Origin: Ancylomarina subtilis
Lineage (GTDB): Bacteria; Bacteroidota; Bacteroidia; Bacteroidales; Marinifilaceae
Direction of reading: 5' to 3'
NCBI RefSeq assembly: GCF_004217115.1
Contig: NZ_SHKN01000001.1
Location: 310,001 to 374,000 of the forward strand
DNA: 64,000 nt
Every line of letters begins with the position of its first letter. Position 1 is the first letter of the stretch. A program made the translations under genes and the position numbers. The notes beneath the pieces are model-generated. The model saw only the letters and a list, made by a program, of their open reading frames with translations. It ran no database searches and was not told the origin of the DNA. Of this stretch, positions 1 through 64,000 are shown piece after piece.

Positions 1-27
1 TATCAGATGTATGGTTCTGATATAAAT

Positions 28-60
28 AATCCTGATCATTTATATAAAATGATCAGGATT
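28..60. terminator. Terminator-like hairpin
   Basis: Arms at 28-39 and 49-60 form a perfect 12-bp stem with a 9-nt loop. On the minus strand it lies just past the stop of the gene at 87-1307 and is followed by a T-rich run, so it most likely ends that transcript. Confidence 0.6.
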
Positions 61-86
61 ATAGGCTTAGATTTTAAGTTGAGGTA

Positions 87-1307
87 TTATTCAGCCCCAT
101 CAAAAATGATATTATAGTTGTCCCAAAAGTTTTTATCGTACTCCATATTTTCGTAATAAGCCCGATTTTCAATCACCTCAGGATTCGTTGTTATGATTTT
201 TGTAATCAGCATTTCAGCATTAACGTCCAATTCTTTCTTTTCACCGTTGCTTTTATTCTCAAGTTCGTGATGACGCCTGTAGTCGACATAACTTAAATAG
301 TAATAGCCAAAATGTTCTTTGTAGGTTGAGCTGAAATCGTATTCAATTTTAACCGGTTTCCATTCTTGTTTTTCTGGATTCACATAAAAGCTTCGTCCCT
401 GTGGTGAATAATTACTTGCTACCACATGAGTTTCATTTTTTATCACAGAGAAATCTTTCAGTTTGATATAAATTTTTCCTGAATAACTGGTCGCATAATA
501 ATCGCCTGTATTACTCAGCAGGGGCTTTTTGCTTTTGTAGGCAATTACCCAAATTGAATCATTTTCATATTCGGTTACTCGATCAAGACTTAAGTCGTAG
601 AAGTTCAGGTGGTTTTTATTGAGGATATTACCGCGGCTTCTGACGATATCCATTTCAAGAAGTTCATCCAGATAGGTTGATCCATCTGCTAACGAGTTGT
701 TTTCAAAATTTTTTCTCACTTGCAAAAAGCGATAAGAACGCTCTTTGAATACTTTGTAGGCATTTTCGCGAACGTAACCCTTATTGTCATAAATTCGGAT
801 GGCAGCTTCGCGTTTGCGTTCTAGGTTTTGATTTTCAGACTTTTCAGCACGGTAGTAGATGTCGTAGTTGAATGGTGTCTGCAAATAATTATCCGGAATT
901 CGATCAATGGCATTTTTCAGCATTTTGATTAAAACCAAGGATTGGGCAGTTACTTCTACCTCGGCAATTTTATAATTAACAGGATTCAGTTGAATTCGAA
1001 GCGTGTCAACCTGGCTACAAGCATCAATACTTGAGTTGTATGTGGTGAATCCTACGGCTGATATTTGAATGGTCTTATCAGCGTACTGTCCCGGAACTTT
1101 AAGCTCAAAATAGCCATCGTAGTTTGTGGCAGCCCCAATATAAGTATCCTTAACACCAATATTAGCAAAAGGAATAGCTTGCTGGTTGACGGCATTTGTA
1201 AGTTGACCGATAATTCGAATGGTTTTTGTTTGTTCTTCTTCCTGAGCTTGACTGTATCCGAACGTACATGTTAGGATAAATAGTGCGAAAATAATTTTTT
1301 TAATCAT
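87..1307 (-). CDS. Carboxypeptidase-like regulatory domain protein, exported
   Basis: A 406-aa exported protein. Residues 1-21 form a signal peptide ending near SQAQ. Residues about 30-115 match the CarboxypepD_reg-like (transthyretin-type) beta-sandwich found at the N-terminus of many Bacteroidota outer-membrane proteins (IGQLTNAVNQQAIPFANIGV, then GYFELKVPG). The remaining ~290 residues are rich in aromatic and charged residues and hold no catalytic motif I recognise. There is no TonB plug or barrel as in SusC, so it is not a transporter. A periplasmic or cell-surface role is likely but the function is unknown. It is a single gene ending at the hairpin at 28-60. Confidence 0.75.
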   Translation of the reverse strand: MIKKIIFALFILTCTFGYSQAQEEEQTKTIRIIGQLTNAVNQQAIPFANIGVKDTYIGAATNYDGYFELKVPGQYADKTIQISAVGFTTYNSSIDACSQVDTLRIQLNPVNYKIAEVEVTAQSLVLIKMLKNAIDRIPDNYLQTPFNYDIYYRAEKSENQNLERKREAAIRIYDNKGYVRENAYKVFKERSYRFLQVRKNFENNSLADGSTYLDELLEMDIVRSRGNILNKNHLNFYDLSLDRVTEYENDSIWVIAYKSKKPLLSNTGDYYATSYSGKIYIKLKDFSVIKNETHVVASNYSPQGRSFYVNPEKQEWKPVKIEYDFSSTYKEHFGYYYLSYVDYRRHHELENKSNGEKKELDVNAEMLITKIITTNPEVIENRAYYENMEYDKNFWDNYNIIFDGAE

Positions 1308-1561
1308 ATGCTATTAATCTAAAGATGAGTCAATTTTGAAATCTTGGCTTTAAAATAGGATTTTGCTAACCACAAGAATTTTGCCAAGTATATTTGAAAA
1401 GCTAAAATAGGTAATTTCTAAATTATGGGAGAGTAAATTATCGAAAGAAATCTCAACGATTATCTTTATTAAGTTTATTTAACTTGTTATTGTACACAGA
1501 TAAATTGTAAATTGCACAATTCAAATATTAGGATTCCTACGATCTGAAAATACAACACATT

Positions 1562-2230
1562 ATGAATAAGAAGATACTGATTTTAACAATTATACCACTG
1601 GCACTTGCTTCTTGTGTGGTTTCGAAACGTAAATACGAAGAACTGGATTACGCCAAACGTAAGAGTGACGCGCAGGTTCGAAAATTGAATAAAGATAATT
1701 CGGACTTGGATACAAAGTTGAAGCAAACCTTGGCTGAGTATAACGAGATGAAAAATAGTATGGCTGAAAGTAATGCTCAGAAAAATGTCGAAATTGATCA
1801 ATTAAGTACAGAATTGTTTTCGATGGCATCTGATACCACGAGCTTGAAAGAGAAGCTGCATGAAACACTTGGCAACTACAAGTTTGCACAGGAACGTAAT
1901 GCTGAAAATGAAGCTATAATTTCTAAGTTGAAGGAGCAGATTAAAAATTTAAAGGCTGAATCGTATCGCTTGACCAAAGAGTTGGATATTAGTTTAAAAG
2001 ACAAAGAGATGGAAAGCCAAAAAGCAGATGGCGAGAAATTGAAATTAAAAGAAAAACTGGCTCAAAAAGACAATCAGATTGCTAAAGTGAAAAAAGAAAT
2101 GGAAGTGGTTAATGGGAAGATTGCCTGGTTGCGTAAAGTGAAAAAGCAAAACGATGCTGAAATTGAACGATTGACCAATCAAATGAATCTTTATAAAAAA
2201 GAATACGAAAAGGCTATTTCAGTTAAATAA
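1562..2230 (+). CDS. Coiled-coil lipoprotein
   Basis: A 222-aa lipoprotein. The signal peptide ends in a lipobox (LALASC, lipidated Cys17). Residues ~20-215 are almost entirely heptad-patterned coiled coil rich in Lys, Glu, Asn and Gln. The N-terminus (VSKRKYEELDYAKRKSD) resembles the start of Bacteroidota OmpA-family lipoproteins, but no OmpA peptidoglycan-binding domain follows, so this is a coiled-coil-only version. It probably acts as a periplasmic spacer or structural protein, which is inference. It is a single gene with a strong terminator behind it. Confidence 0.8.
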   Translation: MNKKILILTIIPLALASCVVSKRKYEELDYAKRKSDAQVRKLNKDNSDLDTKLKQTLAEYNEMKNSMAESNAQKNVEIDQLSTELFSMASDTTSLKEKLHETLGNYKFAQERNAENEAIISKLKEQIKNLKAESYRLTKELDISLKDKEMESQKADGEKLKLKEKLAQKDNQIAKVKKEMEVVNGKIAWLRKVKKQNDAEIERLTNQMNLYKKEYEKAISVK

Positions 2231-2243
2231 GCTAAATTCCATA

Positions 2244-2277
2244 TAAAAAAAAGCTCCTTAAAAGGGAGCTTTTTTTT
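2244..2277 (+). terminator. Rho-independent terminator
   Basis: Hairpin with AGCTCC/GGAGCT arms followed by eight T residues, directly after the coiled-coil lipoprotein gene. Confidence 0.85.
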
Positions 2278-2516
2278 GCTTTATCTTTTTGTGTATGTTC
2301 GATAATCTGGGTATTCATTAGATGTTTTTAGCACTTGATTTTAGAACTCAAGTAAAGATGTAGAGGGGGCAATGTTAGTTTCAGTGACTTTTTGACTTAT
2401 TATTAATAAGTTTGGCGGGATGTGCGGGCTTTATTAAACAATGAAGTTGATCTTAGTTTTTTTTGTAAAAATTTTCTGATCATTTAAAATGAATAAAAAT
2501 AACTCATCTGGATATC

Positions 2517-2547
2517 TTGATTTATTAATATCTAATATCTAGTTTTG
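2517..2547 (+). promoter_or_regulatory. Promoter, TTG-N20-TAGTTTTG
   Basis: TTG at 2517-2519 and TAGTTTTG at 2540-2547 match the Bacteroidota -33/-7 consensus. The ATG of the next gene begins only 4 nt after the -7 box, which predicts a leaderless or nearly leaderless mRNA. Confidence 0.6.
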
Positions 2548-2551
2548 CAGC

Positions 2552-2941
2552 ATGAAAGTATTATTGTTAGTTCTATTGGCTGGAGCCGCTTTAACCTTGC
2601 TTCTAACTTATTTGAGCAAGTTGCTTTTTCCTAAAAAAAGTGAAGAACAGGAAACGGCTAGTGAACCTCTGGAAGAATGTTGCGGGGCTCATGAGGTTTG
2701 TGAAACAGATCTGCTTAATAAGATGTCTGAAGAAATCATCTATTATGAGGATGAAGAATTGGATGTTTATAGAAATTTCGAGGAGAACGATTACAACGAT
2801 GATCAAATCGATGAGTTTAGAGAGGTTTTATACTCTTTAAAAGAAAAAGAGATTGAGCCATGGTTAAAAAGCCTTGAGTTAAGACATATTAATTTGCCTT
2901 CAACGATAAAATCTGAAGTGGTTTTCATGTTAGTAAAATAG
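2552..2941 (+). CDS. Small acidic membrane-anchored protein, unknown function
   Basis: A 129-aa protein not recognised as a named family. Residues 1-27 are one strong membrane helix (KVLLLVLLAGAALTLLLTYL), followed by KLLFPKKS, so the C-terminal part is probably cytoplasmic by the positive-inside rule. Residues 33-85 are very acidic (runs of E, D and Y) and include Cys43, Cys44 and Cys50 (CCGAHEVC), a possible metal or redox site. The start is fixed because the membrane helix begins immediately; the -7 box lies 4 nt upstream. It has no operon partner. Confidence 0.65.
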   Translation: MKVLLLVLLAGAALTLLLTYLSKLLFPKKSEEQETASEPLEECCGAHEVCETDLLNKMSEEIIYYEDEELDVYRNFEENDYNDDQIDEFREVLYSLKEKEIEPWLKSLELRHINLPSTIKSEVVFMLVK

Positions 2942-3097
2942 ATTATTTTACTTTATTAAATATTTTCAAGTCTCCTTCAAACGTTTGTTTTCAGTTTTCA
3001 CCTAGCTAACTGGAAATTTAGAAGCTGTTTATTTAATTAAAAAAGAGTATTTTAGCACGAGTTGCGGACCTTTAATGAAGTTAAAATCAAAAAAATG

Positions 3098-3126
3098 TTG
3101 ATTTAAGTTATTAATGGCTATCTTTG
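3098..3126 (+). promoter_or_regulatory. Promoter of the DEAD-box helicase gene
   Basis: TTG at 3098-3100, an 18-nt spacer and TATCTTTG at 3119-3126 match the Bacteroidota promoter consensus closely. This leaves about 110 nt of untranslated leader. Confidence 0.7.
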
Positions 3127-3198
3127 CGGCTTCATAAATTATTTGGTAGACGTTCTTTTGTCAGGGGGGTTTCATTCGCGATGAATTGAAAATTTTAG

Positions 3199-3227
3199 TG
3201 TGACAGGGGGCATCATGCCATGTCACA
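3199..3227 (+). promoter_or_regulatory. 5'-leader stem-loop before the helicase start
   Basis: TGTGACA (3199-3205) pairs with TGTCACA (3221-3227), with a second short GGCA/TGCC stem inside. It ends 14 nt before the ATG and could control access to the translation start, as expected for a cold-responsive helicase mRNA. The role is inferred. Confidence 0.4.
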
Positions 3228-3241
3228 ATTAAATTATTCGA

Positions 3242-5053
3242 ATGAATTCATTTGAAAACTTAGGTCTATCCAGACCAATTTTGGAAGCCATTACAGAACT
3301 AGGCTTTAAAACACCAACAGCTATTCAGGAAAAAGCAATTCCAGTTCTTTTAGAAGGAAGAAGCGATTTTGTAGGTTTAGCACAGACGGGAACGGGAAAA
3401 ACGGCAGCATTCGGTTTGCCATTGTTACAACTAATTGAGCCAGATGAGAAAATACCACAGGCTCTTATTCTATCTCCTACACGTGAATTAGGGATTCAGA
3501 TTGCTGAAGACCTTAAAACATTCTCAAAAAACATTTTGAATTTAAATGTTGTAAATGTTTACGGAGGAGCAAGCATTGACGATCAAATTAGAAAGATTAA
3601 AAGAGGAGCTCACGTTGTGGTTGCAACTCCTGGTCGTTTATTAGATTTAATTCGACGTAAGGCTATCAACTTATCAAAAGTAGAATATGTGATTCTTGAT
3701 GAGGCCGATGAGATGTTGAATATGGGATTTAAGGAAGATATCGATGCGATCCTTTCTTCAACTTCTGATGAGAAACTAACGTGGTTGTTTTCAGCAACGA
3801 TGTCTGGTGAAGTACGTCGAATCTCAAAGAATTACATGACTGATCCTGTTGAGGTGACAGTTGGTACGGCTAATACGACTAACACGAATATTGAGCATCA
3901 GTATTATTTGATGAACAATAGAGATCGTTATAATGTGTTAAAACGTATTGTCGATTTTTATCCTGATATCTATGGTATAGTTTTTTGTCGTACTCGTAAG
4001 GAAACGCAGGAAGTTGCTGAATTGTTGATGAAAGACGGTTATAATGCCGATGCTTTACATGGAGATTTATCGCAGGTTCAGCGCGATAGAGTAATGCGTA
4101 GTTTCAAAAGCAAATCATTACAAATGCTGGTTGCGACTGACGTAGCTGCCCGTGGTATTGACGTTGACGATTTAACACACGTATTGCATTACAATCTTCC
4201 AGATGAGTTAGAGTATTATACTCACCGTTCAGGTCGTACTGCTCGTGCGGGACGAAAAGGTATTTCAATTGCTTTAGTTACACCACGTGACGAAAGACGA
4301 GTACGAGATCTTTCTCGACGATTGAAGATGGATTTTGAACAAGTTAGAATTCCAGGTGGAGCAGAGGTTTGTGAGCGTCAGGTTTTAAACTTCATGCATC
4401 GTGTCATCGAAGTTAATGTTGAAGAAGAAGCTATTGGACAATTCTTGCCAGCTATTCACGAAGAATTGAAAGATCTTGATCGTGATGAGCTCGTAAAACG
4501 TATGGTTTCTTTGGAATTTAATAGATTCTGGGATTATTATAAGGATGCTCAGGATTTAAACATGAGATCAACGACTCAGAAGCGCGTTCGTCAAAATGAT
4601 GGGGCTGTAAGTACTGAAGATCGTTTATTTATTAATATTGGTCGTAAAGATGGTATTGATGTGCCAAGTCTACTTACATTGATTCATAAACAGTGTGGTG
4701 TTCGTGGTAAAAATGTCGGACGTGTTGACCTTAAAGGTGTATTTTCATTTTTTGATGTCGATAAAGCTTTCACAGAGGAAGTTATCAAAGGATTTGCAGG
4801 TGCTGAAGTCGGTGGTCGTGCAATTCGTATTGAGGTTTCAGGTGATCGTCCTGAATCGTCGGACAGACCACGTGGAGGTAATAGATCCCGAGGTGGTTAT
4901 TCCGGAGGAGGTGATAGATCTCGCAGTTATTCTGGTGGAGGTCGATCACGCGGAGGTTCTGGAGACAGATCTCGTTCTAAAGGTGATGATTCTAGAGATA
5001 GAAGAAGAAAATCTGATGGCGGAAGAACTTTTGATCGAAGAAGAAGAGATTAA
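3242..5053 (+). CDS. deaD: DEAD-box ATP-dependent RNA helicase (DeaD/CsdA type)
   Basis: A 603-aa cytoplasmic RNA helicase that uses ATP to unwind short RNA duplexes, expected to act in ribosome assembly and RNA turnover. Visible motifs: Q motif TPTAIQ (24-29), Walker A AQTGTGKT (47-54), PTRELG, TPGRLLDL, DEAD box at 153-156, SAT at 184-186, and HRSGRTARAG at 328-337. Residues ~460-532 match the DbpA/CsdA RNA-binding domain, which directs the enzyme to structured RNA. The last ~65 residues are a disordered Arg/Gly/Ser tail with RGG repeats that adds nonspecific RNA binding. A long structured 5' leader suggests post-transcriptional control. Confidence 0.95.
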   Translation: MNSFENLGLSRPILEAITELGFKTPTAIQEKAIPVLLEGRSDFVGLAQTGTGKTAAFGLPLLQLIEPDEKIPQALILSPTRELGIQIAEDLKTFSKNILNLNVVNVYGGASIDDQIRKIKRGAHVVVATPGRLLDLIRRKAINLSKVEYVILDEADEMLNMGFKEDIDAILSSTSDEKLTWLFSATMSGEVRRISKNYMTDPVEVTVGTANTTNTNIEHQYYLMNNRDRYNVLKRIVDFYPDIYGIVFCRTRKETQEVAELLMKDGYNADALHGDLSQVQRDRVMRSFKSKSLQMLVATDVAARGIDVDDLTHVLHYNLPDELEYYTHRSGRTARAGRKGISIALVTPRDERRVRDLSRRLKMDFEQVRIPGGAEVCERQVLNFMHRVIEVNVEEEAIGQFLPAIHEELKDLDRDELVKRMVSLEFNRFWDYYKDAQDLNMRSTTQKRVRQNDGAVSTEDRLFINIGRKDGIDVPSLLTLIHKQCGVRGKNVGRVDLKGVFSFFDVDKAFTEEVIKGFAGAEVGGRAIRIEVSGDRPESSDRPRGGNRSRGGYSGGGDRSRSYSGGGRSRGGSGDRSRSKGDDSRDRRRKSDGGRTFDRRRRD

Positions 5054-5075
5054 TCCGTTAATTATATATGATTTA

Positions 5076-5102
5076 AAAAGGGAGCTAAGTGCTCCCTTTT
5101 TT
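5076..5102 (+). terminator. Rho-independent terminator
   Basis: Perfect stem AAAAGGGAGC/GCTCCCTTTT with a 5-nt loop and a T tail, 23 nt after the helicase stop. Confidence 0.9.
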
Positions 5103-5122
5103 ATTTACTATCTGACTGAAAT

Positions 5123-5160
5123 AAAAAAGCATCAAGAAATTCATTTTAAATTCCTGATGC
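5123..5160 (-). terminator. Terminator of the minus-strand lipoprotein gene
   Basis: Imperfect hairpin with GCATCA/TGATGC ends (5129-5160). Read on the minus strand it is followed by six T residues, and it lies downstream of the gene at 5228-5935. Confidence 0.7.
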
Positions 5161-5227
5161 TCTTCCTTAGAAATTAATTAGTCGCAATTTTATTGCGAGT
5201 CTGAGTTTTTTCAAAGCTGTAAGTTGT

Positions 5228-5935
5228 TTACCATTCAATTTCCCAATAGTCAACACTTTCCTGATTGATGTGGTAACCATTTTGAAGATTGGAATTCTCA
5301 AATTTATATGCACTAACAGAGACGGTATAGGTGGTTCCCGGTTTCATATCATAATTACGATCCCAGCCCGCACTTGTTGGTGTAATTGTTAGTTTGTTAT
5401 CGTTTAAGCGATCCGAACTATAAACAACTCGTCCATCGATTTCGGTTGCGATTTTCACGTGATAAATATCTCGGTTTTCTACAGTACCCCAACCTATTTC
5501 AATACTGTGCTCATCTTTATCGTATTCGAATGTGCTAATCTCCAATGGATCGATTCTAATGTCTAAAAGTTTATCTGTAACATTTAGAACTTCGTCATCA
5601 GTAGATGTTAATGTGAAATTGTAAACTCCATTTTCCAAATCAGTTGTTGTAAAATCTTCTGCTTTGGGCAGTAAGGCATAAGCTGTTGCATTTTGTCCGA
5701 TTTTTTCAAGTGAAATTTCAGGACTTTCCTCATCTTCAAAAGCTACAGTTGCACTGGACATATACATATTGCCATACGCATAAATGACAGGAGCAAATTG
5801 AGTTTCACCTTCAATTTTCTGACATCTTACATAGATATCCCCGGCTCCGTCAAATTCTATTTTACTGCTATCAGTATCACATGCAGTAAATACACCTAAA
5901 GAGACGGCTAATGCCAACATTAATTTATTTTTCAT
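5228..5935 (-). CDS. Lipoprotein, unknown function, beta-rich
   Basis: A 235-aa predicted lipoprotein. The signal peptide ends GVFTACDTDSS with the lipidated Cys at residue 19 and acidic residues after it, a pattern linked to surface display in Bacteroidota. The mature part looks like one or two immunoglobulin/fibronectin-like sandwiches: residues ~125-225 hold alternating strands with a W-G-T turn (IEIGWGTVENRDIYHVKI) and GTTYTVSVSAY, typical of FN3-like folds. No catalytic motif is seen. It is monocistronic with its own terminator. Confidence 0.7.
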   Translation of the reverse strand: MKNKLMLALAVSLGVFTACDTDSSKIEFDGAGDIYVRCQKIEGETQFAPVIYAYGNMYMSSATVAFEDEESPEISLEKIGQNATAYALLPKAEDFTTTDLENGVYNFTLTSTDDEVLNVTDKLLDIRIDPLEISTFEYDKDEHSIEIGWGTVENRDIYHVKIATEIDGRVVYSSDRLNDNKLTITPTSAGWDRNYDMKPGTTYTVSVSAYKFENSNLQNGYHINQESVDYWEIEW

Positions 5936-6223
5936 GACTTTTAATTTAATCGAGCTTGATGTTTATTTTCAAACGTCTTGATTCTTAAATATGATTTTCA
6001 ATTATAGAAGGGAATCTGGCCAAATTCACCTTCACAGTCTTAGATCTAAGAATTGAGATTTTGTATTTTAATCTCGTTTAAGAGATGTTGCTTTGAGAAA
6101 TGGTTGCGTAAGATTTTAGAAAAAGTAGGGAATTTTCATGTTGGAAAGGCAAGTAAGTTTTAACTCGGTATAAAAAGATTGTCAAATTGGGAAATATTTG
6201 TGCGTAGTGTTGCGAATGGTCAT

Positions 6224-6253
6224 TTTGAGATAAATAAAAAAGAACTAATTTTG
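6224..6253 (+). promoter_or_regulatory. Promoter of the ECF sigma operon
   Basis: TTTG at 6224-6227, an 18-nt spacer and TAATTTTG at 6246-6253. This is a housekeeping-type promoter, so at least basal transcription does not need the ECF factor. The rest of 5936-6316 shows no gene. Confidence 0.6.
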
Positions 6254-6316
6254 ACGCAACCTAATGCGATCTTCTGCAACTTGTTATTAAGTCAACTACT
6301 TAAGACACTCTAAAAC

Positions 6317-6880
6317 TTGAAGGACAAAAAACTCGAGCAATTAATAAAGGATTCAATCAAAGGCAAATCCAAAGCACAGGAATGCCTTTATCTTGAATAT
6401 TCGCCTAAAATGATGGGGGTTTGTTTGAGGTACGCGAAATCCTACGATGAAGCCGAGGATATTCTTCATGATGGTTTTATTAAAATATTCCAAAGTCTTA
6501 AGTCTTTCCGTTTTGAGGGATCATTCGAGGGATGGATGCGTCGAATAATTGTGAATACTGCCTTGGAACGATTCCGAAGCAAAACGCAATTGCATCCGGT
6601 TGAAGAATTTGACGATATCGAAGAGGATGAAGAATTGGATGTGAAGGATGCTCCTTTGGATGTTTTACTGAATTTTATTCAGGACTTGCCCGAGCGGTAT
6701 AGAATGGTTTTTAGTCTGTATGTTTTAGATGGTTATCCTCACAATGAAATCGCTGAGGTTATGCAAATATCAGTGGGTACTTCTAAGTCGAATTTAGCCA
6801 GAGCCAGAAGTATTTTGAAAAGCAAATTAATAGCTTACTGGGATGATCAGGATTGTAAAAGTAATTTAAGAATATGTTAG
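6317..6880 (+). CDS. RNA polymerase ECF-type sigma factor
   Basis: A 187-aa sigma-70 family factor of the extracytoplasmic-function type. Region 2 spans ~25-95 (YDEAEDILHDGFIKIFQSLK and FEGWMRRIIVNTALERFRSK) and region 4 spans ~125-180 (LPERYRMVFSLYVLDGYPHN, then a helix-turn-helix ending GTSKSNLARARSILK). The start codon is TTG: an in-frame stop lies 6 nt upstream (6311-6313) and the next Met is inside region 2. The downstream partner overlaps it by 7 nt, implying translational coupling. The signal it answers is unknown. Confidence 0.9.
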   Translation: MKDKKLEQLIKDSIKGKSKAQECLYLEYSPKMMGVCLRYAKSYDEAEDILHDGFIKIFQSLKSFRFEGSFEGWMRRIIVNTALERFRSKTQLHPVEEFDDIEEDEELDVKDAPLDVLLNFIQDLPERYRMVFSLYVLDGYPHNEIAEVMQISVGTSKSNLARARSILKSKLIAYWDDQDCKSNLRIC

Positions 6881-8187
6881 GTAAAAATGGACATATTGAT
6901 AAGGTATTCTCTGAAGGCTTGAAGGATTTATCGGTTCAGCCAAGGCCTGAGCTTTGGAATAAGATAAATGCCGATATAAAGCAAGGAAGAAGAAGGAAAC
7001 GTGCTGCGGTGATTTTTATCACACTTGCAGCTGCAGCTTCTATTGCCTTACTATTTACCCTTTCGAATGGGATTTTGTTTCAGCAAGATACAGAAGTTAA
7101 GGGGGGTGATTTGTATTCTGAAATGAAAGATAATCTGAACTTAAAAAATGAGAGTCAAAGAGTTGAACCAGCAAATAAGATTGATGAACAATTCGCTGAG
7201 CTGGCAAACCCTGTGATTAACAAAACAGAGATACAAAAAAATCTAAATACGAATGTTGATCGTGATGATATAGCCAATACAGTTGAAAAGAGTGATATAA
7301 GTATGCAAATGGTTTTGCAAAAATCTCAGATTCATGTTTTAGATAATGTGGAGTTAAATCAGGAACTTTCTGAAAAAAACTTAACGAAGAAAAAGGCACC
7401 GCTCACCTTGTTATTGAAGGATTCGTTGATTATTGCTCATAATATTAAAATGATTGAGCAATTTGATAAAAACAAAAGAAAAAAGAAAGAATGGTCAATT
7501 TTAGGTCAGATTTCTTCAGCCTATTCGTCCTATACGGGAGAAAAATCGGGCAATAATTCGGAACAAGGCTTGCTGAGTATTGGGGGAGGTGTGAAGTTAA
7601 ATTGGCAAACCGGAAAAAAATTGGCCATACAAACGGGGATCATATACAACAAGTTTGGACAGCAGTTGGCGGCTCGTAATCAGGTTTCCGAACGTGTTGC
7701 TTTTAATAGTGGTTTGACCATGCAAACTGATGTTGTTTCAGATATGAAGACATCGGCAGGAAATCTAAAAAAGAGAGGGAGTACTATGTTGACTGATTCT
7801 GAAGGATTTGCTGCTACGAGTTCAAATTCTACACCTGATATGATTCAGAGTTTTGAAGCTATTGAAATACCATTTGTTTTGAGTTACAGTTTAATCGATA
7901 AGAAGTTTGGCTTACATTTAAATGGAGGTTTGAGTACCAATCTGATGATTGGCAACCGAGTTTACAATAAGAGTACAAGAGAAACCATAGGAGAAACAGA
8001 TGGGATTCGCACGACAAACTTCAGTACAAGTTTTAGTTTAGGCATGGAGTATCGTTTGAACTCTAAGTTTAGTTTATCAATGGAACCGTCCTTAAAATAC
8101 TATTTGAATTCCATTAATAAGGATTCTGATTTTGAATATAAACCCTACTCAATTGGTTTAAGTTCGGGGATTCGATATAAGTTTTAA
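6874..8187 (+). CDS. Putative anti-sigma-like protein with outer-membrane beta-barrel-like C-terminus
   Basis: A 437-aa protein translated from an ATG that overlaps the sigma factor stop. Residues 1-40 are a short cytoplasmic segment (PRPELWNKINADIKQGRRRK) of the size that could bind the sigma factor; residues ~43-66 are one membrane helix. Residues ~75-200 are a low-complexity linker, and ~205-437 alternate in a beta-barrel-like pattern with Gly/aromatic turns (SIGGGVKLNWQTGKKLAIQTG) ending GIRYKF, a terminal Phe typical of outer-membrane barrels. Similar sigma-adjacent proteins occur across Bacteroidota. The anti-sigma role is inferred from position and N-terminal layout. Confidence 0.7.
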   Translation: MLGKNGHIDKVFSEGLKDLSVQPRPELWNKINADIKQGRRRKRAAVIFITLAAAASIALLFTLSNGILFQQDTEVKGGDLYSEMKDNLNLKNESQRVEPANKIDEQFAELANPVINKTEIQKNLNTNVDRDDIANTVEKSDISMQMVLQKSQIHVLDNVELNQELSEKNLTKKKAPLTLLLKDSLIIAHNIKMIEQFDKNKRKKKEWSILGQISSAYSSYTGEKSGNNSEQGLLSIGGGVKLNWQTGKKLAIQTGIIYNKFGQQLAARNQVSERVAFNSGLTMQTDVVSDMKTSAGNLKKRGSTMLTDSEGFAATSSNSTPDMIQSFEAIEIPFVLSYSLIDKKFGLHLNGGLSTNLMIGNRVYNKSTRETIGETDGIRTTNFSTSFSLGMEYRLNSKFSLSMEPSLKYYLNSINKDSDFEYKPYSIGLSSGIRYKF

Positions 8188-8195
8188 AATCAGGC

Positions 8196-8232
8196 AAAAA
8201 AAAAGAGCACTCAAATCGGTGCTCTTTTTTTT
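8196..8232. terminator. Bidirectional terminator
   Basis: Hairpin with AAAGAGCAC/GTGCTCTTT arms, flanked by A and T runs on both sides, between two convergent genes. Confidence 0.9.
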
Positions 8233-8245
8233 GTATAATTGGTTT

Positions 8246-9985
8246 CTACCAAGTGAAATCGCATTCATAAGTTGATTGATTCCCCACAGCGTCCTTTACA
8301 AATAACTTTAAGTGGTGCTTTTTGTTTTTGATTAATCTCTTTTTGTCGAATGTATAAAAAAGACGATCATTTTTTTTGTCAAATTCGAATAAGACCCATT
8401 TGTTATCAATCTCACCTTCATATGTTTTTATTCCTGATAGCTCATCTTTTACGGTGAAATCGATGAATTTAAGTTTGCTGATATTTTTATTCCTGTAATC
8501 AGTTTTAGTCGTAATGGTGGGAGCGATGGTGTCAAGCGTAACGGCATAGTTCCCCAGATATTTGGTTTTCGTTTTAATTAAACCATCAATATACACACCT
8601 CCTGCTGATGAAAGCTTTTTGTCTTTATCAATTTGAACGATAACCAACTTATCAGATAGACTAGGACTAATATTTTTCATTTTTATCGAGATACTGTAGT
8701 ATTTGTTGAGCGCAACGGTGGGGTTGTGAATATGATGTACAGCGGATAAAAAGGTAGAATCCAGACTTGTTGAATAATCAAAATTAAGATCTGAATAAAA
8801 GCAGTTTTCTGGAAATTTTAGTTCAATATCCGAACGCGAAAAGTGATTTTCATTTTGATACTTAAAAGTACTTGTGCATTCTTCTTCGGGAAAACTGACT
8901 GAAGTGGTATCTCCCGTGGCCTTAAATTGAAGTTTTGCCTTATTTTGATAGGAATCGAACACAGAGAATTCAATTTTATAGTTTTTATTTTCATTAAACT
9001 CATATGAACCATCAGACTTCATCTTTGAGTAGAAGTTCAATTTATTATTGGGTTCGATAAAAGTCTTATGAACTTTACGATTGTTTGCTTGATTCAGTTC
9101 ATAGTCTATATGTGAGTTGACATAGCTGCTTTCATCAAAAGAAAATGTATCAAATGCATAATTGGTGATTAAAGAATCGTTAATTTTTAATTGCACTTTA
9201 TTAATCCCACATTGCCCCCAGGTATTATCTAAAACATCTTCGGCATGAATGGCAAAACCAATTTTTCCATGTAGTTTTATCTTGTTTGTTTTGAGAATAA
9301 AGTTGCTGGTATTCGATGCGTGTACCTTAAAAACTTGACGCGTGTTTTTACCATTCACACTACTGTTTTTATCGAGAGGGTAAGCGTATAAGTTGTAGAT
9401 TTTAGGCGCTTTAGTATCCAATATTTTAAAATTGAAGAGCATTGGATTAATCGGCCATTCACTCTTTGTTTCTCTAAGTTCAAAATGTAAGTGGGGGCCC
9501 ATCGAAGATCCGGAGTTGCCGGAATAAGCGATAATTGCACCTTTCTCAAACTTGAATAGTTCTTTTTTTTGAGACTTGAGTTCATTTATATCAATTTCAA
9601 AGCTTTTGTTTCGATATTGTTGGGATTTAATAAAGGCTTCAATTTTAGGAGTGAATTTACTAAGATGTGCGTAAACCGAAGTGTATCCATTGGGATGATC
9701 AATATACAAGGCTTTTCCATAACCTCCTGCGGATACCTTAATTCGACTCACAATACCATCTGCAACTGCATACACCCTTTTTCCCGAAGTGAAGGTTCTA
9801 ATATCGATACCCGAATGAAAATGATTGTTTCTAAGTTCGGCAAATGTTCCAGACAGGGTTATTTTAAAATCAACCGGAGATCTAAAATAGTTTTTGGGAT
9901 AATTGTGTGAACTTGAAGAAAAAGGATAAAAAAATAGAATGAGTAGGGAAAAAATAAGATTTATGTTTAGATGCTTTATTTTCAT
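8246..9985 (-). CDS. M23 family metallopeptidase (LytM-type)
   Basis: A 579-aa exported protein. After a signal peptide (1-25) comes an M23 domain, ~35-185: HFHSGIDIRT supplies the first zinc ligands (HxxxD form), HPNGYTSVYAHLS the central part, and GPHLHFELR the HxH motif. Zinc ligands and catalytic His are intact, so it should be an active peptidoglycan endopeptidase rather than an EnvC-like activator. The ~390-residue C-terminal part is beta-rich, with SPEEE-like acidic turns and Ig-like strands, and may bind partners or cell wall. It stands alone. Confidence 0.9.
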   Translation of the reverse strand: MKIKHLNINLIFSLLILFFYPFSSSSHNYPKNYFRSPVDFKITLSGTFAELRNNHFHSGIDIRTFTSGKRVYAVADGIVSRIKVSAGGYGKALYIDHPNGYTSVYAHLSKFTPKIEAFIKSQQYRNKSFEIDINELKSQKKELFKFEKGAIIAYSGNSGSSMGPHLHFELRETKSEWPINPMLFNFKILDTKAPKIYNLYAYPLDKNSSVNGKNTRQVFKVHASNTSNFILKTNKIKLHGKIGFAIHAEDVLDNTWGQCGINKVQLKINDSLITNYAFDTFSFDESSYVNSHIDYELNQANNRKVHKTFIEPNNKLNFYSKMKSDGSYEFNENKNYKIEFSVFDSYQNKAKLQFKATGDTTSVSFPEEECTSTFKYQNENHFSRSDIELKFPENCFYSDLNFDYSTSLDSTFLSAVHHIHNPTVALNKYYSISIKMKNISPSLSDKLVIVQIDKDKKLSSAGGVYIDGLIKTKTKYLGNYAVTLDTIAPTITTKTDYRNKNISKLKFIDFTVKDELSGIKTYEGEIDNKWVLFEFDKKNDRLFYTFDKKRLIKNKKHHLKLFVKDAVGNQSTYECDFTW

Positions 9986-10079
9986 GGTATTCCAATTTGA
10001 GCTATATTTCGACTAGGTTGTAAAACTAATAAAAATGTATTTTTTTAAGGCTTTCAACTGAAAATAGAAAGCAATATTT

Positions 10080-10109
10080 TTGATTATCTTAACAGCAATG
10101 TTAATTTTG
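10080..10109 (+). promoter_or_regulatory. Promoter of the zapA operon
   Basis: TTG at 10080-10082, a 19-nt spacer and TAATTTTG at 10102-10109, placed 17 nt before the first ATG. Confidence 0.65.
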
Positions 10110-10126
10110 TATGAGAAAGTTTGATC

Positions 10127-10420
10127 ATGGAAGTAAAGCCAATTGAAATAGTATCTGATTTACGAGGGCAAATCTCTCGTCTTATTTCTTTGTATCAGGA
10201 TTTAAAGCTTGAAAAAGAAAAGTTGGTTCTTGAAAAAATGGAACTGCTTGAAAAGGTTGAGTCTTTAAGCAAAGAGAATGAGGAGTTCAAACATCAGTAT
10301 GATACTTTAAAATTGGCAAAGACTTTTGCTGTGAATACAGGTGATTCGCAGCAGGCTAAAAATAAGATTAGCCAAATTGTGCGGGAGATTGACAAGTGTA
10401 TTGCTCTTTTAAACAAATAA
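10127..10420 (+). CDS. Small coiled-coil protein preceding zapA
   Basis: A 97-aa protein, nearly all one coiled coil (residues ~10-65, e.g. LEKEKLVLEKMELLEKVESL), with a short C-terminal helix. The ATG at 10127 is preferred over the in-frame TTG at 10121 because it follows a clear promoter. It sits 9 nt before zapA, so it is probably a cell-division accessory protein, by position only. Similar short coiled-coil genes precede zapA in other Bacteroidota. Confidence 0.75.
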   Translation: MEVKPIEIVSDLRGQISRLISLYQDLKLEKEKLVLEKMELLEKVESLSKENEEFKHQYDTLKLAKTFAVNTGDSQQAKNKISQIVREIDKCIALLNK

Positions 10421-10429
10421 TAATTGTTT

Positions 10430-10723
10430 ATGTCTGATGAGTTTTTGATAAAAGTAAATGTGGCGGGTCGTCTTTATCCTTTAAATATCAAAAGGAACAG
10501 GGAAGAGATTATTCGCAGGGCAGCAAAAACAATTAACGAAAAGGTATTGCAATACCAACAGAAATATAAAGATAAAGACATTCAGGACTTCCTGGCAATG
10601 GCTTCGCTGCAGTTTGTAGTAAAAGTATTGGAATCTGAAGCGAAAACAGATGTATCTCCGGTTTTAAAGGAACTGGAAGCAATGGAGCAGGAATTGAATG
10701 AATTTATTAAAGAAGAACAGTAA
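10430..10723 (+). CDS. zapA: Cell division protein ZapA
   Basis: A 97-aa protein matching ZapA, which bundles FtsZ filaments at the division ring. The globular N-terminal part has the family's hallmark order: short beta strand (IKVNVAGRLYPLNI), helix with RREEIIRRAAKTINEK, then a second motif (DIQDFLAMASLQFVVKVLE) and a long C-terminal coiled coil ending in acidic residues. Length fits the family. The ATG at 10430 is chosen over the upstream in-frame TTG at 10424. It is followed by the 6S RNA candidate, a gene order shared with distant bacteria. Confidence 0.9.
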   Translation: MSDEFLIKVNVAGRLYPLNIKRNREEIIRRAAKTINEKVLQYQQKYKDKDIQDFLAMASLQFVVKVLESEAKTDVSPVLKELEAMEQELNEFIKEEQ

Positions 10724-10740
10724 AATTACGTTTAAAAAAC

Positions 10741-10855
10741 AATAACCCGCATTATTTCTTAGAAGTTAGTTATCTTTCAAATCATTTAATATCAAGATGA
10801 ATGGTCTTGCATGATTTGTTGGAATTAAAATTTCTGAGTGATGGTGCGGGTTATT
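10741..10855 (+). ncRNA. ssrS: 6S RNA candidate (Bacteroidales-type)
   Basis: The 177-nt gap between zapA and rny holds a ~115-nt sequence whose ends are perfectly complementary: AATAACCCGCA (10741-10751) and TGCGGGTTATT (10845-10855). The interior can form a long interrupted hairpin with a large central open region, the shape of 6S RNA, which mimics an open promoter and holds housekeeping RNA polymerase in stationary phase. 6S RNA directly after zapA is a conserved arrangement. The call rests on position, size and closing stem; no covariance search was possible. Confidence 0.7.
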
Positions 10856-10900
10856 TTATATAAATAAAGAAAATCGAGTATTGACTAAATATAAAAAACA

Positions 10901-12433
10901 ATGACAGAAATAATCATAGGAGCCATTGCTTTAGTAGGGGGCGGATTTATTTCCTATTTCGTTTTACAACGCGCATTAAAGCGTAAGAGCGAAAGTATTA
11001 TAAAGGATGCCCAAGCCGAAGCAGAGGTTCTCAGAAAAGATAAAATTCTACAGGCAAAAGAGAAATTTTTGCAGCTGAGGACAGAGCACGAAAAGCAAAT
11101 TAATGCGAAAAATGCCAAGCTTTTGGTTATTGAAAACAAAGTGAAGCAAAAAGAGACCGCAGTAAATCAGAGGGTCGAAGATTTTCAACGTAAGAAGAAA
11201 GAAGTTGACACTATTCGTGAGAACTTAAATGTTCAAATGGAGTTGGTTGAGAGAAAGGAAATGGAGCTTGAGAAAGCGAAGCGTCAGCAAATTGAGCAGT
11301 TGGAAAAAATCTCAGGTTTATCTGCAGAAGAGGCAAAAAATCAGATTGTGGAATCTTTAAAAGAAGAAGCTAAAACTGAGGCAATGTCTTACGTGAATGA
11401 TATCATGGAAGATGCCAAGATGTCTGCTAATATGGAAGCGAAGAAGGTTGTGATTAAAACCATCCAGCGTGTAGCCACTGAGACAGCAATTGAAAATTCA
11501 GTTACGATTTTTCATATTGAATCTGATGAAATTAAAGGACGTATTATTGGTCGTGAAGGACGAAATATTCGTGCATTGGAAGCGGCTACCGGTATCGAGA
11601 TTATTGTAGATGATACACCGGAAGCAATTGTTCTTTCTGGTTTTGATCCAGTTCGACGTGAGATTGCTCGCCTTGCTTTACACCAATTGGTGACTGATGG
11701 TCGTATTCACCCAGCTCGTATCGAAGAGGTTGTGAATAAGACACGTAAGCAGATTGAGGAAGAAATGGCTGAAACAGGTAAGCGTACTGCTATCGATTTG
11801 GGAATTCATGGTCTTCATCCGGAGCTAATTCGTATGATTGGTAAGATGAAATACCGTTCGTCTTATGGACAAAACTTATTGCAACATGCTCGCGAAACCG
11901 CGAATCTATGTGCTATTATGGCAACTGAGCTTGGTTTGAATGCTAAGAAAGCCAAGCGTGCCGGATTGTTACACGATATAGGTAAGGTGCCAGATGATGA
12001 GCCGGAATTGCCACACGCAATTTTAGGTATGAAATTGGCTGAGAAATATAAAGAGAAGCCAGATATCTGTAATGCAATTGGAGCTCACCATGATGAAATT
12101 GAAATGACGACTCTAATCGCGCCAATCATCCAGGCTTGTGACGCTATTTCTGGTGCTCGTCCAGGTGCTCGACGCGAAATTGTGGAATCATACATCAAGC
12201 GTTTGAAAGATCTTGAAAACCTTGCTCTATCTCACCCTGGTGTATTGAAAACATATGCAATTCAAGCCGGTAGAGAGTTAAGAGTTATCGTAGGTAGTGA
12301 TAAGGTTTCAGACAAGGAAGCTGAAAGTTTATCTTTGGATATTGCACAGAAAATTCAGGATGAAATGACTTATCCAGGTCAGGTAAAGATCACAGTAATT
12401 CGTGAAACTCGAGCGATTAACTACGCAAAATAA
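10901..12433 (+). CDS. rny: Ribonuclease Y
   Basis: A 510-aa membrane-anchored endoribonuclease that starts mRNA decay. Residues 2-23 are an N-terminal membrane helix, ~30-190 a long coiled coil that drives dimerisation, ~205-265 a KH RNA-binding domain with [10 protein letters not shown] at 213-222, and ~325-420 an HD phosphohydrolase domain with the catalytic His-Asp pair at 358-359 (LLHDIGKV). Length and order fit the family exactly. It follows zapA and the 6S RNA candidate and ends at a strong bidirectional terminator. Confidence 0.97.
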
Positions 12434-12450
12434 AGGTTTAGCTAAATATT

Positions 12451-12484
12451 AAAAATCGCCAATTCATATGAATTGGCGATTTTT
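12451..12484. terminator. Bidirectional terminator
   Basis: A perfect 17-bp palindrome built around ATCGCCAATTCATATG, with A and T runs at the ends, between rny and a convergent gene. Confidence 0.9.
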
Positions 12485-12491
12485 TTTATAT

Positions 12492-13376
12492 CTATTTTTC
12501 TGATTTAGGAATATTCGGAAGAAGAACATTCAGTAGGCCTTTTAGGATTTCAACATATTTATAATTGTTTTGACGACCATAGGTGAAAATTTGATTTTGA
12601 ATAAGAAGTCTGATAAGATTCAGATTGTTGCAAGGTTTATAATATTGAGCGAGATTACTTAGTTTTTTAAATTTGATAACCAGCTCTAATTGCATCGCAG
12701 ACAAAACCGCACCATTGTCTATGGGATTAATGTAAAAGTAGTTTCGTTTTGTTTTTCTGGAATTTGGATCTGTCTCATGACTTTCGCAGGAAAGAAGAAT
12801 ACTGTTTGGCAGTTGAATGCCTGTAACCGGAAGTTTTAAGGCCTGAGCAATACCAGCATATATGATACTAGTTATGATATAGTTTCCCTTCTTTTGAGCG
12901 AGTACAGTACCAATATTTCCTCCCCAACTGGTTTCTTCTTTGGGAGATAAAACCATGAAATTATGAATGTAATACAGGAAATGGTTTAGAATTTTGATTT
13001 TTTCGAGATAAGTCTCCAGATCTTTGATTTGCGGTTTAATCTCGTCTACAATTTTGCTTATTGTTGTTTTTACATTACTGGTTGTAACGTGGTAATTTAT
13101 ACTTCTATTAACCAAAATGGCTCCGTCAATCAGATCTTGTCCGGGGGAGTTTTTCCATTTAATTAATTCCTTGATTATTGAATTGTGATGAATTTCGTCA
13201 ATAATATTTTCTAAACGTTCTTGAAACACAGGGTTGTCTGACTCCAGCCATATATCTTCCAGTTTTGGAATATTTATGGCTGATAGTTTAGATAATTCTT
13301 TGCTAATATTAGTGTAAACATCTGGATCTGAATCATCTAGTAGCGAAATGAGAGCACGTAATTTCTCTTCGTCCAT
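12492..13376 (-). CDS. Transglutaminase-like/SirB1-type protein
   Basis: A 294-aa cytoplasmic protein without a signal peptide. It matches the Transglut_core2/SirB1-like group: an N-terminal helical repeat-like region (1-90, LISLLDDSDPDVYTNISKEL), then LETYLEKIKILNHFLYYIHNF, a segment typical of the fold, and NPIDNGAVLSAMQLEL near the C-terminus. The usual catalytic Cys position (before the SWGGNIGT region) carries no Cys, so enzymatic activity is doubtful. The exact role is unknown. It is next to, but probably not co-transcribed with, the nucleoside phosphorylase because a terminator lies between them. Confidence 0.65.
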   Translation of the reverse strand: MDEEKLRALISLLDDSDPDVYTNISKELSKLSAINIPKLEDIWLESDNPVFQERLENIIDEIHHNSIIKELIKWKNSPGQDLIDGAILVNRSINYHVTTSNVKTTISKIVDEIKPQIKDLETYLEKIKILNHFLYYIHNFMVLSPKEETSWGGNIGTVLAQKKGNYIITSIIYAGIAQALKLPVTGIQLPNSILLSCESHETDPNSRKTKRNYFYINPIDNGAVLSAMQLELVIKFKKLSNLAQYYKPCNNLNLIRLLIQNQIFTYGRQNNYKYVEILKGLLNVLLPNIPKSEK

Positions 13377-13412
13377 ATCTGTTTTAAGATTCGTTCTTAT
13401 ATAAATATAATA

Positions 13413-13445
13413 AAACCCACTAAGAAGATCAATTCTTGTGGGTTT
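13413..13445 (-). terminator. Terminator of the nucleoside phosphorylase gene
   Basis: AAACCCAC/GTGGGTTT stem; on the minus strand it is followed by a T-rich run. It sits 59 nt past the stop at 13504. Confidence 0.8.
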
Positions 13446-13503
13446 CAGAGCTTTTTAATTTCAAAATTGTATTTATGTACAGATCTTAAACTAGATTTTC
13501 ATC

Positions 13504-14379
13504 TTATTTGCTTAATCGATCAAGAACAGTTTGAATTAATTTTTTTACGACTGGTTTGTAGTCTTTACTTGCATCTTTGTTTACACGGTTAGCAATAATA
13601 GCGCAAACAGTTGCAGCTTCATGCCCTAATAGAGCAGCTAAACCAGCAATTGCAGAACTTTCCATTTCGTAGTTGGTAATTTTCTGACCTTGATATTCAA
13701 AGGCTTCAATTTTGTCATTCAAATCCATATCAAGGGTCTTCAATCGGAGCACTCGTCCTTGAGGACCATAAAATCCATTGGCTGAAATAGTGATTCCCTG
13801 AATCATATCATCCCCATCAAGTTGTTTGATAACTTTATCCGAAGACGAAACAAAATATGGAGAAGCAAGCTTGGCATCCCAATTCATTGCTTCCTTAAAT
13901 GCTTTTTCAAATTCAAGATCTGAAACGTCATCTCTTCCGGCATAAAAGTTCAACATGCCGTCAAATCCAATCGATTTTTTAGATAGAAGAAAAGAATCTA
14001 CAGGAATGTTTCCCTGAAGCGATCCTGATGTTCCAATACGAACAAGGGTTAGAGCCTTGTGTTCTTTTTTAGGGATACGTGTCTCCAAATCGATATTTAC
14101 CAAAGCATCCAATTCGTTAACAACGATATCGATATTATCTGTACCAATACCTGTTGATAAAACTGAGAAACGTTTGCCTTTGTATGTACCTGTTTTAGTT
14201 ACAAATTCGCGGTTTGAAATCGTCATTTCAACATTATCGAAAAAACTTGCTACGAGTTCTACTCGTCCCGGATCTCCAACAAGAATAACAGTATCGGCTA
14301 AATGTTCTGGTCTTAAGTGTAGATGAAAAACACTTCCGTCAGGATTGATAATTAGTTCTGATGATTTGATAGGTTCCAT
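13504..14379 (-). CDS. Nucleoside phosphorylase (uridine phosphorylase-like)
   Basis: A 291-aa cytosolic enzyme of the PNP/UDP family, which splits nucleosides with phosphate to a free base and (deoxy)ribose-1-phosphate in salvage. Visible are the phosphate-binding N-terminal motif VILVGDPGRVELVASFF, STGIGTDNIDIVVNEL, the GTSGSLQGNIPVDSFLL segment and YEMESSAIAGLAALLGHEA, which holds the ribose-binding Glu (MESS). These features fit uridine phosphorylase more than trimeric PNP, but substrate choice cannot be fixed from sequence alone. Confidence 0.85.
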   Translation of the reverse strand: MEPIKSSELIINPDGSVFHLHLRPEHLADTVILVGDPGRVELVASFFDNVEMTISNREFVTKTGTYKGKRFSVLSTGIGTDNIDIVVNELDALVNIDLETRIPKKEHKALTLVRIGTSGSLQGNIPVDSFLLSKKSIGFDGMLNFYAGRDDVSDLEFEKAFKEAMNWDAKLASPYFVSSSDKVIKQLDGDDMIQGITISANGFYGPQGRVLRLKTLDMDLNDKIEAFEYQGQKITNYEMESSAIAGLAALLGHEAATVCAIIANRVNKDASKDYKPVVKKLIQTVLDRLSK

Positions 14380-14803
14380 ATGTTTTTAAAATTTTGAATT
14401 GCAAAAAGACGTGTTGGACTATATATTGTGAATGCATATATGTAAATATACACAGAAAATAGTCAAACAGCAGTTCGCAGATTAACAATACTTTATTTTA
14501 TGGTTGTTTGGAGTAAATTATAGAATTGAGAGAACAAACAGGCCTGAGAAGTTATCTGGACTGTGGACTATTTGTTTCAATCAAGATCCCAAATATACAA
14601 ATAATTCGATCATTCAAAAAACTAAGGAGCTAATATGTCCAATAAAAATGAGACTGGATTTAATGAGTTCTTATTTCTACAATGGATATATTATGCTATA
14701 TTTACCTATCTATTAGTGAAAAATATAATGACTCTAAAGCCGGATTAAATTTAATCTTAATAGTTGAGTGATATTTAATCAATTGGCATTAAACTTCAAG
14801 AAA
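14380..14803. other. Intergenic stretch, no supported gene
   Basis: About 420 nt between the phosphorylase and the prohibitin-like gene. It contains only a 70-codon open frame (14504-14716) with a TTG start, no family signal and no promoter. I see no RNA structure, repeat or consensus promoter here. Confidence 0.5.
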
Positions 14804-15616
14804 ATGAAACAAAAACCGTATTTCTTAATCGTAGTAGCAGCTTTTGCTCTGATATTAGTTTTTTCAGGATCAAGCATGTTCAGAACTCTTCAACCAGGTG
14901 AGCGTGGAGTAATCTTTCGTAAATTTTCATCCGGGTTGGATAAGGATAATATTATTATGCCTGGGTTTTTAATTATTGCACCTTGGAACGATTTACATGT
15001 ATATGACGTTAAGGAGCAAAAGAGTGAAGAGACGATGGATGTATTAGATAAGAGTGGATTGTCTGTAAATATAGACGTTTCAGTTCGTTTTAATCCAATC
15101 TATAATAAAATTGGATACTTACATGAAATATTTGGTAAAAATTATATCAATCAGTTGGTTATACCAGAGGTGCGTTCTTCAGTTCGTCAGGTAGCAGGAC
15201 GTTACACAGCTGAAGAAATTTATTCAACTCGAAGAAAAGAAGTTGAAGATGCGATTATTCAGGAAACGTCTTTGGTTCTTAAGAAAAACAATATTGAGAT
15301 GAAGGCTTTGTTGATTCGTTCAATAAACTTACCTGCAAAGATTAAGCAAGCTATTGAAAGCAAGTTACAGCAAGAACAGGAAGCCTTAGCTTATCAGTTT
15401 AAACTTGATCGCGAGAAGAGTGAGGCTGAAAGAAAACGTATTGCTGCCGAAGGGGAGTCTAATGCGAATAAGATTATCAACAGCAGTCTAACTACTGCTC
15501 TCTTAAAAATGCGTGGTATTGAAGCAACAATTAAGTTAGCAGAATCTCCTAATGCAAAAGTTGTTGTAATTGGTAGTAGCAAAGATGGTATGCCTCTTAT
15601 TTTAGGTAACAACTAA
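14804..15616 (+). CDS. Prohibitin/SPFH domain membrane protein
   Basis: A 270-aa protein of the prohibitin branch of the SPFH superfamily. One N-terminal membrane helix (~6-27, YFLIVVAAFALILVFSG) is followed by the SPFH domain (LQPGERGVIFRKFSSGLDKD, then VRSSVRQVAGRYTAEEIYSTR) and a C-terminal coiled coil rich in Ala, Glu and Lys (LDREKSEAERKRIAAEGESN). Such proteins form ring or cage assemblies on the membrane that organise proteases such as FtsH. The ATG at 14804 is preferred over the upstream in-frame GTG at 14768 because the membrane helix starts right after it. No nfeD or ftsH gene is adjacent. Confidence 0.9.
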   Translation: MKQKPYFLIVVAAFALILVFSGSSMFRTLQPGERGVIFRKFSSGLDKDNIIMPGFLIIAPWNDLHVYDVKEQKSEETMDVLDKSGLSVNIDVSVRFNPIYNKIGYLHEIFGKNYINQLVIPEVRSSVRQVAGRYTAEEIYSTRRKEVEDAIIQETSLVLKKNNIEMKALLIRSINLPAKIKQAIESKLQQEQEALAYQFKLDREKSEAERKRIAAEGESNANKIINSSLTTALLKMRGIEATIKLAESPNAKVVVIGSSKDGMPLILGNN

Positions 15617-15641
15617 ATTTCTTTTAAATAAAGTTTTTTTT

Positions 15642-15672
15642 AAGGCTGTCTCATCTGAGACAGCCTTTCTTT
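15642..15672 (+). terminator. Rho-independent terminator
   Basis: Perfect 12-bp stem AAGGCTGTCTCA/TGAGACAGCCTT with a 2-nt loop and a T-rich tail after the prohibitin-like gene. Confidence 0.9.
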
Positions 15673-15683
15673 ATTTTATTCGG

Positions 15684-15725
15684 ACGTAACATCTGATGTT
15701 CGTTTTCGAACATCAGATGTTACGT
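15684..15725. repeat. Perfect 19-bp inverted repeat
   Basis: Arms 15684-15702 and 15707-15725 are exact reverse complements around a TTTT loop; the arm is ACGTAACATCTGATGTTCG. There is no T tail, and a terminator already lies 12 nt upstream. It sits 126 nt before the next gene and may be an operator or a mobile palindrome. Confidence 0.85.
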
Positions 15726-15850
15726 AAGCGGTCACCCTTTCATATTCTAAAACAAGGGTCTGATCTGATAATCAATAATCTGTTTGTTTTGGTACAATAA
15801 GTGTTTGGCTTGTATATCTTAAATATAACCATAGAAAACCTAAACTGACC

Positions 15851-18277
15851 ATGATTAGACTATGCCTGCTAGCTATAGCACTGTTTATTTGTTTTTATCA
15901 ACCGGTGCAAGCACTATCAAAGAAAGAAATTAAAGCCCAACGTGTAAGTCAAAATCCCAAAATTGATGGCATCCTGGATGATGCGGTGTGGGAAAATATA
16001 CCTGTAGCGAAAGAATTCGTTCAACTGGATCCGGATAATGGCATGCCTTCAAACTTTAAAACAGAAGCCAAGTTTGTTTATACTGATAATTCACTTATTG
16101 TAGGGGTTATGATGTATGATGATCAACCTGATAAAATATTGAAGGAACTGAGTATGCGTGATAACATCAATAACAGTGATTTCATACTTCTGTTAATCGA
16201 TCCGTTCAATAATGGTTTAGATGCTTTTGAATTTATTATAACACCAATGGGAGTTCAGATTGATGCTAAAGTTGTTAAAAATAGAGAAGATAACAATTGG
16301 GATGGTGTTTGGAAAAGTGGGGCTCATATTGGTAAGAATGGCTGGAGTGCAGAATTTGAGATTCCTTACTCGGCTCTTCGTTTTCCTAAAAAAGATGTAC
16401 AGGAATGGGGAATTAATATCATCCGAAATATTCAACGTGAAAAGGAAAAAGTTTGCTGGAATTTTGTCGATAAGGAAGTATCCGGTTGGGTTAATCAGGC
16501 GGGCGTATTGAAGGGGATCGAAAATATTAAACCACCTACACGACTTTCATTCTCGCCCTATTTTTCTGTTTATGTCGATAAATCATCAGATAAATCGTCG
16601 TTTGAGACAAACTATAGGGGAGGACTTGACTTGAAATATGGACTTAATGAAAGTTTTACGCTTGATATGATGCTGATTCCTGATTTTGGACAAGTGCAGT
16701 CTGATGATCAAATTCTGAATCTCTCGCCCTATGAAACGAAATTTGATGAGAAAAGACAATTTTTTACTGAAGCAACAGAACTGTTTAATCGGGGCGATAT
16801 TTTCTATTCGAAACGAATAGGAGGAACGCCTAAATATCTTTATGATGTTGAAGATGACTTAGAGAACGATGAAATAATTGTTGAAAACCCTATTGAAGCC
16901 AAAATAATTAATTCAACGAAGATATCCGGAAGAACCTCCAAGGGGCTTGGAATCGGTTTTTTAAATTCGATGGTTCGAAATACATATGCAGAGATAAAAG
17001 ATACACTAACAGGCTCGAAACGGAAATTTAAGACTCAGGCTTTTGCAAATTATAACATGCTGGTTTTTGATCAAAGTTTGAAGAACGAATCGTATGTGTC
17101 CATGTTTAATACGAATGTAACTGTTCCGAACGAAGATTATATTGCCAATGTAAGTGGTACCGAATTCTTGTTTAAGAATAATTCAAGAACGTATCAAGTT
17201 AAAGGTAAGGCTTTAGTGTCACAATGTTATGAAAAAGGGGAGGATGCTCAAATTGGCCATCATCATCAGATTGTTTTGGGTAAGATAAGTGGGAAATTTA
17301 ATTGGAGTTTTGTTAATGAGATGATATCGGATAAGTATAACCCGAATGATATGGGGTATTTAAGTCGGAATAACATTATAAAAAATAATTTCGGATTGGG
17401 TTACCACATTTATAAACCTAAAGGAGGGATACTTGCTCAACACAATAACCTGACTCTTAGCCACGAGACACAGTACTCTCCGGCCCGATATTCACGATTT
17501 ACGATTTATTACAACTCAAGAGTCAAGTTAAAATCCTATAATTCTTTGGGTATTTATGGTAATATTCGCCCAATGCACGAATATGATTTTTATGAACCAC
17601 GTGTTGAGGGAATGAAATTGAGAAAAGGATCGTCGGCTTTTGCGGGTCTATGGTTTTCTTCCGATTATAGAAAAGAGTTTGCTTTTGATATTCAAGCAGA
17701 ATACGGGAAACGTTTTTCAACAGATAATCTGAGAGTGTTTTCGCTGACTATCAATCCTCGTTATCGATTTAATGATAAGTTCTCGATGAGATACCGAATG
17801 AAATGGGATAGACAGTTAGACGATATGGGCTATGTGAATGACGAAGAAGTAGATGGTATAACCAATGTATATATCGGTAGGCGAAATACAACTTATCTTG
17901 AGAATCGAATCACTGCAAATTATATATTCAACAACAAGATGTCGTTGAGTTTTAGAGCTCGCCATTATTGGGCAAAGGCAGAATATAAAAGTTTTGGGAA
18001 ATTACTTGATAGTGGGCGTTTGCAGTCAACGTCTTATACCGATAATCATGATATAAACTTTAATGCCTTTAATGTTGATATGGTCTACTCCTGGCGATTT
18101 GCTCCGGGGAGTGAACTCGCTTTAGTTTGGAAACACTCTATTGCGGATGAAAAAGATAAAATTGCACATCGTTTTGTTAATAATCTCAAAAATACGTTTG
18201 ATGCAACCCGATTTAATTCATTATCACTAAAACTCTTGTATTATATTGATTACATGTCTTTAAAAAAGAAAGGATGA
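15851..18277 (+). CDS. CBM9-like/DUF5916 outer-membrane protein
   Basis: An 808-aa exported protein. After a signal peptide (1-21) comes a family-9 carbohydrate-binding-like domain, ~30-225 (KIDGILDDAVWENIPVAKEF, then FILLLIDPFNNGLDAFEFII and WSAEFEIPYSALRF). The ~575-residue remainder is a DUF5916-type region with alternating aromatic beta strands (e.g. FTLDMMLIPDFGQVQSDDQI), predicted to be an outer-membrane barrel. Such proteins are common in Bacteroidota and often tied to carbohydrate or surface-ligand binding, but no substrate can be inferred. No SusCD pair or glycoside hydrolase is adjacent. Confidence 0.85.
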   Translation: MIRLCLLAIALFICFYQPVQALSKKEIKAQRVSQNPKIDGILDDAVWENIPVAKEFVQLDPDNGMPSNFKTEAKFVYTDNSLIVGVMMYDDQPDKILKELSMRDNINNSDFILLLIDPFNNGLDAFEFIITPMGVQIDAKVVKNREDNNWDGVWKSGAHIGKNGWSAEFEIPYSALRFPKKDVQEWGINIIRNIQREKEKVCWNFVDKEVSGWVNQAGVLKGIENIKPPTRLSFSPYFSVYVDKSSDKSSFETNYRGGLDLKYGLNESFTLDMMLIPDFGQVQSDDQILNLSPYETKFDEKRQFFTEATELFNRGDIFYSKRIGGTPKYLYDVEDDLENDEIIVENPIEAKIINSTKISGRTSKGLGIGFLNSMVRNTYAEIKDTLTGSKRKFKTQAFANYNMLVFDQSLKNESYVSMFNTNVTVPNEDYIANVSGTEFLFKNNSRTYQVKGKALVSQCYEKGEDAQIGHHHQIVLGKISGKFNWSFVNEMISDKYNPNDMGYLSRNNIIKNNFGLGYHIYKPKGGILAQHNNLTLSHETQYSPARYSRFTIYYNSRVKLKSYNSLGIYGNIRPMHEYDFYEPRVEGMKLRKGSSAFAGLWFSSDYRKEFAFDIQAEYGKRFSTDNLRVFSLTINPRYRFNDKFSMRYRMKWDRQLDDMGYVNDEEVDGITNVYIGRRNTTYLENRITANYIFNNKMSLSFRARHYWAKAEYKSFGKLLDSGRLQSTSYTDNHDINFNAFNVDMVYSWRFAPGSELALVWKHSIADEKDKIAHRFVNNLKNTFDATRFNSLSLKLLYYIDYMSLKKKG

Positions 18278-18310
18278 TTGCGATCGTTTAGTTGTTTATA
18301 AACTGAACTC

Positions 18311-18347
18311 TAAGAGCAGTGGGCGAAAGTTTGCTGCTCTTATTTTT
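18311..18347 (+). terminator. Rho-independent terminator
   Basis: TAAGAGCAG/CTGCTCTTA stem with a T-rich tail, 34 nt after the DUF5916 gene. Confidence 0.8.
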
Positions 18348-18429
18348 AAGATTAAATTTGTGCTAAGAAAGCTTTACACGAAGAAAAGCTAATCCTGAAA
18401 ATGTATTAATATTCAATCTTTATAAAATT

Positions 18430-18891
18430 ATGATTCAAAGAATTCAAACCTTATTCCTATTGGGAGTTTTAATCTTAATCTCATTGATGTTCTTTTTCCC
18501 TTTGGCAGAATTAATCGATCCGGCAAATATTTCCTACTCATTTATATACAGAGGTATTCCTTCGGTAATTGAAGGAGAACCGATGCTTTTTAAAGCTTAT
18601 CCTGTTGCAATTCTATTGACAATTATTGTTTTAAATGTCCTGGTTACAATTTTTTCCTATAAAAAGCGTATTCGTCAGATTCGATTAACGGTTTTTAATA
18701 TTTTTTGCATGCTGGGTATGATGGGCTTGGTTTATTACAGTATAAACTCGCAGGTTGAGGAAATGAATGCCATTGCAAATTATAGCATTATTAATGCTTT
18801 TCCATTGGTGGGTGTTGTTCTATCTTACCTGGCAATTCGTCATATTGGAAAAGATGAAGCTATGATTCGTTCGATGGATCGAATTCGATAA
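18430..18891 (+). CDS. DUF4293 family membrane protein
   Basis: A 153-aa integral membrane protein with four predicted helices: ~7-25, ~57-76, ~89-109 and ~123-142. The opening MIQRIQTLFLLGVLILISLM and the layout match DUF4293, a Bacteroidota-specific family of unknown function. It ends in a basic cytoplasmic tail (AIRHIGKDEAMIRSMDRIR) typical of the family. Monocistronic, with a terminator 44 nt after the stop. Confidence 0.85.
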   Translation: MIQRIQTLFLLGVLILISLMFFFPLAELIDPANISYSFIYRGIPSVIEGEPMLFKAYPVAILLTIIVLNVLVTIFSYKKRIRQIRLTVFNIFCMLGMMGLVYYSINSQVEEMNAIANYSIINAFPLVGVVLSYLAIRHIGKDEAMIRSMDRIR

Positions 18892-18934
18892 GCTTTATTA
18901 TAAAATAATATCATTTGTATTAAATGATACAGAT

Positions 18935-18961
18935 AAAGCCTACATGATGTAGGCTTTTTTT
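18935..18961 (+). terminator. Rho-independent terminator
   Basis: AAAGCCTAC/GTAGGCTTT stem with seven T residues after it. A second short palindrome (TATCATTT/AAATGATA, 18910-18929) lies just upstream. Confidence 0.85.
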
Positions 18962-19130
18962 GTGCCCAATAGTTTTAAAATAGTAGTTACTAATACCTTT
19001 CAAGCTTTATTTCGTGTAATTTGAGTGTCATTCTATCCGAATTGAATCATTTTAGTAGTAAAAAAACATTATTTATTTGTAAATTCTATAATCATACTAT
19101 TAGCTTTTAATTTTCAGAAAATTTTTCAAT

Positions 19131-21461
19131 ATGCGGTATCTATTGTTTAGTTTGATTCTTTTAATAAACAGCAGCTTTGCTGTTTTTTCAATGACTCCTT
19201 TGAGTGAGAATAAGAAGCATATCTTAGTTATACATTCATATCACCAGGGCTTTGTATGGACGGATAGTATTTCTGAAGGGATTGAGTCTGTTTTGTCTCC
19301 CTTTGCGAACGATATTGAAACGTTTTATGAATATTTAGATTCGAAACGTTTTGTTGATCCCATATTTATTAAATCTTTTGAGCATAAATATGAGTTGTTA
19401 TGTTCTAAGGTCATTTGTGATGTCATTATTGTATCAGATAATAATGCACTGAATTTTGTAATTAAAAACCGACCCAAATTTTTCAAGAATATCCCGATAA
19501 TTTTTTGTGGTATAAACAATTATAAACCGGAATTACTGAATGGAGAAAAACAGGTTACAGGAATCGTAGAGTATGCTGCTATTGACTCCACTTTAATGCT
19601 TATGCACAAATTGCATCCCAACAGAAAGATTTTAATTATTAATGACAGAACCGTAACGGGTTTGGCCAATAAGGCTATTATTATGAAAGCCTTACCCAAA
19701 TTGCGGAGAGAGATGCTTATTGAATATTCTGATAGCAGTAGCATGAAGGCTATTTTGGAAAAGGTTAAACATTTAGATGATGATTGGATGGTATATTTGG
19801 CTCCGTTTACAATGGATGCGGATGGAAATTATTATTCTTTTAATGATGTTGTTAGGCTGTTGAGTGAGGCGAGCCCCGTACCCATTTATGGATCGTGGGA
19901 TTTTTATTTGGGAAAAGGAATTGTTGGTGGGTATATAACCAGTGGTTACATGCAAGGGAAACTTGCCGGAGAATTGGCACTATCTGTTGTGAAAGGCGCA
20001 AATCCGGGTATTATTCCTGTATTTGAAAAATCGGCAGTGCGTATTAAGTTTGATCAGTCTCTGTTGTCAAAATTTAACATCGACAAAGATCTTTTGCCGG
20101 ATAAATCGATAGTAATCAACAGGGAAAAAACTTTTTTTGAGAAGAATCTCACCTTGTTTAAGAACAGCTTGCGAATAGGACTTGTTCTCATTCTTCTGCT
20201 GGTCGTTTATTCGGTATTAAAATATCGCCAGAAAAAATTTCTGGAAAAACGAAATTTAGAGTTGGATCAGGAAGTTGAAGAACGTTCCAGAGAACTGCTT
20301 GAAGCAAATGAAGAGCTGAACAGAAAGAATGTTGAAATTACAAAACAGGAGGAGCTTACCAACTTGGCTTATCTCCGCTTGAAAGCGATATTGAATAATT
20401 CTCTTGTTGGGATTGTTGTTACTGATGGAGAAGGGAAGATAATTGATCAGAATAACCGTATCTCTGAGATTTTGGGATGCGAAAAAGGTGATTTATTGGG
20501 TAAGAATATTGTATCGGCCTTTTTAAATAAAAGCAATTATGATATTTTAATGAACGAATATCACCAACTCGAAGGGAGCAAGGCTTTTATCCGGAATGAA
20601 ATTCCTTTGAAGCGAATCGATGAAAGTATTCTTTGGACTAAAATTTACATTAGCGAAATGCTTTATTCTCATATCGAGGATGCTAATATTTGGGTGATTG
20701 ACGATGTGAGTGAGATTGTTGAAAACAGGGCAAAACTCGAGAAACGAACCGTGGAATTGAAAGAATCAAATGAAACAAAAGATCAATTTTTCTCCATTAT
20801 ATCTCACGATCTGAAAGGACCACTGTCATCTATCCTGGGGCTTTTGGAAATTATAACTAAAAATCCAGAGATTTTTTCTGATGAAGAAAGAACAGTATTT
20901 ATGAGTAACTGTTATGAGTCTGCTCAGGATATGAATGAACTTCTGGATAATCTATTAAGATGGGGGCGTATTCAAATTGGAGGTGTATCGTGGAATCCCG
21001 AAACAATTGATCTGAAAGTTATAACGGACTCCGTTTTGCAAACCTTGATTAACATTGCAAAAGCAAAAGGAATTGAATTAAAAAATCATATTTCTTCTAA
21101 TTTTAAGGCTTTTGGTGATGAGAATATGATTAAAACAGTAATTTTGAATCTAATTAACAATGCCATTAAATTCACTCATAAAGGTGGATGTGTTGATGTT
21201 TTTGCTGAAATAAAAAATAACAGGGTTGAAGTCCTTGTTCAGGATAATGGAATTGGAATCAAAAATGAAGATATTCAGTATCTGTTTAATATCGATAAGA
21301 AAATACAGCAAAAAGGAACGAATAAGGAATCAGGAACAGGCTTAGGTCTTATCATTGTTAAAGATCTAATTGAAAAGAATAAGGGAACTATACGTATCGA
21401 GAGCGAATTAAATAAAGGAACCCGTGTTTATTTCGACTTGCCATTAATAGCTTTGAACTAA
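19131..21461 (+). CDS. Sensor histidine kinase with periplasmic ABC-type binding domain and PAS
   Basis: A 776-aa membrane kinase. Signal anchor at ~1-20, a periplasmic domain at ~28-330 resembling ABC substrate-binding proteins (ILVIHSYHQGFVWTDSISEG, IIVSDNNALNFV, GGYITSGYMQGKLAGE), a membrane helix at ~349-365, a coiled coil to ~410, a PAS domain at ~415-530 (LVGIVVTDGEGKIIDQNNRI), then HisKA with phosphoacceptor His559 (IISHDLKGPLSS) and HATPase_c with DNGIGI and GTGLGLIIV motifs. It probably detects a small periplasmic ligand. The second kinase starts 1 nt after its stop, so the two are co-translated. No response regulator is adjacent. Confidence 0.92.
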   Translation: MRYLLFSLILLINSSFAVFSMTPLSENKKHILVIHSYHQGFVWTDSISEGIESVLSPFANDIETFYEYLDSKRFVDPIFIKSFEHKYELLCSKVICDVIIVSDNNALNFVIKNRPKFFKNIPIIFCGINNYKPELLNGEKQVTGIVEYAAIDSTLMLMHKLHPNRKILIINDRTVTGLANKAIIMKALPKLRREMLIEYSDSSSMKAILEKVKHLDDDWMVYLAPFTMDADGNYYSFNDVVRLLSEASPVPIYGSWDFYLGKGIVGGYITSGYMQGKLAGELALSVVKGANPGIIPVFEKSAVRIKFDQSLLSKFNIDKDLLPDKSIVINREKTFFEKNLTLFKNSLRIGLVLILLLVVYSVLKYRQKKFLEKRNLELDQEVEERSRELLEANEELNRKNVEITKQEELTNLAYLRLKAILNNSLVGIVVTDGEGKIIDQNNRISEILGCEKGDLLGKNIVSAFLNKSNYDILMNEYHQLEGSKAFIRNEIPLKRIDESILWTKIYISEMLYSHIEDANIWVIDDVSEIVENRAKLEKRTVELKESNETKDQFFSIISHDLKGPLSSILGLLEIITKNPEIFSDEERTVFMSNCYESAQDMNELLDNLLRWGRIQIGGVSWNPETIDLKVITDSVLQTLINIAKAKGIELKNHISSNFKAFGDENMIKTVILNLINNAIKFTHKGGCVDVFAEIKNNRVEVLVQDNGIGIKNEDIQYLFNIDKKIQQKGTNKESGTGLGLIIVKDLIEKNKGTIRIESELNKGTRVYFDLPLIALN

Positions 21462-21462
21462 T

Positions 21463-22479
21463 ATGAATCATTTCTTTAATAAAATTAATTTATCAAACTT
21501 AAAAGTTGAAAACAGAGTTGCTGCTATTTATATTTTTTTGGGTGCTTTTTGGATTATTGCCTCTGACGAAATATTATTGTTATTCAACTTTGATGCAGAT
21601 TTGCTTACTCAGATACAAACCTATAAGGGCTGGTTTTTTGTTATTATGACGGGACTTCTGATTCATATTTTGATTAAGAACGATAGAAAAAATGAAATTC
21701 AATTACAAGAAGAACTCAAAGAAGCGATTATTAAATCCAGGGAATCTGATAGGTTAAAATCAGCATTTTTATCGAATATTTCACATGAATTGCGTACGCC
21801 ATTAAATTCAATACTTGGCTTTTCTGAACTTCTCAAGAACCCAAGAGTCGAAACTACCGAAAGGGATGAGTATATCGATTATATAAACGAGGGAAGCAAT
21901 CAGTTATTAGCGATTCTAAACGACCTGATTGAAATCTCCAAGTTAGAATCGAACTTAACTCATGTTGATAATAAAGATTTTTGTATTGTGAGTCTGCTTC
22001 ATGAATTGTACCCGATATACAAGTTTGAACTTGAGATGAACAGCTCTAAAAATTTAGATTTTGATTTGAATTTACCCAATGATAAACCTTTTCTGATTAA
22101 ATCTGATCGATTTCGGGTAAAACAAATTATCACTCATTTTTTGAGTAATGCAATCAAATTTACACAAGAGGGAAAGATTGAACTGGGATTTGAGGAGAAC
22201 AAGGATTCTGTTTCAATCTATGTAAAAGATACTGGAATTGGCATTGACAAAGAGAAGGTGCTTAGTGTAATGGAGCCATTTATTCAGTCTGATATGACCA
22301 GCAAAAAGTCATATGGGGGAGTCGGAATCGGATTAACCTTATGTCAGGAATTATCTTTCTTATTACAAGGAGAAGTGAAAATAGAGTCGGAAGTTGGTAA
22401 AGGCACCTGTATCTCTCTTATTTTACCGAACCTGGAAAAGAAAGGAGAACTTGTGACACAAGAATTTGAAGCGTGTTAA
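21463..22479 (+). CDS. Membrane histidine kinase, no sensor domain
   Basis: A 338-aa kinase with two membrane helices (~20-41 and ~56-73) joined by a very short loop, so there is almost no periplasmic sensor. The kinase core has phosphoacceptor His108 (NISHELRTPLNSILGF) and ATP-binding motifs DTGIGID and GGVGIGLTLC. Its start lies 1 nt after the preceding kinase, pointing to a shared mRNA and possibly a shared response. Its receiver must be encoded elsewhere. Residue patterns look intact, so it should autophosphorylate. Confidence 0.9.
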   Translation: MNHFFNKINLSNLKVENRVAAIYIFLGAFWIIASDEILLLFNFDADLLTQIQTYKGWFFVIMTGLLIHILIKNDRKNEIQLQEELKEAIIKSRESDRLKSAFLSNISHELRTPLNSILGFSELLKNPRVETTERDEYIDYINEGSNQLLAILNDLIEISKLESNLTHVDNKDFCIVSLLHELYPIYKFELEMNSSKNLDFDLNLPNDKPFLIKSDRFRVKQIITHFLSNAIKFTQEGKIELGFEENKDSVSIYVKDTGIGIDKEKVLSVMEPFIQSDMTSKKSYGGVGIGLTLCQELSFLLQGEVKIESEVGKGTCISLILPNLEKKGELVTQEFEAC

Positions 22480-22504
22480 ATTTTGTGCCACAAGTTGAAG
22501 TATT

Positions 22505-23110
22505 TTATTTTTTGTTATTTTTTTTTGCCAATTTCTTTTTCGTCTTTTTCTTCATAACTGAGTAACCAAATCGTCCAATCAGTTTTCCTAACTCATAATA
22601 ATGACCGTGAGAATAGGCGAGAGGCTGTGCCTTATCCAAACGGAACCGGCCACTTTCAGGATCGATATACTTTTCATCAGCTTGTACGTTTACAACTTCA
22701 GCTATAAACATGTCGTGCGATCCAAGTTCAACGATTTGTTTCACTTTGCATTCAATGGATAGAGGCGATTCTTCAATAATGGGTGCTTGTAGCATCTTCG
22801 ATTCGCCCGGTGTTAGGTTCATTTCCTCAAACTTATTAAAATCTTTACCGGATTTCACCCCACACCAATCTGTAGCAAAGGCCAAATCTTTAGTTGTGAG
22901 ATTGATGACAAATTCACCATGTTTTTTAATGATGTCATATGAATGACGATTAGGTCTAACTGAAATGTAACACATAGCAGGATCACTACAGACTGTACCT
23001 GTCCAGGCAATTGTGATGATATTGTAATCTTCTTGACTTGCACCACAGCTGACCATTACGGCAGGTAAGGGGTAGACCATTGTTCCTGGTTTCCAGTTTT
23101 GTTTTCCCAT
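22505..23110 (-). CDS. Flavin reductase-like/FMN-binding split-barrel protein
   Basis: A 201-aa protein of the flavin reductase-like domain family: VYPLPAVMVSCGASQEDYNI, TIAWTGTVCSDPAMCYISVR (FMN phosphate region) and SPLSIECKVKQIVELGSHDM match the split barrel that binds FMN. The C-terminus is a Lys-rich tail (KKKTKKKLAKKNNKK), unusual for the family and suggestive of nucleic acid or membrane contact. It lies 33 nt downstream of cbiA on the same strand, likely one operon. Members reduce flavin or act as reductases of partner enzymes; in some bacteria a relative (CobR) reduces cob(II)yrinate. Confidence 0.85.
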   Translation of the reverse strand: MGKQNWKPGTMVYPLPAVMVSCGASQEDYNIITIAWTGTVCSDPAMCYISVRPNRHSYDIIKKHGEFVINLTTKDLAFATDWCGVKSGKDFNKFEEMNLTPGESKMLQAPIIEESPLSIECKVKQIVELGSHDMFIAEVVNVQADEKYIDPESGRFRLDKAQPLAYSHGHYYELGKLIGRFGYSVMKKKTKKKLAKKNNKK

Positions 23111-23143
23111 AATACTTGAATTGTTAGGCCGTTTAGCCTATGG

Positions 23144-24442
23144 TTATTTGTTCCAAAATGAGTTGTAAATATTGTTTTCTCCCCAGTAGAAATGAATATA
23201 GGAAGCAAGCACATTCTTCTTTCTAATTACTTGGGTATCTAATTGTTTATCCCGAGCTGAATAGACATTCATTCCATCGCTTTTTTCTTTTGAATTAATG
23301 AGTTGTGAGTAGTGGAATTCATGACCGAAAAGGATCTCATTTTCGAATTTAATTTTTCGGTAGCCCAGTTTCAATTTCATGTTTTCCATACTGGCATCCT
23401 GATTTAGAAAACCAACCATAGGATAATTTATCCCCTCTTGATCGACAATGTTTTGAGAAAGGTACATCATCCCTCCACATTCAGCAAGAATCTTTCCTCC
23501 TGATTGTGCATAATCAAAAATGGCTTGTCTCATTTTCTCGTTTTTGGAGAGTTGTTCAAGATAGAGCTCCGGATATCCCCCCGCCAGATAGATGAAATCG
23601 ACATTGGGTAAAGCGGTATCCTTAAGAGGTGAGAAATAGGTGATGTCTCCCAGTTCTGATAAGGCTTTCAGATTTTCGTGATAGGTGAAATTGAAGGCTT
23701 CGTCTTTGGCAACACCAATTTTTAAGTTTGAGGTTTTTGCTGTTGTTTCAAGCTTGAATTCAGGTCGAACGGACTGGCATATTTCTAATAAGCGATCAAT
23801 ATCAACCGTCTTCTCAAGGTGTTCAGCCATGGCATTGATGGTCTCTTCGTAATTATCCTCAGCAGAAATTTGCAAACCTAAATGCCTTTCGGGTAAGTTG
23901 ATCTTTTCGTTTCGTGGGACGTAGCCCAAAGCTTCAACTCCCACATCATCACAAGCGTCTTTCATGAATTGATAATGCGACTCGCTGTTGACAAAGTTGA
24001 AGATGGCTCCTGCTATTTTAATTTTGGGGTAGAAATGCTTGTACCCGTAAAGTAATGGTGCCACAGAATAGGCTGTTGCTTTTGCGTTAACAACCAGGAT
24101 AATGGGAATATCAAGTAATTCGGCTATTTGTGCTGAACTCCCTTCCATACGGTTTGCGCCATCAAACAGGCCCATAACCCCTTCTACAACCGAAGCATCG
24201 GCCTCTGAACTGTATCTGGCATATATTTCTTCGACATGCTGCTTGCTGCTCATAAATGTATCCAGATTGATGGATATATTTCCGGAAGCCCATTCATGAT
24301 GTTTGGTGTCAATATAATCGGGTCCGCATTTAAAAGCCTGAACCTTTAAGCCTTTGTTACGCAGACTGCGAAGTAAACCTTGTGTTATTGTTGTTTTGCC
24401 GGTTCCACTAGAGGGAGCTGCAATTAAAAATTGAGGGAGCAT
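23144..24442 (-). CDS. cbiA: Cobyrinate a,c-diamide synthase
   Basis: A 432-aa ATP- and glutamine-dependent amidotransferase that amidates the a and c side chains of cobyrinate in B12 synthesis. The N-terminal dethiobiotin-synthetase-like domain has P-loop APSSGTGKTTITQGLLRSL at 9-27 and FKCGPDYIDTKHHEWAS. The C-terminal glutamine amidotransferase-3 domain has YLAGGYPELYLEQLSKN and the nucleophile Cys in ILAECGGMMYLSQ, with His in LFGHEFHYSQ and HFYWGE. Length fits. No other corrin genes are in the window; the flavin reductase is its only likely operon mate. Confidence 0.93.
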   Translation of the reverse strand: MLPQFLIAAPSSGTGKTTITQGLLRSLRNKGLKVQAFKCGPDYIDTKHHEWASGNISINLDTFMSSKQHVEEIYARYSSEADASVVEGVMGLFDGANRMEGSSAQIAELLDIPIILVVNAKATAYSVAPLLYGYKHFYPKIKIAGAIFNFVNSESHYQFMKDACDDVGVEALGYVPRNEKINLPERHLGLQISAEDNYEETINAMAEHLEKTVDIDRLLEICQSVRPEFKLETTAKTSNLKIGVAKDEAFNFTYHENLKALSELGDITYFSPLKDTALPNVDFIYLAGGYPELYLEQLSKNEKMRQAIFDYAQSGGKILAECGGMMYLSQNIVDQEGINYPMVGFLNQDASMENMKLKLGYRKIKFENEILFGHEFHYSQLINSKEKSDGMNVYSARDKQLDTQVIRKKNVLASYIHFYWGENNIYNSFWNK

Positions 24443-24595
24443 ATGCTTTTCTTAAGATAATAATCAGTGAACTGTTTGCTTCATATTCACTCCTACAAAA
24501 ATACGAGCTTGAATTTTTTCTACAAGCTCTTTAAAAGAATAATAACAGGTGAATGCAATTTTTATAGTCATGAGCTGATTGCAAACCCTTGGCAT

Positions 24596-24629
24596 AAAAA
24601 AAGCCTGAAGAATAAATATCTTCAGGCTT
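24596..24629 (-). terminator. Terminator of the mscS-like gene
   Basis: AAGCCTGAAG/CTTCAGGCTT stem; on the minus strand seven T residues follow. It lies 22 nt beyond the stop. Confidence 0.9.
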
Positions 24630-24650
24630 AGTTGTTTAGCATGCTATGGG

Positions 24651-25466
24651 CTAAATATCTTTGTGTACATGAACATCCATTTGTGGAAAGGGAATATTAA
24701 GTCCTTCCTTACCAAATGTTTTGTATACGTTTTCATTTAAATCGAAGAAAACCCCCCAATAGTCAGGCGCTTTTACCCAGGCTCTAACAGCAAAGTTTAC
24801 CGAGCTGTCTGCCAAAGCCGAAACGGCAATAAATACTTCAGGCTCTTTCAGAATACGAGAATCAGCATCACAGAGTCTTTTGATCACTTCTCTGGCCTTA
24901 TCAACATCATCGCCATAAGCAATTCCAATGGTCCAGTCAACTCGTCTTTTTTCTTCTGCTGAATAGTTGGTTAGCGAAGAAGTGGATAAACCGCCGTTAG
25001 GGATGATAATTGTTTTGTTATCAGGTGTGGTTACGATTGTATTAAAGATTTGAATTTCTTTTACAGTACCCATATAGCCTTGAGCCTCGATAAAATCACC
25101 GATTTTGAAAGGTTTGAAAATTAGGATGATGACACCACCTGCAAAATTCTGTAAGGTTCCCGATAGAGCCATACCTACGGCTAAACCTGCGGCTCCAAGA
25201 ATCGCTATAAAGGAAGTCATTTCAATACCCAGCATTCCTAAAACACTAATAAATAGAAGTGCTTTAAGCAACATTCCAACAAGTCCTTTTAAAAAGGGTT
25301 TCAGAGAATCGTCCATCTTGCTTTTGTCCATCATCTTGCTAAAAGCGCGAATCAGACCTTTAATGATCCAACCTCCAATAATTAATACGGCAATTGCTCC
25401 AAGTAATTTGGGACCATAATCAACTCCAATTTGAGTTAATTGATTCAGAATTTGATCGGTGTTCAT
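24651..25466 (-). CDS. mscS: Small-conductance mechanosensitive channel MscS
   Basis: A 271-aa inner-membrane channel that opens under osmotic downshock. Three helices: ~20-40, ~60-80 and the pore-lining TM3 at ~85-115, with the Gly/Ala-packed motif GAAGLAVGMALSGTLQNFAGGVIILIF split in the usual way. The cytoplasmic beta domain starts at ~120 (FKIGDFIEAQGYMGTVKEIQ, then NGGLSTSSLTNYSAEEKRRV) and the C-terminal alpha/beta domain ends near FGKEGLNIPFPQMDVH. Length is close to E. coli MscS. It is monocistronic. Confidence 0.95.
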   Translation of the reverse strand: MNTDQILNQLTQIGVDYGPKLLGAIAVLIIGGWIIKGLIRAFSKMMDKSKMDDSLKPFLKGLVGMLLKALLFISVLGMLGIEMTSFIAILGAAGLAVGMALSGTLQNFAGGVIILIFKPFKIGDFIEAQGYMGTVKEIQIFNTIVTTPDNKTIIIPNGGLSTSSLTNYSAEEKRRVDWTIGIAYGDDVDKAREVIKRLCDADSRILKEPEVFIAVSALADSSVNFAVRAWVKAPDYWGVFFDLNENVYKTFGKEGLNIPFPQMDVHVHKDI

Positions 25467-25634
25467 AGTTGAAAATATTATCGTGAATAAAAAGGGACTT
25501 AATTTTGTTAAGTCGTATCGAAGTCACATAAAAATACATTCTTTTATATTCAATATCAAATTATTTTTGATAGCTTAAATTGAATATGAATTTCGTTTAA
25601 AAGTGATTTCGAATGATCTGCGAGCCTGTTAGTT

Positions 25635-26561
25635 TTATTTAGATGACAGTTCCAGCATTCTTACAAGTGGCGCTTTGGCATCATTCATAACCTGTTCGGG
25701 TAAAATGATTTCTGGCTTTTCATTTTTAAGAGCCAGATATATTTTCTCCATGGTATTCAGTTTCATGTAAGCACAATCGTTGCACGAACAGGTTTCGTCA
25801 GCAGGAACAATCAGGAATTCTTTATCCGGCGAATCTTTTTGCATTTGGTGAAGAATACCCGTTTCCGTTGCGACAATAAATTTTTTCGCATCCGAATTCT
25901 TCGTGTAATTCAGCATGGCTGTAGTCGATCCCACAAAATCGGCAAGTATCAGAACCGGTTGTGGGCATTCGGGGTGAGCAATTAGTATGGCATCGGGGTT
26001 TTCAACTTTCATTTGCATAATTTTTTCCGAAGAAAGGATATCATGCACTTCGCAGGAACCATCCCACAAGACCATTTCTCTACCCGTAACCTCATTGATA
26101 TAACGGCCCAGGTTTTTGTCCGGAGCGAATATAATTTTTTGATCCTTAGGATACGATTCAACAATCTGAACGGCGTTACCTGAGGTGCAAATCACATCGG
26201 AAAGCGTTTTTATTTCGGCCGAACAGTTGATGTATGAGATCACAATATGATCGGGGTATTGAGCTTTAAATTTCGCAAAATCGTCGCTCGGACAGGATTC
26301 TGCTAACGAGCAGCCCGCATTCATATCGGGAATAAGGACCTTGCGTTTGGGATTTAAGATTTTTGCCGTTTCACCCATAAAATGGACGCCGGCAAATAAT
26401 ATAATATCCGCATCGGTTTCAGCGGCATGTTGTGCCAAAGCTAAACTATCGCCTTTGAAATCGGCTATTTCTTGTATATCAGGGGTTTGATAGTAATGTG
26501 CTAAAATGATAGCATTTTTTTCTTTTGCTAATTTTAAGACTTTATCTCTCATTGCATCCAT
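25635..26561 (-). CDS. nadA: Quinolinate synthase A
   Basis: A 308-aa 4Fe-4S enzyme that condenses iminoaspartate with dihydroxyacetone phosphate to quinolinate in NAD synthesis. Motifs: LAHYYQTPDIQEIADFKGDS, MGETAKILNPKRKVLIPD, the first cluster Cys in AGCSLAESCP, CTSGNAVQIVES holding the second, and ETCSCNDCAYMKLNTMEKIY near the third. The ATG at 26561 is chosen over the upstream in-frame ATG at 26597 because family alignments begin at MDAMRDKVLKLAKEKNA. No nadB or nadC is adjacent. Confidence 0.95.
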   Translation of the reverse strand: MDAMRDKVLKLAKEKNAIILAHYYQTPDIQEIADFKGDSLALAQHAAETDADIILFAGVHFMGETAKILNPKRKVLIPDMNAGCSLAESCPSDDFAKFKAQYPDHIVISYINCSAEIKTLSDVICTSGNAVQIVESYPKDQKIIFAPDKNLGRYINEVTGREMVLWDGSCEVHDILSSEKIMQMKVENPDAILIAHPECPQPVLILADFVGSTTAMLNYTKNSDAKKFIVATETGILHQMQKDSPDKEFLIVPADETCSCNDCAYMKLNTMEKIYLALKNEKPEIILPEQVMNDAKAPLVRMLELSSK

Positions 26562-26660
26562 TATCTTTATGCTTAAAGTGTAGAAATTAAGATGCAAATG
26601 TCTTTAAATTATCGGGTAAATCAAAATGGATTCAGGAAAAAGGAGACGTCTTTATTTTAC

Positions 26661-26668
26661 TAACTTTG
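26661..26668 (+). promoter_or_regulatory. -7 box of the acyltransferase gene
   Basis: TAACTTTG at 26661-26668 matches the Bacteroidota -7 consensus, 55 nt before the ATG. No clear TTG -33 box is seen. Confidence 0.5.
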
Positions 26669-26723
26669 CAGAGGAATCTACCCAGTGTAAAAATGTAGAT
26701 TGTATCTTACTATAACAGAACGA

Positions 26724-27272
26724 ATGAAAGTAAAATTAAGTCAATTCCTCCTTCGCTTGTCGGGGTGGAAATTTGTGGGGGAAATTCCTACTGAAAAAAA
26801 AGCGGTTGTGATTGCAGCACCACACACGTCCAATTGGGATTTTGTATGGGGAAAACTGGCTTTTCTGGCTCACGATATCAGGACAACCATTCTGATGAAA
26901 AAGGAATTCTTTTTTTGGCCCATGGGACCTATCTTTCGCTCTCTGGGGGCAATTCCGATTGACAGAAGCAAAAAGGCTAATCTGACTGATCAGCTGGCTG
27001 AGGAGTTTGCGAAACGCGATGAACTCTATTTATCGCTTTCTCCTGAAGGGACAAGAAGTAGGCGTCCTGTATGGAAAAGAGGTTTTTATTTTATAGCACT
27101 AAAAGCAAATGTGCCTATCCTGTTGGGGGATTTGAATTACGAGACCAAAACGTTGAGTTTTATTGAGACCTTTTACCCAACCGGAGATGTGGAAGCCGAT
27201 ATGGCTTATATCAAAAGCAAGTACAAAAATTCAAAGCCCAAATATCCCGATTTGTTTTCAACGGGTGATTAA
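26724..27272 (+). CDS. PlsC-like 1-acylglycerol-phosphate acyltransferase
   Basis: A 182-aa acyltransferase that adds a fatty acyl chain to a glycerolipid or related acceptor at the inner membrane. The catalytic HX4D motif is in AAPHTSNWDFVW, motif III is SPEGTRSRRPVWKRG, and a motif II-like segment is IFRSLGAIPIDRSKKAN. It is shorter than E. coli PlsC (~245 aa), matching the compact Bacteroidota group, so the acceptor is uncertain. The ATG at 26724 is preferred over the in-frame TTG at 26700. The amidase gene follows 36 nt downstream. Confidence 0.87.
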   Translation: MKVKLSQFLLRLSGWKFVGEIPTEKKAVVIAAPHTSNWDFVWGKLAFLAHDIRTTILMKKEFFFWPMGPIFRSLGAIPIDRSKKANLTDQLAEEFAKRDELYLSLSPEGTRSRRPVWKRGFYFIALKANVPILLGDLNYETKTLSFIETFYPTGDVEADMAYIKSKYKNSKPKYPDLFSTGD

Positions 27273-27308
27273 GTTTATTTTAAAAAAGAATCTTTATACA
27301 ATTGTGGT

Positions 27309-28091
27309 ATGACTGATATTTTACGACTTAGTTTGATTCAATCCCATTTGCATTGGGGTGATGTGAAAGCCAATTTGCAACATTTCACAGAGACGCTTTC
27401 TGTCCTTAAGAATAAAACGGATCTGATTGTTTTGCCGGAAATGTTTAGCTCTGGTTTTATGATGTCAGGTAAGGAAGAAATTGCTTCACATACCGATACG
27501 GCTATTACCTGGATGACAGAGCAAGCTGAAGTTCTGAATGCTCATATCATGGGAAGCCTGATTGTTAAAGAGCAGGATGCTTTTTATAATCGCATGTATA
27601 CGGTTTCGCCTCAGGGCGATGTTTCGACCTACGATAAGCGACACTTGTTTCGAATGGGGAACGAGCACGAGCATTTTGATGCAGGAAAGCTAAAAGGTAT
27701 TGTAAAAATAGGCGAGTGGCGCATTCGACCCATTGTGTGTTACGATTTGCGTTTTCCGGTTTGGATCCGCAATCAGCAAGACTACGATCTTTTGGTTTGT
27801 GTTGCCAATTGGCCCGATGCCCGTCGTGATGTTTGGAATACCCTATTGAAATCACGCGCGATAGATAACCAGGCTTATGTGGCCGGGGTGAACCGTGTTG
27901 GAACCGATGGGATGGACTTAAACTATGCCGGCGATTCGTCCTTGTTTGATGCGCGTGGCCGAGTGCTTGCCAAATGCGAAGACTATAAGAATGATATTCA
28001 AACCGTCAGTTTATCCTGGAAAGATTTGCAATCTTTTAGAACGAAATTTCCTGTTTATCTGGATGCCGATGATTTTGAAATTAAGTTGTAA
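27309..28091 (+). CDS. Nitrilase-superfamily amidase (omega-amidase/YafV-like)
   Basis: A 260-aa cytosolic C-N hydrolase. The catalytic triad is intact: Glu44 (VLPEMFSSGF), Lys110 (YDKRHLFRMG) and Cys144 (PIVCYDLRFP). The set matches the omega-amidase/YafV branch, which hydrolyses alpha-ketoglutaramate or alpha-ketosuccinamate made when Gln or Asn donate amino groups. GVNRVGTDGMDLNYAGDSSL is also typical. TACAATTG at 27297-27304, 4 nt before the ATG, is a weak -7 match, so it may have its own start besides read-through from the acyltransferase. Confidence 0.9.
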   Translation: MTDILRLSLIQSHLHWGDVKANLQHFTETLSVLKNKTDLIVLPEMFSSGFMMSGKEEIASHTDTAITWMTEQAEVLNAHIMGSLIVKEQDAFYNRMYTVSPQGDVSTYDKRHLFRMGNEHEHFDAGKLKGIVKIGEWRIRPIVCYDLRFPVWIRNQQDYDLLVCVANWPDARRDVWNTLLKSRAIDNQAYVAGVNRVGTDGMDLNYAGDSSLFDARGRVLAKCEDYKNDIQTVSLSWKDLQSFRTKFPVYLDADDFEIKL

Positions 28092-28106
28092 TAAGCGAAA
28101 AAACAT

Positions 28107-28140
28107 ATCCTGAGATTCAGATAAAATCTCAGGATTTTTT
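28107..28140 (+). terminator. Rho-independent terminator
   Basis: ATCCTGAGATT/AATCTCAGGAT stem followed by six T residues, 16 nt after the amidase stop. Confidence 0.9.
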
Positions 28141-28144
28141 AAGC

Positions 28145-28200
28145 TTTTTTTCCTTGTTCTTTTGTCTTGAAACAAAAGAACCCAAAATTCAAGAACCGCG
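28145..28200. repeat. Interspersed palindromic element
   Basis: GTTCTTTTGT (28156-28165) pairs with ACAAAAGAAC (28172-28181) around a short loop, and CTTGAA/TTCAAG nests around it. Sequences of this kind recur between genes in Bacteroidota. The rest of 28200-28435 shows no gene. Confidence 0.45.
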
Positions 28201-28435
28201 ATTTCCTCAATCTTAAAACTGCTTGAATGATAAGTGCAGCCGGGCGATTTCCTCGGCAAGCTCGGAACTTCCCGGTTTTACTAATCATTCATTTGGTTTA
28301 TAAGATCTCTTAAATCGATGTTCAATAATATTACACAGAAAAACCCACCGATTGAAGTTTAGTTCATTCAAATCTCATTAGTCATCAAGAGCTAGATCGA
28401 TGCGAAGTCTCAATTTATTAGGACATATATAGACT

Positions 28436-29098
28436 TTAAACAACAGTCGTTTTGACCGCTTTAGCATCGGCGTATTTTTTTAATAGTTCTTCTGCAAAAC
28501 TCATACTTTCTTCAAGACTAGCTTCGCCCTGATAGGAGAAAAACACCATGAGGAAATTCTGACAATCCAAGTCGATTTGTGTGCGTAGCGAATCGCTGGT
28601 TGCACTACCAAAAGCGCCGATATCATCCCGAAAAACAGGGAGATTCTCAATATTGAGATCACCTCGTCCAATGCCTTGATAAGCTTCGTCTGCCTGACCA
28701 AGTCCCATCCTAATGTTACCCACAATTTTATCGGCATTGTAACCTCCAATAGAGAAACCCGATTGAATGGAAACCAAATTGAGCAGATCAACCACATTGT
28801 TGATTTTGTAGAGGCCTTTTCCGTTCATAATTCTACGGAGTAAGGATTCTGCCGAAAGTCGATACCTGTTAGGATCTTTACCGACTTTGCGGTAGCCGTC
28901 TTTCGATGAGGAGATGGTCTTTTTATTTCGAATATCTTCAGCAGTGAGTTGTGGTGCCACTTCGCTGATAAATGCATCGATTTCTTTCCAGAGGGCTTCG
29001 TTGTCGGTGCTTACTTTAACCTGACATTCGATAACGCCCAGCTTGAGCGAAGGGCATAATTGGGCCAATTGAGGTTCTATTGAGATGGTTTGATTCAT
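28436..29098 (-). CDS. B3/B4 domain protein
   Basis: A 220-aa protein containing the B3/B4 fold known from the phenylalanyl-tRNA synthetase beta chain, here as a stand-alone domain: NRYRLSAESLLRRIMNGKGL, INNVVDLLNLVSIQSGFSIG and GRGDLNIENLPVFRDDIGAF, the last resembling the synthetase editing-site region. Stand-alone forms are thought to hydrolyse or bind mischarged aminoacyl-tRNA or small substrates; the exact substrate is unknown. The ATG at 29098 is chosen over one 4 codons upstream. A 1-kb repeat-rich region follows. Confidence 0.75.
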   Translation of the reverse strand: MNQTISIEPQLAQLCPSLKLGVIECQVKVSTDNEALWKEIDAFISEVAPQLTAEDIRNKKTISSSKDGYRKVGKDPNRYRLSAESLLRRIMNGKGLYKINNVVDLLNLVSIQSGFSIGGYNADKIVGNIRMGLGQADEAYQGIGRGDLNIENLPVFRDDIGAFGSATSDSLRTQIDLDCQNFLMVFFSYQGEASLEESMSFAEELLKKYADAKAVKTTVV

Positions 29099-29154
29099 AT
29101 GGATTAACATTTGGAATCAAAATTAAGAATTTCGTTGAATTAATGTTCATATTA

Positions 29155-29590
29155 CCCCAAACCCCTAAAGGGGCTTAAATGGGTTGGCTTTTTGTTTTAC
29201 CACAGACCTGACAGGTTTATAAGCAAGACGCAAACTAACCTGTCAGGTCTTGTTTTGTAAAAGAAACAAAATCCAAGCCACTTGCATTTAGGTGAGTGGC
29301 TGTTTTTTGTTTACACATTTCATCCCAAACCCCTAAAGGAGCTTAGATGGGTTGGCTTTTTGTTTTACCACAGACCTGACAGGTTTATAAGCAAGACGTA
29401 AACTAACCTGTCAGGTCTTGTTTACACGCTTCACTCCAAAGCCCTAAAGGGGCTTAGATGGGTTGGCTTTTTGTTTTATCACAGACCTGACAGGTCTATA
29501 AGCAAGACGCAAACTAACCTGTCAGGTCTTGTTTACACACTTCATCCCAAACGCCTAAAAGGGACTTAAATGAGTTGGCTTTTTTCAAGT
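29155..29590. repeat. Tandem array of ~111-nt repeats with a perfect hairpin
   Basis: Three full units (29155-29252, 29324-29420, 29434-29531) and a partial fourth (29532-29590). Each holds CCCCTAAAGGGG-like and TTGGCTTTTTGTTTTA segments, then AGACCTGACAGGTT and AACCTGTCAGGTCT, a 14-bp perfect stem with a 19-nt loop. Units 2 and 3 are exactly 111 nt apart; a ~70-nt insert separates units 1 and 2. Not coding. Confidence 0.9.
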
Positions 29591-29810
29591 CCCCTGTAGG
29601 GAACCGTAGCGAAGCTCACCGCAGTCCACTAGAGGGATTAGAGGTGCAAAAACGAATCTGTATATTATTTTTTTGTTCAGTTAAAAATTTGTTATATTTA
29701 TTAAGTTTTTTACAGATTGTAAAGATAAGTGGGTCGTATTAAGGTAGATATTGATTGATGGAATTGAATATTTATTCAATGTTTGTATGGGTAAAACCTG
29801 AGATAATGGT

Positions 29811-30055
29811 TTTTTGTTCAATGTCAGAATGACAAAGCCCGAAAACCTGGATTTTTACTGAATCTACAATGTACAAAGTATGAAAATTTGGGTTTTTGCT
29901 GAATGTATAAAGTATAAAGCTTGAAAAATTAAGTTTTGACTGAATGTACAAAGTACAAAGTCTGAAAACTGGGATTTTTACTGAATGTATAAAGTATAAA
30001 GCTTGAAAAATTGAGTTTTTACCAAACGTACAAAGTACAAAGCAAAAAATGCGAG
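29811..30055. repeat. Tandem array of six 41-nt repeats
   Basis: Consecutive units begin at 29811, 29852, 29893, 29934, 29975 and 30016. The consensus is a T run, CTGAATGTACAAAGTACAAAG, then CTTGAAAAA. Alternate units are more alike (29893 and 29975 nearly identical). The array ends 40 nt before the DUF6261 gene. Confidence 0.9.
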
Positions 30056-30094
30056 TTTAAATAATCAGTAGTTATTAAATTTAAATTAAGAGCT

Positions 30095-30823
30095 ATGACA
30101 TCAATTAAGAGAATTAATACGACTAGTCGCAATGGCGACATTAGTGCATTATTAACCCTTATTCTAAAAGCATTTGCGAAGAATGATTGGAGTTCAGATC
30201 TTTATTTAACGCCTGTGATTGAAAAGCTAAGTGCGACCAATACGGAACTGATTGAGGCTCTGAGGCGATTGATAGCTTATTCTCAGATGGCAGAGAAGGA
30301 CCATGTGCGCGATATGGCCATCAGAGCTTTGTTTAAGCTGGTTGAGGGCTATCTTCATATCCCTATTGCCGGGATGAAAGAAGCTGCCCTGGTGCTCGAC
30401 CGTATATTAGAGCAGTATGGTTTGAGCATACAGAAAGAGGATTATGCCGAAGAATCGGCAGATATTGAGTCCTTACTCAAAGATTTAAGCAAGCCCAACG
30501 CCCTTTCTGCTATAGCAAACTTACAGGGGGTGCAAGAAAGCATAGCAGCCTTGGATGCGGCTCAAAAAGATTTTGAAAATGTGGCTTTGCAGCAGGCTGA
30601 GGGTGAGAGCCTGAAGAAAGATTTGGCTTCGGCCAGTATGTTGAAGAAAGTGGCGATCACAGAAATCAATACCAACCTGGTGGGGTATCTGAATACCATG
30701 GCAAAGGTAAACCCAGCCACATACGAGGCTACCACCAAAACAATTGCCGAGCTGATCGATAGAAATAACGAAATGGTAAAACGCCGTCATAAAACAAAGG
30801 AAGTAGACAGCGAAGTGGTTTAA
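30095..30823 (+). CDS. DUF6261 family protein
   Basis: A 242-aa cytoplasmic, all-helical protein with no signal peptide or membrane helix. Sequence style (MTSIKRINTTSRNGDISALL, and a helical pair around LSALIANLQGVQESIAALD) matches DUF6261, a Bacteroidota-specific family of unknown function. Low-complexity Ala, Leu, Lys, Glu content and repeated 35-45-residue helices suggest a helical-bundle scaffold. Its position directly after a 41-nt tandem repeat array, flanked by other repeats, suggests acquired or rapidly changing DNA. Function not inferable. Confidence 0.65.
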   Translation: MTSIKRINTTSRNGDISALLTLILKAFAKNDWSSDLYLTPVIEKLSATNTELIEALRRLIAYSQMAEKDHVRDMAIRALFKLVEGYLHIPIAGMKEAALVLDRILEQYGLSIQKEDYAEESADIESLLKDLSKPNALSAIANLQGVQESIAALDAAQKDFENVALQQAEGESLKKDLASASMLKKVAITEINTNLVGYLNTMAKVNPATYEATTKTIAELIDRNNEMVKRRHKTKEVDSEVV

Positions 30824-30835
30824 AAAATACCGACT

Positions 30836-30862
30836 AAGGGTTTCACCGAAAGTGAAGCCCTT
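30836..30862 (+). terminator. Terminator-like hairpin
   Basis: AAGGGTTTCAC pairs with GTGAAGCCCTT with one G-U wobble and a 5-nt loop, 13 nt after the DUF6261 stop. There is no strong T tail. Confidence 0.6.
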
Positions 30863-30894
30863 CGTCTTGAATACGAATAACAACAGATAAATGC

Positions 30895-30918
30895 TATAAC
30901 ATCAATATTGATGTTATA
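30895..30918. promoter_or_regulatory. Perfect 24-nt palindrome
   Basis: TATAACATCAAT and ATTGATGTTATA meet with no loop, so this is a continuous 12+12 palindrome, the form of a dimeric regulator site. It lies 160 nt before the astacin gene. Confidence 0.5.
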
Positions 30919-31077
30919 TATACGTTCTCAGCAATTAAGTGAAAAGGATACTGTTTATCATAAAAGTTTGATTTCGGAAACACGGACTAATAATAAACAT
31001 TTTGTCTTTCATTAGCAATAAAATTAAGGTTTTAGAGGAGTTATAAATAATTGTAAAATTTTAAATTAATAATCAAT

Positions 31078-32268
31078 ATGGTTTTAAAAAGAATGCTCAC
31101 TATTGTGGCTGTATTAGCTATGATTAGTTGTCAAAAAGACGAAATAGAAGTTAACAAAGATGTTAACATCGATCAAGAAAAAGTAGAATATGCTATAGAA
31201 AATTTAAACGGAAAACCCGTAACCATAGAATACCTGGGAAGAAAAGCTAATGTTATAGATATAGGTGATCATTATGTATTTGAAGGAGATATTTTAATAA
31301 ACAAAGAGAAATATCATAGCAAACAAAACACTTTGAAAGGTGCCGCGATAAATGGCAACAGATGGAACTATCAGTACAATAGAATAGCATACGTTGTGAA
31401 TTCATCACTACCTGATAAGCAAAGGGTAACAGATGCTATCAATCACATTGAGGCTAATACAAATATCGATTTTGTAACACGAACAACTCAACCTGATTAT
31501 ATCGAAATAGTTCATTCAGACAATGGAACATACTCTACTGATATTGGTAAAGGTGGTGGAAGACAAGAAATAGGCCTTGCTTCATGGGCTACAATGGGAA
31601 ATACTGTTCATGAATTACTGCACGCATTAGGAGTATTTCATGAACATACACGTCAGGATAGAAATGATCACATTATTGTAAACTGGCAACACATCGGAAC
31701 CAATCCTAACACTATTTACCAATACCAGATTTACACTAATAACTATTCAGGATTTGATCATGGTAATTTCGATTTCAATTCTATAATGTTGTATCCTAGC
31801 ATTTGGAACAGCAATACTTCAGGGTGGTCAATGACAGATCTTAACAACAATCCATTTACAGCACAAAGAACTGGATTATCAGCAGGTGATATTGCCCTTT
31901 TGAATGAATTATACCCTCCAATACCTCCAATAATAGAACTTAAGGTTGTTAAATACAATAACTACTCTAATAGCTACAGGTTTACATATGGATTTACAAC
32001 AAAATATACCCCTACTCCTGTAGAAGTTATTGAGTGGTACGGATCTTCTGGCAGCAATAATACGTTTTATAATCTACACTCTACCAATAGCCAGTGCGAT
32101 CTGATTTTAATGAAACAAGAAAATGGAGGTTACAACTATCACTATATGAGAGTTAAAATTAGAGATGCAGAAGGACAGATTCATACAAGGACAGCGCTTT
32201 GCCATACTCCTGAAAAATGTTTTATTATGGCTCTAATGCCACCTCCAGATGATGGTGGACTTTTTTAA
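31078..32268 (+). CDS. Astacin-family (M12A) zinc metalloprotease lipoprotein
   Basis: A 396-aa lipoprotein. The signal peptide ends AMISCQKDE with a probable lipidated Cys18 and acidic residues after it, consistent with surface display. The protease domain (~90-280) has the zinc motif HELLHALGVFHEHTR with His178, Glu179, His182 and His188, and a Met-turn SIMLYPS (Met237, Tyr239), all intact, so it should be active. A C-terminal ~110-residue region is beta-rich with three Cys and a Pro-rich end. It is exported and probably degrades extracellular protein. It is not obviously linked to neighbours. Confidence 0.9.
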   Translation: MVLKRMLTIVAVLAMISCQKDEIEVNKDVNIDQEKVEYAIENLNGKPVTIEYLGRKANVIDIGDHYVFEGDILINKEKYHSKQNTLKGAAINGNRWNYQYNRIAYVVNSSLPDKQRVTDAINHIEANTNIDFVTRTTQPDYIEIVHSDNGTYSTDIGKGGGRQEIGLASWATMGNTVHELLHALGVFHEHTRQDRNDHIIVNWQHIGTNPNTIYQYQIYTNNYSGFDHGNFDFNSIMLYPSIWNSNTSGWSMTDLNNNPFTAQRTGLSAGDIALLNELYPPIPPIIELKVVKYNNYSNSYRFTYGFTTKYTPTPVEVIEWYGSSGSNNTFYNLHSTNSQCDLILMKQENGGYNYHYMRVKIRDAEGQIHTRTALCHTPEKCFIMALMPPPDDGGLF

Positions 32269-32560
32269 TTAATACTTTTTAAACTCCTCTAAAACTAAAT
32301 GTTATATGGAATTAAACTTTGTAAGTACGTTATTCGGATTCCTAGTGAAACATCAATAGAGGTATCACATCTAGCACGGATACAGTGTTAAAAGTCAAAT
32401 CTTTTTAAATATTTTGGCTCTTTTTCTATTAGGTTAAATCAATATTAAACTAATGTAACCTCTGCTTGAGGTGTTAAACCCAGGCAGGGATTGGTATAAA
32501 CCCGATCCCAGTTGAGAAGTACATAGTTTTAAATACTATTAAGAACAATAAAAGCTGAGA

Positions 32561-32688
32561 ACAATGTATAAAAATAATAGCCGAGATAGTAGTAAATTCA
32601 AGGGTTGTAGCCCGCTTCAACTTTCTCGTAACTTGACAGGAAAGCACCACGCATTCGGCTACTATTCTTATACTCACCGTTGTAGCAC
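32561..32688. repeat. attC-like element, upstream copy
   Basis: A ~128-nt imperfect palindrome: ACAATGTATA, then GAGATAGTAGTAAATTC, GGTTGTAGCCCGCTTCAAC, TTCGGCTACTATT and finally GTTGTAGCAC at 32679-32688. The terminal 10-mer is the exact reverse complement of the 10-mer at 34213-34222. Compare the copy after the CBASS genes. The stretch 32269-32560 before it shows no gene. Confidence 0.75.
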
Positions 32689-32737
32689 ATTAGAACAAAC
32701 TGTACAGGCACAATTGAACCAAGTAAATTAGATTAGT

Positions 32738-33634
32738 ATGTCGCAAACATGGGAGAATAAATTTTCAAACTGGACCAATCCTCCAAGTGATACAGAAGAG
32801 AATAAACTTTCGAATGCAGAGCAAATGATTAAAGATGCAATTGCAGATTATCCGAGTTTAGCCAATAAGAATATTGAGATATTTGGACAGGGCTCTTACG
32901 CAAACAACACTAATGTAAGATTGAATAGTGATATTGATATTTGTGTTAGGCTTATGGATACCTTCTATTATGACTTGCCCGATGATATGACGAAAGAGGA
33001 TTTCAACATTGGTCCAGGTACAAATACATACTCTGATTTTAAGAATGATGTTGAAGCAGCAATGGTAAAGAAATTTGGCAGAAGTGATGTCGATAGAGGA
33101 AATAAAGCCATAACAATAGCAGGGAATAGTTATCGTGTAGAAGCAGATGTGGTTCCAACTTTTGAGCAAAGAAGGTACAATAAAAACAAAGCATATCTGT
33201 CTGGAACTCAATTTTACCCAGATAATGGAGGTGTTGTGAAAAATTGGCCAAAGCAGCATATTGAAAATGGGATAAATAAAAATAAAAACACTCAAAGAAG
33301 ATTTAAACGGACTGTTCGTATTTTCAAGAAACTTAGGTATGAGATGAAAGATGAAGGATATTCAATTTGTGATAAAGTTCCTTCGTTTTTAATTGAATGT
33401 TTAGTTTGGAATATTCCAAACTCGACTTTGAATGCATCAAATTCATGGTATGAGAGGATTAAACAATGCGTTATATTTTTATACAACGCGACAGAGACAG
33501 ATGAAAAATGTTCTGAATGGGGTGAAGTAAGTGAACTTTTATATTTGTTTAAGGGTCATTCCAAATGGACACGGCAAGATGCTAATGACTTTATTTTACA
33601 AGCATGGAATTATATAGGGTATAACAATGATTAA
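32738..33634 (+). CDS. CBASS CD-NTase (cyclic oligonucleotide synthase)
   Basis: A 298-aa nucleotidyltransferase of the cGAS/DncV-like family that makes a cyclic oligonucleotide alarm signal on phage infection. The fold signature is intact: GS at 52-53 in FGQGSYANNTNV, metal-binding Asp65 and Asp67 (NSDIDICVRL), third catalytic Asp137 (YRVEADVVPTFE), and the C-terminal OAS1/helical core. No Cap2/Cap3, HORMA or TRIP13 genes are present, so this is a minimal type I CBASS. The effector gene overlaps its stop by 8 nt. The clade, and so the nucleotide product, cannot be assigned from reading. Confidence 0.9.
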   Translation: MSQTWENKFSNWTNPPSDTEENKLSNAEQMIKDAIADYPSLANKNIEIFGQGSYANNTNVRLNSDIDICVRLMDTFYYDLPDDMTKEDFNIGPGTNTYSDFKNDVEAAMVKKFGRSDVDRGNKAITIAGNSYRVEADVVPTFEQRRYNKNKAYLSGTQFYPDNGGVVKNWPKQHIENGINKNKNTQRRFKRTVRIFKKLRYEMKDEGYSICDKVPSFLIECLVWNIPNSTLNASNSWYERIKQCVIFLYNATETDEKCSEWGEVSELLYLFKGHSKWTRQDANDFILQAWNYIGYNND

Positions 33635-34211
33635 ATTAAATTTGAAAATATATGCTTATGCAATATTAGGCTTAGCATTTATGACTTTTGCGGTAATATT
33701 CGTAATTCACCAAGACTTGACATCTATTGATTTTCAAAAAACAATTAAAGATGTTTCTTACACAATCAGTATTAACTTTTTCATTTGGTTAGGTTTTGTA
33801 AAATGGGGGTGGAAATGGAAAATGTTCCATGGATGGTTGGTCCCATTTCCGAATCTTTCTGGAAAATGGAAAGGTCATTTAAAATCTAACTGGGAAAACG
33901 CTAAACATGAACCTATTCTAACTGAAATTGAAATTAAGCAAACATTTTTCCATATGACTATTAGGCTAAAAACAGGAGAAAGTGAGAGCTTTAGTAATTC
34001 TGCATCATTTGATATTGACGTAGAAAGAAATATAAACCAGTTGTTCTATTCTTATACTAATTATCCGAAACCTTCAGTTAGAGAAAGAAGCCAAATTCAT
34101 TATGGAACCACTTTGCTTAGATTTAATGAATATCCAGTAAAGAATATGACTGGGGAATACTGGACATCAAGAGAATCTACTGGAGAAATTGAAATTGAAA
34201 AGGAAGAATAA
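33627..34211 (+). CDS. Cap15-like CBASS effector (2TM plus beta-barrel)
   Basis: A 194-aa membrane effector. Two helices at ~8-28 and ~42-62 are followed by a beta-rich domain from ~75 (PFPNLSGKWKGHLKSNWENA, then ILTEIEIKQTFFHMTIRLKT and NMTGEYWTSRESTGEIEI), the layout of Cap15/S_2TMBeta effectors, whose barrel binds the cyclic nucleotide and whose helices disrupt the inner membrane to kill the infected cell. The start overlaps the CD-NTase stop (ATGATTAA), so the two are translationally coupled. Its own stop abuts the attC-like element at 34213. Confidence 0.87.
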   Translation: MIKLNLKIYAYAILGLAFMTFAVIFVIHQDLTSIDFQKTIKDVSYTISINFFIWLGFVKWGWKWKMFHGWLVPFPNLSGKWKGHLKSNWENAKHEPILTEIEIKQTFFHMTIRLKTGESESFSNSASFDIDVERNINQLFYSYTNYPKPSVRERSQIHYGTTLLRFNEYPVKNMTGEYWTSRESTGEIEIEKEE

Positions 34212-34212
34212 C

Positions 34213-34326
34213 GTGCTACAACAATGTATATACAAAATAGGCGAGATAGTAGTGAATTCAACGGTTGTAGCCCGCTTCAACTTCATCTCGGTTTGATAGG
34301 TTTGGAGCCCGCAATCGCCTACTTTG
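34213..34326. repeat. attC-like element, downstream copy (left half)
   Basis: Starts 1 nt after the effector stop with GTGCTACAAC (34213-34222), then ACAATGTATA, GAGATAGTAGTGAATTC, GGTTGTAGCCCGCTTCAAC and a GAGCCCGC/AATCGCCTACTTTG end, aligned with the element at 32561-32688. It lacks the terminal GTTGTAGCAC, being interrupted by the palindromic repeat at 34327, so it looks like the left end of an element. Confidence 0.75.
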
Positions 34327-34402
34327 CCCCGCTGGTGCGCGATTCTATCGCGTTCCTTGATATAAGATAAAAACCACACGATAAAATCGTTCGGTAGTGG
34401 GG
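34327..34402. repeat. Two facing palindromic (REP-like) repeats
   Basis: CCCCGCTGGTGCGCGATTCT begins one unit, and AAACCACACGATAAAATCG...GTAGTGGGG ends the other in reverse orientation, making a large inverted pair around a short spacer. The second unit (34374-34402) matches an inverted copy at 36659-36687 at 27 of 29 positions. Confidence 0.75.
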
Positions 34403-34434
34403 AAAGGCTCGCATTGCATGTGAGCCTTTTTTAT
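34403..34434 (+). terminator. Rho-independent terminator
   Basis: AAAGGCTCGCAT pairs with ATGTGAGCCTTT (one G-U), with a 3-nt loop and a T-rich tail. It would end transcripts running out of the CBASS operon. Confidence 0.75.
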
Positions 34435-34614
34435 ATCATTTACTCAAGCTCATACTTTAACTACCAACAAGCTAAAATTTTACTCAATATCTATTTAACA
34501 ATTGTATTTTTTTATTACATTTAACTGGACGTTCAAATTGATATCCAAATAAATTTTAAAGACTGAAACGCCGACAGTCCTATAGTATCGGTGTAAACCA
34601 AATATTTATATAAA

Positions 34615-34833
34615 ATGATTAAATTAAAAAACTTAGCTGGATCTAAAAAGCTTAGCTATTCAGAACAAAAAGTAATCTTGGGTGGACAACCTATGCCTCC
34701 TGCTAACTGTAGATGTTTTTGCTGGGAAAATCATGGTCCAGTAGATAGCTCATGTTTCCAAAGATGCCCTGATGGATCAGTTCCAGGTCAAATGGAAGGT
34801 AATGGAGATGATTGTCTACAGCCCTTATTTTAA
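34615..34833 (+). CDS. Double-glycine-leader Cys-rich peptide (RiPP/bacteriocin-like precursor)
   Basis: A 72-aa peptide. Residues 1-25 form a Bacteroidota-type leader (MIKLKNLAGSKKLSYSEQKV then ILGGQ) with a double-glycine cleavage site at Gly24-Gly25, as in precursors exported and cut by peptidase-containing ABC transporters. The ~47-residue core holds six Cys (NCRCFCWENHG, SSCFQRCPDG, DDCLQ) plus Gly, Pro and Asp turns, suggesting up to three disulfides or thioether bridges. No ABC transporter, radical SAM or LanM-like enzyme is in the window. Product activity is unknown. Confidence 0.75.
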   Translation: MIKLKNLAGSKKLSYSEQKVILGGQPMPPANCRCFCWENHGPVDSSCFQRCPDGSVPGQMEGNGDDCLQPLF

Positions 34834-35089
34834 AAGTAGTTAAGACTAGTATAAATCCCAGATTTGGAATTTATAAAAATTTAAAATCACCAAACTCTCA
34901 CTTGGTGATTTTAATTTAAAAGCCATTGACCTAAAAAGACTGTTTCTGTTAATTCTTCATTAAACTTTTTGCAATTCGATGTTTATTCTTTTTTCCAATT
35001 GGTTTGTTCTTCTTATTTGGAACAACGAAATATAAAAAATTAGAGAGGTAGAAATACCCGTTGTTAGTAGTTAATTGCAAGTTTAGCGG

Positions 35090-35121
35090 ATTATAAATGT
35101 CATCATTCGGAATCCATTACC
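35090..35121. repeat. 32-nt direct repeat, copy 1
   Basis: Starts ATTATAAATGTCATCATTCG and ends AATCCATTACC; identical over 32 nt to 36751-36782, with weaker similarity for ~50 nt further upstream of both. It lies just before the thioredoxin-like gene. Confidence 0.9.
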
Positions 35122-35136
35122 TTAAACACTCAAAAC

Positions 35137-35649
35137 ATGAAAAACAAATTCCTTTTTTTCAGCATTCTTATTAGCCTTCTTAGTTGCACGAGTAATAAAA
35201 AATATGAGTTAGCTTCTGATATTTATATTTTGGATAAAGAGAAGCCCATCGAATCATTCCAGGAATTAACCAATAAACTTCAGGGAAAAGCAATTTATAT
35301 TGACAGATGGGCTACCTGGTGTTCCCCATGTGTTGAAGAATTCAAGCATAATGAAGCCTTGCACAATTTCTTACATGAGAATAAAATCGAAATTGTGTAT
35401 CTGAATTCGGACACTGATCTTGAAGAGGAAAAATGGTTTGATTTTATTATTGATCACAAGCTGACGGGGAATCATTTAAGGTTAGATAGTCTTTTAAAAG
35501 CTGATCTCATTGATAAAGGAATTTTTATCCCGATGATTCCTCAATATATGGTAGTAAGCGAAAAGGGAGAAGTGATTACAAATAAAGCTTTTAGACCTAG
35601 TAGTGGTAAAAAGCTATATGAGCAGTTAGATAGCTTGTTAATTAAATAA
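35137..35649 (+). CDS. Thioredoxin-like (TlpA/ResA-type) lipoprotein
   Basis: A 170-aa lipoprotein. The signal peptide ends LLSCTSNKK with probable lipidated Cys17. The mature part is one thioredoxin-fold domain with active site WCSPC at Cys62 and Cys65 (WATWCSPCVEEF) and a cis-Pro segment IPMIPQYMVVSE; the second helix region fits TlpA/ResA proteins that reduce or exchange disulfides in the periplasm. It is 304 nt downstream of the GG-leader peptide and 122 nt before a Cys-containing lipoprotein. A role in folding or maturing these Cys-rich products is inference. Confidence 0.85.
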   Translation: MKNKFLFFSILISLLSCTSNKKYELASDIYILDKEKPIESFQELTNKLQGKAIYIDRWATWCSPCVEEFKHNEALHNFLHENKIEIVYLNSDTDLEEEKWFDFIIDHKLTGNHLRLDSLLKADLIDKGIFIPMIPQYMVVSEKGEVITNKAFRPSSGKKLYEQLDSLLIK

Positions 35650-35770
35650 TGTGTGCTGACTTCATTGAATACCATAGCAAGTGTGCCCCTTAAGGTATAA
35701 TAAAACCGAAATAAGGCATAGCTCATTATACAGTAGCAGGATGCGATCTTATTATTATAACTAAAACAGA

Positions 35771-36616
35771 ATGAAAAAACATATTTTAATTTTATCGTTT
35801 ATAGCGTTTTGTCTAGTCGGGTGCCAATCGGCTAAAGAAAAAGAGCATCAGTATATTCAGACTTTTTTTGACAGTATGACGGAATTTAGATGTTCTGATA
35901 GTACACGAAATAAAGTTCAGCTTAATTTCCGTTATTTTGGTTTTAATCAGGAAAAGGGGACGCTGGAATTTCATATTCCGGATAGTGTCAAATTTGCTGA
36001 TTTTTACAATGCTTATTCAAATCGGATTAGTAATGCATACTATACAAGCCTCAATGCAAAAGGAGGTGAATGTGTTGATTCTTTGTTTGTAGCACAAGAA
36101 TGTAATTGTGATAAGGTTAGAGAGAGCATTACCGAGTATTATTGTAATGACAGTGTTTTTGCAGGAATCTTCAATACGGCTTTTTCATCTTATTATATGA
36201 ATAAAACGGAAACTAAACAAAAAAAGACTTGTATTGGAATAGACAGCTTGTTGCAGATTTCTTTTGCATATATTGATATTGCCGGATATATTCCGGATAG
36301 AGGTTTTGCTTTTCACTTTGGATGTGGAGCACCACCTTTTGCTTACAAACTAGAAAATAAAGTTAACTTTTTAATTGCCGGATTCTGTCAGGAAGCATTG
36401 AATGATCCAAAGTTGCGAAAGGTACATCTTCAAATCATGAAGAGTTTAGGTGAGAAGATTGAAGCTGAAGAAGGGAGTATGAAAAATCCGGATGAAATAT
36501 GTAAAAAGTATGAAAAAGAGCTTTATAGAATGCTTATAGAAGATGGAACGCTTAAAAAAACGCTCTTAGAATATTACGAAACCAGAAAAGATATTGAGCC
36601 CTTTGAAATTATTTAG
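35771..36616 (+). CDS. Lipoprotein with conserved-looking Cys residues, unknown
   Basis: A 281-aa lipoprotein with lipobox FCLVGCQSA (Cys18). No domain recognised. Residues ~35-240 hold several Cys in spaced pairs (GGECVDSLFVAQECNCDKVR, ITEYYCND, KTCIGID, HFGCGAPP), so disulfides are likely. The C-terminus is helical and charged. It follows a thioredoxin-like gene and both lie between copies of the 32-nt direct repeat, suggesting they moved or duplicated as one unit. Function unknown. Confidence 0.7.
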   Translation: MKKHILILSFIAFCLVGCQSAKEKEHQYIQTFFDSMTEFRCSDSTRNKVQLNFRYFGFNQEKGTLEFHIPDSVKFADFYNAYSNRISNAYYTSLNAKGGECVDSLFVAQECNCDKVRESITEYYCNDSVFAGIFNTAFSSYYMNKTETKQKKTCIGIDSLLQISFAYIDIAGYIPDRGFAFHFGCGAPPFAYKLENKVNFLIAGFCQEALNDPKLRKVHLQIMKSLGEKIEAEEGSMKNPDEICKKYEKELYRMLIEDGTLKKTLLEYYETRKDIEPFEII

Positions 36617-36658
36617 GAATAAGATGAAATTGTTTCGCTTAGTAACTTCATTATCATG

Positions 36659-36687
36659 CCCCGCTACCGCACGATTTTATCGTGTGG
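36659..36687. repeat. Palindromic (REP-like) repeat
   Basis: CCCCGCTACCGCACGATTTT then ATCGTGTGG; matches the inverse of 34374-34402 at 27 of 29 positions. It holds a CACGA/TCGTG mini-stem. Confidence 0.75.
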
Positions 36688-36750
36688 TAAGTAATAAAAA
36701 TAATAAATTTTAGTAGTTAAAAGTAAATTGTAGGTTTACTATGAGTCGTA

Positions 36751-36782
36751 ATTATAAATGTCATCATTCGGAATCCATTACC
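36751..36782. repeat. 32-nt direct repeat, copy 2
   Basis: Identical to 35090-35121, same orientation, 1661 nt downstream. Followed by CCCCAAACCC and CTTTAGGGGACTTAGGGG, similar to parts of the 111-nt array at 29155. It precedes the DJ-1-like gene. Confidence 0.9.
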
Positions 36783-36924
36783 CCAAACCCATGAAGGCGC
36801 TTAAGTTAGATCTCCTTTAGGGGACTTAGGGGTCGGGAACTGAGCTCAGCGAAACTCATCGTTCAGAACATTAAAAAATAAAGCGAAAAATATTAGATTA
36901 GCTTAAAATATAAAAGAGATTGTA

Positions 36925-37500
36925 ATGAATAAAATACATGTATTCCTTTTTGACGGTTTTTCAGATTGGGAAATCTCCTATCTGACATCAGAAATTAATA
37001 AGAGTGAAGCGTTTGAATTGGTATACTTTTCCAAAGATGGGAATCCGGTAATTTCAATGGGAGGATTACAGATTATGCCAAGGACATCGCTTGCAGACTT
37101 GAAATCCAATGATGTTGATTTGTTGATCTTACCCGGAGGAACAGCTTGGGAAAAAGGTGAAAATAAAGAAATAGAAAAATTGACGATAGAGCTATTTGAA
37201 TCAGGAAAACCCCTTGCTGCAATTTGTGCTGCAACCGCTTTTCTTGGACAATTGGGGCTGTTGGATCATGTGAAACATACCAGTAATGATTTAAATTATT
37301 TAAAAGCCGTTGTGCCAACATATCGCGGAGATAAAATGTATCAAAACGTATTGGCATTTACGGATGAAAATATTATTACTGCCAATGGAATTGCTCCCAT
37401 AGAGTTTGCGAGAGAAATTTTTAAGACGATTGATTTGTATTCAGAAGAAAGAATTGAAAAGTGGTTTCAATTGTTTAAAAACGGCGTTTGGTCTGAATAA
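36925..37500 (+). CDS. DJ-1/PfpI family protein
   Basis: A 191-aa cytosolic protein of the DJ-1/PfpI superfamily, which includes glyoxalase III, isonitrile hydratase and stress-protective members. The nucleophile-elbow Cys101 is in AAICAATAFLGQ, Glu16 is in FSDWEISYLT, and LLILPGGTAWEKG is the usual glycine-rich strand-turn. The His of the Cys-His pair could be in LLDHVKHT. It fits the type 1 glutamine amidotransferase-like group often found as a solo gene. The substrate cannot be fixed. Confidence 0.88.
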   Translation: MNKIHVFLFDGFSDWEISYLTSEINKSEAFELVYFSKDGNPVISMGGLQIMPRTSLADLKSNDVDLLILPGGTAWEKGENKEIEKLTIELFESGKPLAAICAATAFLGQLGLLDHVKHTSNDLNYLKAVVPTYRGDKMYQNVLAFTDENIITANGIAPIEFAREIFKTIDLYSEERIEKWFQLFKNGVWSE

Positions 37501-37535
37501 ATAAAGCACCTCCTTTTAGTGTGTGATTGATTTGT

Positions 37536-37572
37536 CTCCACTTGGTTTCGCTTATATCGTGTGGGAGTGGAG
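37536..37572. repeat. Palindromic element
   Basis: CTCCACT (37536-37542) pairs with AGTGGAG (37566-37572); its inner part TATCGTGTGG resembles the REP-like repeats at 34374 and 36659. Confidence 0.4.
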
Positions 37573-37655
37573 CATATTTCGTGAATATAGACCAAGCGAG
37601 CCTGAATATGCGATTCTCGTTTCGGATAAGAGTAGAGGAAAGCTTTAGATGAGGC

Positions 37656-37687
37656 TTGTTTCAAAATTCAGAATTAATGTATTTTTG
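37656..37687 (+). promoter_or_regulatory. Promoter of the pteridine-reductase-like gene
   Basis: TTG at 37656-37658, a 21-nt spacer and TATTTTTG at 37680-37687; the ATG follows 25 nt later. Confidence 0.6.
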
Positions 37688-37712
37688 CAGAGAAGCTATT
37701 TAAGATAAGAAT

Positions 37713-38435
37713 ATGAAAACCAAAACAGCATTAATTACAGGATCGGCCAAACGAATAGGAAACGAGTTAGCTCTTCATTTGGCGAAGCAGTCGTGGAGTC
37801 TGGCACTTCATTACAATACCTCGAAAGGGGAGGCGATGGCTTTGAGAGATTACCTTAAAGCCCTTTATCCTAATCAGGTATTTAAGGTGTTTTGCTGTGA
37901 TTTGTCTGACGAGCTTGCTTGTGAATCTTTAATCTCAGAGGTCAGTGAGGAATTGGGTCAGATTGATCTGTTGATTAATAATGCTTCTGTTTTCACTCCA
38001 GCTTCGATTAGAGATACAGGTTTAGATCTGATCAACGAACAGATGAATATCAACTTTAAAGCGCCCTTTATTTTAATGCGTGATTTCGCGAATATCTGTA
38101 AAAGGGGAGTCATCGTAAACTTTCTGGATACACGAATAAGCAAGTATGCATCTGACTATGCGGCTTATAGTTTGTCAAAGGTTGCCTTATCTCATCTCAC
38201 TCAAATGGGCGCTTTGGAATTTGGACCCGATATTAGAGTCAATGGTATTGCTCCGGGTTCAACAATTGCTCCACCCAATGCTGCTGCCAATTACTTAGAA
38301 GACCGGGCTGCTAAAACTCCCATGAAAGAACCCGGTGGTATACAACCCATACTAAAGTCGTTGGATTATATCATCGACAATAACTTTCTTACAGGGCAAA
38401 TATTATACTGCGACGGCGGTGAGCAGCTGATTTAG
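37713..38435 (+). CDS. SDR oxidoreductase, pteridine reductase/FolM-like
   Basis: A 240-aa NADPH-dependent short-chain dehydrogenase. The nucleotide motif TGSAKRIG (9-16) carries the Arg14 typical of pteridine reductases. In place of the usual catalytic Ser there is Asp139 (VNFLDTR), followed by Tyr152 and Lys156 (YAAYSLSK), the D-Y-K set of PTR1 and FolM. IRVNGIAPGSTIAPP is also typical. It therefore probably reduces dihydropterin or dihydromonapterin, not a fatty acid or sugar. The Nudix gene 128 nt downstream is convergent, so it is not an operon mate. Confidence 0.82.
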   Translation: MKTKTALITGSAKRIGNELALHLAKQSWSLALHYNTSKGEAMALRDYLKALYPNQVFKVFCCDLSDELACESLISEVSEELGQIDLLINNASVFTPASIRDTGLDLINEQMNINFKAPFILMRDFANICKRGVIVNFLDTRISKYASDYAAYSLSKVALSHLTQMGALEFGPDIRVNGIAPGSTIAPPNAAANYLEDRAAKTPMKEPGGIQPILKSLDYIIDNNFLTGQILYCDGGEQLI

Positions 38436-38563
38436 TAATAACTTCGCTTTCAAATGAGATTTTGCGTTTCATGAGCTTTGTGAATGAACTAAACTTCATT
38501 TTTAGCGATCTTGTGCAAGTAGATAAAATGATTAAAACACTCAGGCGGTATTGATTTGTTGCC

Positions 38564-38965
38564 TTATTTGTAATGGCTTGTGAGTTTATCAACAATGGGC
38601 AGGTCAGCTTCGGCCCAATCGAGTTTTTGCATTTTATCTATGTCGAGCCATTGTATCTGTTGATGTGCTAAAAGTTGAAAATCGCCCTCTGTGTGATTTA
38701 CAAAGTAGGCTTTTAGCTTGATGATTTTGTCTCCATAGTCGTGCGTATTCTCACACAGAAATTTCCCGCAAGTCGATTGAATTGCAAATTCCTCAAAAAG
38801 TTCTCTTTCCAGGCATTGCTCGGGACTTTCGTTCGGTTCAATCTTTCCACCTGGGAATTCCCATTTACCACCCTGTTCGCTGCAGTCTTTTCGTTGTGCA
38901 CAAAGAAAGCGATTACCCTTTCGGATAATCGCGGCTGTAACTTCGATGATTTTTTTCGACTTCAT
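38564..38965 (-). CDS. MutT-like Nudix hydrolase
   Basis: A 133-aa Nudix hydrolase with the full box GGKIEPNESPEQCLERELFEEF (G, then E and REL-EE with correct spacing, about 42-62). The start AAIIRKGNRFLCAQRKDCSE and QHQQIQWLDIDKM fit the MutT/CTP pyrophosphohydrolase group, which cleaves (d)NTPs such as 8-oxo-dGTP or modified cytidine nucleotides to protect nucleic acids. Substrate choice is uncertain. It is followed 15 nt away on the same strand by no gene upstream except the DUF819 gene at 38980, whose end precedes its start, so they may form one transcript. Confidence 0.88.
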   Translation of the reverse strand: MKSKKIIEVTAAIIRKGNRFLCAQRKDCSEQGGKWEFPGGKIEPNESPEQCLERELFEEFAIQSTCGKFLCENTHDYGDKIIKLKAYFVNHTEGDFQLLAHQQIQWLDIDKMQKLDWAEADLPIVDKLTSHYK

Positions 38966-38979
38966 ATTTAAGATGTCTG

Positions 38980-40149
38980 CTAGCTTAGAAATACGGCTAT
39001 GGAAACACCTACAAATGTGCCAATAATATAACCTAAAATCCCTACGAGAATTCCAGGAGTAATGAGTTTCTTTTGTCCCATTGAGGCAGCCATTGGCGCT
39101 GCAACTGATGGTCCCATAATATTAGCTGCCGAAGAAATAACCACTTCGTAAACGTCGAGTTTGAATAGTTTTGCCAGTGCCAGTAAGAAAACGAAATGAA
39201 ACATCATGATAACGATATAGAATGCCAGAATAGCAGGTCCAATTTCGAAAATTTGATGAATATTCGTTGCGGCACCAATTACGGCTAAGAAAATATACAT
39301 CATCCAGATACCAATTGAGAAAGCTGTATTTTCTAATGCTTTCAGTTGTTTTGGGAAAAGGTTGGCAGCCAATACTGCAAATAGCGTAATAAGTAGAATA
39401 CTTAAGTTAATGTCGGTCTGAATCAATCTCTCTAAATACGGAGCGATAAATGTTCCTGCCCCGGCGATAAGTGCCGCAATGAAAACAGAAACAGCAATGC
39501 GTTCCAGAGTCATAGGGTATTCATTCTTCTGACTGCCTTCATTAGAGTCGATTTCGTTCTCTTTTTTTGGTTTGACAAAGAAACGCGATAGAAACACCAA
39601 AGAGGGGGTTAGGAATAAGAAAAGTGTGTATAAATTCGAAACCAAATTATCCACGGCGATTGTGGCTGTAAACATTGGGTTTGTGCTGAAATTTAAACTT
39701 TCTGCAGCTGCAATAAAATTGACACTTCCTCCGATCAGTGTGGCTGCAATTACGCCAGCTGTATTCCCACTATCAGCACCCAAATCAATTAACGAAACGG
39801 CAAGGAAACAGCCTAAGACAATTCCTATAGCTCCGATAATATAGGCTAAAAGTAATTTCCCGCTTTCCTTCACAATTTTCGTTAGGTTTGAACTAAACAA
39901 AAGCATGGGGATGGAGATGGGAATAAAATAGGTGAAGACCATATCGTATACCTCAACTTTGACATTGGGGTTCGATGCAACGGGAAGAACACCCAACATG
40001 GCTAATATTGACATGGATATCATGGTAACCAATATACCCGATAGTTTTCCAAACCATTTTTTGTGTTCAGAATAGATACCAAAAGCTGCGGCACCTGCTA
40101 CAATAAAAAAGAGAATAAAATGACTGTCGGGAGAGATAATTGAATCCAT
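38980..40149 (-). CDS. DUF819 family membrane protein
   Basis: A 389-aa integral membrane protein of the DUF819/YjcL type with about ten to eleven helices, including GFFVAGAAAFGIYS near the start and MGPSVAAPMAASMGQKKLIT near the end. AIGIVLGCFLAVSL and TAGVIAATLIGGSVNFIAAA are typical of transporter-like proteins in the sodium/solute transport superfamily. The substrate is unknown. Its stop is 14 nt before the Nudix start on the same strand, suggesting co-transcription. Confidence 0.85.
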   Translation of the reverse strand: MDSIISPDSHFILFFIVAGAAAFGIYSEHKKWFGKLSGILVTMISMSILAMLGVLPVASNPNVKVEVYDMVFTYFIPISIPMLLFSSNLTKIVKESGKLLLAYIIGAIGIVLGCFLAVSLIDLGADSGNTAGVIAATLIGGSVNFIAAAESLNFSTNPMFTATIAVDNLVSNLYTLFLFLTPSLVFLSRFFVKPKKENEIDSNEGSQKNEYPMTLERIAVSVFIAALIAGAGTFIAPYLERLIQTDINLSILLITLFAVLAANLFPKQLKALENTAFSIGIWMMYIFLAVIGAATNIHQIFEIGPAILAFYIVIMMFHFVFLLALAKLFKLDVYEVVISSAANIMGPSVAAPMAASMGQKKLITPGILVGILGYIIGTFVGVSIAVFLS

Positions 40150-40281
40150 AATGTGTTTTTAGAAATTGAGCCGCAATTTAGTAAAATTGTATTTTATTGG
40201 GCAGGAATTTATTGTTTTTGTAAAGTAGATCGTTTTTATTGAATCGTTGCTAAAACGATTTGCAGTAAGGAGCAGGTCCGT

Positions 40282-41322
40282 TTATTTTTTTCCAAAGAAA
40301 TGATGAAACAAGCCTTTTATTAGAATAGAAAAAGGCATGGGTTTTATACCAAGCGCTCTGTTTGCCCGACTAATTTTATAAATCAGGTTCATGTGTTTTA
40401 TAATTTCACGGTAAGCTTTAAATAAGGAATAATCTGGATCGTAAATATGAGCCGGTTCCGAATTGGTTCCGTTAATCTCTAATACTTTGATGTTTTCACC
40501 CTCGTACAAGTCTCGGATACTGTTGACTTTAATATCGAAACGACCATAATAGAATCCGTCTAATGGCTTTGAGATTTCCCTGAAAACCTTTACCAATTGA
40601 TCGTTTATCAGATGAGTGCCATCCAGAAATGTGGTTCCCCGACAATGGTTTCCTATGGGTTCTATTTTAAAGGTGATGCCCTCAGGTATAATCAGGTTCC
40701 ATTTGTTTGAATATTTGGCTTTTAGATATTTCAGACGTGATTTAGCTCTGAAATTTTTGGAAACCAACTTGCCGAAAGGATCTCGTCCATTACCTGTTAT
40801 GCTCAGAAATTCTTTCATAACCACAGAGCTGATGCCATCTTGTGTGCTGTTTGGAAATCGATGATAGAAAATACCCAATTCGATGGGATAATCAACAAAT
40901 TCCTGAATGATTAAGTCCTCAGTAATGATTTTTAGATAGTTTTTCAGAGCAAGTTCATCGTCGATCTTCTCCACACCACGTCCACGTTCTCCAATATTGG
41001 GTTTTGCAACAATAGGGAAAGCGATGTCTTTTTCCTGCATCAAATGAATAATCTCATCGGCGGAAGTATCTTTCTCAGTAAAAAAGTCTTTTGTATGGTA
41101 TTGGGGAGACAGAGAGTTGAGTAGTTTGGTTTTATCTGTTCCATATGCTCCTCCAAATGCCATTCCAGGATTTGTTGTTGTGAAATAGCTAAAAGATCTG
41201 CTTTTTAAGGCTAAAACAAATCCATATAAAAACATGGGGGCATAGAAAAACCATGATGGCCAAAATTCAAATTTGATCCATTTGAGAATAAATTGCGGGT
41301 AGTATCTTTTTTTTCGGGGCAT
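40282..41322 (-). CDS. ATP-grasp domain protein
   Basis: A 346-aa protein. Residues 1-45 contain a hydrophobic stretch (PSWFFYAPMFLYGFVLALKS), possibly a membrane contact, then a lid-like region and the ATP-grasp core: FPIVAKPNIGERGRGVEKID (P-loop-like), IIQEFVDYPIELGIFYHRF and FYYGRFDIKVNS ... IKVLEINGTNSEPAHIYDP, where the D and E-N residues would bind metal and ATP. The fold joins acids to amines or similar groups in peptide-like or wall-associated products, but the substrate is unknown. No ligase partner is adjacent. The end shows a basic C-terminal tail. Confidence 0.8.
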   Translation of the reverse strand: MPRKKRYYPQFILKWIKFEFWPSWFFYAPMFLYGFVLALKSRSFSYFTTTNPGMAFGGAYGTDKTKLLNSLSPQYHTKDFFTEKDTSADEIIHLMQEKDIAFPIVAKPNIGERGRGVEKIDDELALKNYLKIITEDLIIQEFVDYPIELGIFYHRFPNSTQDGISSVVMKEFLSITGNGRDPFGKLVSKNFRAKSRLKYLKAKYSNKWNLIIPEGITFKIEPIGNHCRGTTFLDGTHLINDQLVKVFREISKPLDGFYYGRFDIKVNSIRDLYEGENIKVLEINGTNSEPAHIYDPDYSLFKAYREIIKHMNLIYKISRANRALGIKPMPFSILIKGLFHHFFGKK

Positions 41323-41486
41323 AGGTTAGATTTTGCTACTTAAATATATAAGAAATATGCATATTCCAGTGATGATGGTGTAAAAAAGATCTGAAAATCT
41401 TAAATGTGCAGTGAGTTAAAATTCATCTGGATAGAATTCTATTTTTTGACTTGATTTTAATATCTTGTTTTAGAAAAAAAAAGTCT

Positions 41487-41999
41487 ATGCAAATTATAAA
41501 CGCTTCTAAAGAAATATGCGGACAGCTATTTCATCTGTGTGAGAATTTAAAAAGGGACGAGTACTCTAATTGTTCGTCTCTGTTGTTAGGCAGTTCAATA
41601 GGCAAGCACATGCGTCATATTATTGAATTCTTCGATATATTAAGAGAAGGTTCTGAAGTTGGCGAAATCAATTACGATACGCGTGTACGATCTGGTCAAA
41701 TAGAAAATGATCCACTGGTAGCCAAGGATAGACTGGCTTTAATTATAGCCTGGTTAGAAGAACTATCAGTGAACAAAAATTTAAGCTTGTATCTTAATTT
41801 TGATCAAGATAGCAGGGCCGTTAAACAAGTCAAGTCGAATTTGATGCGTGAGTTGGCTTATAATTTAGAACATGCTATTCATCACATGGCACTGATACGC
41901 ATTGCACTTAATCAGCAATTCCCAGATGTAAGGGTTGACGCAAATTTTGGAGTTGCCTATTCAACAATTCGTTATAACAAAGACCAATGTGCACATTAA
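41487..41999 (+). CDS. DinB-like four-helix protein
   Basis: A 170-aa protein with the DinB/YfiT-like four-helix layout: His residues in SIGKHMRHIIEFFDIL and HAIHHMALIRIALNQQ sit where the family binds a metal ion. Members include thiol transferases and stress proteins; no substrate can be given. The ATG at 41487 is preferred over the upstream TTG at 41451. It overlaps the next gene by 13 nt (41987-41999), so the two are translationally coupled. Confidence 0.8.
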   Translation: MQIINASKEICGQLFHLCENLKRDEYSNCSSLLLGSSIGKHMRHIIEFFDILREGSEVGEINYDTRVRSGQIENDPLVAKDRLALIIAWLEELSVNKNLSLYLNFDQDSRAVKQVKSNLMRELAYNLEHAIHHMALIRIALNQQFPDVRVDANFGVAYSTIRYNKDQCAH

Positions 42000-42703
42000 G
42001 TTATATTCCAATTGATGATAATGACTTTATTCTCACAACCAATAGAGATGAAGATCCAGGTCGGGTTGCTATCAACCCTCAAAAACACATGCATAATGGC
42101 TTTGAATTGTTTTATCCAAAAGATTCAAAGGCTAAGGGGAGTTGGATAATCAGCAATTGCAAAGATACAACTCTTTGTGTGCTTAATGGGGCTTTTAAAA
42201 AGCATAAACGTAAGGCTAATTACAGGCAGAGTAGGGGCCTGATGCTTCTGGATTATTTCAGTTATCTCAATCTTGATGATTTTATTGAAAATTATCCCTT
42301 TGAGGGTATTGAGGCTTTTACTTTAATTGTAGTGGGATCTGATACTGGATTTAGGTTGACTGAGCTAATTTGGGACGAAAAGGAATTATCTGTTAGAGAA
42401 TTAGATCCTTCTGCTGCTCATATCTGGTCATCAACAACTCTGTATACTGAGGCGATGAAATTAGAACGGGAAAGGTGGTTTCGTGACTGGTTAAATAGTG
42501 AAAGGGAATTAAATCCGGATTCAATATTGAAATTTCATAAGACAGGGGGGGCTGGCAATATGGAGTATGGTTTGTTGATGAACAGACGAAATGTTGTCAG
42601 GACAGTTAGTATCACTCAGGTATTGGGGGGTGTGAAAGGTCACTGTATGCGATATTTTGATTTATTAGATGAGGAAGCTTGTAAGAATCATTTAGGAGTA
42701 TAA
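41987..42703 (+). CDS. NRDE/TANGO2-like N-terminal nucleophile protein
   Basis: A 238-aa protein beginning MCTLSYIPIDDNDFILTTNR, with the NRDE motif (here TTNRDEDPGR) that defines the TANGO2 family. The Cys2 after the initiator Met would become the nucleophile of an N-terminal hydrolase if Met1 is removed. Length and the WGSTF-free alpha/beta pattern fit the bacterial group. TANGO2 is linked to acyl-CoA and haem handling in eukaryotes, but bacterial function is unproven. It overlaps the DinB-like gene. Confidence 0.88.
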   Translation: MCTLSYIPIDDNDFILTTNRDEDPGRVAINPQKHMHNGFELFYPKDSKAKGSWIISNCKDTTLCVLNGAFKKHKRKANYRQSRGLMLLDYFSYLNLDDFIENYPFEGIEAFTLIVVGSDTGFRLTELIWDEKELSVRELDPSAAHIWSSTTLYTEAMKLERERWFRDWLNSERELNPDSILKFHKTGGAGNMEYGLLMNRRNVVRTVSITQVLGGVKGHCMRYFDLLDEEACKNHLGV

Positions 42704-42725
42704 TACGTGTATTTCGTTTATAAAA

Positions 42726-42759
42726 AAAATGGCTATCGAAATGAATCGATAGCCATTTT
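42726..42759. terminator. Bidirectional terminator
   Basis: AAAATGGCTATCGA/TCGATAGCCATTTT, a perfect 14-bp stem with a 6-nt loop, between the NRDE gene and convergent pckA. Confidence 0.92.
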
Positions 42760-42789
42760 GTGTTTTAATCCTGGATAAATCAGAAATGA

Positions 42790-44451
42790 TTATTTTCCTG
42801 GACACTGAGCAATAATAGCTGCATCGATATCTTGCTTGCTATATGCTTTGTCGTAATTCTCAGAGAATTTCTTTGCAAGGTTCTCCGCAGTAGTCTTGTA
42901 AGCCTGCTGATCTTCCCAGGTATTGATAGGAATCAACATTTCACTAGGAACGTTAGGACAAGATGTAGGTACATTTACATGGAATAACTCATCCATAACA
43001 TACTCAACCTTATCTAGCTCACCATTAAGAGCTGCATCAACCATTGCTCTGGTGTACTTTAATTTGATACGAGATCCGGTTCCGTATGATCCGCCGCTCC
43101 ATCCAGTATTAATTAAGAATACATTGGTGTTATGCTCATCCATCTTAGCACCAAGCATGTCTGCATAAATATTTGGATTACATGGCATAAATGGCTGTCC
43201 GAAGAAACGAGAGAAAGTTGCCTGAGGCTCAGTAACTCCGGTTTCAGTACCCGCTAATTTTGAGGTGTATCCCATCAAGAACCAAAGCATTGCTTGTTCT
43301 TTCGTTAATTTTGATACTGGAGGCAATACGCCATAAGCATCAGCTGTTAGGAATAAAATTGTTTTAGGGTGACCAGCTGTAGACTCTGGCTTAATATTAC
43401 TTAAGAACTCAAGAGGATAAGATGCTCGTGAGTTAGGCGTGAATCTGGTATCAAAGAAATCAATCTTCCCATTAGGATACATCATTGCATTCTCAATAAT
43501 CGCACCATGTTTCTTGTAATCTGCATTGTGCATAACAGCATCCCAAATCTCTGGTTCGTTCTTACGCTCCATATCAATCATTTTGGCATAACAACCGTTT
43601 TCAAAGTTGAAAATACCATTGTCGCTCCAACCGTGCTCATCGTCACCTAAAAGGGCACGATTAGGATCAGCAGAAAGAGTTGTTTTACCAGTTCCTGAAA
43701 GACCAAGTAGTAATGCAGAATCTTTCCCTTTACCTTCATTTGCTGAGCAATGCAATGGCAATACTCCATTAAAAGGAAGTAAGTAGTTCATTACGGTAAA
43801 CATCAATTTCTTCATGCTACCTTGATATTGAGAACCGTAAACAATACCTATTCTTCTATCAAAGTCAACAACAACACAAAGTCCAGATGTTTCTCCGTTT
43901 GGTAAGTCACGTACCAGACCTTTGTAGCGGTCTTTATCTAATTCGTCGTTAGGAAGAGCGATCAGTTGAAATTCCTGGTCCGCAAAAATCGATTTTTGAA
44001 TATCTTCAGGTACTGGTCGAAACATATTATCGATGAAAACCTGGTTAAGAGCTTTATCAGAAATTGTTTTTACTGGCAAGGCATATTTAGCATCTGCACC
44101 GATTACGCGGGTAGTGGTAAATACAGTTTGTTTGCTTTGAATTGTTTTTAAAGCATCTTCATAAATAAGTGCAAACGTTTGCGGATTAAGGCCGATATTA
44201 TTAGGTGATGTCCAGTCAATATTTAATTCACTTTCCGGATTTCTAACAATATATGTGTCTTTAGGGCTTCGGCCTGTCGAATTTGATGGTGTCCATGTAG
44301 CAAGTGCACCATTAGGTGTTACAATAGCATCTTTGTTTTCGACAGCTTTTGTAATTAAATCTTCTCTTGAAAGATTATCTCTAACATCCTGATGTTTTTC
44401 TAAAACTTTCTTTAGTTCTTCAATCATGTTAATTTCAATTGTACTCATCAT
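42790..44451 (-). CDS. pckA: Phosphoenolpyruvate carboxykinase (ATP)
   Basis: A 553-aa cytosolic enzyme that interconverts oxaloacetate and phosphoenolpyruvate with ATP; it feeds gluconeogenesis or, in fermenting Bacteroidota, fixes CO2 toward succinate. The ATP-type motifs are intact: kinase P-loop GLSGTGKTTLSADPNR, metal site DDEHGWSDNGIFNFENGCYA, and RSPKDTYIVRNP and RASYPLEFL segments. The ATG at 44451 is preferred over the in-frame TTG at 44475, which would lie inside the -7 box. The 3' end meets a bidirectional terminator. Confidence 0.97.
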   Translation of the reverse strand: MMSTIEINMIEELKKVLEKHQDVRDNLSREDLITKAVENKDAIVTPNGALATWTPSNSTGRSPKDTYIVRNPESELNIDWTSPNNIGLNPQTFALIYEDALKTIQSKQTVFTTTRVIGADAKYALPVKTISDKALNQVFIDNMFRPVPEDIQKSIFADQEFQLIALPNDELDKDRYKGLVRDLPNGETSGLCVVVDFDRRIGIVYGSQYQGSMKKLMFTVMNYLLPFNGVLPLHCSANEGKGKDSALLLGLSGTGKTTLSADPNRALLGDDEHGWSDNGIFNFENGCYAKMIDMERKNEPEIWDAVMHNADYKKHGAIIENAMMYPNGKIDFFDTRFTPNSRASYPLEFLSNIKPESTAGHPKTILFLTADAYGVLPPVSKLTKEQAMLWFLMGYTSKLAGTETGVTEPQATFSRFFGQPFMPCNPNIYADMLGAKMDEHNTNVFLINTGWSGGSYGTGSRIKLKYTRAMVDAALNGELDKVEYVMDELFHVNVPTSCPNVPSEMLIPINTWEDQQAYKTTAENLAKKFSENYDKAYSKQDIDAAIIAQCPGK

Positions 44452-44472
44452 ATTTTTTTTAGTTTGGAGTCC

Positions 44473-44480
44473 CAAAACTA
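44473..44480 (-). promoter_or_regulatory. -7 box of pckA
   Basis: TAGTTTTG on the minus strand, placed so transcription would start about 15 nt before the ATG at 44451. No clear -33 TTG was found. Confidence 0.5.
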
Positions 44481-44968
44481 TGACGAGATATTTAACTATC
44501 CTAATATGTAAATCTATTTTTTGTATTTATTTTTTATTTATTCTCATTGATATTTAGTAGGTTTACCGTGGGAAAGAAGTTATATATCTTCCTGATATAG
44601 TAGCTTTTCCCAGGTTTTCAGTTTTACTTTCCATCCTTACTTCTTTATTATCAATTGTTTCGGACTAGCTTATCTTTTAATATTTATATATTAAAGAAAA
44701 AAAGTGTTAATGTTGAATTGTGCAAACGATTCCGTAAAAAAGAGGTTAGATTGAAAAATGGATGAGTTTTTTTCTAACGCATAAAAAAAAAATATCGTTT
44801 ATAAACGACGCTTTTTTTTCATTTTTTGAATTTATAATTTACGAAAAAGTGAGGAGTAATACAAAAGGCAGAATAATCATGGGGAAGTATGTTTTTCTAA
44901 TCTGATTTTTTTAAGAAATCTGATCTGAAAAAATGGTTGGGAGAAAAAACAGAACTGGGAAAAATAAA
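44481..44968. other. AT-rich intergenic region, no supported gene
   Basis: About 490 nt upstream of pckA. It contains a small palindrome (ATCGTTTATAAACGA, near 44793) followed by a T run and long A/T tracts, but no convincing open frame, repeat or complete promoter. Confidence 0.5.
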
Positions 44969-44999
44969 ATGCCCATGTTTTAGGGGAAACATGGGCAAA
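44969..44999 (-). terminator. Terminator, minus strand
   Basis: GCCCATGTTT/AAACATGGGC stem (44971-44997); on the minus strand it is followed by ATTTTATTTTT. It is 260 nt past the DUF6155 gene stop, so it ends a long 3' UTR or an independent small transcript. Confidence 0.75.
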
Positions 45000-45259
45000 T
45001 AATTCTAAAGGATTAATTAACCTACTAACCAAGCTTTCGCTTGCAATCATTTAGTTTGCAAATCCTATATTTCTGTATAGAATTTCCGAACTAAAGTTAG
45101 AAATATTATTGAACTATATGCATGATCTTGAATTTATTTTTCTTGTTTATAATGATTTTATAAAAAGAATAAACTTATAAATGATCAATTAATCATGTAT
45201 TATGGTTCTTTTGTCTCTTGTAAAAGTCCCTTTGTCTTGTAATCTTAATAATGTGGATG

Positions 45260-45778
45260 TTAAATAATATTTGCCTGCTTAAACAATTTTTCAAAAGCCA
45301 CCCTGTTAAACCACCCCTGATTCAAACTTTCATTTGTAACCGTTTCAATTCGGGAATAAAATTCTTTTGTTAGACCATTTTCTGACGTATAATTGATGAC
45401 TTCCTCAAATGATTTTAGCATGCTTTTGCAAAAGGCATCTGGAATATTTTCCTTTTCTGAAGAAAATGTCTGAGCTATTTCGAGATTATAAAGCATGATG
45501 TCGGCAATGCAGGAGGGTTCAACACCTAAACGTTTAAAATGACGAATATAGTTTTGGGCAACAGAACGTCTGCATTTAGCTCTTCTTTTTGTATTAGGGA
45601 AGTATTCTTTAGATATTTTAAACTTGCATTCTTCAATGAGCTTGTTCTCGTTTGGATTAAAAGCGAAATCATAATATTCTTTAACATCCTTAAAACGTGA
45701 ATAGAGTTCTGTAATTTGATCTTGTAGTTGTTCTTTATTCAGATCATGCAAATAAAGTTTTAAATCGCGTTTGCTCAT
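45260..45778 (-). CDS. DUF6155 family protein
   Basis: A 172-aa cytoplasmic, helical protein whose opening MSKRDLKLYLHDLNKEQLQD and following ITELYSRFKDVKEYYDFAFN match DUF6155, a family without known function. The middle has basic runs (NTKRRAKCRRSVAQNYIRHF), which could contact nucleic acid, but no helix-turn-helix is recognised. It is divergent from the gene at 45882 and may share its regulatory gap. No operon partner. Confidence 0.75.
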   Translation of the reverse strand: MSKRDLKLYLHDLNKEQLQDQITELYSRFKDVKEYYDFAFNPNENKLIEECKFKISKEYFPNTKRRAKCRRSVAQNYIRHFKRLGVEPSCIADIMLYNLEIAQTFSSEKENIPDAFCKSMLKSFEEVINYTSENGLTKEFYSRIETVTNESLNQGWFNRVAFEKLFKQANII

Positions 45779-45881
45779 AAAATTCCTGTTTTATTCAATT
45801 GTATTTACTTCCACTTAACAATTGATCATTGGTTTGTCAAAAATAAGTAATATTGTAATAAGTAATATTAAGCTATAGATA

Positions 45882-46388
45882 ATGGAGCAGGAAAATATCT
45901 CTCGATTGGAGATTTTAGAGAATATATTGGAATTTTATAGAGTTCAGCCCGGTATGAATAAAGATGGTAAAATTGAAAAAGTAGAGTCATATTTATTATT
46001 AATGCACTCTATATACAGTGATTCAAAAAATGAACTCGAGGAGTTGGATATAAGCGATGTGGATTTTCTTGAAAATACTTTTGATTGTTTTAATGGGTAT
46101 TTAAATGCTCTTGGGGAAGAGATAAATAAGATTTTTGAAGAGGATGTTTTTAAACTAATGCCCATTCCTATTTATGGGTTTTCTATTATTCTGCCCATTC
46201 ATTGTATAGAAATGATAAAGAATTGGAATAAATCAGAACAGGATTATTGGCAAATTGGTGATGAGTTATCCAGACTTGACGAATGGGTTGAGTCTGATTT
46301 GTTTTTTGAAAACTTTCTGGCCTTGATTGAAAAGTTGATGTTGAGAATTAATGCAAAGCTTGTGATTGCAATTGAAGACTTGATTTAG
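45882..46388 (+). CDS. Hypothetical acidic helical protein
   Basis: A 168-aa cytoplasmic protein, not recognised. It is strongly acidic (ENISRLEILENILEFYRVQP) and predicted to be mostly helical. A mildly hydrophobic segment (LMPIPIYGFSIILPIHCIEM) in the middle may be a buried helix or membrane-touching loop. No motif points to a function. It is single, with ~190 nt to marC-like. Confidence 0.5.
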   Translation: MEQENISRLEILENILEFYRVQPGMNKDGKIEKVESYLLLMHSIYSDSKNELEELDISDVDFLENTFDCFNGYLNALGEEINKIFEEDVFKLMPIPIYGFSIILPIHCIEMIKNWNKSEQDYWQIGDELSRLDEWVESDLFFENFLALIEKLMLRINAKLVIAIEDLI

Positions 46389-46437
46389 AAAGTGTATTGA
46401 ATTGTTGTAATTTTAACAGAATTAGATAAAAGTGTAT

Positions 46438-46445
46438 TATATTTG
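46438..46445 (+). promoter_or_regulatory. -7 box of the marC-like gene
   Basis: TATATTTG followed by C, matching the consensus, about 137 nt before the ATG at 46583. No well-spaced TTG -33 is seen. Confidence 0.45.
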
Positions 46446-46582
46446 CACGCATTTTGAGAAAATAAGATGCTTTAACCCGGTTTAATTGAGTGTCATTTTA
46501 AACAATATGGGGTGCCATTTTTCAATTTGTAATTAAAAATATGTTTCATCCTGATACGAGTCAGGGCTAAAAAGAGAAGAGT

Positions 46583-47188
46583 ATGCATTTTAGTTTTATC
46601 GAGATCGTTTCTGCTTTCATGGTATTGTTTGCTGTTATTGATATTATTGGAGCCATTCCAATTCTTGTGGATTTGAAGAAAAAAGGGGGTGAAATTAAGG
46701 CACTAAAAGCAAGTGTTGTTGCCCTTGTCGTATTAATTGGATTCACGTTCTTGGGAGAGAAATTATTAGGGCTTTTTGGTGTGGATATTTCGAGTTTTGC
46801 CATAGCCGGTTCGTTTATTCTATTTATAATGGGGGTAGAGATGGCCTTGGGTATTGAGATTATTAAATATGATGGTCCTTCCGGAGTGTCTATTGTTCCG
46901 ATTGCATTTCCTTTGGTTGCGGGAGCGGGATCGTTTACTTCGGTTGTTGCGCTTCGTGCAGAATATGCTCTTGAGAACATCATAATCGCCCTTGTTTTGA
47001 ATTTAGCCATTGTTTATATCGTGTTAAGGTCGACTTCTATAGTGGAACGCTTTTTAGGAGAAGGAGGGATTCATATCCTTCGAAAAGTGTTTGGAATCAT
47101 CCTGTTAGCCATTTCGGTTAAACTCTTTATGACCAACGTTGCGGTTTCAATAAAGACACTGATTCCTATGATAAAGGAAGTTTTATAG
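46583..47188 (+). CDS. marC: MarC family membrane protein
   Basis: A 201-aa integral membrane protein with six predicted helices (about 5-25, 42-60, 67-90, 110-130, 142-160, 175-195). VLFAVIDIIGAIPILVDLKK and IVPIAFPLVAGAGSFTSVVA, the second a conserved Gly/Ala/Pro turn between helices, are the hallmark of the MarC/UPF0056 group. Function is not settled; it is not an antibiotic pump in E. coli. Length matches. Monocistronic. Confidence 0.88.
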   Translation: MHFSFIEIVSAFMVLFAVIDIIGAIPILVDLKKKGGEIKALKASVVALVVLIGFTFLGEKLLGLFGVDISSFAIAGSFILFIMGVEMALGIEIIKYDGPSGVSIVPIAFPLVAGAGSFTSVVALRAEYALENIIIALVLNLAIVYIVLRSTSIVERFLGEGGIHILRKVFGIILLAISVKLFMTNVAVSIKTLIPMIKEVL

Positions 47189-47220
47189 AAAATAGGCTTG
47201 AAATATTTCCGAATTATAGC

Positions 47221-47248
47221 TTGTAAATAGGGATTTATGCTAACTTTG
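47221..47248 (+). promoter_or_regulatory. Promoter of the rpmB-rpmG-ftsY operon
   Basis: TTG at 47221-47223, a 17-nt spacer and TAACTTTG at 47241-47248. It leaves ~190 nt of leader before rpmB, long enough for ribosomal-protein control, though no binding site was identified. Confidence 0.6.
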
Positions 47249-47443
47249 TCCGCTCAAATAATTTGAAGAAAAAAGCTGTGTGCTACTTTATTATTGGACT
47301 TTCTCGATGCTACATGTCAGTCGGAAAATAAAATTTGCTATTTCACTGTAAAAAACTTACAAATAGATTTGAATAATTCGAAAATTATTGCGTATTTTGC
47401 GCACTGTTTGAAAAGCATTTAAGGAAAAAAAATAATCTGGACT

Positions 47444-47686
47444 ATGTCAAGAGTTTGTCAAATTACTGGAAAGAGCGTAATGGTGGGAAATAACGTTTCT
47501 CACTCAAAAAGAAGAACTAAGAGAAGATTTTATCCAAATCTATTCGATAAGAAGTTCTATCTTCCTGAGGAAGATCGCTGGATTGAATTAAGAATTTCTG
47601 CTGCCGGTGTACGTCTAATTAACAAATTAGGTGTTCAAGGTGCTTTGAAAAAAGCTCAAGAAAAAGGATTTATTAAAAATTATTAA
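47444..47686 (+). CDS. rpmB: 50S ribosomal protein L28
   Basis: An 80-aa ribosomal protein of the large subunit: [20 protein letters not shown], then [20 protein letters not shown] fit L28, with the usual Arg/Lys-rich core. It begins the operon with rpmG (12 nt later) and the small DUF4295 gene, the order common in Bacteroidota. Confidence 0.97.
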
Positions 47687-47698
47687 AAGGCATATAAA

Positions 47699-47881
47699 AT
47701 GGCTAAAAAAGGTAATAGAGTACAAGTGATTCTTGAGTGTACTGAGCATAAAGATAGTGGAATGCCTGGAACTTCAAGATACATTACTACTAAGAACAAA
47801 AAGAATACTCCTGATCGTATGGAGTTGAAGAAGTATAATAGAATTTTGAAAAAAGTTACTCTTCACAGAGAAATTAAATAA
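47699..47881 (+). CDS. rpmG: 50S ribosomal protein L33
   Basis: A 60-aa large-subunit protein: [20 protein letters not shown] and [20 protein letters not shown] match L33. It has a single Cys (Cys15) and lacks the zinc-binding Cys pairs of the C+ form, so it should not bind zinc. Confidence 0.97.
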
Positions 47882-47890
47882 TATTAAGTT

Positions 47891-48043
47891 ATGGCTAAGA
47901 AAGTAGTAGCATCCCTACAAAAAGGTGAAGGTCGTGGTTACGCTAAAGTAATCAAGATGGTTAAGTCACCTAAGACAGGAGCATATTCTTTTAAAGAAGA
48001 GATCGTTCCTAACGCTAATGTTAAAGATTTCTTTGCTAAATAG
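47891..48043 (+). CDS. DUF4295 small protein
   Basis: A 50-aa basic protein (MAKKVVASLQKGEGRGYAKV, then IKMVKSPKTGAYSFKEEIVP) starting 9 nt after rpmG and ending at 48043. Its size, charge and place between rpmG and ftsY match DUF4295, a Bacteroidota-specific family thought to be ribosome-associated. Confidence 0.88.
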   Translation: MAKKVVASLQKGEGRGYAKVIKMVKSPKTGAYSFKEEIVPNANVKDFFAK

Positions 48044-48065
48044 TAAAGAGTTTCTATATCGATTT

Positions 48066-48096
48066 AAAAGCTCCTCATAATTGAGGAGCTTTTTTT
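48066..48096 (+). terminator. Rho-independent terminator
   Basis: AAAGCTCCTCA/TGAGGAGCTTT stem with a T tail 24 nt after the DUF4295 gene, so ftsY may need its own promoter or read-through. Confidence 0.9.
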
Positions 48097-48258
48097 ATGC
48101 ATATTTTTTGTGTGATTATAGGCTTAGTAAGGCACTAGATTAAGTTTAGTTTTGATTCGCAAACTAAATGATGCTTGCTGTCAAATAAAAAATTAATTAT
48201 AAAATTCAAAGCAGTGTATTTTTTTGTAATTTAGCGGGCCTAAACTGTATAATAGACT

Positions 48259-49209
48259 ATGGGATTATTTGGCATTTTTTCAAAATCGAAAAAAGAAAAC
48301 CTAGATAAAGGACTTGCAAAAACGAAGGAAAGCGTATTTAAAAAGCTTTCCAGAGCAGTTGTTGGTAAATCGAAAGTTGATGAAGAAGTATTGGATGAAT
48401 TGGAAGAAATTCTGATTTCATCAGATGTAGGGGTTGATACAACTGTTCGAATTATTGAAAGGATAGAAAAACGTGTTGACGAAGATAAGTTTTTAGGTAC
48501 ATCTGAGTTAAATCGCATTCTTAAAGAAGAGATTTCTGCGCTTTTACAAGAGAACAATAAAGGAGAATATGATGCCTGGGAATTACCAAAATCTGATAAT
48601 CCATATGTAATTATGGTTGTTGGTGTGAATGGCGTAGGTAAAACAACGACTATTGGTAAGCTGGCTCATCAATTTAAACAATCAGGACGTAAGGTGATGT
48701 TAGGTGCAGCGGATACTTTTCGTGCGGCTGCCGTAGATCAATTACATATTTGGGCCGATCGAGTTCAGGTCCCTATCGTCGATCAGGGGATGGGAGCAGA
48801 TCCTGCTTCGGTGGCATTCGAAACACTTACAAAAGCTAAAAATGATGGCGTTGATGTGGTGATTATCGATACAGCCGGACGTTTGCACAATAAAATTAAC
48901 TTGATGAATGAGTTGAGTAAGATTAAACGTGTGATGGATCGTGTCATTCCTGGTGCTCCGCATGAGATTCTTTTGGTATTGGATGGTTCTACTGGTCAGA
49001 ATGCATTTGAACAAGCCAAGCAGTTTACTTTGGCAACTGATGTGAACGCTTTAGCCATCACCAAACTTGATGGTACAGCTAAAGGTGGTGTTGTGATTGG
49101 TGTTTCCGATCAATTTAAGATTCCGGTGAAGTATATTGGAATAGGTGAGGCGATGACTGACCTTCAGGTTTTCAACCGTGATGAATTTGTAGATTCGCTT
49201 TTCAGTTAG
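48259..49209 (+). CDS. ftsY: Signal recognition particle receptor FtsY
   Basis: A 316-aa GTPase that receives ribosome-SRP complexes at the inner membrane. Short acidic/basic N-terminus, helical N domain (~20-95), and G domain with G1 GVNGVGKTTTIGKLAHQFK, G2-like AADTFRAAAVDQL, G3 DTAGRLHNKINL, G4 TKLDGTAKGGVVIG. It lacks the long acidic A domain of E. coli FtsY, normal for this phylum. It follows ribosomal genes in a conserved Bacteroidota order. Confidence 0.97.
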   Translation: MGLFGIFSKSKKENLDKGLAKTKESVFKKLSRAVVGKSKVDEEVLDELEEILISSDVGVDTTVRIIERIEKRVDEDKFLGTSELNRILKEEISALLQENNKGEYDAWELPKSDNPYVIMVVGVNGVGKTTTIGKLAHQFKQSGRKVMLGAADTFRAAAVDQLHIWADRVQVPIVDQGMGADPASVAFETLTKAKNDGVDVVIIDTAGRLHNKINLMNELSKIKRVMDRVIPGAPHEILLVLDGSTGQNAFEQAKQFTLATDVNALAITKLDGTAKGGVVIGVSDQFKIPVKYIGIGEAMTDLQVFNRDEFVDSLFS

Positions 49210-49230
49210 ACTGAATAGAATATATAAGGA

Positions 49231-49261
49231 AAGACTCTTACTACAAGTAAGGGTCTTTTTT
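49231..49261 (+). terminator. Rho-independent terminator
   Basis: AAGACTCTTAC/GTAAGGGTCTT stem (one G-U) with a T tail after ftsY. Confidence 0.85.
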
Positions 49262-49395
49262 GTTAAAAGCGGATGAGTACTCAATAAAAAAAGGAATAAT
49301 TGAATTGAAGCTATTCGTCTGAATTTCTTTTCACTTCCTCAAAGATCCATGTTCGAAATACATGCAAAGAGTGGGAAAGCCCTTTTTTTTGTCTT

Positions 49396-49403
49396 ATTTT
49401 TGT
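49396..49403 (+). promoter_or_regulatory. -7 box of rimO
   Basis: TATTTTTG at 49396-49403, about 85 nt before the ATG at 49488. Confidence 0.5.
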
Positions 49404-49487
49404 GCGCTAAAATAGAATGGAGTAAGCAATAATTACGCTGATCTTTTTATTTATAATCCGATATCAACACTCTCATATCAAATAATC

Positions 49488-50786
49488 ATGAGCCAAAATA
49501 AAATCAATATCGTTAGTTTAGGTTGTTCTAAAAATCTGGTAGATACCGAACTTTTGATGAAGCAGTTGGATGCGAACCAATTTGTGGTAAGCTGTGACGA
49601 AGACAATAGCGATGCCCGTACTATTATTATTAATACCTGTGGATTTATCGGCGATGCTAAAGAAGAATCTATCGATATGATTTTGCAATATGCCGATGCC
49701 AAGAAAGAGGGACTTATCGATACCCTTTTTGTTATGGGCTGCTTGTCTGAGCGCTATCGCGACGATTTGGCTGTTGAAATACCTGAGGTTGATAAGTTTT
49801 TTGGCAAGTTCGAATGGAAATCGATTGTTAAGGAACTTAACAAAGACTATAAGCCTGATTTCTCGAACATGAGAATGATTACCACGCCCAAGCATTTTGC
49901 TTATTTGAAGATATCAGAGGGCTGTAATCGTGGCTGTTCGTATTGTGCGATTCCAATTATTACCGGGAAGCACATTTCCCGTCCGGTTGAAGAAATTGTT
50001 GAAGAAGCAACTAACCTGGCTGCTGGCGGTGTGAAAGAGTTTTTGGTTATTGCTCAGGATCTATCGTATTACGGGCACGATTTATATGGCAAATCGATGT
50101 TGGCTGTGCTGATTGAGAAGCTGTCAGAAGTAGAAGGTTTGGAGTGGATTAAGTTGCACTACGCTTATCCAACACAATTCCCCTATGATATTCTTAAGGT
50201 GATGCGCGAAAATCCAAAGGTGTGTCGTTATTTGGATATTGCACTTCAGCATTCAAGTGATAATATGCTGTCTTTAATGCGTCGGGGAATCAATCGTGAG
50301 CAAACGGTTGAATTAATCAATCGGATTAGAGAAGAAGTTCCAGGAATCACTTTGCGTACAACCATGTTGGTTGGGCATCCTGGCGAAACGGAGGCTGATA
50401 TGGAAGATTTGAAAGCATTTGTTCAGGAAATGAAGTTTGAGCGTTTGGGTGTTTTCCCTTATTCAGACGAGGATGATACCTATGCTGCTATTCATTACAC
50501 TGATGATATACCTCAAGAGGTTAAAGAGGCACGTAAGGATGAAATTATGGAGCTTCAGCAGGAAATTTCGCGCCAAGCGAATCAGGCTAGAATTGGTGAA
50601 AACATGAAAGTGATTATCGACCGCAAGGATGATGATTTTTATTATGGACGTACTGAGTTTGATTCTTACGAAGTTGATCCAGAGGTGCTCATTTCAAGTG
50701 AGAACTTTGACCTTAAAATAGGTGAGATGTGTGAAGTTGAAATAACCGATGCCGAAGATTACGATTTGTTCGCTGTTGTTATCTAA
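49488..50786 (+). CDS. rimO: Ribosomal protein S12 methylthiotransferase RimO
   Basis: A 432-aa radical SAM enzyme that adds a methylthio group to an Asp of ribosomal protein S12. N-terminal UPF0004 domain with Cys13, Cys51 and Cys85 for one 4Fe-4S cluster; radical SAM motif CNRGCSYC (Cys146, Cys150, Cys153) for the other; C-terminal TRAM domain (~365-432, GENMKVIIDRKDDDFYYGRT). All cluster Cys are present. The first motif (VSLGCSKNLVDTE) matches RimO rather than MiaB. Confidence 0.96.
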   Translation: MSQNKINIVSLGCSKNLVDTELLMKQLDANQFVVSCDEDNSDARTIIINTCGFIGDAKEESIDMILQYADAKKEGLIDTLFVMGCLSERYRDDLAVEIPEVDKFFGKFEWKSIVKELNKDYKPDFSNMRMITTPKHFAYLKISEGCNRGCSYCAIPIITGKHISRPVEEIVEEATNLAAGGVKEFLVIAQDLSYYGHDLYGKSMLAVLIEKLSEVEGLEWIKLHYAYPTQFPYDILKVMRENPKVCRYLDIALQHSSDNMLSLMRRGINREQTVELINRIREEVPGITLRTTMLVGHPGETEADMEDLKAFVQEMKFERLGVFPYSDEDDTYAAIHYTDDIPQEVKEARKDEIMELQQEISRQANQARIGENMKVIIDRKDDDFYYGRTEFDSYEVDPEVLISSENFDLKIGEMCEVEITDAEDYDLFAVVI

Positions 50787-50954
50787 TTCGCTACTAATTG
50801 TACTGATTATTGCCTGACCATAGTTTGTCGGGAAAAATATATAAAGCTTTTGCCTATTTTCTATAATGGAAACAGGTGAAAGCTTTTTCTTTTTCATCCA
50901 GTGGATGCTAATTATCAGATAAAACTTCAATTTTATTCATTCGATGTTCTTCAG

Positions 50955-51143
50955 GGGAATAGAGAACTTGTGAAAGGGAAGCCTGAAATAGAGCGGGGGA
51001 ATTGTAAAAACCTCTGAGGGAAGGCTGAAAATGATAAAGGGAATGTGGAAAACCTTCAGGGGAATGGCGAAAACGACAAAGGGAATACTGAAAACCATCA
51101 GGGGAATGCTGGAAACTTAAAAGGGAATGGCGAAAATGGCTTT
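50955..51143. repeat. Tandem array of nine 21-nt repeats
   Basis: Nine consecutive units, each starting GGGAA, at 50955, 50976, 50997, 51018, 51039, 51060, 51081, 51102 and 51123. Consensus GGGAATGCTGAAAACNATCAG. In one + frame most units read GN-EN-K/Q heptapeptides, with a stop in unit 3. The rest of 50787-51293 holds nothing recognisable. Confidence 0.92.
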
Positions 51144-51293
51144 TTTTCTTGATCTTATATGGTGAAATTTGGTTGAAAATAATCTGATGTAATAGAAGTA
51201 GGGTTTTATAACAGTAAGATAAACTCCCAATCTATGCCAGATACAGGAGTTTGTTTTAATGATGAATATCTGCTTAAACCTTACGGATTATTT

Positions 51294-51596
51294 TTAAAAA
51301 GAGTAATCGATTGCTTTTTTATCGATCGCCATTTCTCTAATAATATGGGCTGCTTTTACGTGTTCGGGATGATTCATGTATGCGGGTAGAGCCTCAATAT
51401 TCTCCAATACCACATTCACAACAAAATCGTAGGATGACTCGCCTTGTAACTCATCAAATCCAATTTGCAGGAATTTAATTTCAGGCACTCGCTTATCGAG
51501 TCCATCAAAAACCTCTCTGATTCGTTTGTAATAATTCTCTTTGACCTCTTCGGACTCAAAGCTTTTAAACTTAAAAAGGGCTATATGTTTAATCAT
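51294..51596 (-). CDS. Dabb-type stress-responsive A/B barrel protein
   Basis: A 100-aa cytoplasmic protein matching the dimeric alpha/beta-barrel (Dabb) family: MIKHIALFKFKSFESEEVKE, the VPEIKFLQIGFDEL strand and the HPEHVKAAHIIREMAIDKKA helix. The His residues near the end fit the family's small-molecule pocket. Members are often stress-induced; the reaction here is unknown. Monocistronic. Confidence 0.82.
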   Translation of the reverse strand: MIKHIALFKFKSFESEEVKENYYKRIREVFDGLDKRVPEIKFLQIGFDELQGESSYDFVVNVVLENIEALPAYMNHPEHVKAAHIIREMAIDKKAIDYSF

Positions 51597-51740
51597 GTTT
51601 AAATTATAAAATGAATAGGATAGCCTAAAGTTAGGGGATTTGACTGAATGACGGTTCTTTTTTTGTTTTTTAATGCATTCGAAACTAGTTGGACTGAGAT
51701 TGATCTCGCATTTTCTGGTTAACCTGAATCAGATATTTCC

Positions 51741-51748
51741 TATATTTG
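51741..51748 (+). promoter_or_regulatory. -7 box of the M3 peptidase gene
   Basis: TATATTTG at 51741-51748; it rules out the upstream in-frame codon at 51756 as a likely start and supports the ATG at 51813. Confidence 0.55.
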
Positions 51749-51812
51749 TTACTCTTTGGGAAATGTGGACTTTTCACTTCTCTCAAAACTTATTTATAAA
51801 AAGAAAATTAGA

Positions 51813-53852
51813 ATGAAGACAAAAAATATAAACCCTTTATTGAGACCTTTTGATACGGTTCACCATACGGCTCCTTTTAGTCAAATTGAAATGGCGCACT
51901 ATATGCCTGCTTTTGTTGAGGGGATTAAGCTTGCAAAAGAAGATGTTGATCAGATTGCGAATAATCCTGAGGCTGCCAGTTTTGAAAACACCATTGAGGC
52001 TATGGAATTTATTGGCGAATTACTGGATCAGGTCTCTTCTGTATTTTTCAATCTGAACCATGCGGATACGTGTGACGAAATGCAAGCATTAGCACGTGAA
52101 GTATCGCCTCTCTTAAGCGAATTCTCCAATGATATTGTTATGAATGAGGCTTTGTTCGCAAGAGTTAAGGCGGTTCATGATAATAAGGAATCATTGAATT
52201 TGAATGCGGAACAAAGCATGCTTTTGGATAAGCGATACAAATCATTTGTACGTTCCGGTGCGAATCTTGAAGACGACAAAAAGGCGCGTATTCGGGAAAT
52301 TTCAAAAGAGCTCTCTCAACTCACTCTTCAGTTTGGGGAGAATGTATTGGCAGCAACCAATAATTTTGAACTGAACATTACGGATGAAAAAGATTTGGCG
52401 GGCTTGCCGGATGGTATTTTGGAAGCTGCAGCAGCTACCGCAAAAGCAAAAGATAAGGAAGGTTGGGTATTTACATTGCAATTCCCATCCTATGTGCCTT
52501 TTATGCAGTATGCCGACAATCGCGAATTGCGTGAGAAGATGTTCAAGGTTTATTCGTCGCGTTGTTTTAACGATGCGTTCGATAACCAGGAAATCATCAG
52601 AAAAATCGTGGCTTTGCGTTTAGAGAAAGTGAAACTATTCGACTATCCAAACTATGCTCAATTTGTTTTGGAGGAGCGCATGGCTGAGACTCCCGGCAAA
52701 GTGGTGAATTTCTTAAATGAATTGCTTGAAGCATCTATGCCAAAGGCGAAAGAGGAATTTGAGGAATTGCAAGCCTATGCTAAAAAAATTGGAGCTGATT
52801 TTGAGCTGCAACGTTGGGATTGGGCTTATTATGCTGAGAAATTGAAGACCGAAAAGTTTCAGGTGAATGATGAATTGACCCGTCCTTATTTTGAATTGGA
52901 GCGAGTGAAGCAAGGAATCTTCGATTTGGCTACCGCTTTGTATGGGTTGAGTTTTAAACTAAACACTGAAATTGATAAGTATCACGGTGAAGTCGATGTT
53001 TATGAGGTGTTTGATAAAAAGGGAGATTTCCTTTCTGTATTTTATGCCGACTTTCATCCTCGTGATTCAAAACAAGGGGGTGCCTGGATGACTTCCTATC
53101 GTGAACAGTTTATGCAAAATGGGAAGGATAATCGTCCTCATATTTCTATTGTGTGTAATTTTACACGTCCAACTGCAACCAAACCCTCTTTACTAAGCTT
53201 TTCAGAGGTGACAACTTTTTTACACGAGTTTGGTCATGCTTTGCATGGTATGCTTTCTCGTTGTATTTATCCTAGCTTGTCGGGAACTGGTGTGTATCGC
53301 GATTTTGTAGAACTGCCATCTCAGTTTATGGAGAATTACGCCTACGAAAAAGAGTGGTTGGATAAGGTTGCAGAACATTACGAAACAGGTGAAAAAATTC
53401 CTGCAGATTTGGTGCAGAAAATTATCGATAGTGGTAATTTCCATTCAGGATATGCTTTTGTTCGTCAGATCAGCTTTGGCTTGAATGATATGGCTTGGCA
53501 TTCTATTGAAAAGCCAATTGAGGATTCTGTATCAGAATTTGAAACTGAGGCTATGCAGGCTACAGAGCTTTTCCCAAGACTTGAAACGTCTTGTATGAGC
53601 CCTGCGTTTTCGCATATTTTTGCAGGTGGATATGCTGCAGGGTACTATGGTTACAAGTGGGCCGAGGTACTCGATGCTGATGCCTTTGCTGCTTTTAAAG
53701 AAAAGGGCATATTCAATTCAGAAATGGCTGATGCTTTTAGAGTTGAATTACTTGAAAAAGGAGGAAGCGAACATCCGATGAAACTTTATAAGCGATTCAG
53801 AGGACAGGAACCTTCTATTGAGCCTTTGTTGAAACGCAGTGGTTTAAAATAA
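51813..53852 (+). CDS. M3 family oligopeptidase (PepF/oligopeptidase A-like)
   Basis: A 679-aa zinc oligopeptidase, usually cytoplasmic, that cleaves short peptides from protein turnover. The motif HEFGHALHGM starts at His471 with Glu472 and His475, and GNFHSGYAFVRQISFG and AGGYAAGYYGYKWAEVLD are family signatures. Length fits M3A. There is no signal peptide. The ATG at 51813 is chosen over the in-frame codon at 51756, which lies almost on the -7 box. A strong terminator follows. Confidence 0.94.
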   Translation: MKTKNINPLLRPFDTVHHTAPFSQIEMAHYMPAFVEGIKLAKEDVDQIANNPEAASFENTIEAMEFIGELLDQVSSVFFNLNHADTCDEMQALAREVSPLLSEFSNDIVMNEALFARVKAVHDNKESLNLNAEQSMLLDKRYKSFVRSGANLEDDKKARIREISKELSQLTLQFGENVLAATNNFELNITDEKDLAGLPDGILEAAAATAKAKDKEGWVFTLQFPSYVPFMQYADNRELREKMFKVYSSRCFNDAFDNQEIIRKIVALRLEKVKLFDYPNYAQFVLEERMAETPGKVVNFLNELLEASMPKAKEEFEELQAYAKKIGADFELQRWDWAYYAEKLKTEKFQVNDELTRPYFELERVKQGIFDLATALYGLSFKLNTEIDKYHGEVDVYEVFDKKGDFLSVFYADFHPRDSKQGGAWMTSYREQFMQNGKDNRPHISIVCNFTRPTATKPSLLSFSEVTTFLHEFGHALHGMLSRCIYPSLSGTGVYRDFVELPSQFMENYAYEKEWLDKVAEHYETGEKIPADLVQKIIDSGNFHSGYAFVRQISFGLNDMAWHSIEKPIEDSVSEFETEAMQATELFPRLETSCMSPAFSHIFAGGYAAGYYGYKWAEVLDADAFAAFKEKGIFNSEMADAFRVELLEKGGSEHPMKLYKRFRGQEPSIEPLLKRSGLK

Positions 53853-53870
53853 AGATTGTTCGATATACAA

Positions 53871-53904
53871 AAGGGCTTCAGTTATGAACTGAGGCCTTTT
53901 TTTT
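53871..53904 (+). terminator. Rho-independent terminator
   Basis: GGGCTTCAGTT/AACTGAGGCC stem with eight T residues, 18 nt after the M3 peptidase. Confidence 0.88.
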
Positions 53905-54129
53905 GTCCTAATCTATGACATAAATTAAGAGATATTTGATTTGTGTATGCCATTGATGCCGTAATGCATTTAATTTATGACGAATTTATGATTTGTAAAA
54001 TGAATTGAATCTCATAAAAAACAGGATGTAAAGAGGTCTTTTCATGTTGAAATAAACAATCGTTATTTACAATAGCCATCTCTTAATAAAATACTGTTTT
54101 TCGACATGTTATTTTCTTTGTGTAAGTGC
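53905..54129. other. Intergenic stretch, no supported feature
   Basis: AT-rich, no open frame, repeat or clear promoter before the box at 54130. Confidence 0.45.
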
Positions 54130-54159
54130 TTGTTATTATGCGGAAGCCGATTATTTTTG
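54130..54159 (+). promoter_or_regulatory. Promoter of the yitT-like gene
   Basis: TTG at 54130-54132, a 19-nt spacer and TATTTTTG at 54152-54159; leader of ~65 nt. Confidence 0.6.
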
Positions 54160-54228
54160 TCGCCGATTTTAAACATCTCTAAACATTGCAGATACTGGAA
54201 TGTTTAGTTACTAAAAACAACACTAAGA

Positions 54229-55143
54229 ATGGCTTTTATTACTAAAGAAAAATTTTTGTCAAACGAATGGCTTTCTGCCTACGCTTACCTTATTGTAGGT
54301 AGTATCATTTTTGCTGTTTCTGACATTTTGTTTGTAGTTCCCTACAAACTGGCACCTGGAGGTGTTTATGGTATTGCTACGGTTTTAAACACTTTGTTTA
54401 GCTGGAAAATTAGTTATTGTACTTTTGCCATGGAGATTCCGTTGGTTATAATTGGTACAATTATTTTGGGTCCACGATTCGGAATTAAGACAATTGTAAG
54501 TATCGCTACGATTCTGATTACAGTGTGGTTCATGGAAACTTACGTTTCAGTTGGTTATCCTAAGGTCATTCTTGATCCAATGTTGAACAGTATTGTAGCT
54601 GGTGTATTTTATGGTATCTCAATTGGTTTGATCTTTAAGTCGCGTGCGACTTCAGGGGGGTCTGATATTGTCGCCATGATTTTAGCTAAGTTTACTAAAA
54701 TGTCATTGGGGAAACTGGTTATGATTGTTGATGGTATTATTGTTTTGTTTACACTTGTTCAGCCAACAGAAACAGGTGCAATTGGATGGGAATTTGCCAT
54801 TTATTCACTAATTATTATTTATATCGAAGGTAAAATTATCGATATGGTTGTAAGTGGAGCTAGTTACCACAAAACTGTGATGATTGTTTCTGATCACTTT
54901 GAATCAATAGCTGACAAAATTAAGAATGATCTTAAGCGTGGTGCTACGATTTTTCAAGGAACAGGAGCTTACTCAGGTGAGGAAAGAAAAATGGTTTATT
55001 CTGTAATGAGCCGTCGTGAGCTTGAGATTCTGAAACTACACATCAAGGAAGTAGATCCAGAAGCGTTTGTTAATGTGACTGAGGCTAATGAAATTATTGG
55101 AAAAGGATTCCAATCGTTGAATGATGAAGATGCGGGACATTAG
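54229..55143 (+). CDS. YitT family membrane protein
   Basis: A 304-aa membrane protein with about five helices (~18-40, 55-72, 80-102, 118-140, 180-200) and a soluble C-terminal DUF2179 domain (~215-295, SGASYHKTVMIVSDHFESIA and the TGAYSGEERKMVYSVMSRRE segment). YitT proteins are probable transporters with a cytosolic sensing domain; the substrate is not known. ATG at 54229 follows a good promoter. It ends at a bidirectional terminator shared with convergent trpB. Confidence 0.88.
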   Translation: MAFITKEKFLSNEWLSAYAYLIVGSIIFAVSDILFVVPYKLAPGGVYGIATVLNTLFSWKISYCTFAMEIPLVIIGTIILGPRFGIKTIVSIATILITVWFMETYVSVGYPKVILDPMLNSIVAGVFYGISIGLIFKSRATSGGSDIVAMILAKFTKMSLGKLVMIVDGIIVLFTLVQPTETGAIGWEFAIYSLIIIYIEGKIIDMVVSGASYHKTVMIVSDHFESIADKIKNDLKRGATIFQGTGAYSGEERKMVYSVMSRRELEILKLHIKEVDPEAFVNVTEANEIIGKGFQSLNDEDAGH

Positions 55144-55162
55144 ACTCGTTATAATATTTCAG

Positions 55163-55192
55163 AAAATGGCGACCAATAAGGTCGCCATTTTT
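55163..55192. terminator. Bidirectional terminator
   Basis: AAAATGGCGACC/GGTCGCCATTTT, perfect stem with a short loop, between yitT-like and trpB. Confidence 0.92.
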
Positions 55193-55224
55193 GTTATCCA
55201 ATAGAATCAGTTTAAGCATTTCGG

Positions 55225-56433
55225 TTATTCAGGTAAACCATAAGTTTCAATTACATAATCAAGATCTTTATCACCTCTACCACTTAGATTAACCAATATA
55301 GATTGTTTTGGATTGGACTTAGCTAACTTTATAGCATAAGCTATGGCATGTGCCGACTCAAGAGCTGGAATAATACCTTCCAATCGACTTAATTCAAAAA
55401 AGGCGTCAATACATTCCTGATCATTGATATGATGATATTCTGCTCGTTCTAAATCTTTAAGCATAGAGTGCTCGGGTCCAACACCAGGGTAGTCCAAACC
55501 ACTGGCAACAGAATAGACAGGAGCCGGTTCACCAGCCTCATCTTGCAACATATAGCATTTGAAACCATGAATAACACCTGGTTTGCCAAGAGTCAGTGTT
55601 GCAGCATGTTTTCCTTCTTTATCTATGCCATGTCCTGCAGGTTCTACGCCATGAAGTTTAACGTTTTTATCATCAATAAAAGCAGAGAATATGCCCATAG
55701 CATTACTGCCACCACCTACACAAGCAACAATATTGTCGGGTAATTCACCTGTCATTTCTTCAAATTGATCGCGGGCTTCAATTCCCACAACACGTTGGAA
55801 TTCGCGAACCATCATGGGGAAGGGGTGTGGACCAACGACAGAGCCAATACAGTAGATGGTATTGACTGGATCTTGAAGGTAGGCCTGAAATGCAGAATCA
55901 ACAGCTTCCTTCAGCGTTTTTAATCCATGACTTACAGGGACGACGGTCGCACCAAGTATTTTCATGCGCATGACATTGGGATGTTCTTTTGCAATATCAA
56001 CTTCTCCCATATGAATTTCACACTCCAATCCAAAGTAAGCAGCAGCTGTGGCTAAGGCAACCCCGTGTTGGCCTGCACCCGTTTCTGCAATAAGCTTCTT
56101 TTTCCCCATATATTTTGCCAATAAAGCTTCACCCATGCAGTGGTTTAATTTATGGGCACCGGAATGGTTTAGGTCTTCACGCTTTAAGTAGATGCGTCCG
56201 CCGTATTTTTCTGATAAACGGTTACAATAATACACTGGTGTTGGACGCCCCTGAAAGTGCTTTCGGATGCTTCTGAGTTCCGAAATAAATTCATGCGATT
56301 TACTAATTGAGTAATAGGCTTCGTTTATGCGTTTCATTTCCTCTTCGAGGGCTGGAGGAATAAAGCTGCCGCCAAATTCACCGAAATAACCTTTTTCGTT
56401 AGGGTAATTTTTAAAATAGTTTTGAAATGTCAT
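55225..56433 (-). CDS. trpB: Tryptophan synthase beta chain, stand-alone
   Basis: A 402-aa PLP enzyme that joins indole and serine to tryptophan. The PLP Lys95 is in [13 protein letters not shown], catalytic Glu117 in [11 protein letters not shown], and the phosphate loop in [27 protein letters not shown] is the usual end. [14 protein letters not shown] and the long N-terminus mark the TrpB1 type that pairs with TrpA. The motif HSGAHKLNH and [18 protein letters not shown] differ from the usual HTGAHKVNN and MGAVDIERQAPNV, so it is a divergent subgroup. No trpA is adjacent. A trp attenuator precedes it. Confidence 0.93.
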
Positions 56434-56481
56434 GGTATTTTGATTTAATAATTAGAATTCTACAATTGGGTGTAAAAAAAA

Positions 56482-56502
56482 AGACCTGCGAGAAGCAGGC
56501 CT
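56482..56502 (-). terminator. Attenuator terminator of trpB
   Basis: On the minus strand AGGCCTGC-TTCTC-GCAGGTCT forms an 8-bp stem (one G-U) followed by nine T residues, 50 nt before the trpB ATG. Segment CTTCTCG (56489-56495) inside it can instead pair with an upstream segment, see the leader entry. Confidence 0.85.
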
Positions 56503-56561
56503 TTTTAGTATATGAATTATGTGTATATGGCTAACCCTTCTCGATATGATTTATTGAGAAG
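56489..56561 (-). promoter_or_regulatory. trp attenuator: competing 1:2, 2:3 and 3:4 pairings
   Basis: Segment 1 CTTCTC (56561-56556), segment 2 CGAGAAG (56543-56537), segment 3 CTTCTCG (56495-56489). 1 pairs with 2 and 3 forms the terminator when tryptophan is plentiful. If the ribosome stalls at the Trp-Trp codons, which lie directly before segment 1, it covers segment 1 and leaves 2 free to pair perfectly (7 bp) with 3, breaking the terminator. Confidence 0.82.
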
Positions 56562-56587
56562 TTCCACCAAAAATTATTTTGTGTCAT
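56531..56587 (-). CDS. trpL: trp operon leader peptide
   Basis: An 18-codon frame, MTQNNFWWNFSINHIEKG, too short for normal gene calling, located between the promoter and the attenuator of trpB. Two adjacent Trp codons (56564-56569) are placed just before segment 1 of the attenuator. An in-frame ATG at 56599 would give a 22-residue form. Its job is to sense charged tRNA-Trp by ribosome stalling; the peptide itself is probably inert. Confidence 0.8.
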   Translation of the reverse strand: MTQNNFWWNFSINHIEKG

Positions 56588-56603
56588 ATTTGTTTTCATG
56601 CAA

Positions 56604-56634
56604 CAATGTTATCGCATTTTTTATTTATAAACAA
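56604..56634 (-). promoter_or_regulatory. Promoter of trpL-trpB
   Basis: On the minus strand TTG (56634-56632), a 20-nt spacer and TAACATTG (56611-56604), 7 of 8 matches to the -7 consensus. The alternative leader start at 56599 lies 4 nt after it. Confidence 0.55.
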
Positions 56635-56783
56635 GTGTTGTCCGAAAAAAAGTCTGAATGAGATTGAATTCCAGCGCTAGTATTCGTATCTTAAAGAGTT
56701 GATTTTTCAGAGTTTAAGATTTAATTCTAAGAAAGAAAAGAATTTGTTTGCTTAAGTTTGAATTTGGAGAGGAAAATATAAAG

Positions 56784-57209
56784 ATGATAAGAAAATATAA
56801 GGACAGTGATATTGATGCAATATTGGAGGTTTGGTATCAGGCTTCACGAATGGCTCATCCATTTCTAGATGCTGATTTTATGGGAATGGAGAAGCGGAAG
56901 ATTCGGGATGTTTATATTCCCAATACCACAACCTGGGTTTACGAAAAAGATGATGTCATTTTGGGATTCATTTCCATGATGGGAAATGAAGTGGGGGCTA
57001 TTTTTGTCAGACCCGATATGCATGGAAAGGGGATAGGTCGTAAACTGATGGATTATGTCGCAACTTTTTTCGATGTGATGGAAGTTGAGGTCTTTGAAAG
57101 GAATAGAGTCGGAAGGGCTTTCTACGATAAATATGGATTTAAACTTGTTGAGACGTATATACATAAAGAAACAAGTAACAAATTGCTTCGTTTGAAATAT
57201 CGAAAATAG
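56784..57209 (+). CDS. GNAT family N-acetyltransferase
   Basis: A 141-aa acetyl-CoA-dependent acyltransferase. Motif A (VRPDMHGKGIGRKLMDYVAT) binds acetyl-CoA, and ERNRVGRAFYDKYGFKLVET is the usual C-terminal strand-helix. MIRKYKDSDIDAILEVWYQA is a typical opening. The acceptor (amine, peptide or small molecule) is unknown. The ATG at 56784 is preferred over the in-frame TTG at 56748. It is divergent from trpL-trpB and probably unrelated. Confidence 0.88.
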   Translation: MIRKYKDSDIDAILEVWYQASRMAHPFLDADFMGMEKRKIRDVYIPNTTTWVYEKDDVILGFISMMGNEVGAIFVRPDMHGKGIGRKLMDYVATFFDVMEVEVFERNRVGRAFYDKYGFKLVETYIHKETSNKLLRLKYRK

Positions 57210-57302
57210 GGCTTAGAATGTATGGTCAGTTTGTCTCATATCTTTATAAGAATTTTTATTTAAATCGACTGATTAAGTCTGGTTATGCTATCGGGTAATG
57301 AT

Positions 57303-57310
57303 TATCTTTG
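57303..57310 (+). promoter_or_regulatory. -7 box of the spondin-domain gene
   Basis: TATCTTTG at 57303-57310, 32 nt before the ATG at 57343. Confidence 0.5.
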
Positions 57311-57342
57311 GTAACAAAATAAAATTTTAATCAGAGAATAAG

Positions 57343-58017
57343 ATGATATTGAAGAACAGCATTTTTTTGTTTTTAGCATTACTATTGATAAGTTGTAGTA
57401 AGAGTGACGGTCCAATTGAATATGGGATTGAAACTGAAGCAACTTATACGGTTACATTTAAGATGAATTGGAATAGCACCGATTTTCCAAAGGATTATCC
57501 TTCCAATGCTCACTTCTCTCCTTTAATTGGTTGGTCTCACCCATCAACAAGTGGTTTTTTTAAAGTAGAGTCAGCAGCTTCAGAAGGAATTGAAGCGATG
57601 GCTGAAACGGGCGCAACTGATCTTTTACAAACTGAATTGGAAACCAAAATCGCGAATAACGAAGGTTTGGCCTTTGTTGTGGGAGAGGGATTAGCAAGTG
57701 GTACCGGTGAAATAAAAGTTGAAATAGCTGTTAATGCAGAAAACCCATCTATAAGTTTGGTGTCGATGCTTGCACCGAGTCCGGACTGGTATGTGGCTGC
57801 GCTTAATGTGAATTTGTATGATGGAAGCCACTTTGCAGCCACTAAAACGATAACAGCCAAGGTTTACGATGCAGGAACCGATAGCGGAATTACATTTGCA
57901 TCGGATGATCTTAATACAGATCCTCAGGGAACAATCTTGTTATTTGTGGCTGATCCTTTGGGAGATGGGACTGATTTGTTAGCTGATATTGCAACGGTGA
58001 CTTTTACTAAGAACTAG
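57343..58017 (+). CDS. Spondin-domain lipoprotein
   Basis: A 224-aa lipoprotein with lipobox LLISCSKSD (Cys18). The rest is one Spondin_N-type domain: YTVTFKMNWNSTDFPKDYPS, AHFSPLIGWSHPSTSGFFKV, SLVSMLAPSPDWYVAALNVN and the acidic DAGTDSGITFASDDLNTD segment, which in the family binds a metal or ligand. Bacterial spondin proteins are secreted or surface-bound; the partner is unknown. Monocistronic. Confidence 0.87.
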   Translation: MILKNSIFLFLALLLISCSKSDGPIEYGIETEATYTVTFKMNWNSTDFPKDYPSNAHFSPLIGWSHPSTSGFFKVESAASEGIEAMAETGATDLLQTELETKIANNEGLAFVVGEGLASGTGEIKVEIAVNAENPSISLVSMLAPSPDWYVAALNVNLYDGSHFAATKTITAKVYDAGTDSGITFASDDLNTDPQGTILLFVADPLGDGTDLLADIATVTFTKN

Positions 58018-58126
58018 TTTTAGTTTATTCGTAATTCTTTGGGTGAGTAAAAAAGCTTTAAAGTATCTGGTAACAACCAATCATTTTTAGATAAATATGT
58101 TTTAATAGAATATAAAAATTGATGTA

Positions 58127-58519
58127 ATGAGCTACTATTTTAATAAGGTTTTGAAAACAAAGAATTTTGATGAAGCTGTTGAGCAGGTAACTGATGAATT
58201 GAAAAAAGAAGGTTTTGGTGTTTTAACTCAGATTGATGTTAAAGCAACGCTTAAAAAGAAAATTGACGCTGATTTTAAGAAATATGTGATTTTGGGCGCA
58301 TGTAATCCGCACTATGCTCACAAAGCTCTTCAGAGGGAAGATAAGATCGGTGTATTTCTGCCTTGTAATGTTATTGTCGAGGAACATGAAAGTGGAGATG
58401 TTGAAGTCTCAGCTGTTGATCCTATTGCATCAATGGCAAAAGTAGAGAATGATAGTTTAGGTGAAATTGCTGTTGAAATCCAACATAAACTAAAGCTTGT
58501 TATTGAAAATTTAAAGTAG
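58127..58519 (+). CDS. DUF302 protein
   Basis: A 130-aa cytoplasmic protein matching DUF302: MSYYFNKVLKTKNFDEAVEQ, VTDELKKEGFGVLTQIDVKA and NPHYAHKALQREDKIGVFLP, with the conserved NP and final strand. Members are small alpha/beta proteins of unknown function often near redox or metal genes. The last strand is followed by a short helix (IEIQHKLKLVIENLK). Here it is single and ends in a very strong bidirectional terminator. Confidence 0.88.
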   Translation: MSYYFNKVLKTKNFDEAVEQVTDELKKEGFGVLTQIDVKATLKKKIDADFKKYVILGACNPHYAHKALQREDKIGVFLPCNVIVEEHESGDVEVSAVDPIASMAKVENDSLGEIAVEIQHKLKLVIENLK

Positions 58520-58530
58520 TTAAGTCTTTT

Positions 58531-58572
58531 AAACAAACAACGCCCAATCATACGATTGGGCGTTGTTTGTTT
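58531..58572. terminator. Bidirectional terminator
   Basis: A 19-bp stem (arm AACAACGCCCAATC at its core) with a 4-nt loop and T runs on both sides, between DUF302 and the convergent membrane gene. Confidence 0.92.
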
Positions 58573-58573
58573 A

Positions 58574-59200
58574 CTAGCTTCCCATCAATGAGAAGATGGC
58601 AAGGGCATATAGATAGAATCTTAGAAATCGAAATAGTCCGAACATGAGATATTTTTTGAAGTCATAATTAATGATGCCTGAGGCTATACTAACCATAGAA
58701 AAAGGTATTGGAAGTAGCGCTCCTACAATAATTAGAAAACCACCCCATTTTCGAATATTACTAATGTGTTTTGCCATTTTGGATTTCATGGCAGCTTGAA
58801 CTTTGGGAATGGTAAGTATACTTTTCCCGATAAAATAAGAAACACAACCTCCTAAATAGGATAATAGGGCTAATAATGACAGGTACATAAATGGATTATC
58901 CAGGGTCTTAACCCATGCAATAAATAGTTCAGGAGGAATTAAACCTAGAAATGATTCAGAGGCAAAAAACAGAGAAAACAGACTGACTGAGGAATAGTTT
59001 TCTGTTATAAATTCAAAAAAATACTTGAAATCGATGACAAATTTGTCGAGTATAAAAAGCCCGCTTATAACCAGGATAAATGGCAGAATTGCTTTCCTGA
59101 TATTTTCCCAAATAAAAGAATAGAATCCTGTATAGGCATAATATTGATGAATGAGTTGAAGTTTATTTTTTCGATTCTTATGTGTGGATTGTGATCTCAT
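58574..59200 (-). CDS. VTT/YqaA-type membrane protein
   Basis: A 208-aa membrane protein of the VTT (SNARE-associated/DedA-like) group. Helices near ~38-56, ~75-90, ~105-125, ~148-170 and ~178-205. ASESFLGLIPPELFIAWVKT and GALLPIPFSMVSIASGIINY, with Pro-Gly turns between re-entrant helices, are hallmarks. Members scramble or flip lipids; the substrate here is unknown. Single gene; its stop is 1 nt from the shared terminator. Confidence 0.85.
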   Translation of the reverse strand: MRSQSTHKNRKNKLQLIHQYYAYTGFYSFIWENIRKAILPFILVISGLFILDKFVIDFKYFFEFITENYSSVSLFSLFFASESFLGLIPPELFIAWVKTLDNPFMYLSLLALLSYLGGCVSYFIGKSILTIPKVQAAMKSKMAKHISNIRKWGGFLIIVGALLPIPFSMVSIASGIINYDFKKYLMFGLFRFLRFYLYALAIFSLMGS

Positions 59201-59394
59201 TATTTTCTCTTTTGTAAAAATTGATGTTGTGAAATGTAAGTCCAGAGAAAGAAGGACTTACTGGTGTTCTTACACATTAAAGCACAGAGCTCTATATATG
59301 GGATGATGCCCATAGTCGCTTATAGGAGATTAATCAGAACCTGGATTTAATTGATAAAGCCAATCGTCCAATAATCTTAAATCATAGTTCAGTA

Positions 59395-59688
59395 TTACTT
59401 TATTTTAGGAGGAGGTAAAATGATAATATTAGGCCGGCTGAAGATTAGCACTTGGCTACAAAAAGTGGCTGGAACTTTTGATGTGAAATACTTAATGGGT
59501 TTTAAGTAGGGTGAAGTTCCCCATGAATCACATTCCTCAGTTTCATCATCAAAGGAAGTTTGATCTGTATCAGAAATAGGGGTGCTCAAATGCTCTTTTT
59601 GTTGAAATTCCATTACCATATTAAGTACGGTAGGTCCTCCAACAAGAAGTAAAACAATTAGTATAAGACGAATGCTAAATTTCTTCAT
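59395..59688 (-). CDS. Small exported protein, unknown
   Basis: A 97-aa protein with a signal-peptide-like first 24 residues (KKFSIRLILIVLLLVGGPTV). The mature part is acidic (SDTDQTSFDDETEECDSWGT) with two Cys. No family recognised and the C-terminus is Pro-rich. It may not be real: ordinary codon content, no clear promoter. The gap 59201-59394 shows nothing. Confidence 0.4.
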   Translation of the reverse strand: MKKFSIRLILIVLLLVGGPTVLNMVMEFQQKEHLSTPISDTDQTSFDDETEECDSWGTSPYLKPIKYFTSKVPATFCSQVLIFSRPNIIILPPPKIK

Positions 59689-59860
59689 ATTCTTTTCTGA
59701 TCACGTAAATGTAAATAAAAAAAGGACCCGAGAAATACTGTGTGAGAGTCGGATCAGGTTTCACATAGGTGAATAATATTATAGGCTCCTCTTAAGTGTT
59801 GATATATAGTTGATTATGATGTGAAAGGGTAGTTGTTAAATTATTTTAATAGCCTAAAAT

Positions 59861-59876
59861 GTAGGGTTTTCCCCCA
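59861..59876. promoter_or_regulatory. Candidate operator, GTAGGG-TTTT-CCCCC type
   Basis: A GGG-N4-CCCC palindrome-like site, 14 of 16 bases the same as 63958-63973. Located ~85 nt before the first universal stress gene. Confidence 0.35.
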
Positions 59877-59946
59877 TCTGATTTAGGACTTGTCCTGTTT
59901 TCTCGAGATGCTTGAGCGCATACATTTGTCACATAAAAATTGTGAT

Positions 59947-60774
59947 ATGCAAACAGAGAAAGTTGACCGATCTATAAAGAAGAAATCGAACATTTTGATT
60001 TTAGCTGACTATTCAGAAGGGAATAGGGCAGCTATTCATTTTGCAATGCGATATCTCTACCGCCCGGGGTCGTTGATTTATTTTATTCAAACATGGGAAA
60101 AACCCAATTTTGGTTCTTCTATGGTTCGCGATTTGTCCCCCATGCTTGAAAGTATAGCTAAGAGTGAACTGGAAGGTTTGAAAATGCACTTGCAAGAACG
60201 ATACTCTATGCCTGATGATCAAATTTGCCTGATAACCTATGAGGGAAATTTGTCCGCTTTTTTCAAAACGGAACAGTATCAATCTATGGAATGGCAAGTT
60301 GTATTAGGATCTCGTAATTATGAAAGTCTATTTACAAGCAAGGATAGAATGACAGAACTGGTAGATCAGGTGTCACAGGATTTGTTTGTATTATCCGGAT
60401 TTGAGAATGATTATGCTATATCCGAAATTTTTATTCTTGCAGATACACCTACAATGGCTTCTCCCAATTTATCACTGCTAAAAAAAATAGCTATTAGTGA
60501 GAATCCCAATGTTAATGTTTGTTTGTCTCGGTTATATGGATCACCGGAAGATAAAGAACTGAGGCAGCAGGCAATAATTGATAGTTGTAAAGGAGCCAGA
60601 TTGACCTTTTCGCAGGTTGATCATAGTGTTAGTCAGAAAGAATTGAAGGCGTTTTCGAGGGGTGGAAAAAGTAAGTTAATTATTCTGGAAAGGAACCCCA
60701 AAAGGAGATTACAAAGTGGACTTAATGCCTGTTTGGATTCTTGGTTATTGAAAAGTAAAGGTATTCGTATTTGA
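59947..60774 (+). CDS. Universal stress protein-like, divergent
   Basis: A 275-aa protein with the start of a universal stress (Usp) fold, ILILADYSEGNRAAIHFAMR, and a second half of similar size (ISEIFILADTPTMASPNLSL), so likely two degenerate Usp domains. The ATP-binding GxxGxxxS motif is not clear in either (LGSRNYESLFTSK is the nearest), so it probably does not bind ATP. The ATG at 59947 is used; ATG at 59908 would add 13 residues. A Usp gene with intact domains follows 19 nt on, so they are likely one operon. Confidence 0.75.
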   Translation: MQTEKVDRSIKKKSNILILADYSEGNRAAIHFAMRYLYRPGSLIYFIQTWEKPNFGSSMVRDLSPMLESIAKSELEGLKMHLQERYSMPDDQICLITYEGNLSAFFKTEQYQSMEWQVVLGSRNYESLFTSKDRMTELVDQVSQDLFVLSGFENDYAISEIFILADTPTMASPNLSLLKKIAISENPNVNVCLSRLYGSPEDKELRQQAIIDSCKGARLTFSQVDHSVSQKELKAFSRGGKSKLIILERNPKRRLQSGLNACLDSWLLKSKGIRI

Positions 60775-60793
60775 AATTATTAGTGAGATTGCT

Positions 60794-61738
60794 ATGAAAG
60801 ATATTAAACTGGAACGTATTCTGGTACCTGTAAGTTTGAGTGGAGATGGCGAAGATGCTTTGAAGCAAGCTGTCTTTTTCAAGAAAAAAATGGGATCTAA
60901 AGTGACATTGATTCATGTAACACCAGCAGCTTCAAATTTAAAGAGCCTGGTTCAAACTGAACTCAATAAACGTCTACAGGCAAGGGCTATGGTAAGGTTG
61001 ATCCGATTTGCTAAAATTCAATTTAGGGGTAGGATTCCTGACTATGTGAATTTGAGAGTTGAAATTGGTCAGCACGTTTCAAAAATAATTGAAATTGCCA
61101 ATAAAGAGAGTTACGATCTGGTCATTATTCGAAAAAACGAACGAATAGAGGGGCTTGTTGGAAAACTTAAAAAACATAGTGCGGATAAAATTGTTCAGGA
61201 AATTAATTGTCCTGTTTTGTCGGTAAAAGACCGATGGACATACAGAGGTGTTCGAAATATTTTGGTTCCAATTGATGTCAGACGTCAATCGAGAGATTTA
61301 TTGAATTGGTCCGTTTATTTAGGAAAGAAATTAAATGCAAAAATCACCTTAATTTCAGTATTAAGTGTGAAGATTGAACTTGAAAAGAGTTTAGCTTATA
61401 AAAAGGCCAAATTGCTTGAACGTTCAATTCGTGCAGAAGGCATCATTTGTGAAGCCAGAATATTTGAAAATGAGGGCGAGGACAAAATAGAGAGCCTTTT
61501 GCAATATGCCAAGCATGAAAAGGCAGACTTGGTATTGGCGCAAGGTGCACAGGAAGTTTTGTTTGGTGATTCAGAGTCAGAGAATTTTACGTCCAGATTG
61601 TTGCATGATTCAATAAAGCCGGTTTTAAGGTTAGAGTCCCTTAGGTCTAGCTACCTAAAAGGCTTATTAGGTGCTCAGATACCTCTTAAGTTGAAGTCAG
61701 AACGACCTGTGTCAGATTTGATTGAGCTTGAATCATAA
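60794..61738 (+). CDS. Tandem universal stress protein
   Basis: A 314-aa protein with two Usp domains: residues ~4-150 (LERILVPVSLSGDGEDALKQ, then DLVIIRKNERIEGLVGKLKK, SADKIVQEINCPVLSVKD) and ~152-290 (VRNILVPIDVRRQSRDLLNW). The second has a phosphate-loop-like segment (AQGAQEVLFGDSES). Usp proteins bind ATP or act as stress adapters. The C-terminus is a short basic tail. It is followed, after 220 nt, by a NarL-type two-component system. Confidence 0.85.
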   Translation: MKDIKLERILVPVSLSGDGEDALKQAVFFKKKMGSKVTLIHVTPAASNLKSLVQTELNKRLQARAMVRLIRFAKIQFRGRIPDYVNLRVEIGQHVSKIIEIANKESYDLVIIRKNERIEGLVGKLKKHSADKIVQEINCPVLSVKDRWTYRGVRNILVPIDVRRQSRDLLNWSVYLGKKLNAKITLISVLSVKIELEKSLAYKKAKLLERSIRAEGIICEARIFENEGEDKIESLLQYAKHEKADLVLAQGAQEVLFGDSESENFTSRLLHDSIKPVLRLESLRSSYLKGLLGAQIPLKLKSERPVSDLIELES

Positions 61739-61910
61739 GGGATTGAAACTATCATAAAGGTCAATTAACCGAAGTAATGGTATGCGATAGTTTGGGGTAA
61801 ATCGCTGTTATTGATCATGGGGGAGACTTCCTTTATTTGTAAAAGGAAGCTTTCCCTATTTTGGTTTTAAAAAATCTTTTTAAAATAGGATTAGAGCTGA
61901 TTAATAATTG

Positions 61911-61918
61911 TAATTTTG
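61911..61918 (+). promoter_or_regulatory. -7 box of the two-component operon
   Basis: TAATTTTG at 61911-61918, 40 nt before the kinase ATG; no clear -33 TTG. Confidence 0.5.
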
Positions 61919-61958
61919 TTTAGAGTCGTGTAAAATACAATCCTAAGAATTTTAATAA

Positions 61959-63209
61959 ATGCTTTCAAAAAAGAACTTTCGTATAAAACAAAAGGTTATT
62001 TCCATTTTGCTATTATTTAGCATTTTTGCCTTTGCCGGGATTATATACACCTTTCGAATTAGTTCAATAATAGATGCCAGGCATATCAAGTTGGTTGAGT
62101 ATTCTGAGAATGTAGAGGTTGAAGTTTTTAATGGTAGGATTCAGATGGATAACGTTCTGATTCAGAAAGATAGCTTGGCTTATGTTGGAATTAGAAAGAG
62201 TTTTGATCAGGCTATTTTATATGTTAATCGATTGGCCGATATTGCTAATAAAACGAAAAGGGATGTACCCGACAGTAATCAGATTTTTGAACAAAAGTTG
62301 TCCGAAACGAAAGAGTCGATAGAGCATTTGGATCAACTAATTATGTCGGGACATTATCTTAAGCAGCAAAGTTTGGATAGTACCATGTTGAGGGCTTATC
62401 TTAATTTTAATCGCATATTTACTGAGTATGAAAAAACCCTTCAGAATTATATCAATGAGAGCAATTCAAGGCTTAAAAAAAAGATATTCCTTCTGCTGGG
62501 AGCTATCTTTATTATTCTATTGGTGAGTTTGTTGCTTATAGCCAGATTAATGGATTCCCTGGTGAAAGCGGATAGACAAATTCTCAGCAATACCATGGAT
62601 GTGGAACAAAGAGAACGACGACGAATTGCCATGGATTTACACGATGGTTTAGGTGCAATTCTTTCGAGTGTGGGCATGTATAGTAAAATTCTCCAGAAAG
62701 AACTCGATGATAATAAGCAAGCCGGTGAAAAGCTGAAACATATCACAAATTTGTCTAATCAAGCCTTACAGGCAGTTGGTGAGATTATTAATAATTTGAA
62801 TCCTTCTATCCTGAATCGGTATAATATTGTTGAATCATTGGAGAGGTTATGTTCCAAAATGAACAGTATTGGGGAAATGAAAGTTGAATTTGATAGCCGT
62901 GAATTTTCTGGTGAAATGACCAAGAGTAAGGAGGTGATGCTTTATCGCATTTCAGGCGAATTATTAAATAATAGTTTGAAACATGCCAATGCTGATCATG
63001 CCAGAATTCAGCTTTCTCGAATTCGGGGTCATGTGATTCTTTCGTATCATGACAATGGTATTGGTTTTGAAATAAGTAAATTAGCCATGCATGGTAATGA
63101 TAAAATGGGACTATCGAATATTATTGAACGGGTTGAGTCTATAGGAGGGCATTGTGTTCTGGAGAGCTCGCCGGGGAATGGTTTTACGATAAGAATCGAA
63201 TTTAATTAG
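61959..63209 (+). CDS. NarL-type sensor histidine kinase (HisKA_3)
   Basis: A 416-aa kinase. Membrane helices at ~12-31 and ~175-196 flank a ~140-residue periplasmic, helical sensor domain (CHASE3/4-like: ARHIKLVEYSENVEVEVFNG). The HisKA_3 core has the phosphoacceptor His228 in RRRIAMDLHDGLGAILSSVG and an HATPase domain with SYHDNGIGFEISKLAM and MGLSNIIERVES. The regulator gene begins 22 nt downstream, so they pair. The signal is unknown; position behind universal stress genes suggests a stress or redox input. Confidence 0.93.
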   Translation: MLSKKNFRIKQKVISILLLFSIFAFAGIIYTFRISSIIDARHIKLVEYSENVEVEVFNGRIQMDNVLIQKDSLAYVGIRKSFDQAILYVNRLADIANKTKRDVPDSNQIFEQKLSETKESIEHLDQLIMSGHYLKQQSLDSTMLRAYLNFNRIFTEYEKTLQNYINESNSRLKKKIFLLLGAIFIILLVSLLLIARLMDSLVKADRQILSNTMDVEQRERRRIAMDLHDGLGAILSSVGMYSKILQKELDDNKQAGEKLKHITNLSNQALQAVGEIINNLNPSILNRYNIVESLERLCSKMNSIGEMKVEFDSREFSGEMTKSKEVMLYRISGELLNNSLKHANADHARIQLSRIRGHVILSYHDNGIGFEISKLAMHGNDKMGLSNIIERVESIGGHCVLESSPGNGFTIRIEFN

Positions 63210-63231
63210 GGGAATTTTAAAGAGCAATAAG

Positions 63232-63885
63232 ATGGAAAAGATAAAGATAGTTTTGGTAGACGATCATAAGATTTTTAGAGATGGGTTTCGTCTTTTGTTG
63301 CAGAGTTTCCCTTATGTAGAGATTATTGGGGAGGCATCAAATGGACAGGAATTTCTCGATTTACTAAAAACACAGGTCCCCGAAATTGTCTTTATGGATA
63401 TTAATATGCCTCAGGTTGATGGGGTTGAGGCCAGTAGACGAGCCGTTGAGCAATTCCCTGATATCAAGATTATTGCTCTTACGACCTTTCTCGATGAGGA
63501 TTATCTTGAACAAATGCTTATGGCAGGGGTAGAGGCTTATATGCTTAAGAATTCGGAATTGGATGAATTTGAAAAAGCGATTATGAAAGTTCATTCAGGT
63601 GGGAATTATTTCTCGGATGAAATTGTTAGCCTGTTATCGGATAAACTGAATCGTTTTAGAAAACGTAAGAAGGAACAAGCTGTTTTACCCGTATTCACCG
63701 AGAGAGAAAAGGAGATAATTGATTTGATTTGTAAAGGCTATGGTAATAAGGAAATTGCTGAGAAAACATTTTTAAGTACCAAAACCGTTGAAAAGCATAA
63801 GAGTAGTCTTTTTCAAAAAACCAATACGTTCAATACGGTTAATTTGGTCATTTATGCCTTCAAGAATCAGATTGTAAATCTGTAA
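63232..63885 (+). CDS. LuxR/NarL-family response regulator
   Basis: A 217-aa regulator: receiver domain at 1-125 with acidic pocket Asp10-Asp11 and phosphoacceptor Asp56 (EIVFMDINMP), the switch Thr in IIALTTFLDE and Lys in AYMLKNSE, and a LuxR/GerE helix-turn-helix at ~152-207 (FTEREKEIIDLICKGYGNKE, then TFLSTKTVEKHKSSLFQKTN). It is co-transcribed with the kinase. It should bind DNA as a phosphorylated dimer, possibly at the GTAGGG-type sites before the Usp genes and downstream of itself, which is inference. Confidence 0.95.
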   Translation: MEKIKIVLVDDHKIFRDGFRLLLQSFPYVEIIGEASNGQEFLDLLKTQVPEIVFMDINMPQVDGVEASRRAVEQFPDIKIIALTTFLDEDYLEQMLMAGVEAYMLKNSELDEFEKAIMKVHSGGNYFSDEIVSLLSDKLNRFRKRKKEQAVLPVFTEREKEIIDLICKGYGNKEIAEKTFLSTKTVEKHKSSLFQKTNTFNTVNLVIYAFKNQIVNL

Positions 63886-63949
63886 TGAGGAATTCATTAT
63901 ATTTTTATAGTGAGGAAGCAATTTTTAAGCAGGCTTGCTTTGAAAAGGC

Positions 63950-63980
63950 CTTTCGAAGTAGGGGTTTCCCCCTTTCGAAA
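63950..63980. promoter_or_regulatory. Palindromic region with GTAGGGGTTTCCCCC core
   Basis: CTTTCGAA-GTAGGGGTTTCCCCC-TTTCGAAAG, a long imperfect palindrome centred in GGGG-TTT-CCCC, 14 of 16 core bases as at 59861-59876. It lies 65 nt after the regulator stop; it could end the operon or be an operator of the next gene outside the window. Confidence 0.4.
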
Positions 63981-64000
63981 GTTCGTTTAGCCTAGTAATT

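What the first reader, a model, noticed from the sequence alone, without database searches (positions are those of the whole stretch)
56482..56634. Textbook ribosome-mediated attenuator with a Trp-Trp leader peptide before a solo trpB
A TTG-TAACATTG promoter, an 18-codon frame MTQNNFWWNFSINHIEKG with tandem Trp codons, and three mutually exclusive pairings (CTTCTC with GAGAAG, CGAGAAG with CTTCTCG, and a terminator with nine T residues) are all present in the correct order. Leader-peptide attenuation is well established in gamma-proteobacteria; a clean case in this phylum, upstream of a single trpB, is less familiar.
Basis: partly seen in the sequence, partly recalled or inferred. Interest (0 to 1): 0.72.

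Follow-up and report, generated by a model that had tools for sequence, protein, structure and literature searches.

The report
Tryptophan attenuator before stand-alone trpB
In a marine Bacteroidota bacterium, a spare copy of the last tryptophan-making gene carries what looks like its own ribosome-read tryptophan switch; the kind of switch is already known in this phylum, but finding it on this spare gene is unusual.

Summary
On the minus strand (56634 to 56474) lie a Bacteroidota-type promoter-like site, a short Trp-Trp leader frame, a hairpin, an alternative (antiterminator) pairing and a terminator with nine T, then a trpB alone on its strand (56433-55225). All five Ancylomarina genomes examined keep the parts: leader 90% and terminator 92% identical, against 57% at trpB third codon positions. 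Folding supports the expected states, with exceptions told below. Ribosome-mediated Trp attenuation is very probable, untested in the laboratory. The claim that this is unfamiliar in the phylum is not right: Rfam RF01692 (Bacteroid-trp, 2010) is this kind, although the window scores 37.8 bits, below its cut-off of 49. Less ordinary: the gene is a second, stand-alone trpB; the same genome's trp operon has its own Trp leader; and of 97 solo-trpB rows looked at, a tandem-Trp leader frame was found only in Ancylomarina and in one other family member. The genome also encodes a tryptophanase, so indole salvage is plausible. In sister genera the same slot holds an RNA with covariation support and no Rfam match.

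The parts
56604..56634 (-). promoter-like site: TTG (56634-56632), 20 nt, TAACATTG (56611-56604)
   Evidence: one mismatch to the sigma-ABfr -7 consensus TAnnTTTG quoted in PMC7366714 (passage); TAACATTG in 4 and TAACATTA in 1 of 5 Ancylomarina genomes
56531..56599 (-). leader peptide frame, 22 codons from the first ATG (56599) or 18 from the second (56587): MKTNMTQNNFWWNFSINHIEKG
   Evidence: frame without indel in 5 of 5 genomes, 90.3% identity
56564..56569 (-). tandem Trp codons TGGTGG
   Evidence: invariant in 5 of 5
56556..56561 (-). region 1, CTTCTC
   Evidence: pairs with region 2 in the full-length fold
56537..56543 (-). region 2, CGAGAAG
   Evidence: complementary to region 1 and to the terminator loop (shuffle P 0.02 for 2:3 in the window leader); ends 3 nt before the stop codon
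56507..56530 (-). spacer between stop codon and terminator; GCC at 56531-56529 (sharing the last base of the stop) is predicted to pair with GGC of the terminator 5' arm
   Evidence: 56530-56508 is 97.4% identical, the most conserved stretch measured; pairing in the stalled-state fold of the window leader
56478..56506 (-). intrinsic terminator stem-loop (12 pairs, loop TTCTC); contains region 3, CTTCTCG, at 56495-56489
   Evidence: -15.8 kcal/mol alone
56474..56482 (-). run of nine T
55225..56433 (-). solo trpB, 402 aa, with no other ORF of 80 aa or more next to it on its strand (downstream gene convergent, upstream gene divergent)
   Evidence: TIGR00263 trpB 542.9 bits, cut-off 392.45; second copy elsewhere in the genome 48% identical

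Best explanation
A ribosome-mediated (leader-peptide) transcription attenuator that reads tRNA-Trp charging and controls a stand-alone trpB. Trp short: the ribosome stalls on the tandem Trp codons and covers region 1 (CTTCTC starts 2 nt after them); region 2 is free and pairs with the loop of the coming terminator, in the window leader with a weak GCC:GGC clamp on its 5' arm, so the terminator fails and trpB is transcribed. Trp plentiful: the ribosome reaches the stop codon and covers region 2; the terminator forms. No translation: region 1 pairs with region 2 and the terminator forms. Shown here: the sequences, their conservation and the predicted folds. Inferred: promoter use, stalling, termination and the response to Trp. 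The likely purpose (inferred) is salvage of indole to Trp, as the genome also has a trp operon and a tryptophanase.
For: Parts in the right order and spacing. Leader conserved in 5 of 5 Ancylomarina genomes: ORF 90.3%, spacer 97.4%, terminator 91.5%, against 56.6-61.6% upstream and 56.9% at trpB third codon positions. Folds cut as the model demands: with a ribosome on Trp and RNA made up to the first base of the 3' arm, 4 or 5 of the 5 loop bases pair upstream in 5 of 5 leaders; ribosome at the stop, the terminator; no ribosome and full length, 1:2 plus terminator (these two structures printed for the window leader only, energies for the others). In 29 RF01692 leaders of the order plus 6 solo leaders, upstream RNA pairs with both terminator loop and 5' arm in 34 of 35, against 37% of 1400 shuffles. 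Best RF01692 match in the window's genome and in 4 of 5 genomes of the genus. Tryptophanase NF053783 873.5 bits, cut-off 750.
Against: No expression data. RF01692 score 37.8 is below the gathering score 49; the five solo leaders of the genus are all below it (in G003 the solo leader is second, 28.9 against 29.1 bits), and in the stricter 295-genome scan the window's own genome gave no match at E <= 0.01. Pairings hardly vary in the genus, so covariation cannot prove them; one 2:3 pair is lost in L009 and its match is not above shuffles (P 0.28). The stalled-state energy is not lower than that of shuffles in 3 of 5 Ancylomarina leaders (fractions 0.78, 0.53, 0.40). Without a ribosome, before the 3' arm is made, the best fold of L001 (the window) and L008 is the antiterminator, not 1:2 (it is 1:2 in L009, L010, L011), which does not suit the 'no translation gives termination' step. 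The complete terminator is the more stable end state (-22.0 against -15.4 with the antiterminator forced, 110-nt stretch), so kinetics must decide. CTTCTCG lies mostly in the loop, so exclusion rests partly on the weak clamp. Most solo trpB rows lack such a leader.
Confidence: 0.86

Rival explanations
1. A constitutive terminator or small leader RNA; the Trp-Trp frame is a chance ORF and trpB expression does not respond to Trp.
For: No expression data; the complete terminator is the most stable fold; most solo trpB rows have no such leader.
Against: Frame, Trp codons, both alternative helices and terminator stay while flanks and third codon positions fall to about 57% identity; WW-ORF plus terminator expected 0.033 times per window; the order of parts matches that of trp operon leaders.
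Confidence: 0.05
2. Attenuation by another sensor: T-box (tRNA binding), TRAP-like protein or a metabolite-binding RNA.
For: Any of these can use a terminator before trp genes (recalled).
Against: No Rfam family reaches its cut-off in the window, and no T-box or riboswitch family is among the 29 matches listed at E <= 10 for 56380-56760; a conserved Trp-Trp frame has no role in them. A TRAP site was not searched for.
Confidence: 0.03
3. Attenuator as above, but the released leader RNA or peptide has in addition a trans role, as reported for peTrpL of Sinorhizobium (PMC7298713, search listing and start of abstract only).
For: The spacer after the stop codon is the most conserved stretch (97.4%), more than cis pairing alone seems to need.
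Against: The spacer can pair within the leader; no target was sought.
Confidence: 0.06

Closest known systems
Bacteroid-trp RNA, Rfam RF01692 (Weinberg et al. 2010)
   Same: Phylum; tandem Trp codons in a short frame; hairpin right after them; region 2 matching the terminator; spacer; terminator; trp gene downstream. 37.8 bits over the whole model.
   Different: Below the gathering score 49. Gene is a solo trpB paralogue; of 30 RF01692 loci inspected 23 have a trpB and 6 a trpE match within 1.5 kb downstream, 1 neither. Region 3 is centred on the loop, while in 23 of 29 it spans loop plus 3' arm.
Trp_leader, Rfam RF00513 (gamma-proteobacterial type, as recalled)
   Same: Same logic and order of parts; 27.6 bits.
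   Different: Below its gathering score 41; antiterminator geometry differs (E. coli geometry recalled).
Leader of the same genome's trp operon (L007:1134-1290)
   Same: Trp codons (WWW), terminator, same organism; the frame is present in 5 of 5 Ancylomarina genomes.
   Different: Longer peptide (30 aa), different terminator; its single-helix 2:3 match is not above shuffles (P 0.67); not among the three RF01692 matches of the genome at E <= 10 (150 of 939 candidates scored).

Membership tests
Ribosome-mediated (leader-peptide) Trp attenuator, as a kind | Short frame with tandem Trp codons after a promoter | tested here: met
   By sequence. Promoter activity and translation not tested
Ribosome-mediated (leader-peptide) Trp attenuator, as a kind | Alternative pairings: 1:2, 2:3, terminator | tested here: met
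   Predicted; energies ordinary in 3 of 5 Ancylomarina leaders; not probed in the laboratory
Ribosome-mediated (leader-peptide) Trp attenuator, as a kind | Terminator before a Trp biosynthetic gene | tested here: met
Ribosome-mediated (leader-peptide) Trp attenuator, as a kind | Read-through depends on leader translation and tRNA-Trp charging | not testable with these tools
   needs transcription assays
Rfam RF01692 Bacteroid-trp | Covariance-model score at or above the gathering score 49 | tested here: not met
   37.8 bits, so it is not filed as a member. In the order scan 27 of the 42 genomes with a match are below it as well (15 of 295 over)
Rfam RF01692 Bacteroid-trp | Parts in model order from start to terminator 5' arm | tested here: inconclusive
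   model positions 1-131 aligned end to end, but most outer pairs of the model hairpin are marked as non-standard or deleted in the window
Rfam RF00513 Trp_leader | Score at or above the gathering score 41 | tested here: not met
   27.6 bits
T-box leader | Match to a T-box covariance model | tested here: not met
   none over cut-off, none listed at E <= 10

The most novel reading that the evidence does not exclude
Many Trp attenuators of Bacteroidota, this one included, use a variant antiterminator that seizes the terminator loop together with parts of its arms rather than only the 5' arm, and in Ancylomarina this module has been recruited onto a stand-alone trpB so that a tryptophanase-bearing cell turns indole back into Trp only when tRNA-Trp is uncharged; a second family member (G005) appears to have done the same separately.
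Probability: 0.35. Interest if true: 0.5.

Novelty: new member of a known kind. Interest (0 to 1): 0.36.

Why it matters
If true, a classic regulatory module has moved to a paralogue outside the operon, giving one genome two separately attenuated routes to Trp: synthesis by the operon and, probably, salvage of indole. It also points to a loop-targeting antiterminator in many leaders of this phylum, which can be tested directly.

Tried and rejected
Serine riboswitch idea: the RNA before solo trpB in sister genera lies before an L-serine ammonia-lyase gene in the two Ancylomarina genomes looked at, and both enzymes use serine (recalled). Not adopted: one match per genome, found in one family only apart from a weak match, and by eye a separate TACATTTG promoter-like site before the Ancylomarina gene; an independent small RNA is likelier.

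Origin by copying the same genome's operon leader: thought unlikely, because peptide, terminator and RF01692 rank differ. Origin from a trpB-first operon leader remains open.

Stand-alone activity set (Res6 of LBCA TrpB, PMC11917138, passages): read by hand from the alignment, with a numbering offset of 2 that I inferred, the solo TrpB has 3 of 6; inconclusive.

The sigma-70 scan does not suit this phylum and was not used. The TnaA model TIGR02617 fell below its cut-off, but NF053783 passes.

Literature searches bearing on Bacteroidota Trp attenuators or solo trpB: none of the rows listed is about an attenuator on a solo trpB; two searches listed 15 of 193 and 12 of 18 papers, and titles and abstract starts were all I saw of most. 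'Tryptophan riboswitch' was searched for the sister-genus RNA and gave 8 papers, none opened.

The odds of the novel case were lowered from 0.40 to 0.35 because the family's operon leaders do not pass the single-helix test, which the draft did not weigh.

Full report
OBSERVATION. The feature is on the minus strand. Reading 56634 downwards there are a TTG and TAACATTG spaced by 20 nt, two in-frame ATGs (56599, 56587), tandem Trp codons (56569-56564), CTTCTC (56561-56556), CGAGAAG (56543-56537), a stop (56533-56531), a 24-nt spacer, and a 12-pair terminator (56506-56478) whose T run ends at 56474. trpB starts at 56433, with no other ORF of 80 aa or more beside it on its strand. The leader folds better than all of 200 shuffles (z -4.24). 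A WW short ORF followed by a terminator is expected 0.033 times in a shuffled window (60 shuffles); two were found, one of them inside a longer ORF at 18430-18891.

HOST AND GENE. The nearest named solo trpB is that of Ancylomarina salipaludis (96%; its contig is as long as the contig of genome G002, which the tools place in the window's genus), so I take the window to be from Ancylomarina (family Marinifilaceae in the NCBI lineage of its relative Labilibaculum). The solo TrpB passes NCBIfam trpB (542.9 bits, cut-off 392.45). The genome has a second trpB, 48% identical, in an operon that reads as trpEGDCFBA (apart from trpB, the gene names are from the look of the ORFs). That operon has its own leader MNASVCKFWWWHNTNLSNTLSRNVRPICKI and terminator. 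The genome also has a tryptophanase above its curated cut-off.

CONSERVATION. One search covered 58 genomes, the window's included; 17 hold a solo-trpB orthologue at 74% identity or more, 5 of them (with the window's) of the same genus. All 5 have the leader. Mean pairwise identity: far upstream 56.6%, near upstream 61.6%, promoter 75.6%, leader ORF 90.3%, spacer 97.4%, terminator 91.5%, UTR after it 85.4%, trpB third codon positions 56.9%. The Trp codons never change. The pairings hardly vary, so they are conserved but not proved by covariation; in L009 one 2:3 pair is lost and the match is not above shuffles (P 0.28; the other four 0.005 to 0.035).

MECHANISM. Folding RNA cut according to ribosome position gives, for a ribosome on Trp with RNA made up to the first base of the 3' arm, CGAGAAG:CTTCTCG plus a GCC:GGC clamp on the terminator 5' arm in the window leader and L008, and loop-directed pairing in the other three (5 arm bases paired upstream in the first two, 1, 4 and 6 in the others). 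With the ribosome at the stop codon the terminator forms. With no ribosome and full length, the 1:2 hairpin and the terminator form together (structure printed for the window leader; energies for the rest). Against: with no ribosome and before the 3' arm is made, the best fold of the window leader and of L008 is the antiterminator rather than 1:2 (1:2 in the other three). The finished terminator is the more stable structure (-22.0 against -15.4), and in 3 of 5 leaders of the genus the stalled-state energy is no better than in shuffles, so the choice must be kinetic.

THE KNOWN FAMILY. RF01692 Bacteroid-trp matches end to end at 37.8 bits (cut-off 49) and RF00513 at 27.6 (cut-off 41). In 295 genomes of the order, 42 have an RF01692 match at E <= 0.01 and 15 exceed the cut-off; in that stricter scan the window's genome itself had none. 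Of the 30 loci fetched, all have tandem Trp codons; 29 could be analysed (in L164 no terminator was found). In 23 of 29 the best single-helix partner of the upstream region spans the terminator loop and 3' arm with none of the 5' arm; 15 of 29 beat shuffles at P <= 0.05. Folds up to the loop plus four bases of the 3' arm pair upstream RNA with both loop and 5' arm in 34 of 35 leaders (29 plus 6 solo), against 37% of 1400 shuffles; 20 of 35 have energies reached by at most 5% of their shuffles. Leaving out most of the 3' arm biases this test towards loop pairing; the shuffles carry the same bias. The operon leaders collected were not put through as such, though some of them are also among the 29; none of the 8 operon leaders of the window's family tested there (L007, L139-L145) beat shuffles (P 0.63 to 0.95), so the loop grip is not shown for them. 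From memory, the E. coli antiterminator uses the 5' arm; I did not search for papers on the antiterminator of this family beyond the calls named.

DISTRIBUTION. Of 97 solo-trpB rows, 8 have an ATG...WW short frame upstream: 5 Ancylomarina genomes, two of them seen twice (L059 and L060 repeat L008 and L009), and L023 (genome G005, same family). L022 and L093 are also one contig. Two rows have no upstream DNA (L112, L116) and six have less than 450 nt. A looser test (two or more Trp, plus a terminator) adds only L120 among these, without tandem Trp. A tree of 92 solo TrpB rows, with L059, L060, L093, L112 and L116 left out, needs three changes of the leader label, forced by well-supported branches: as I read it, a gain in Ancylomarina, a separate gain in L023, and L012, which lies inside the Ancylomarina clade without the leader. 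The count alone does not exclude one gain and two losses, and L023 is a long branch.

SISTER GENERA. In 9 genomes (and in named Labilibaculum and Marinifilum loci) solo trpB is instead preceded by a conserved hairpin RNA. Pair counts on 14 distinct sequences: 93.5% of cells paired, 9 pairs with changes on both sides (1 of 500 shuffles as high), 0 of 500 shuffles reach the covariation score, 46 of 500 reach the number of pair types. A model finds it in 21 of 56 genomes of the family, including 4 of 5 Ancylomarina genomes (not G003), in none but the window's own of 393 order genomes, and in the window's own plus one weak match (E 0.03) of 395 class genomes; scans over 40 genomes use stricter filters. 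No Rfam match at E <= 0.5 overlaps it in the nine loci that hold it or its slot in sister genera (8 of the 9 such loci given; L017 left out); the Ancylomarina copy was not put to Rfam. In the two Ancylomarina genomes looked at it lies before an L-serine ammonia-lyase gene.

VERDICT. A real, conserved and very probably working Trp attenuator: a new member of a known kind on an unusual gene. Papers were seen only as passages or listings: PMC2864571 (one table row), PMC6414381, PMC7366714, PMC9723704, PMC4833913, PMC11917138 (passages), PMC7298713 (listing).

Noticed in passing
L038:5871-5979 (window genome); L012-L020, L061, L127: Hairpin RNA with covariation support and no Rfam match in the loci tried, one match per genome, before solo trpB in sister genera and before an L-serine ammonia-lyase gene in two Ancylomarina genomes looked at.
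   Followed up: yes
L007:11286-11580: Two successive Phe/Tyr-rich leader frames (MTVLNSYFWFYFYFIN; MNTSMSYNYFFYFWFFYFRSDPRPYDII), each followed by a terminator-like hairpin and T run, ahead of a gene that looks like pheA: possible tandem attenuators.
   Followed up: partly
L012 (genome G024): Its solo trpB nests inside the Ancylomarina clade (99/88 with L009) while its upstream RNA is of the sister-genus type: looks like replacement of the coding part.
   Followed up: partly
window 56508-56530: Spacer after the leader stop is the most conserved stretch (97.4%); TCATAT in it pairs with the ATATGA around the second ATG in the fold.
   Followed up: partly
L147:10686 (minus), also in L023: Another Trp-Trp leader (MIVRLLNTNWWCTDQRYKFDE) and terminator before a 74%-identical solo trpB in another genus of the family.
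   Followed up: partly
L092, L097, L100: Colwellia solo TrpB sequences nest among Flavobacteriaceae in the tree, which suggests transfer between phyla.
   Followed up: no
window 18767 (+): Short WW frame followed by a terminator, but inside a 153-aa ORF (18430-18891): a decoy.
   Followed up: yes
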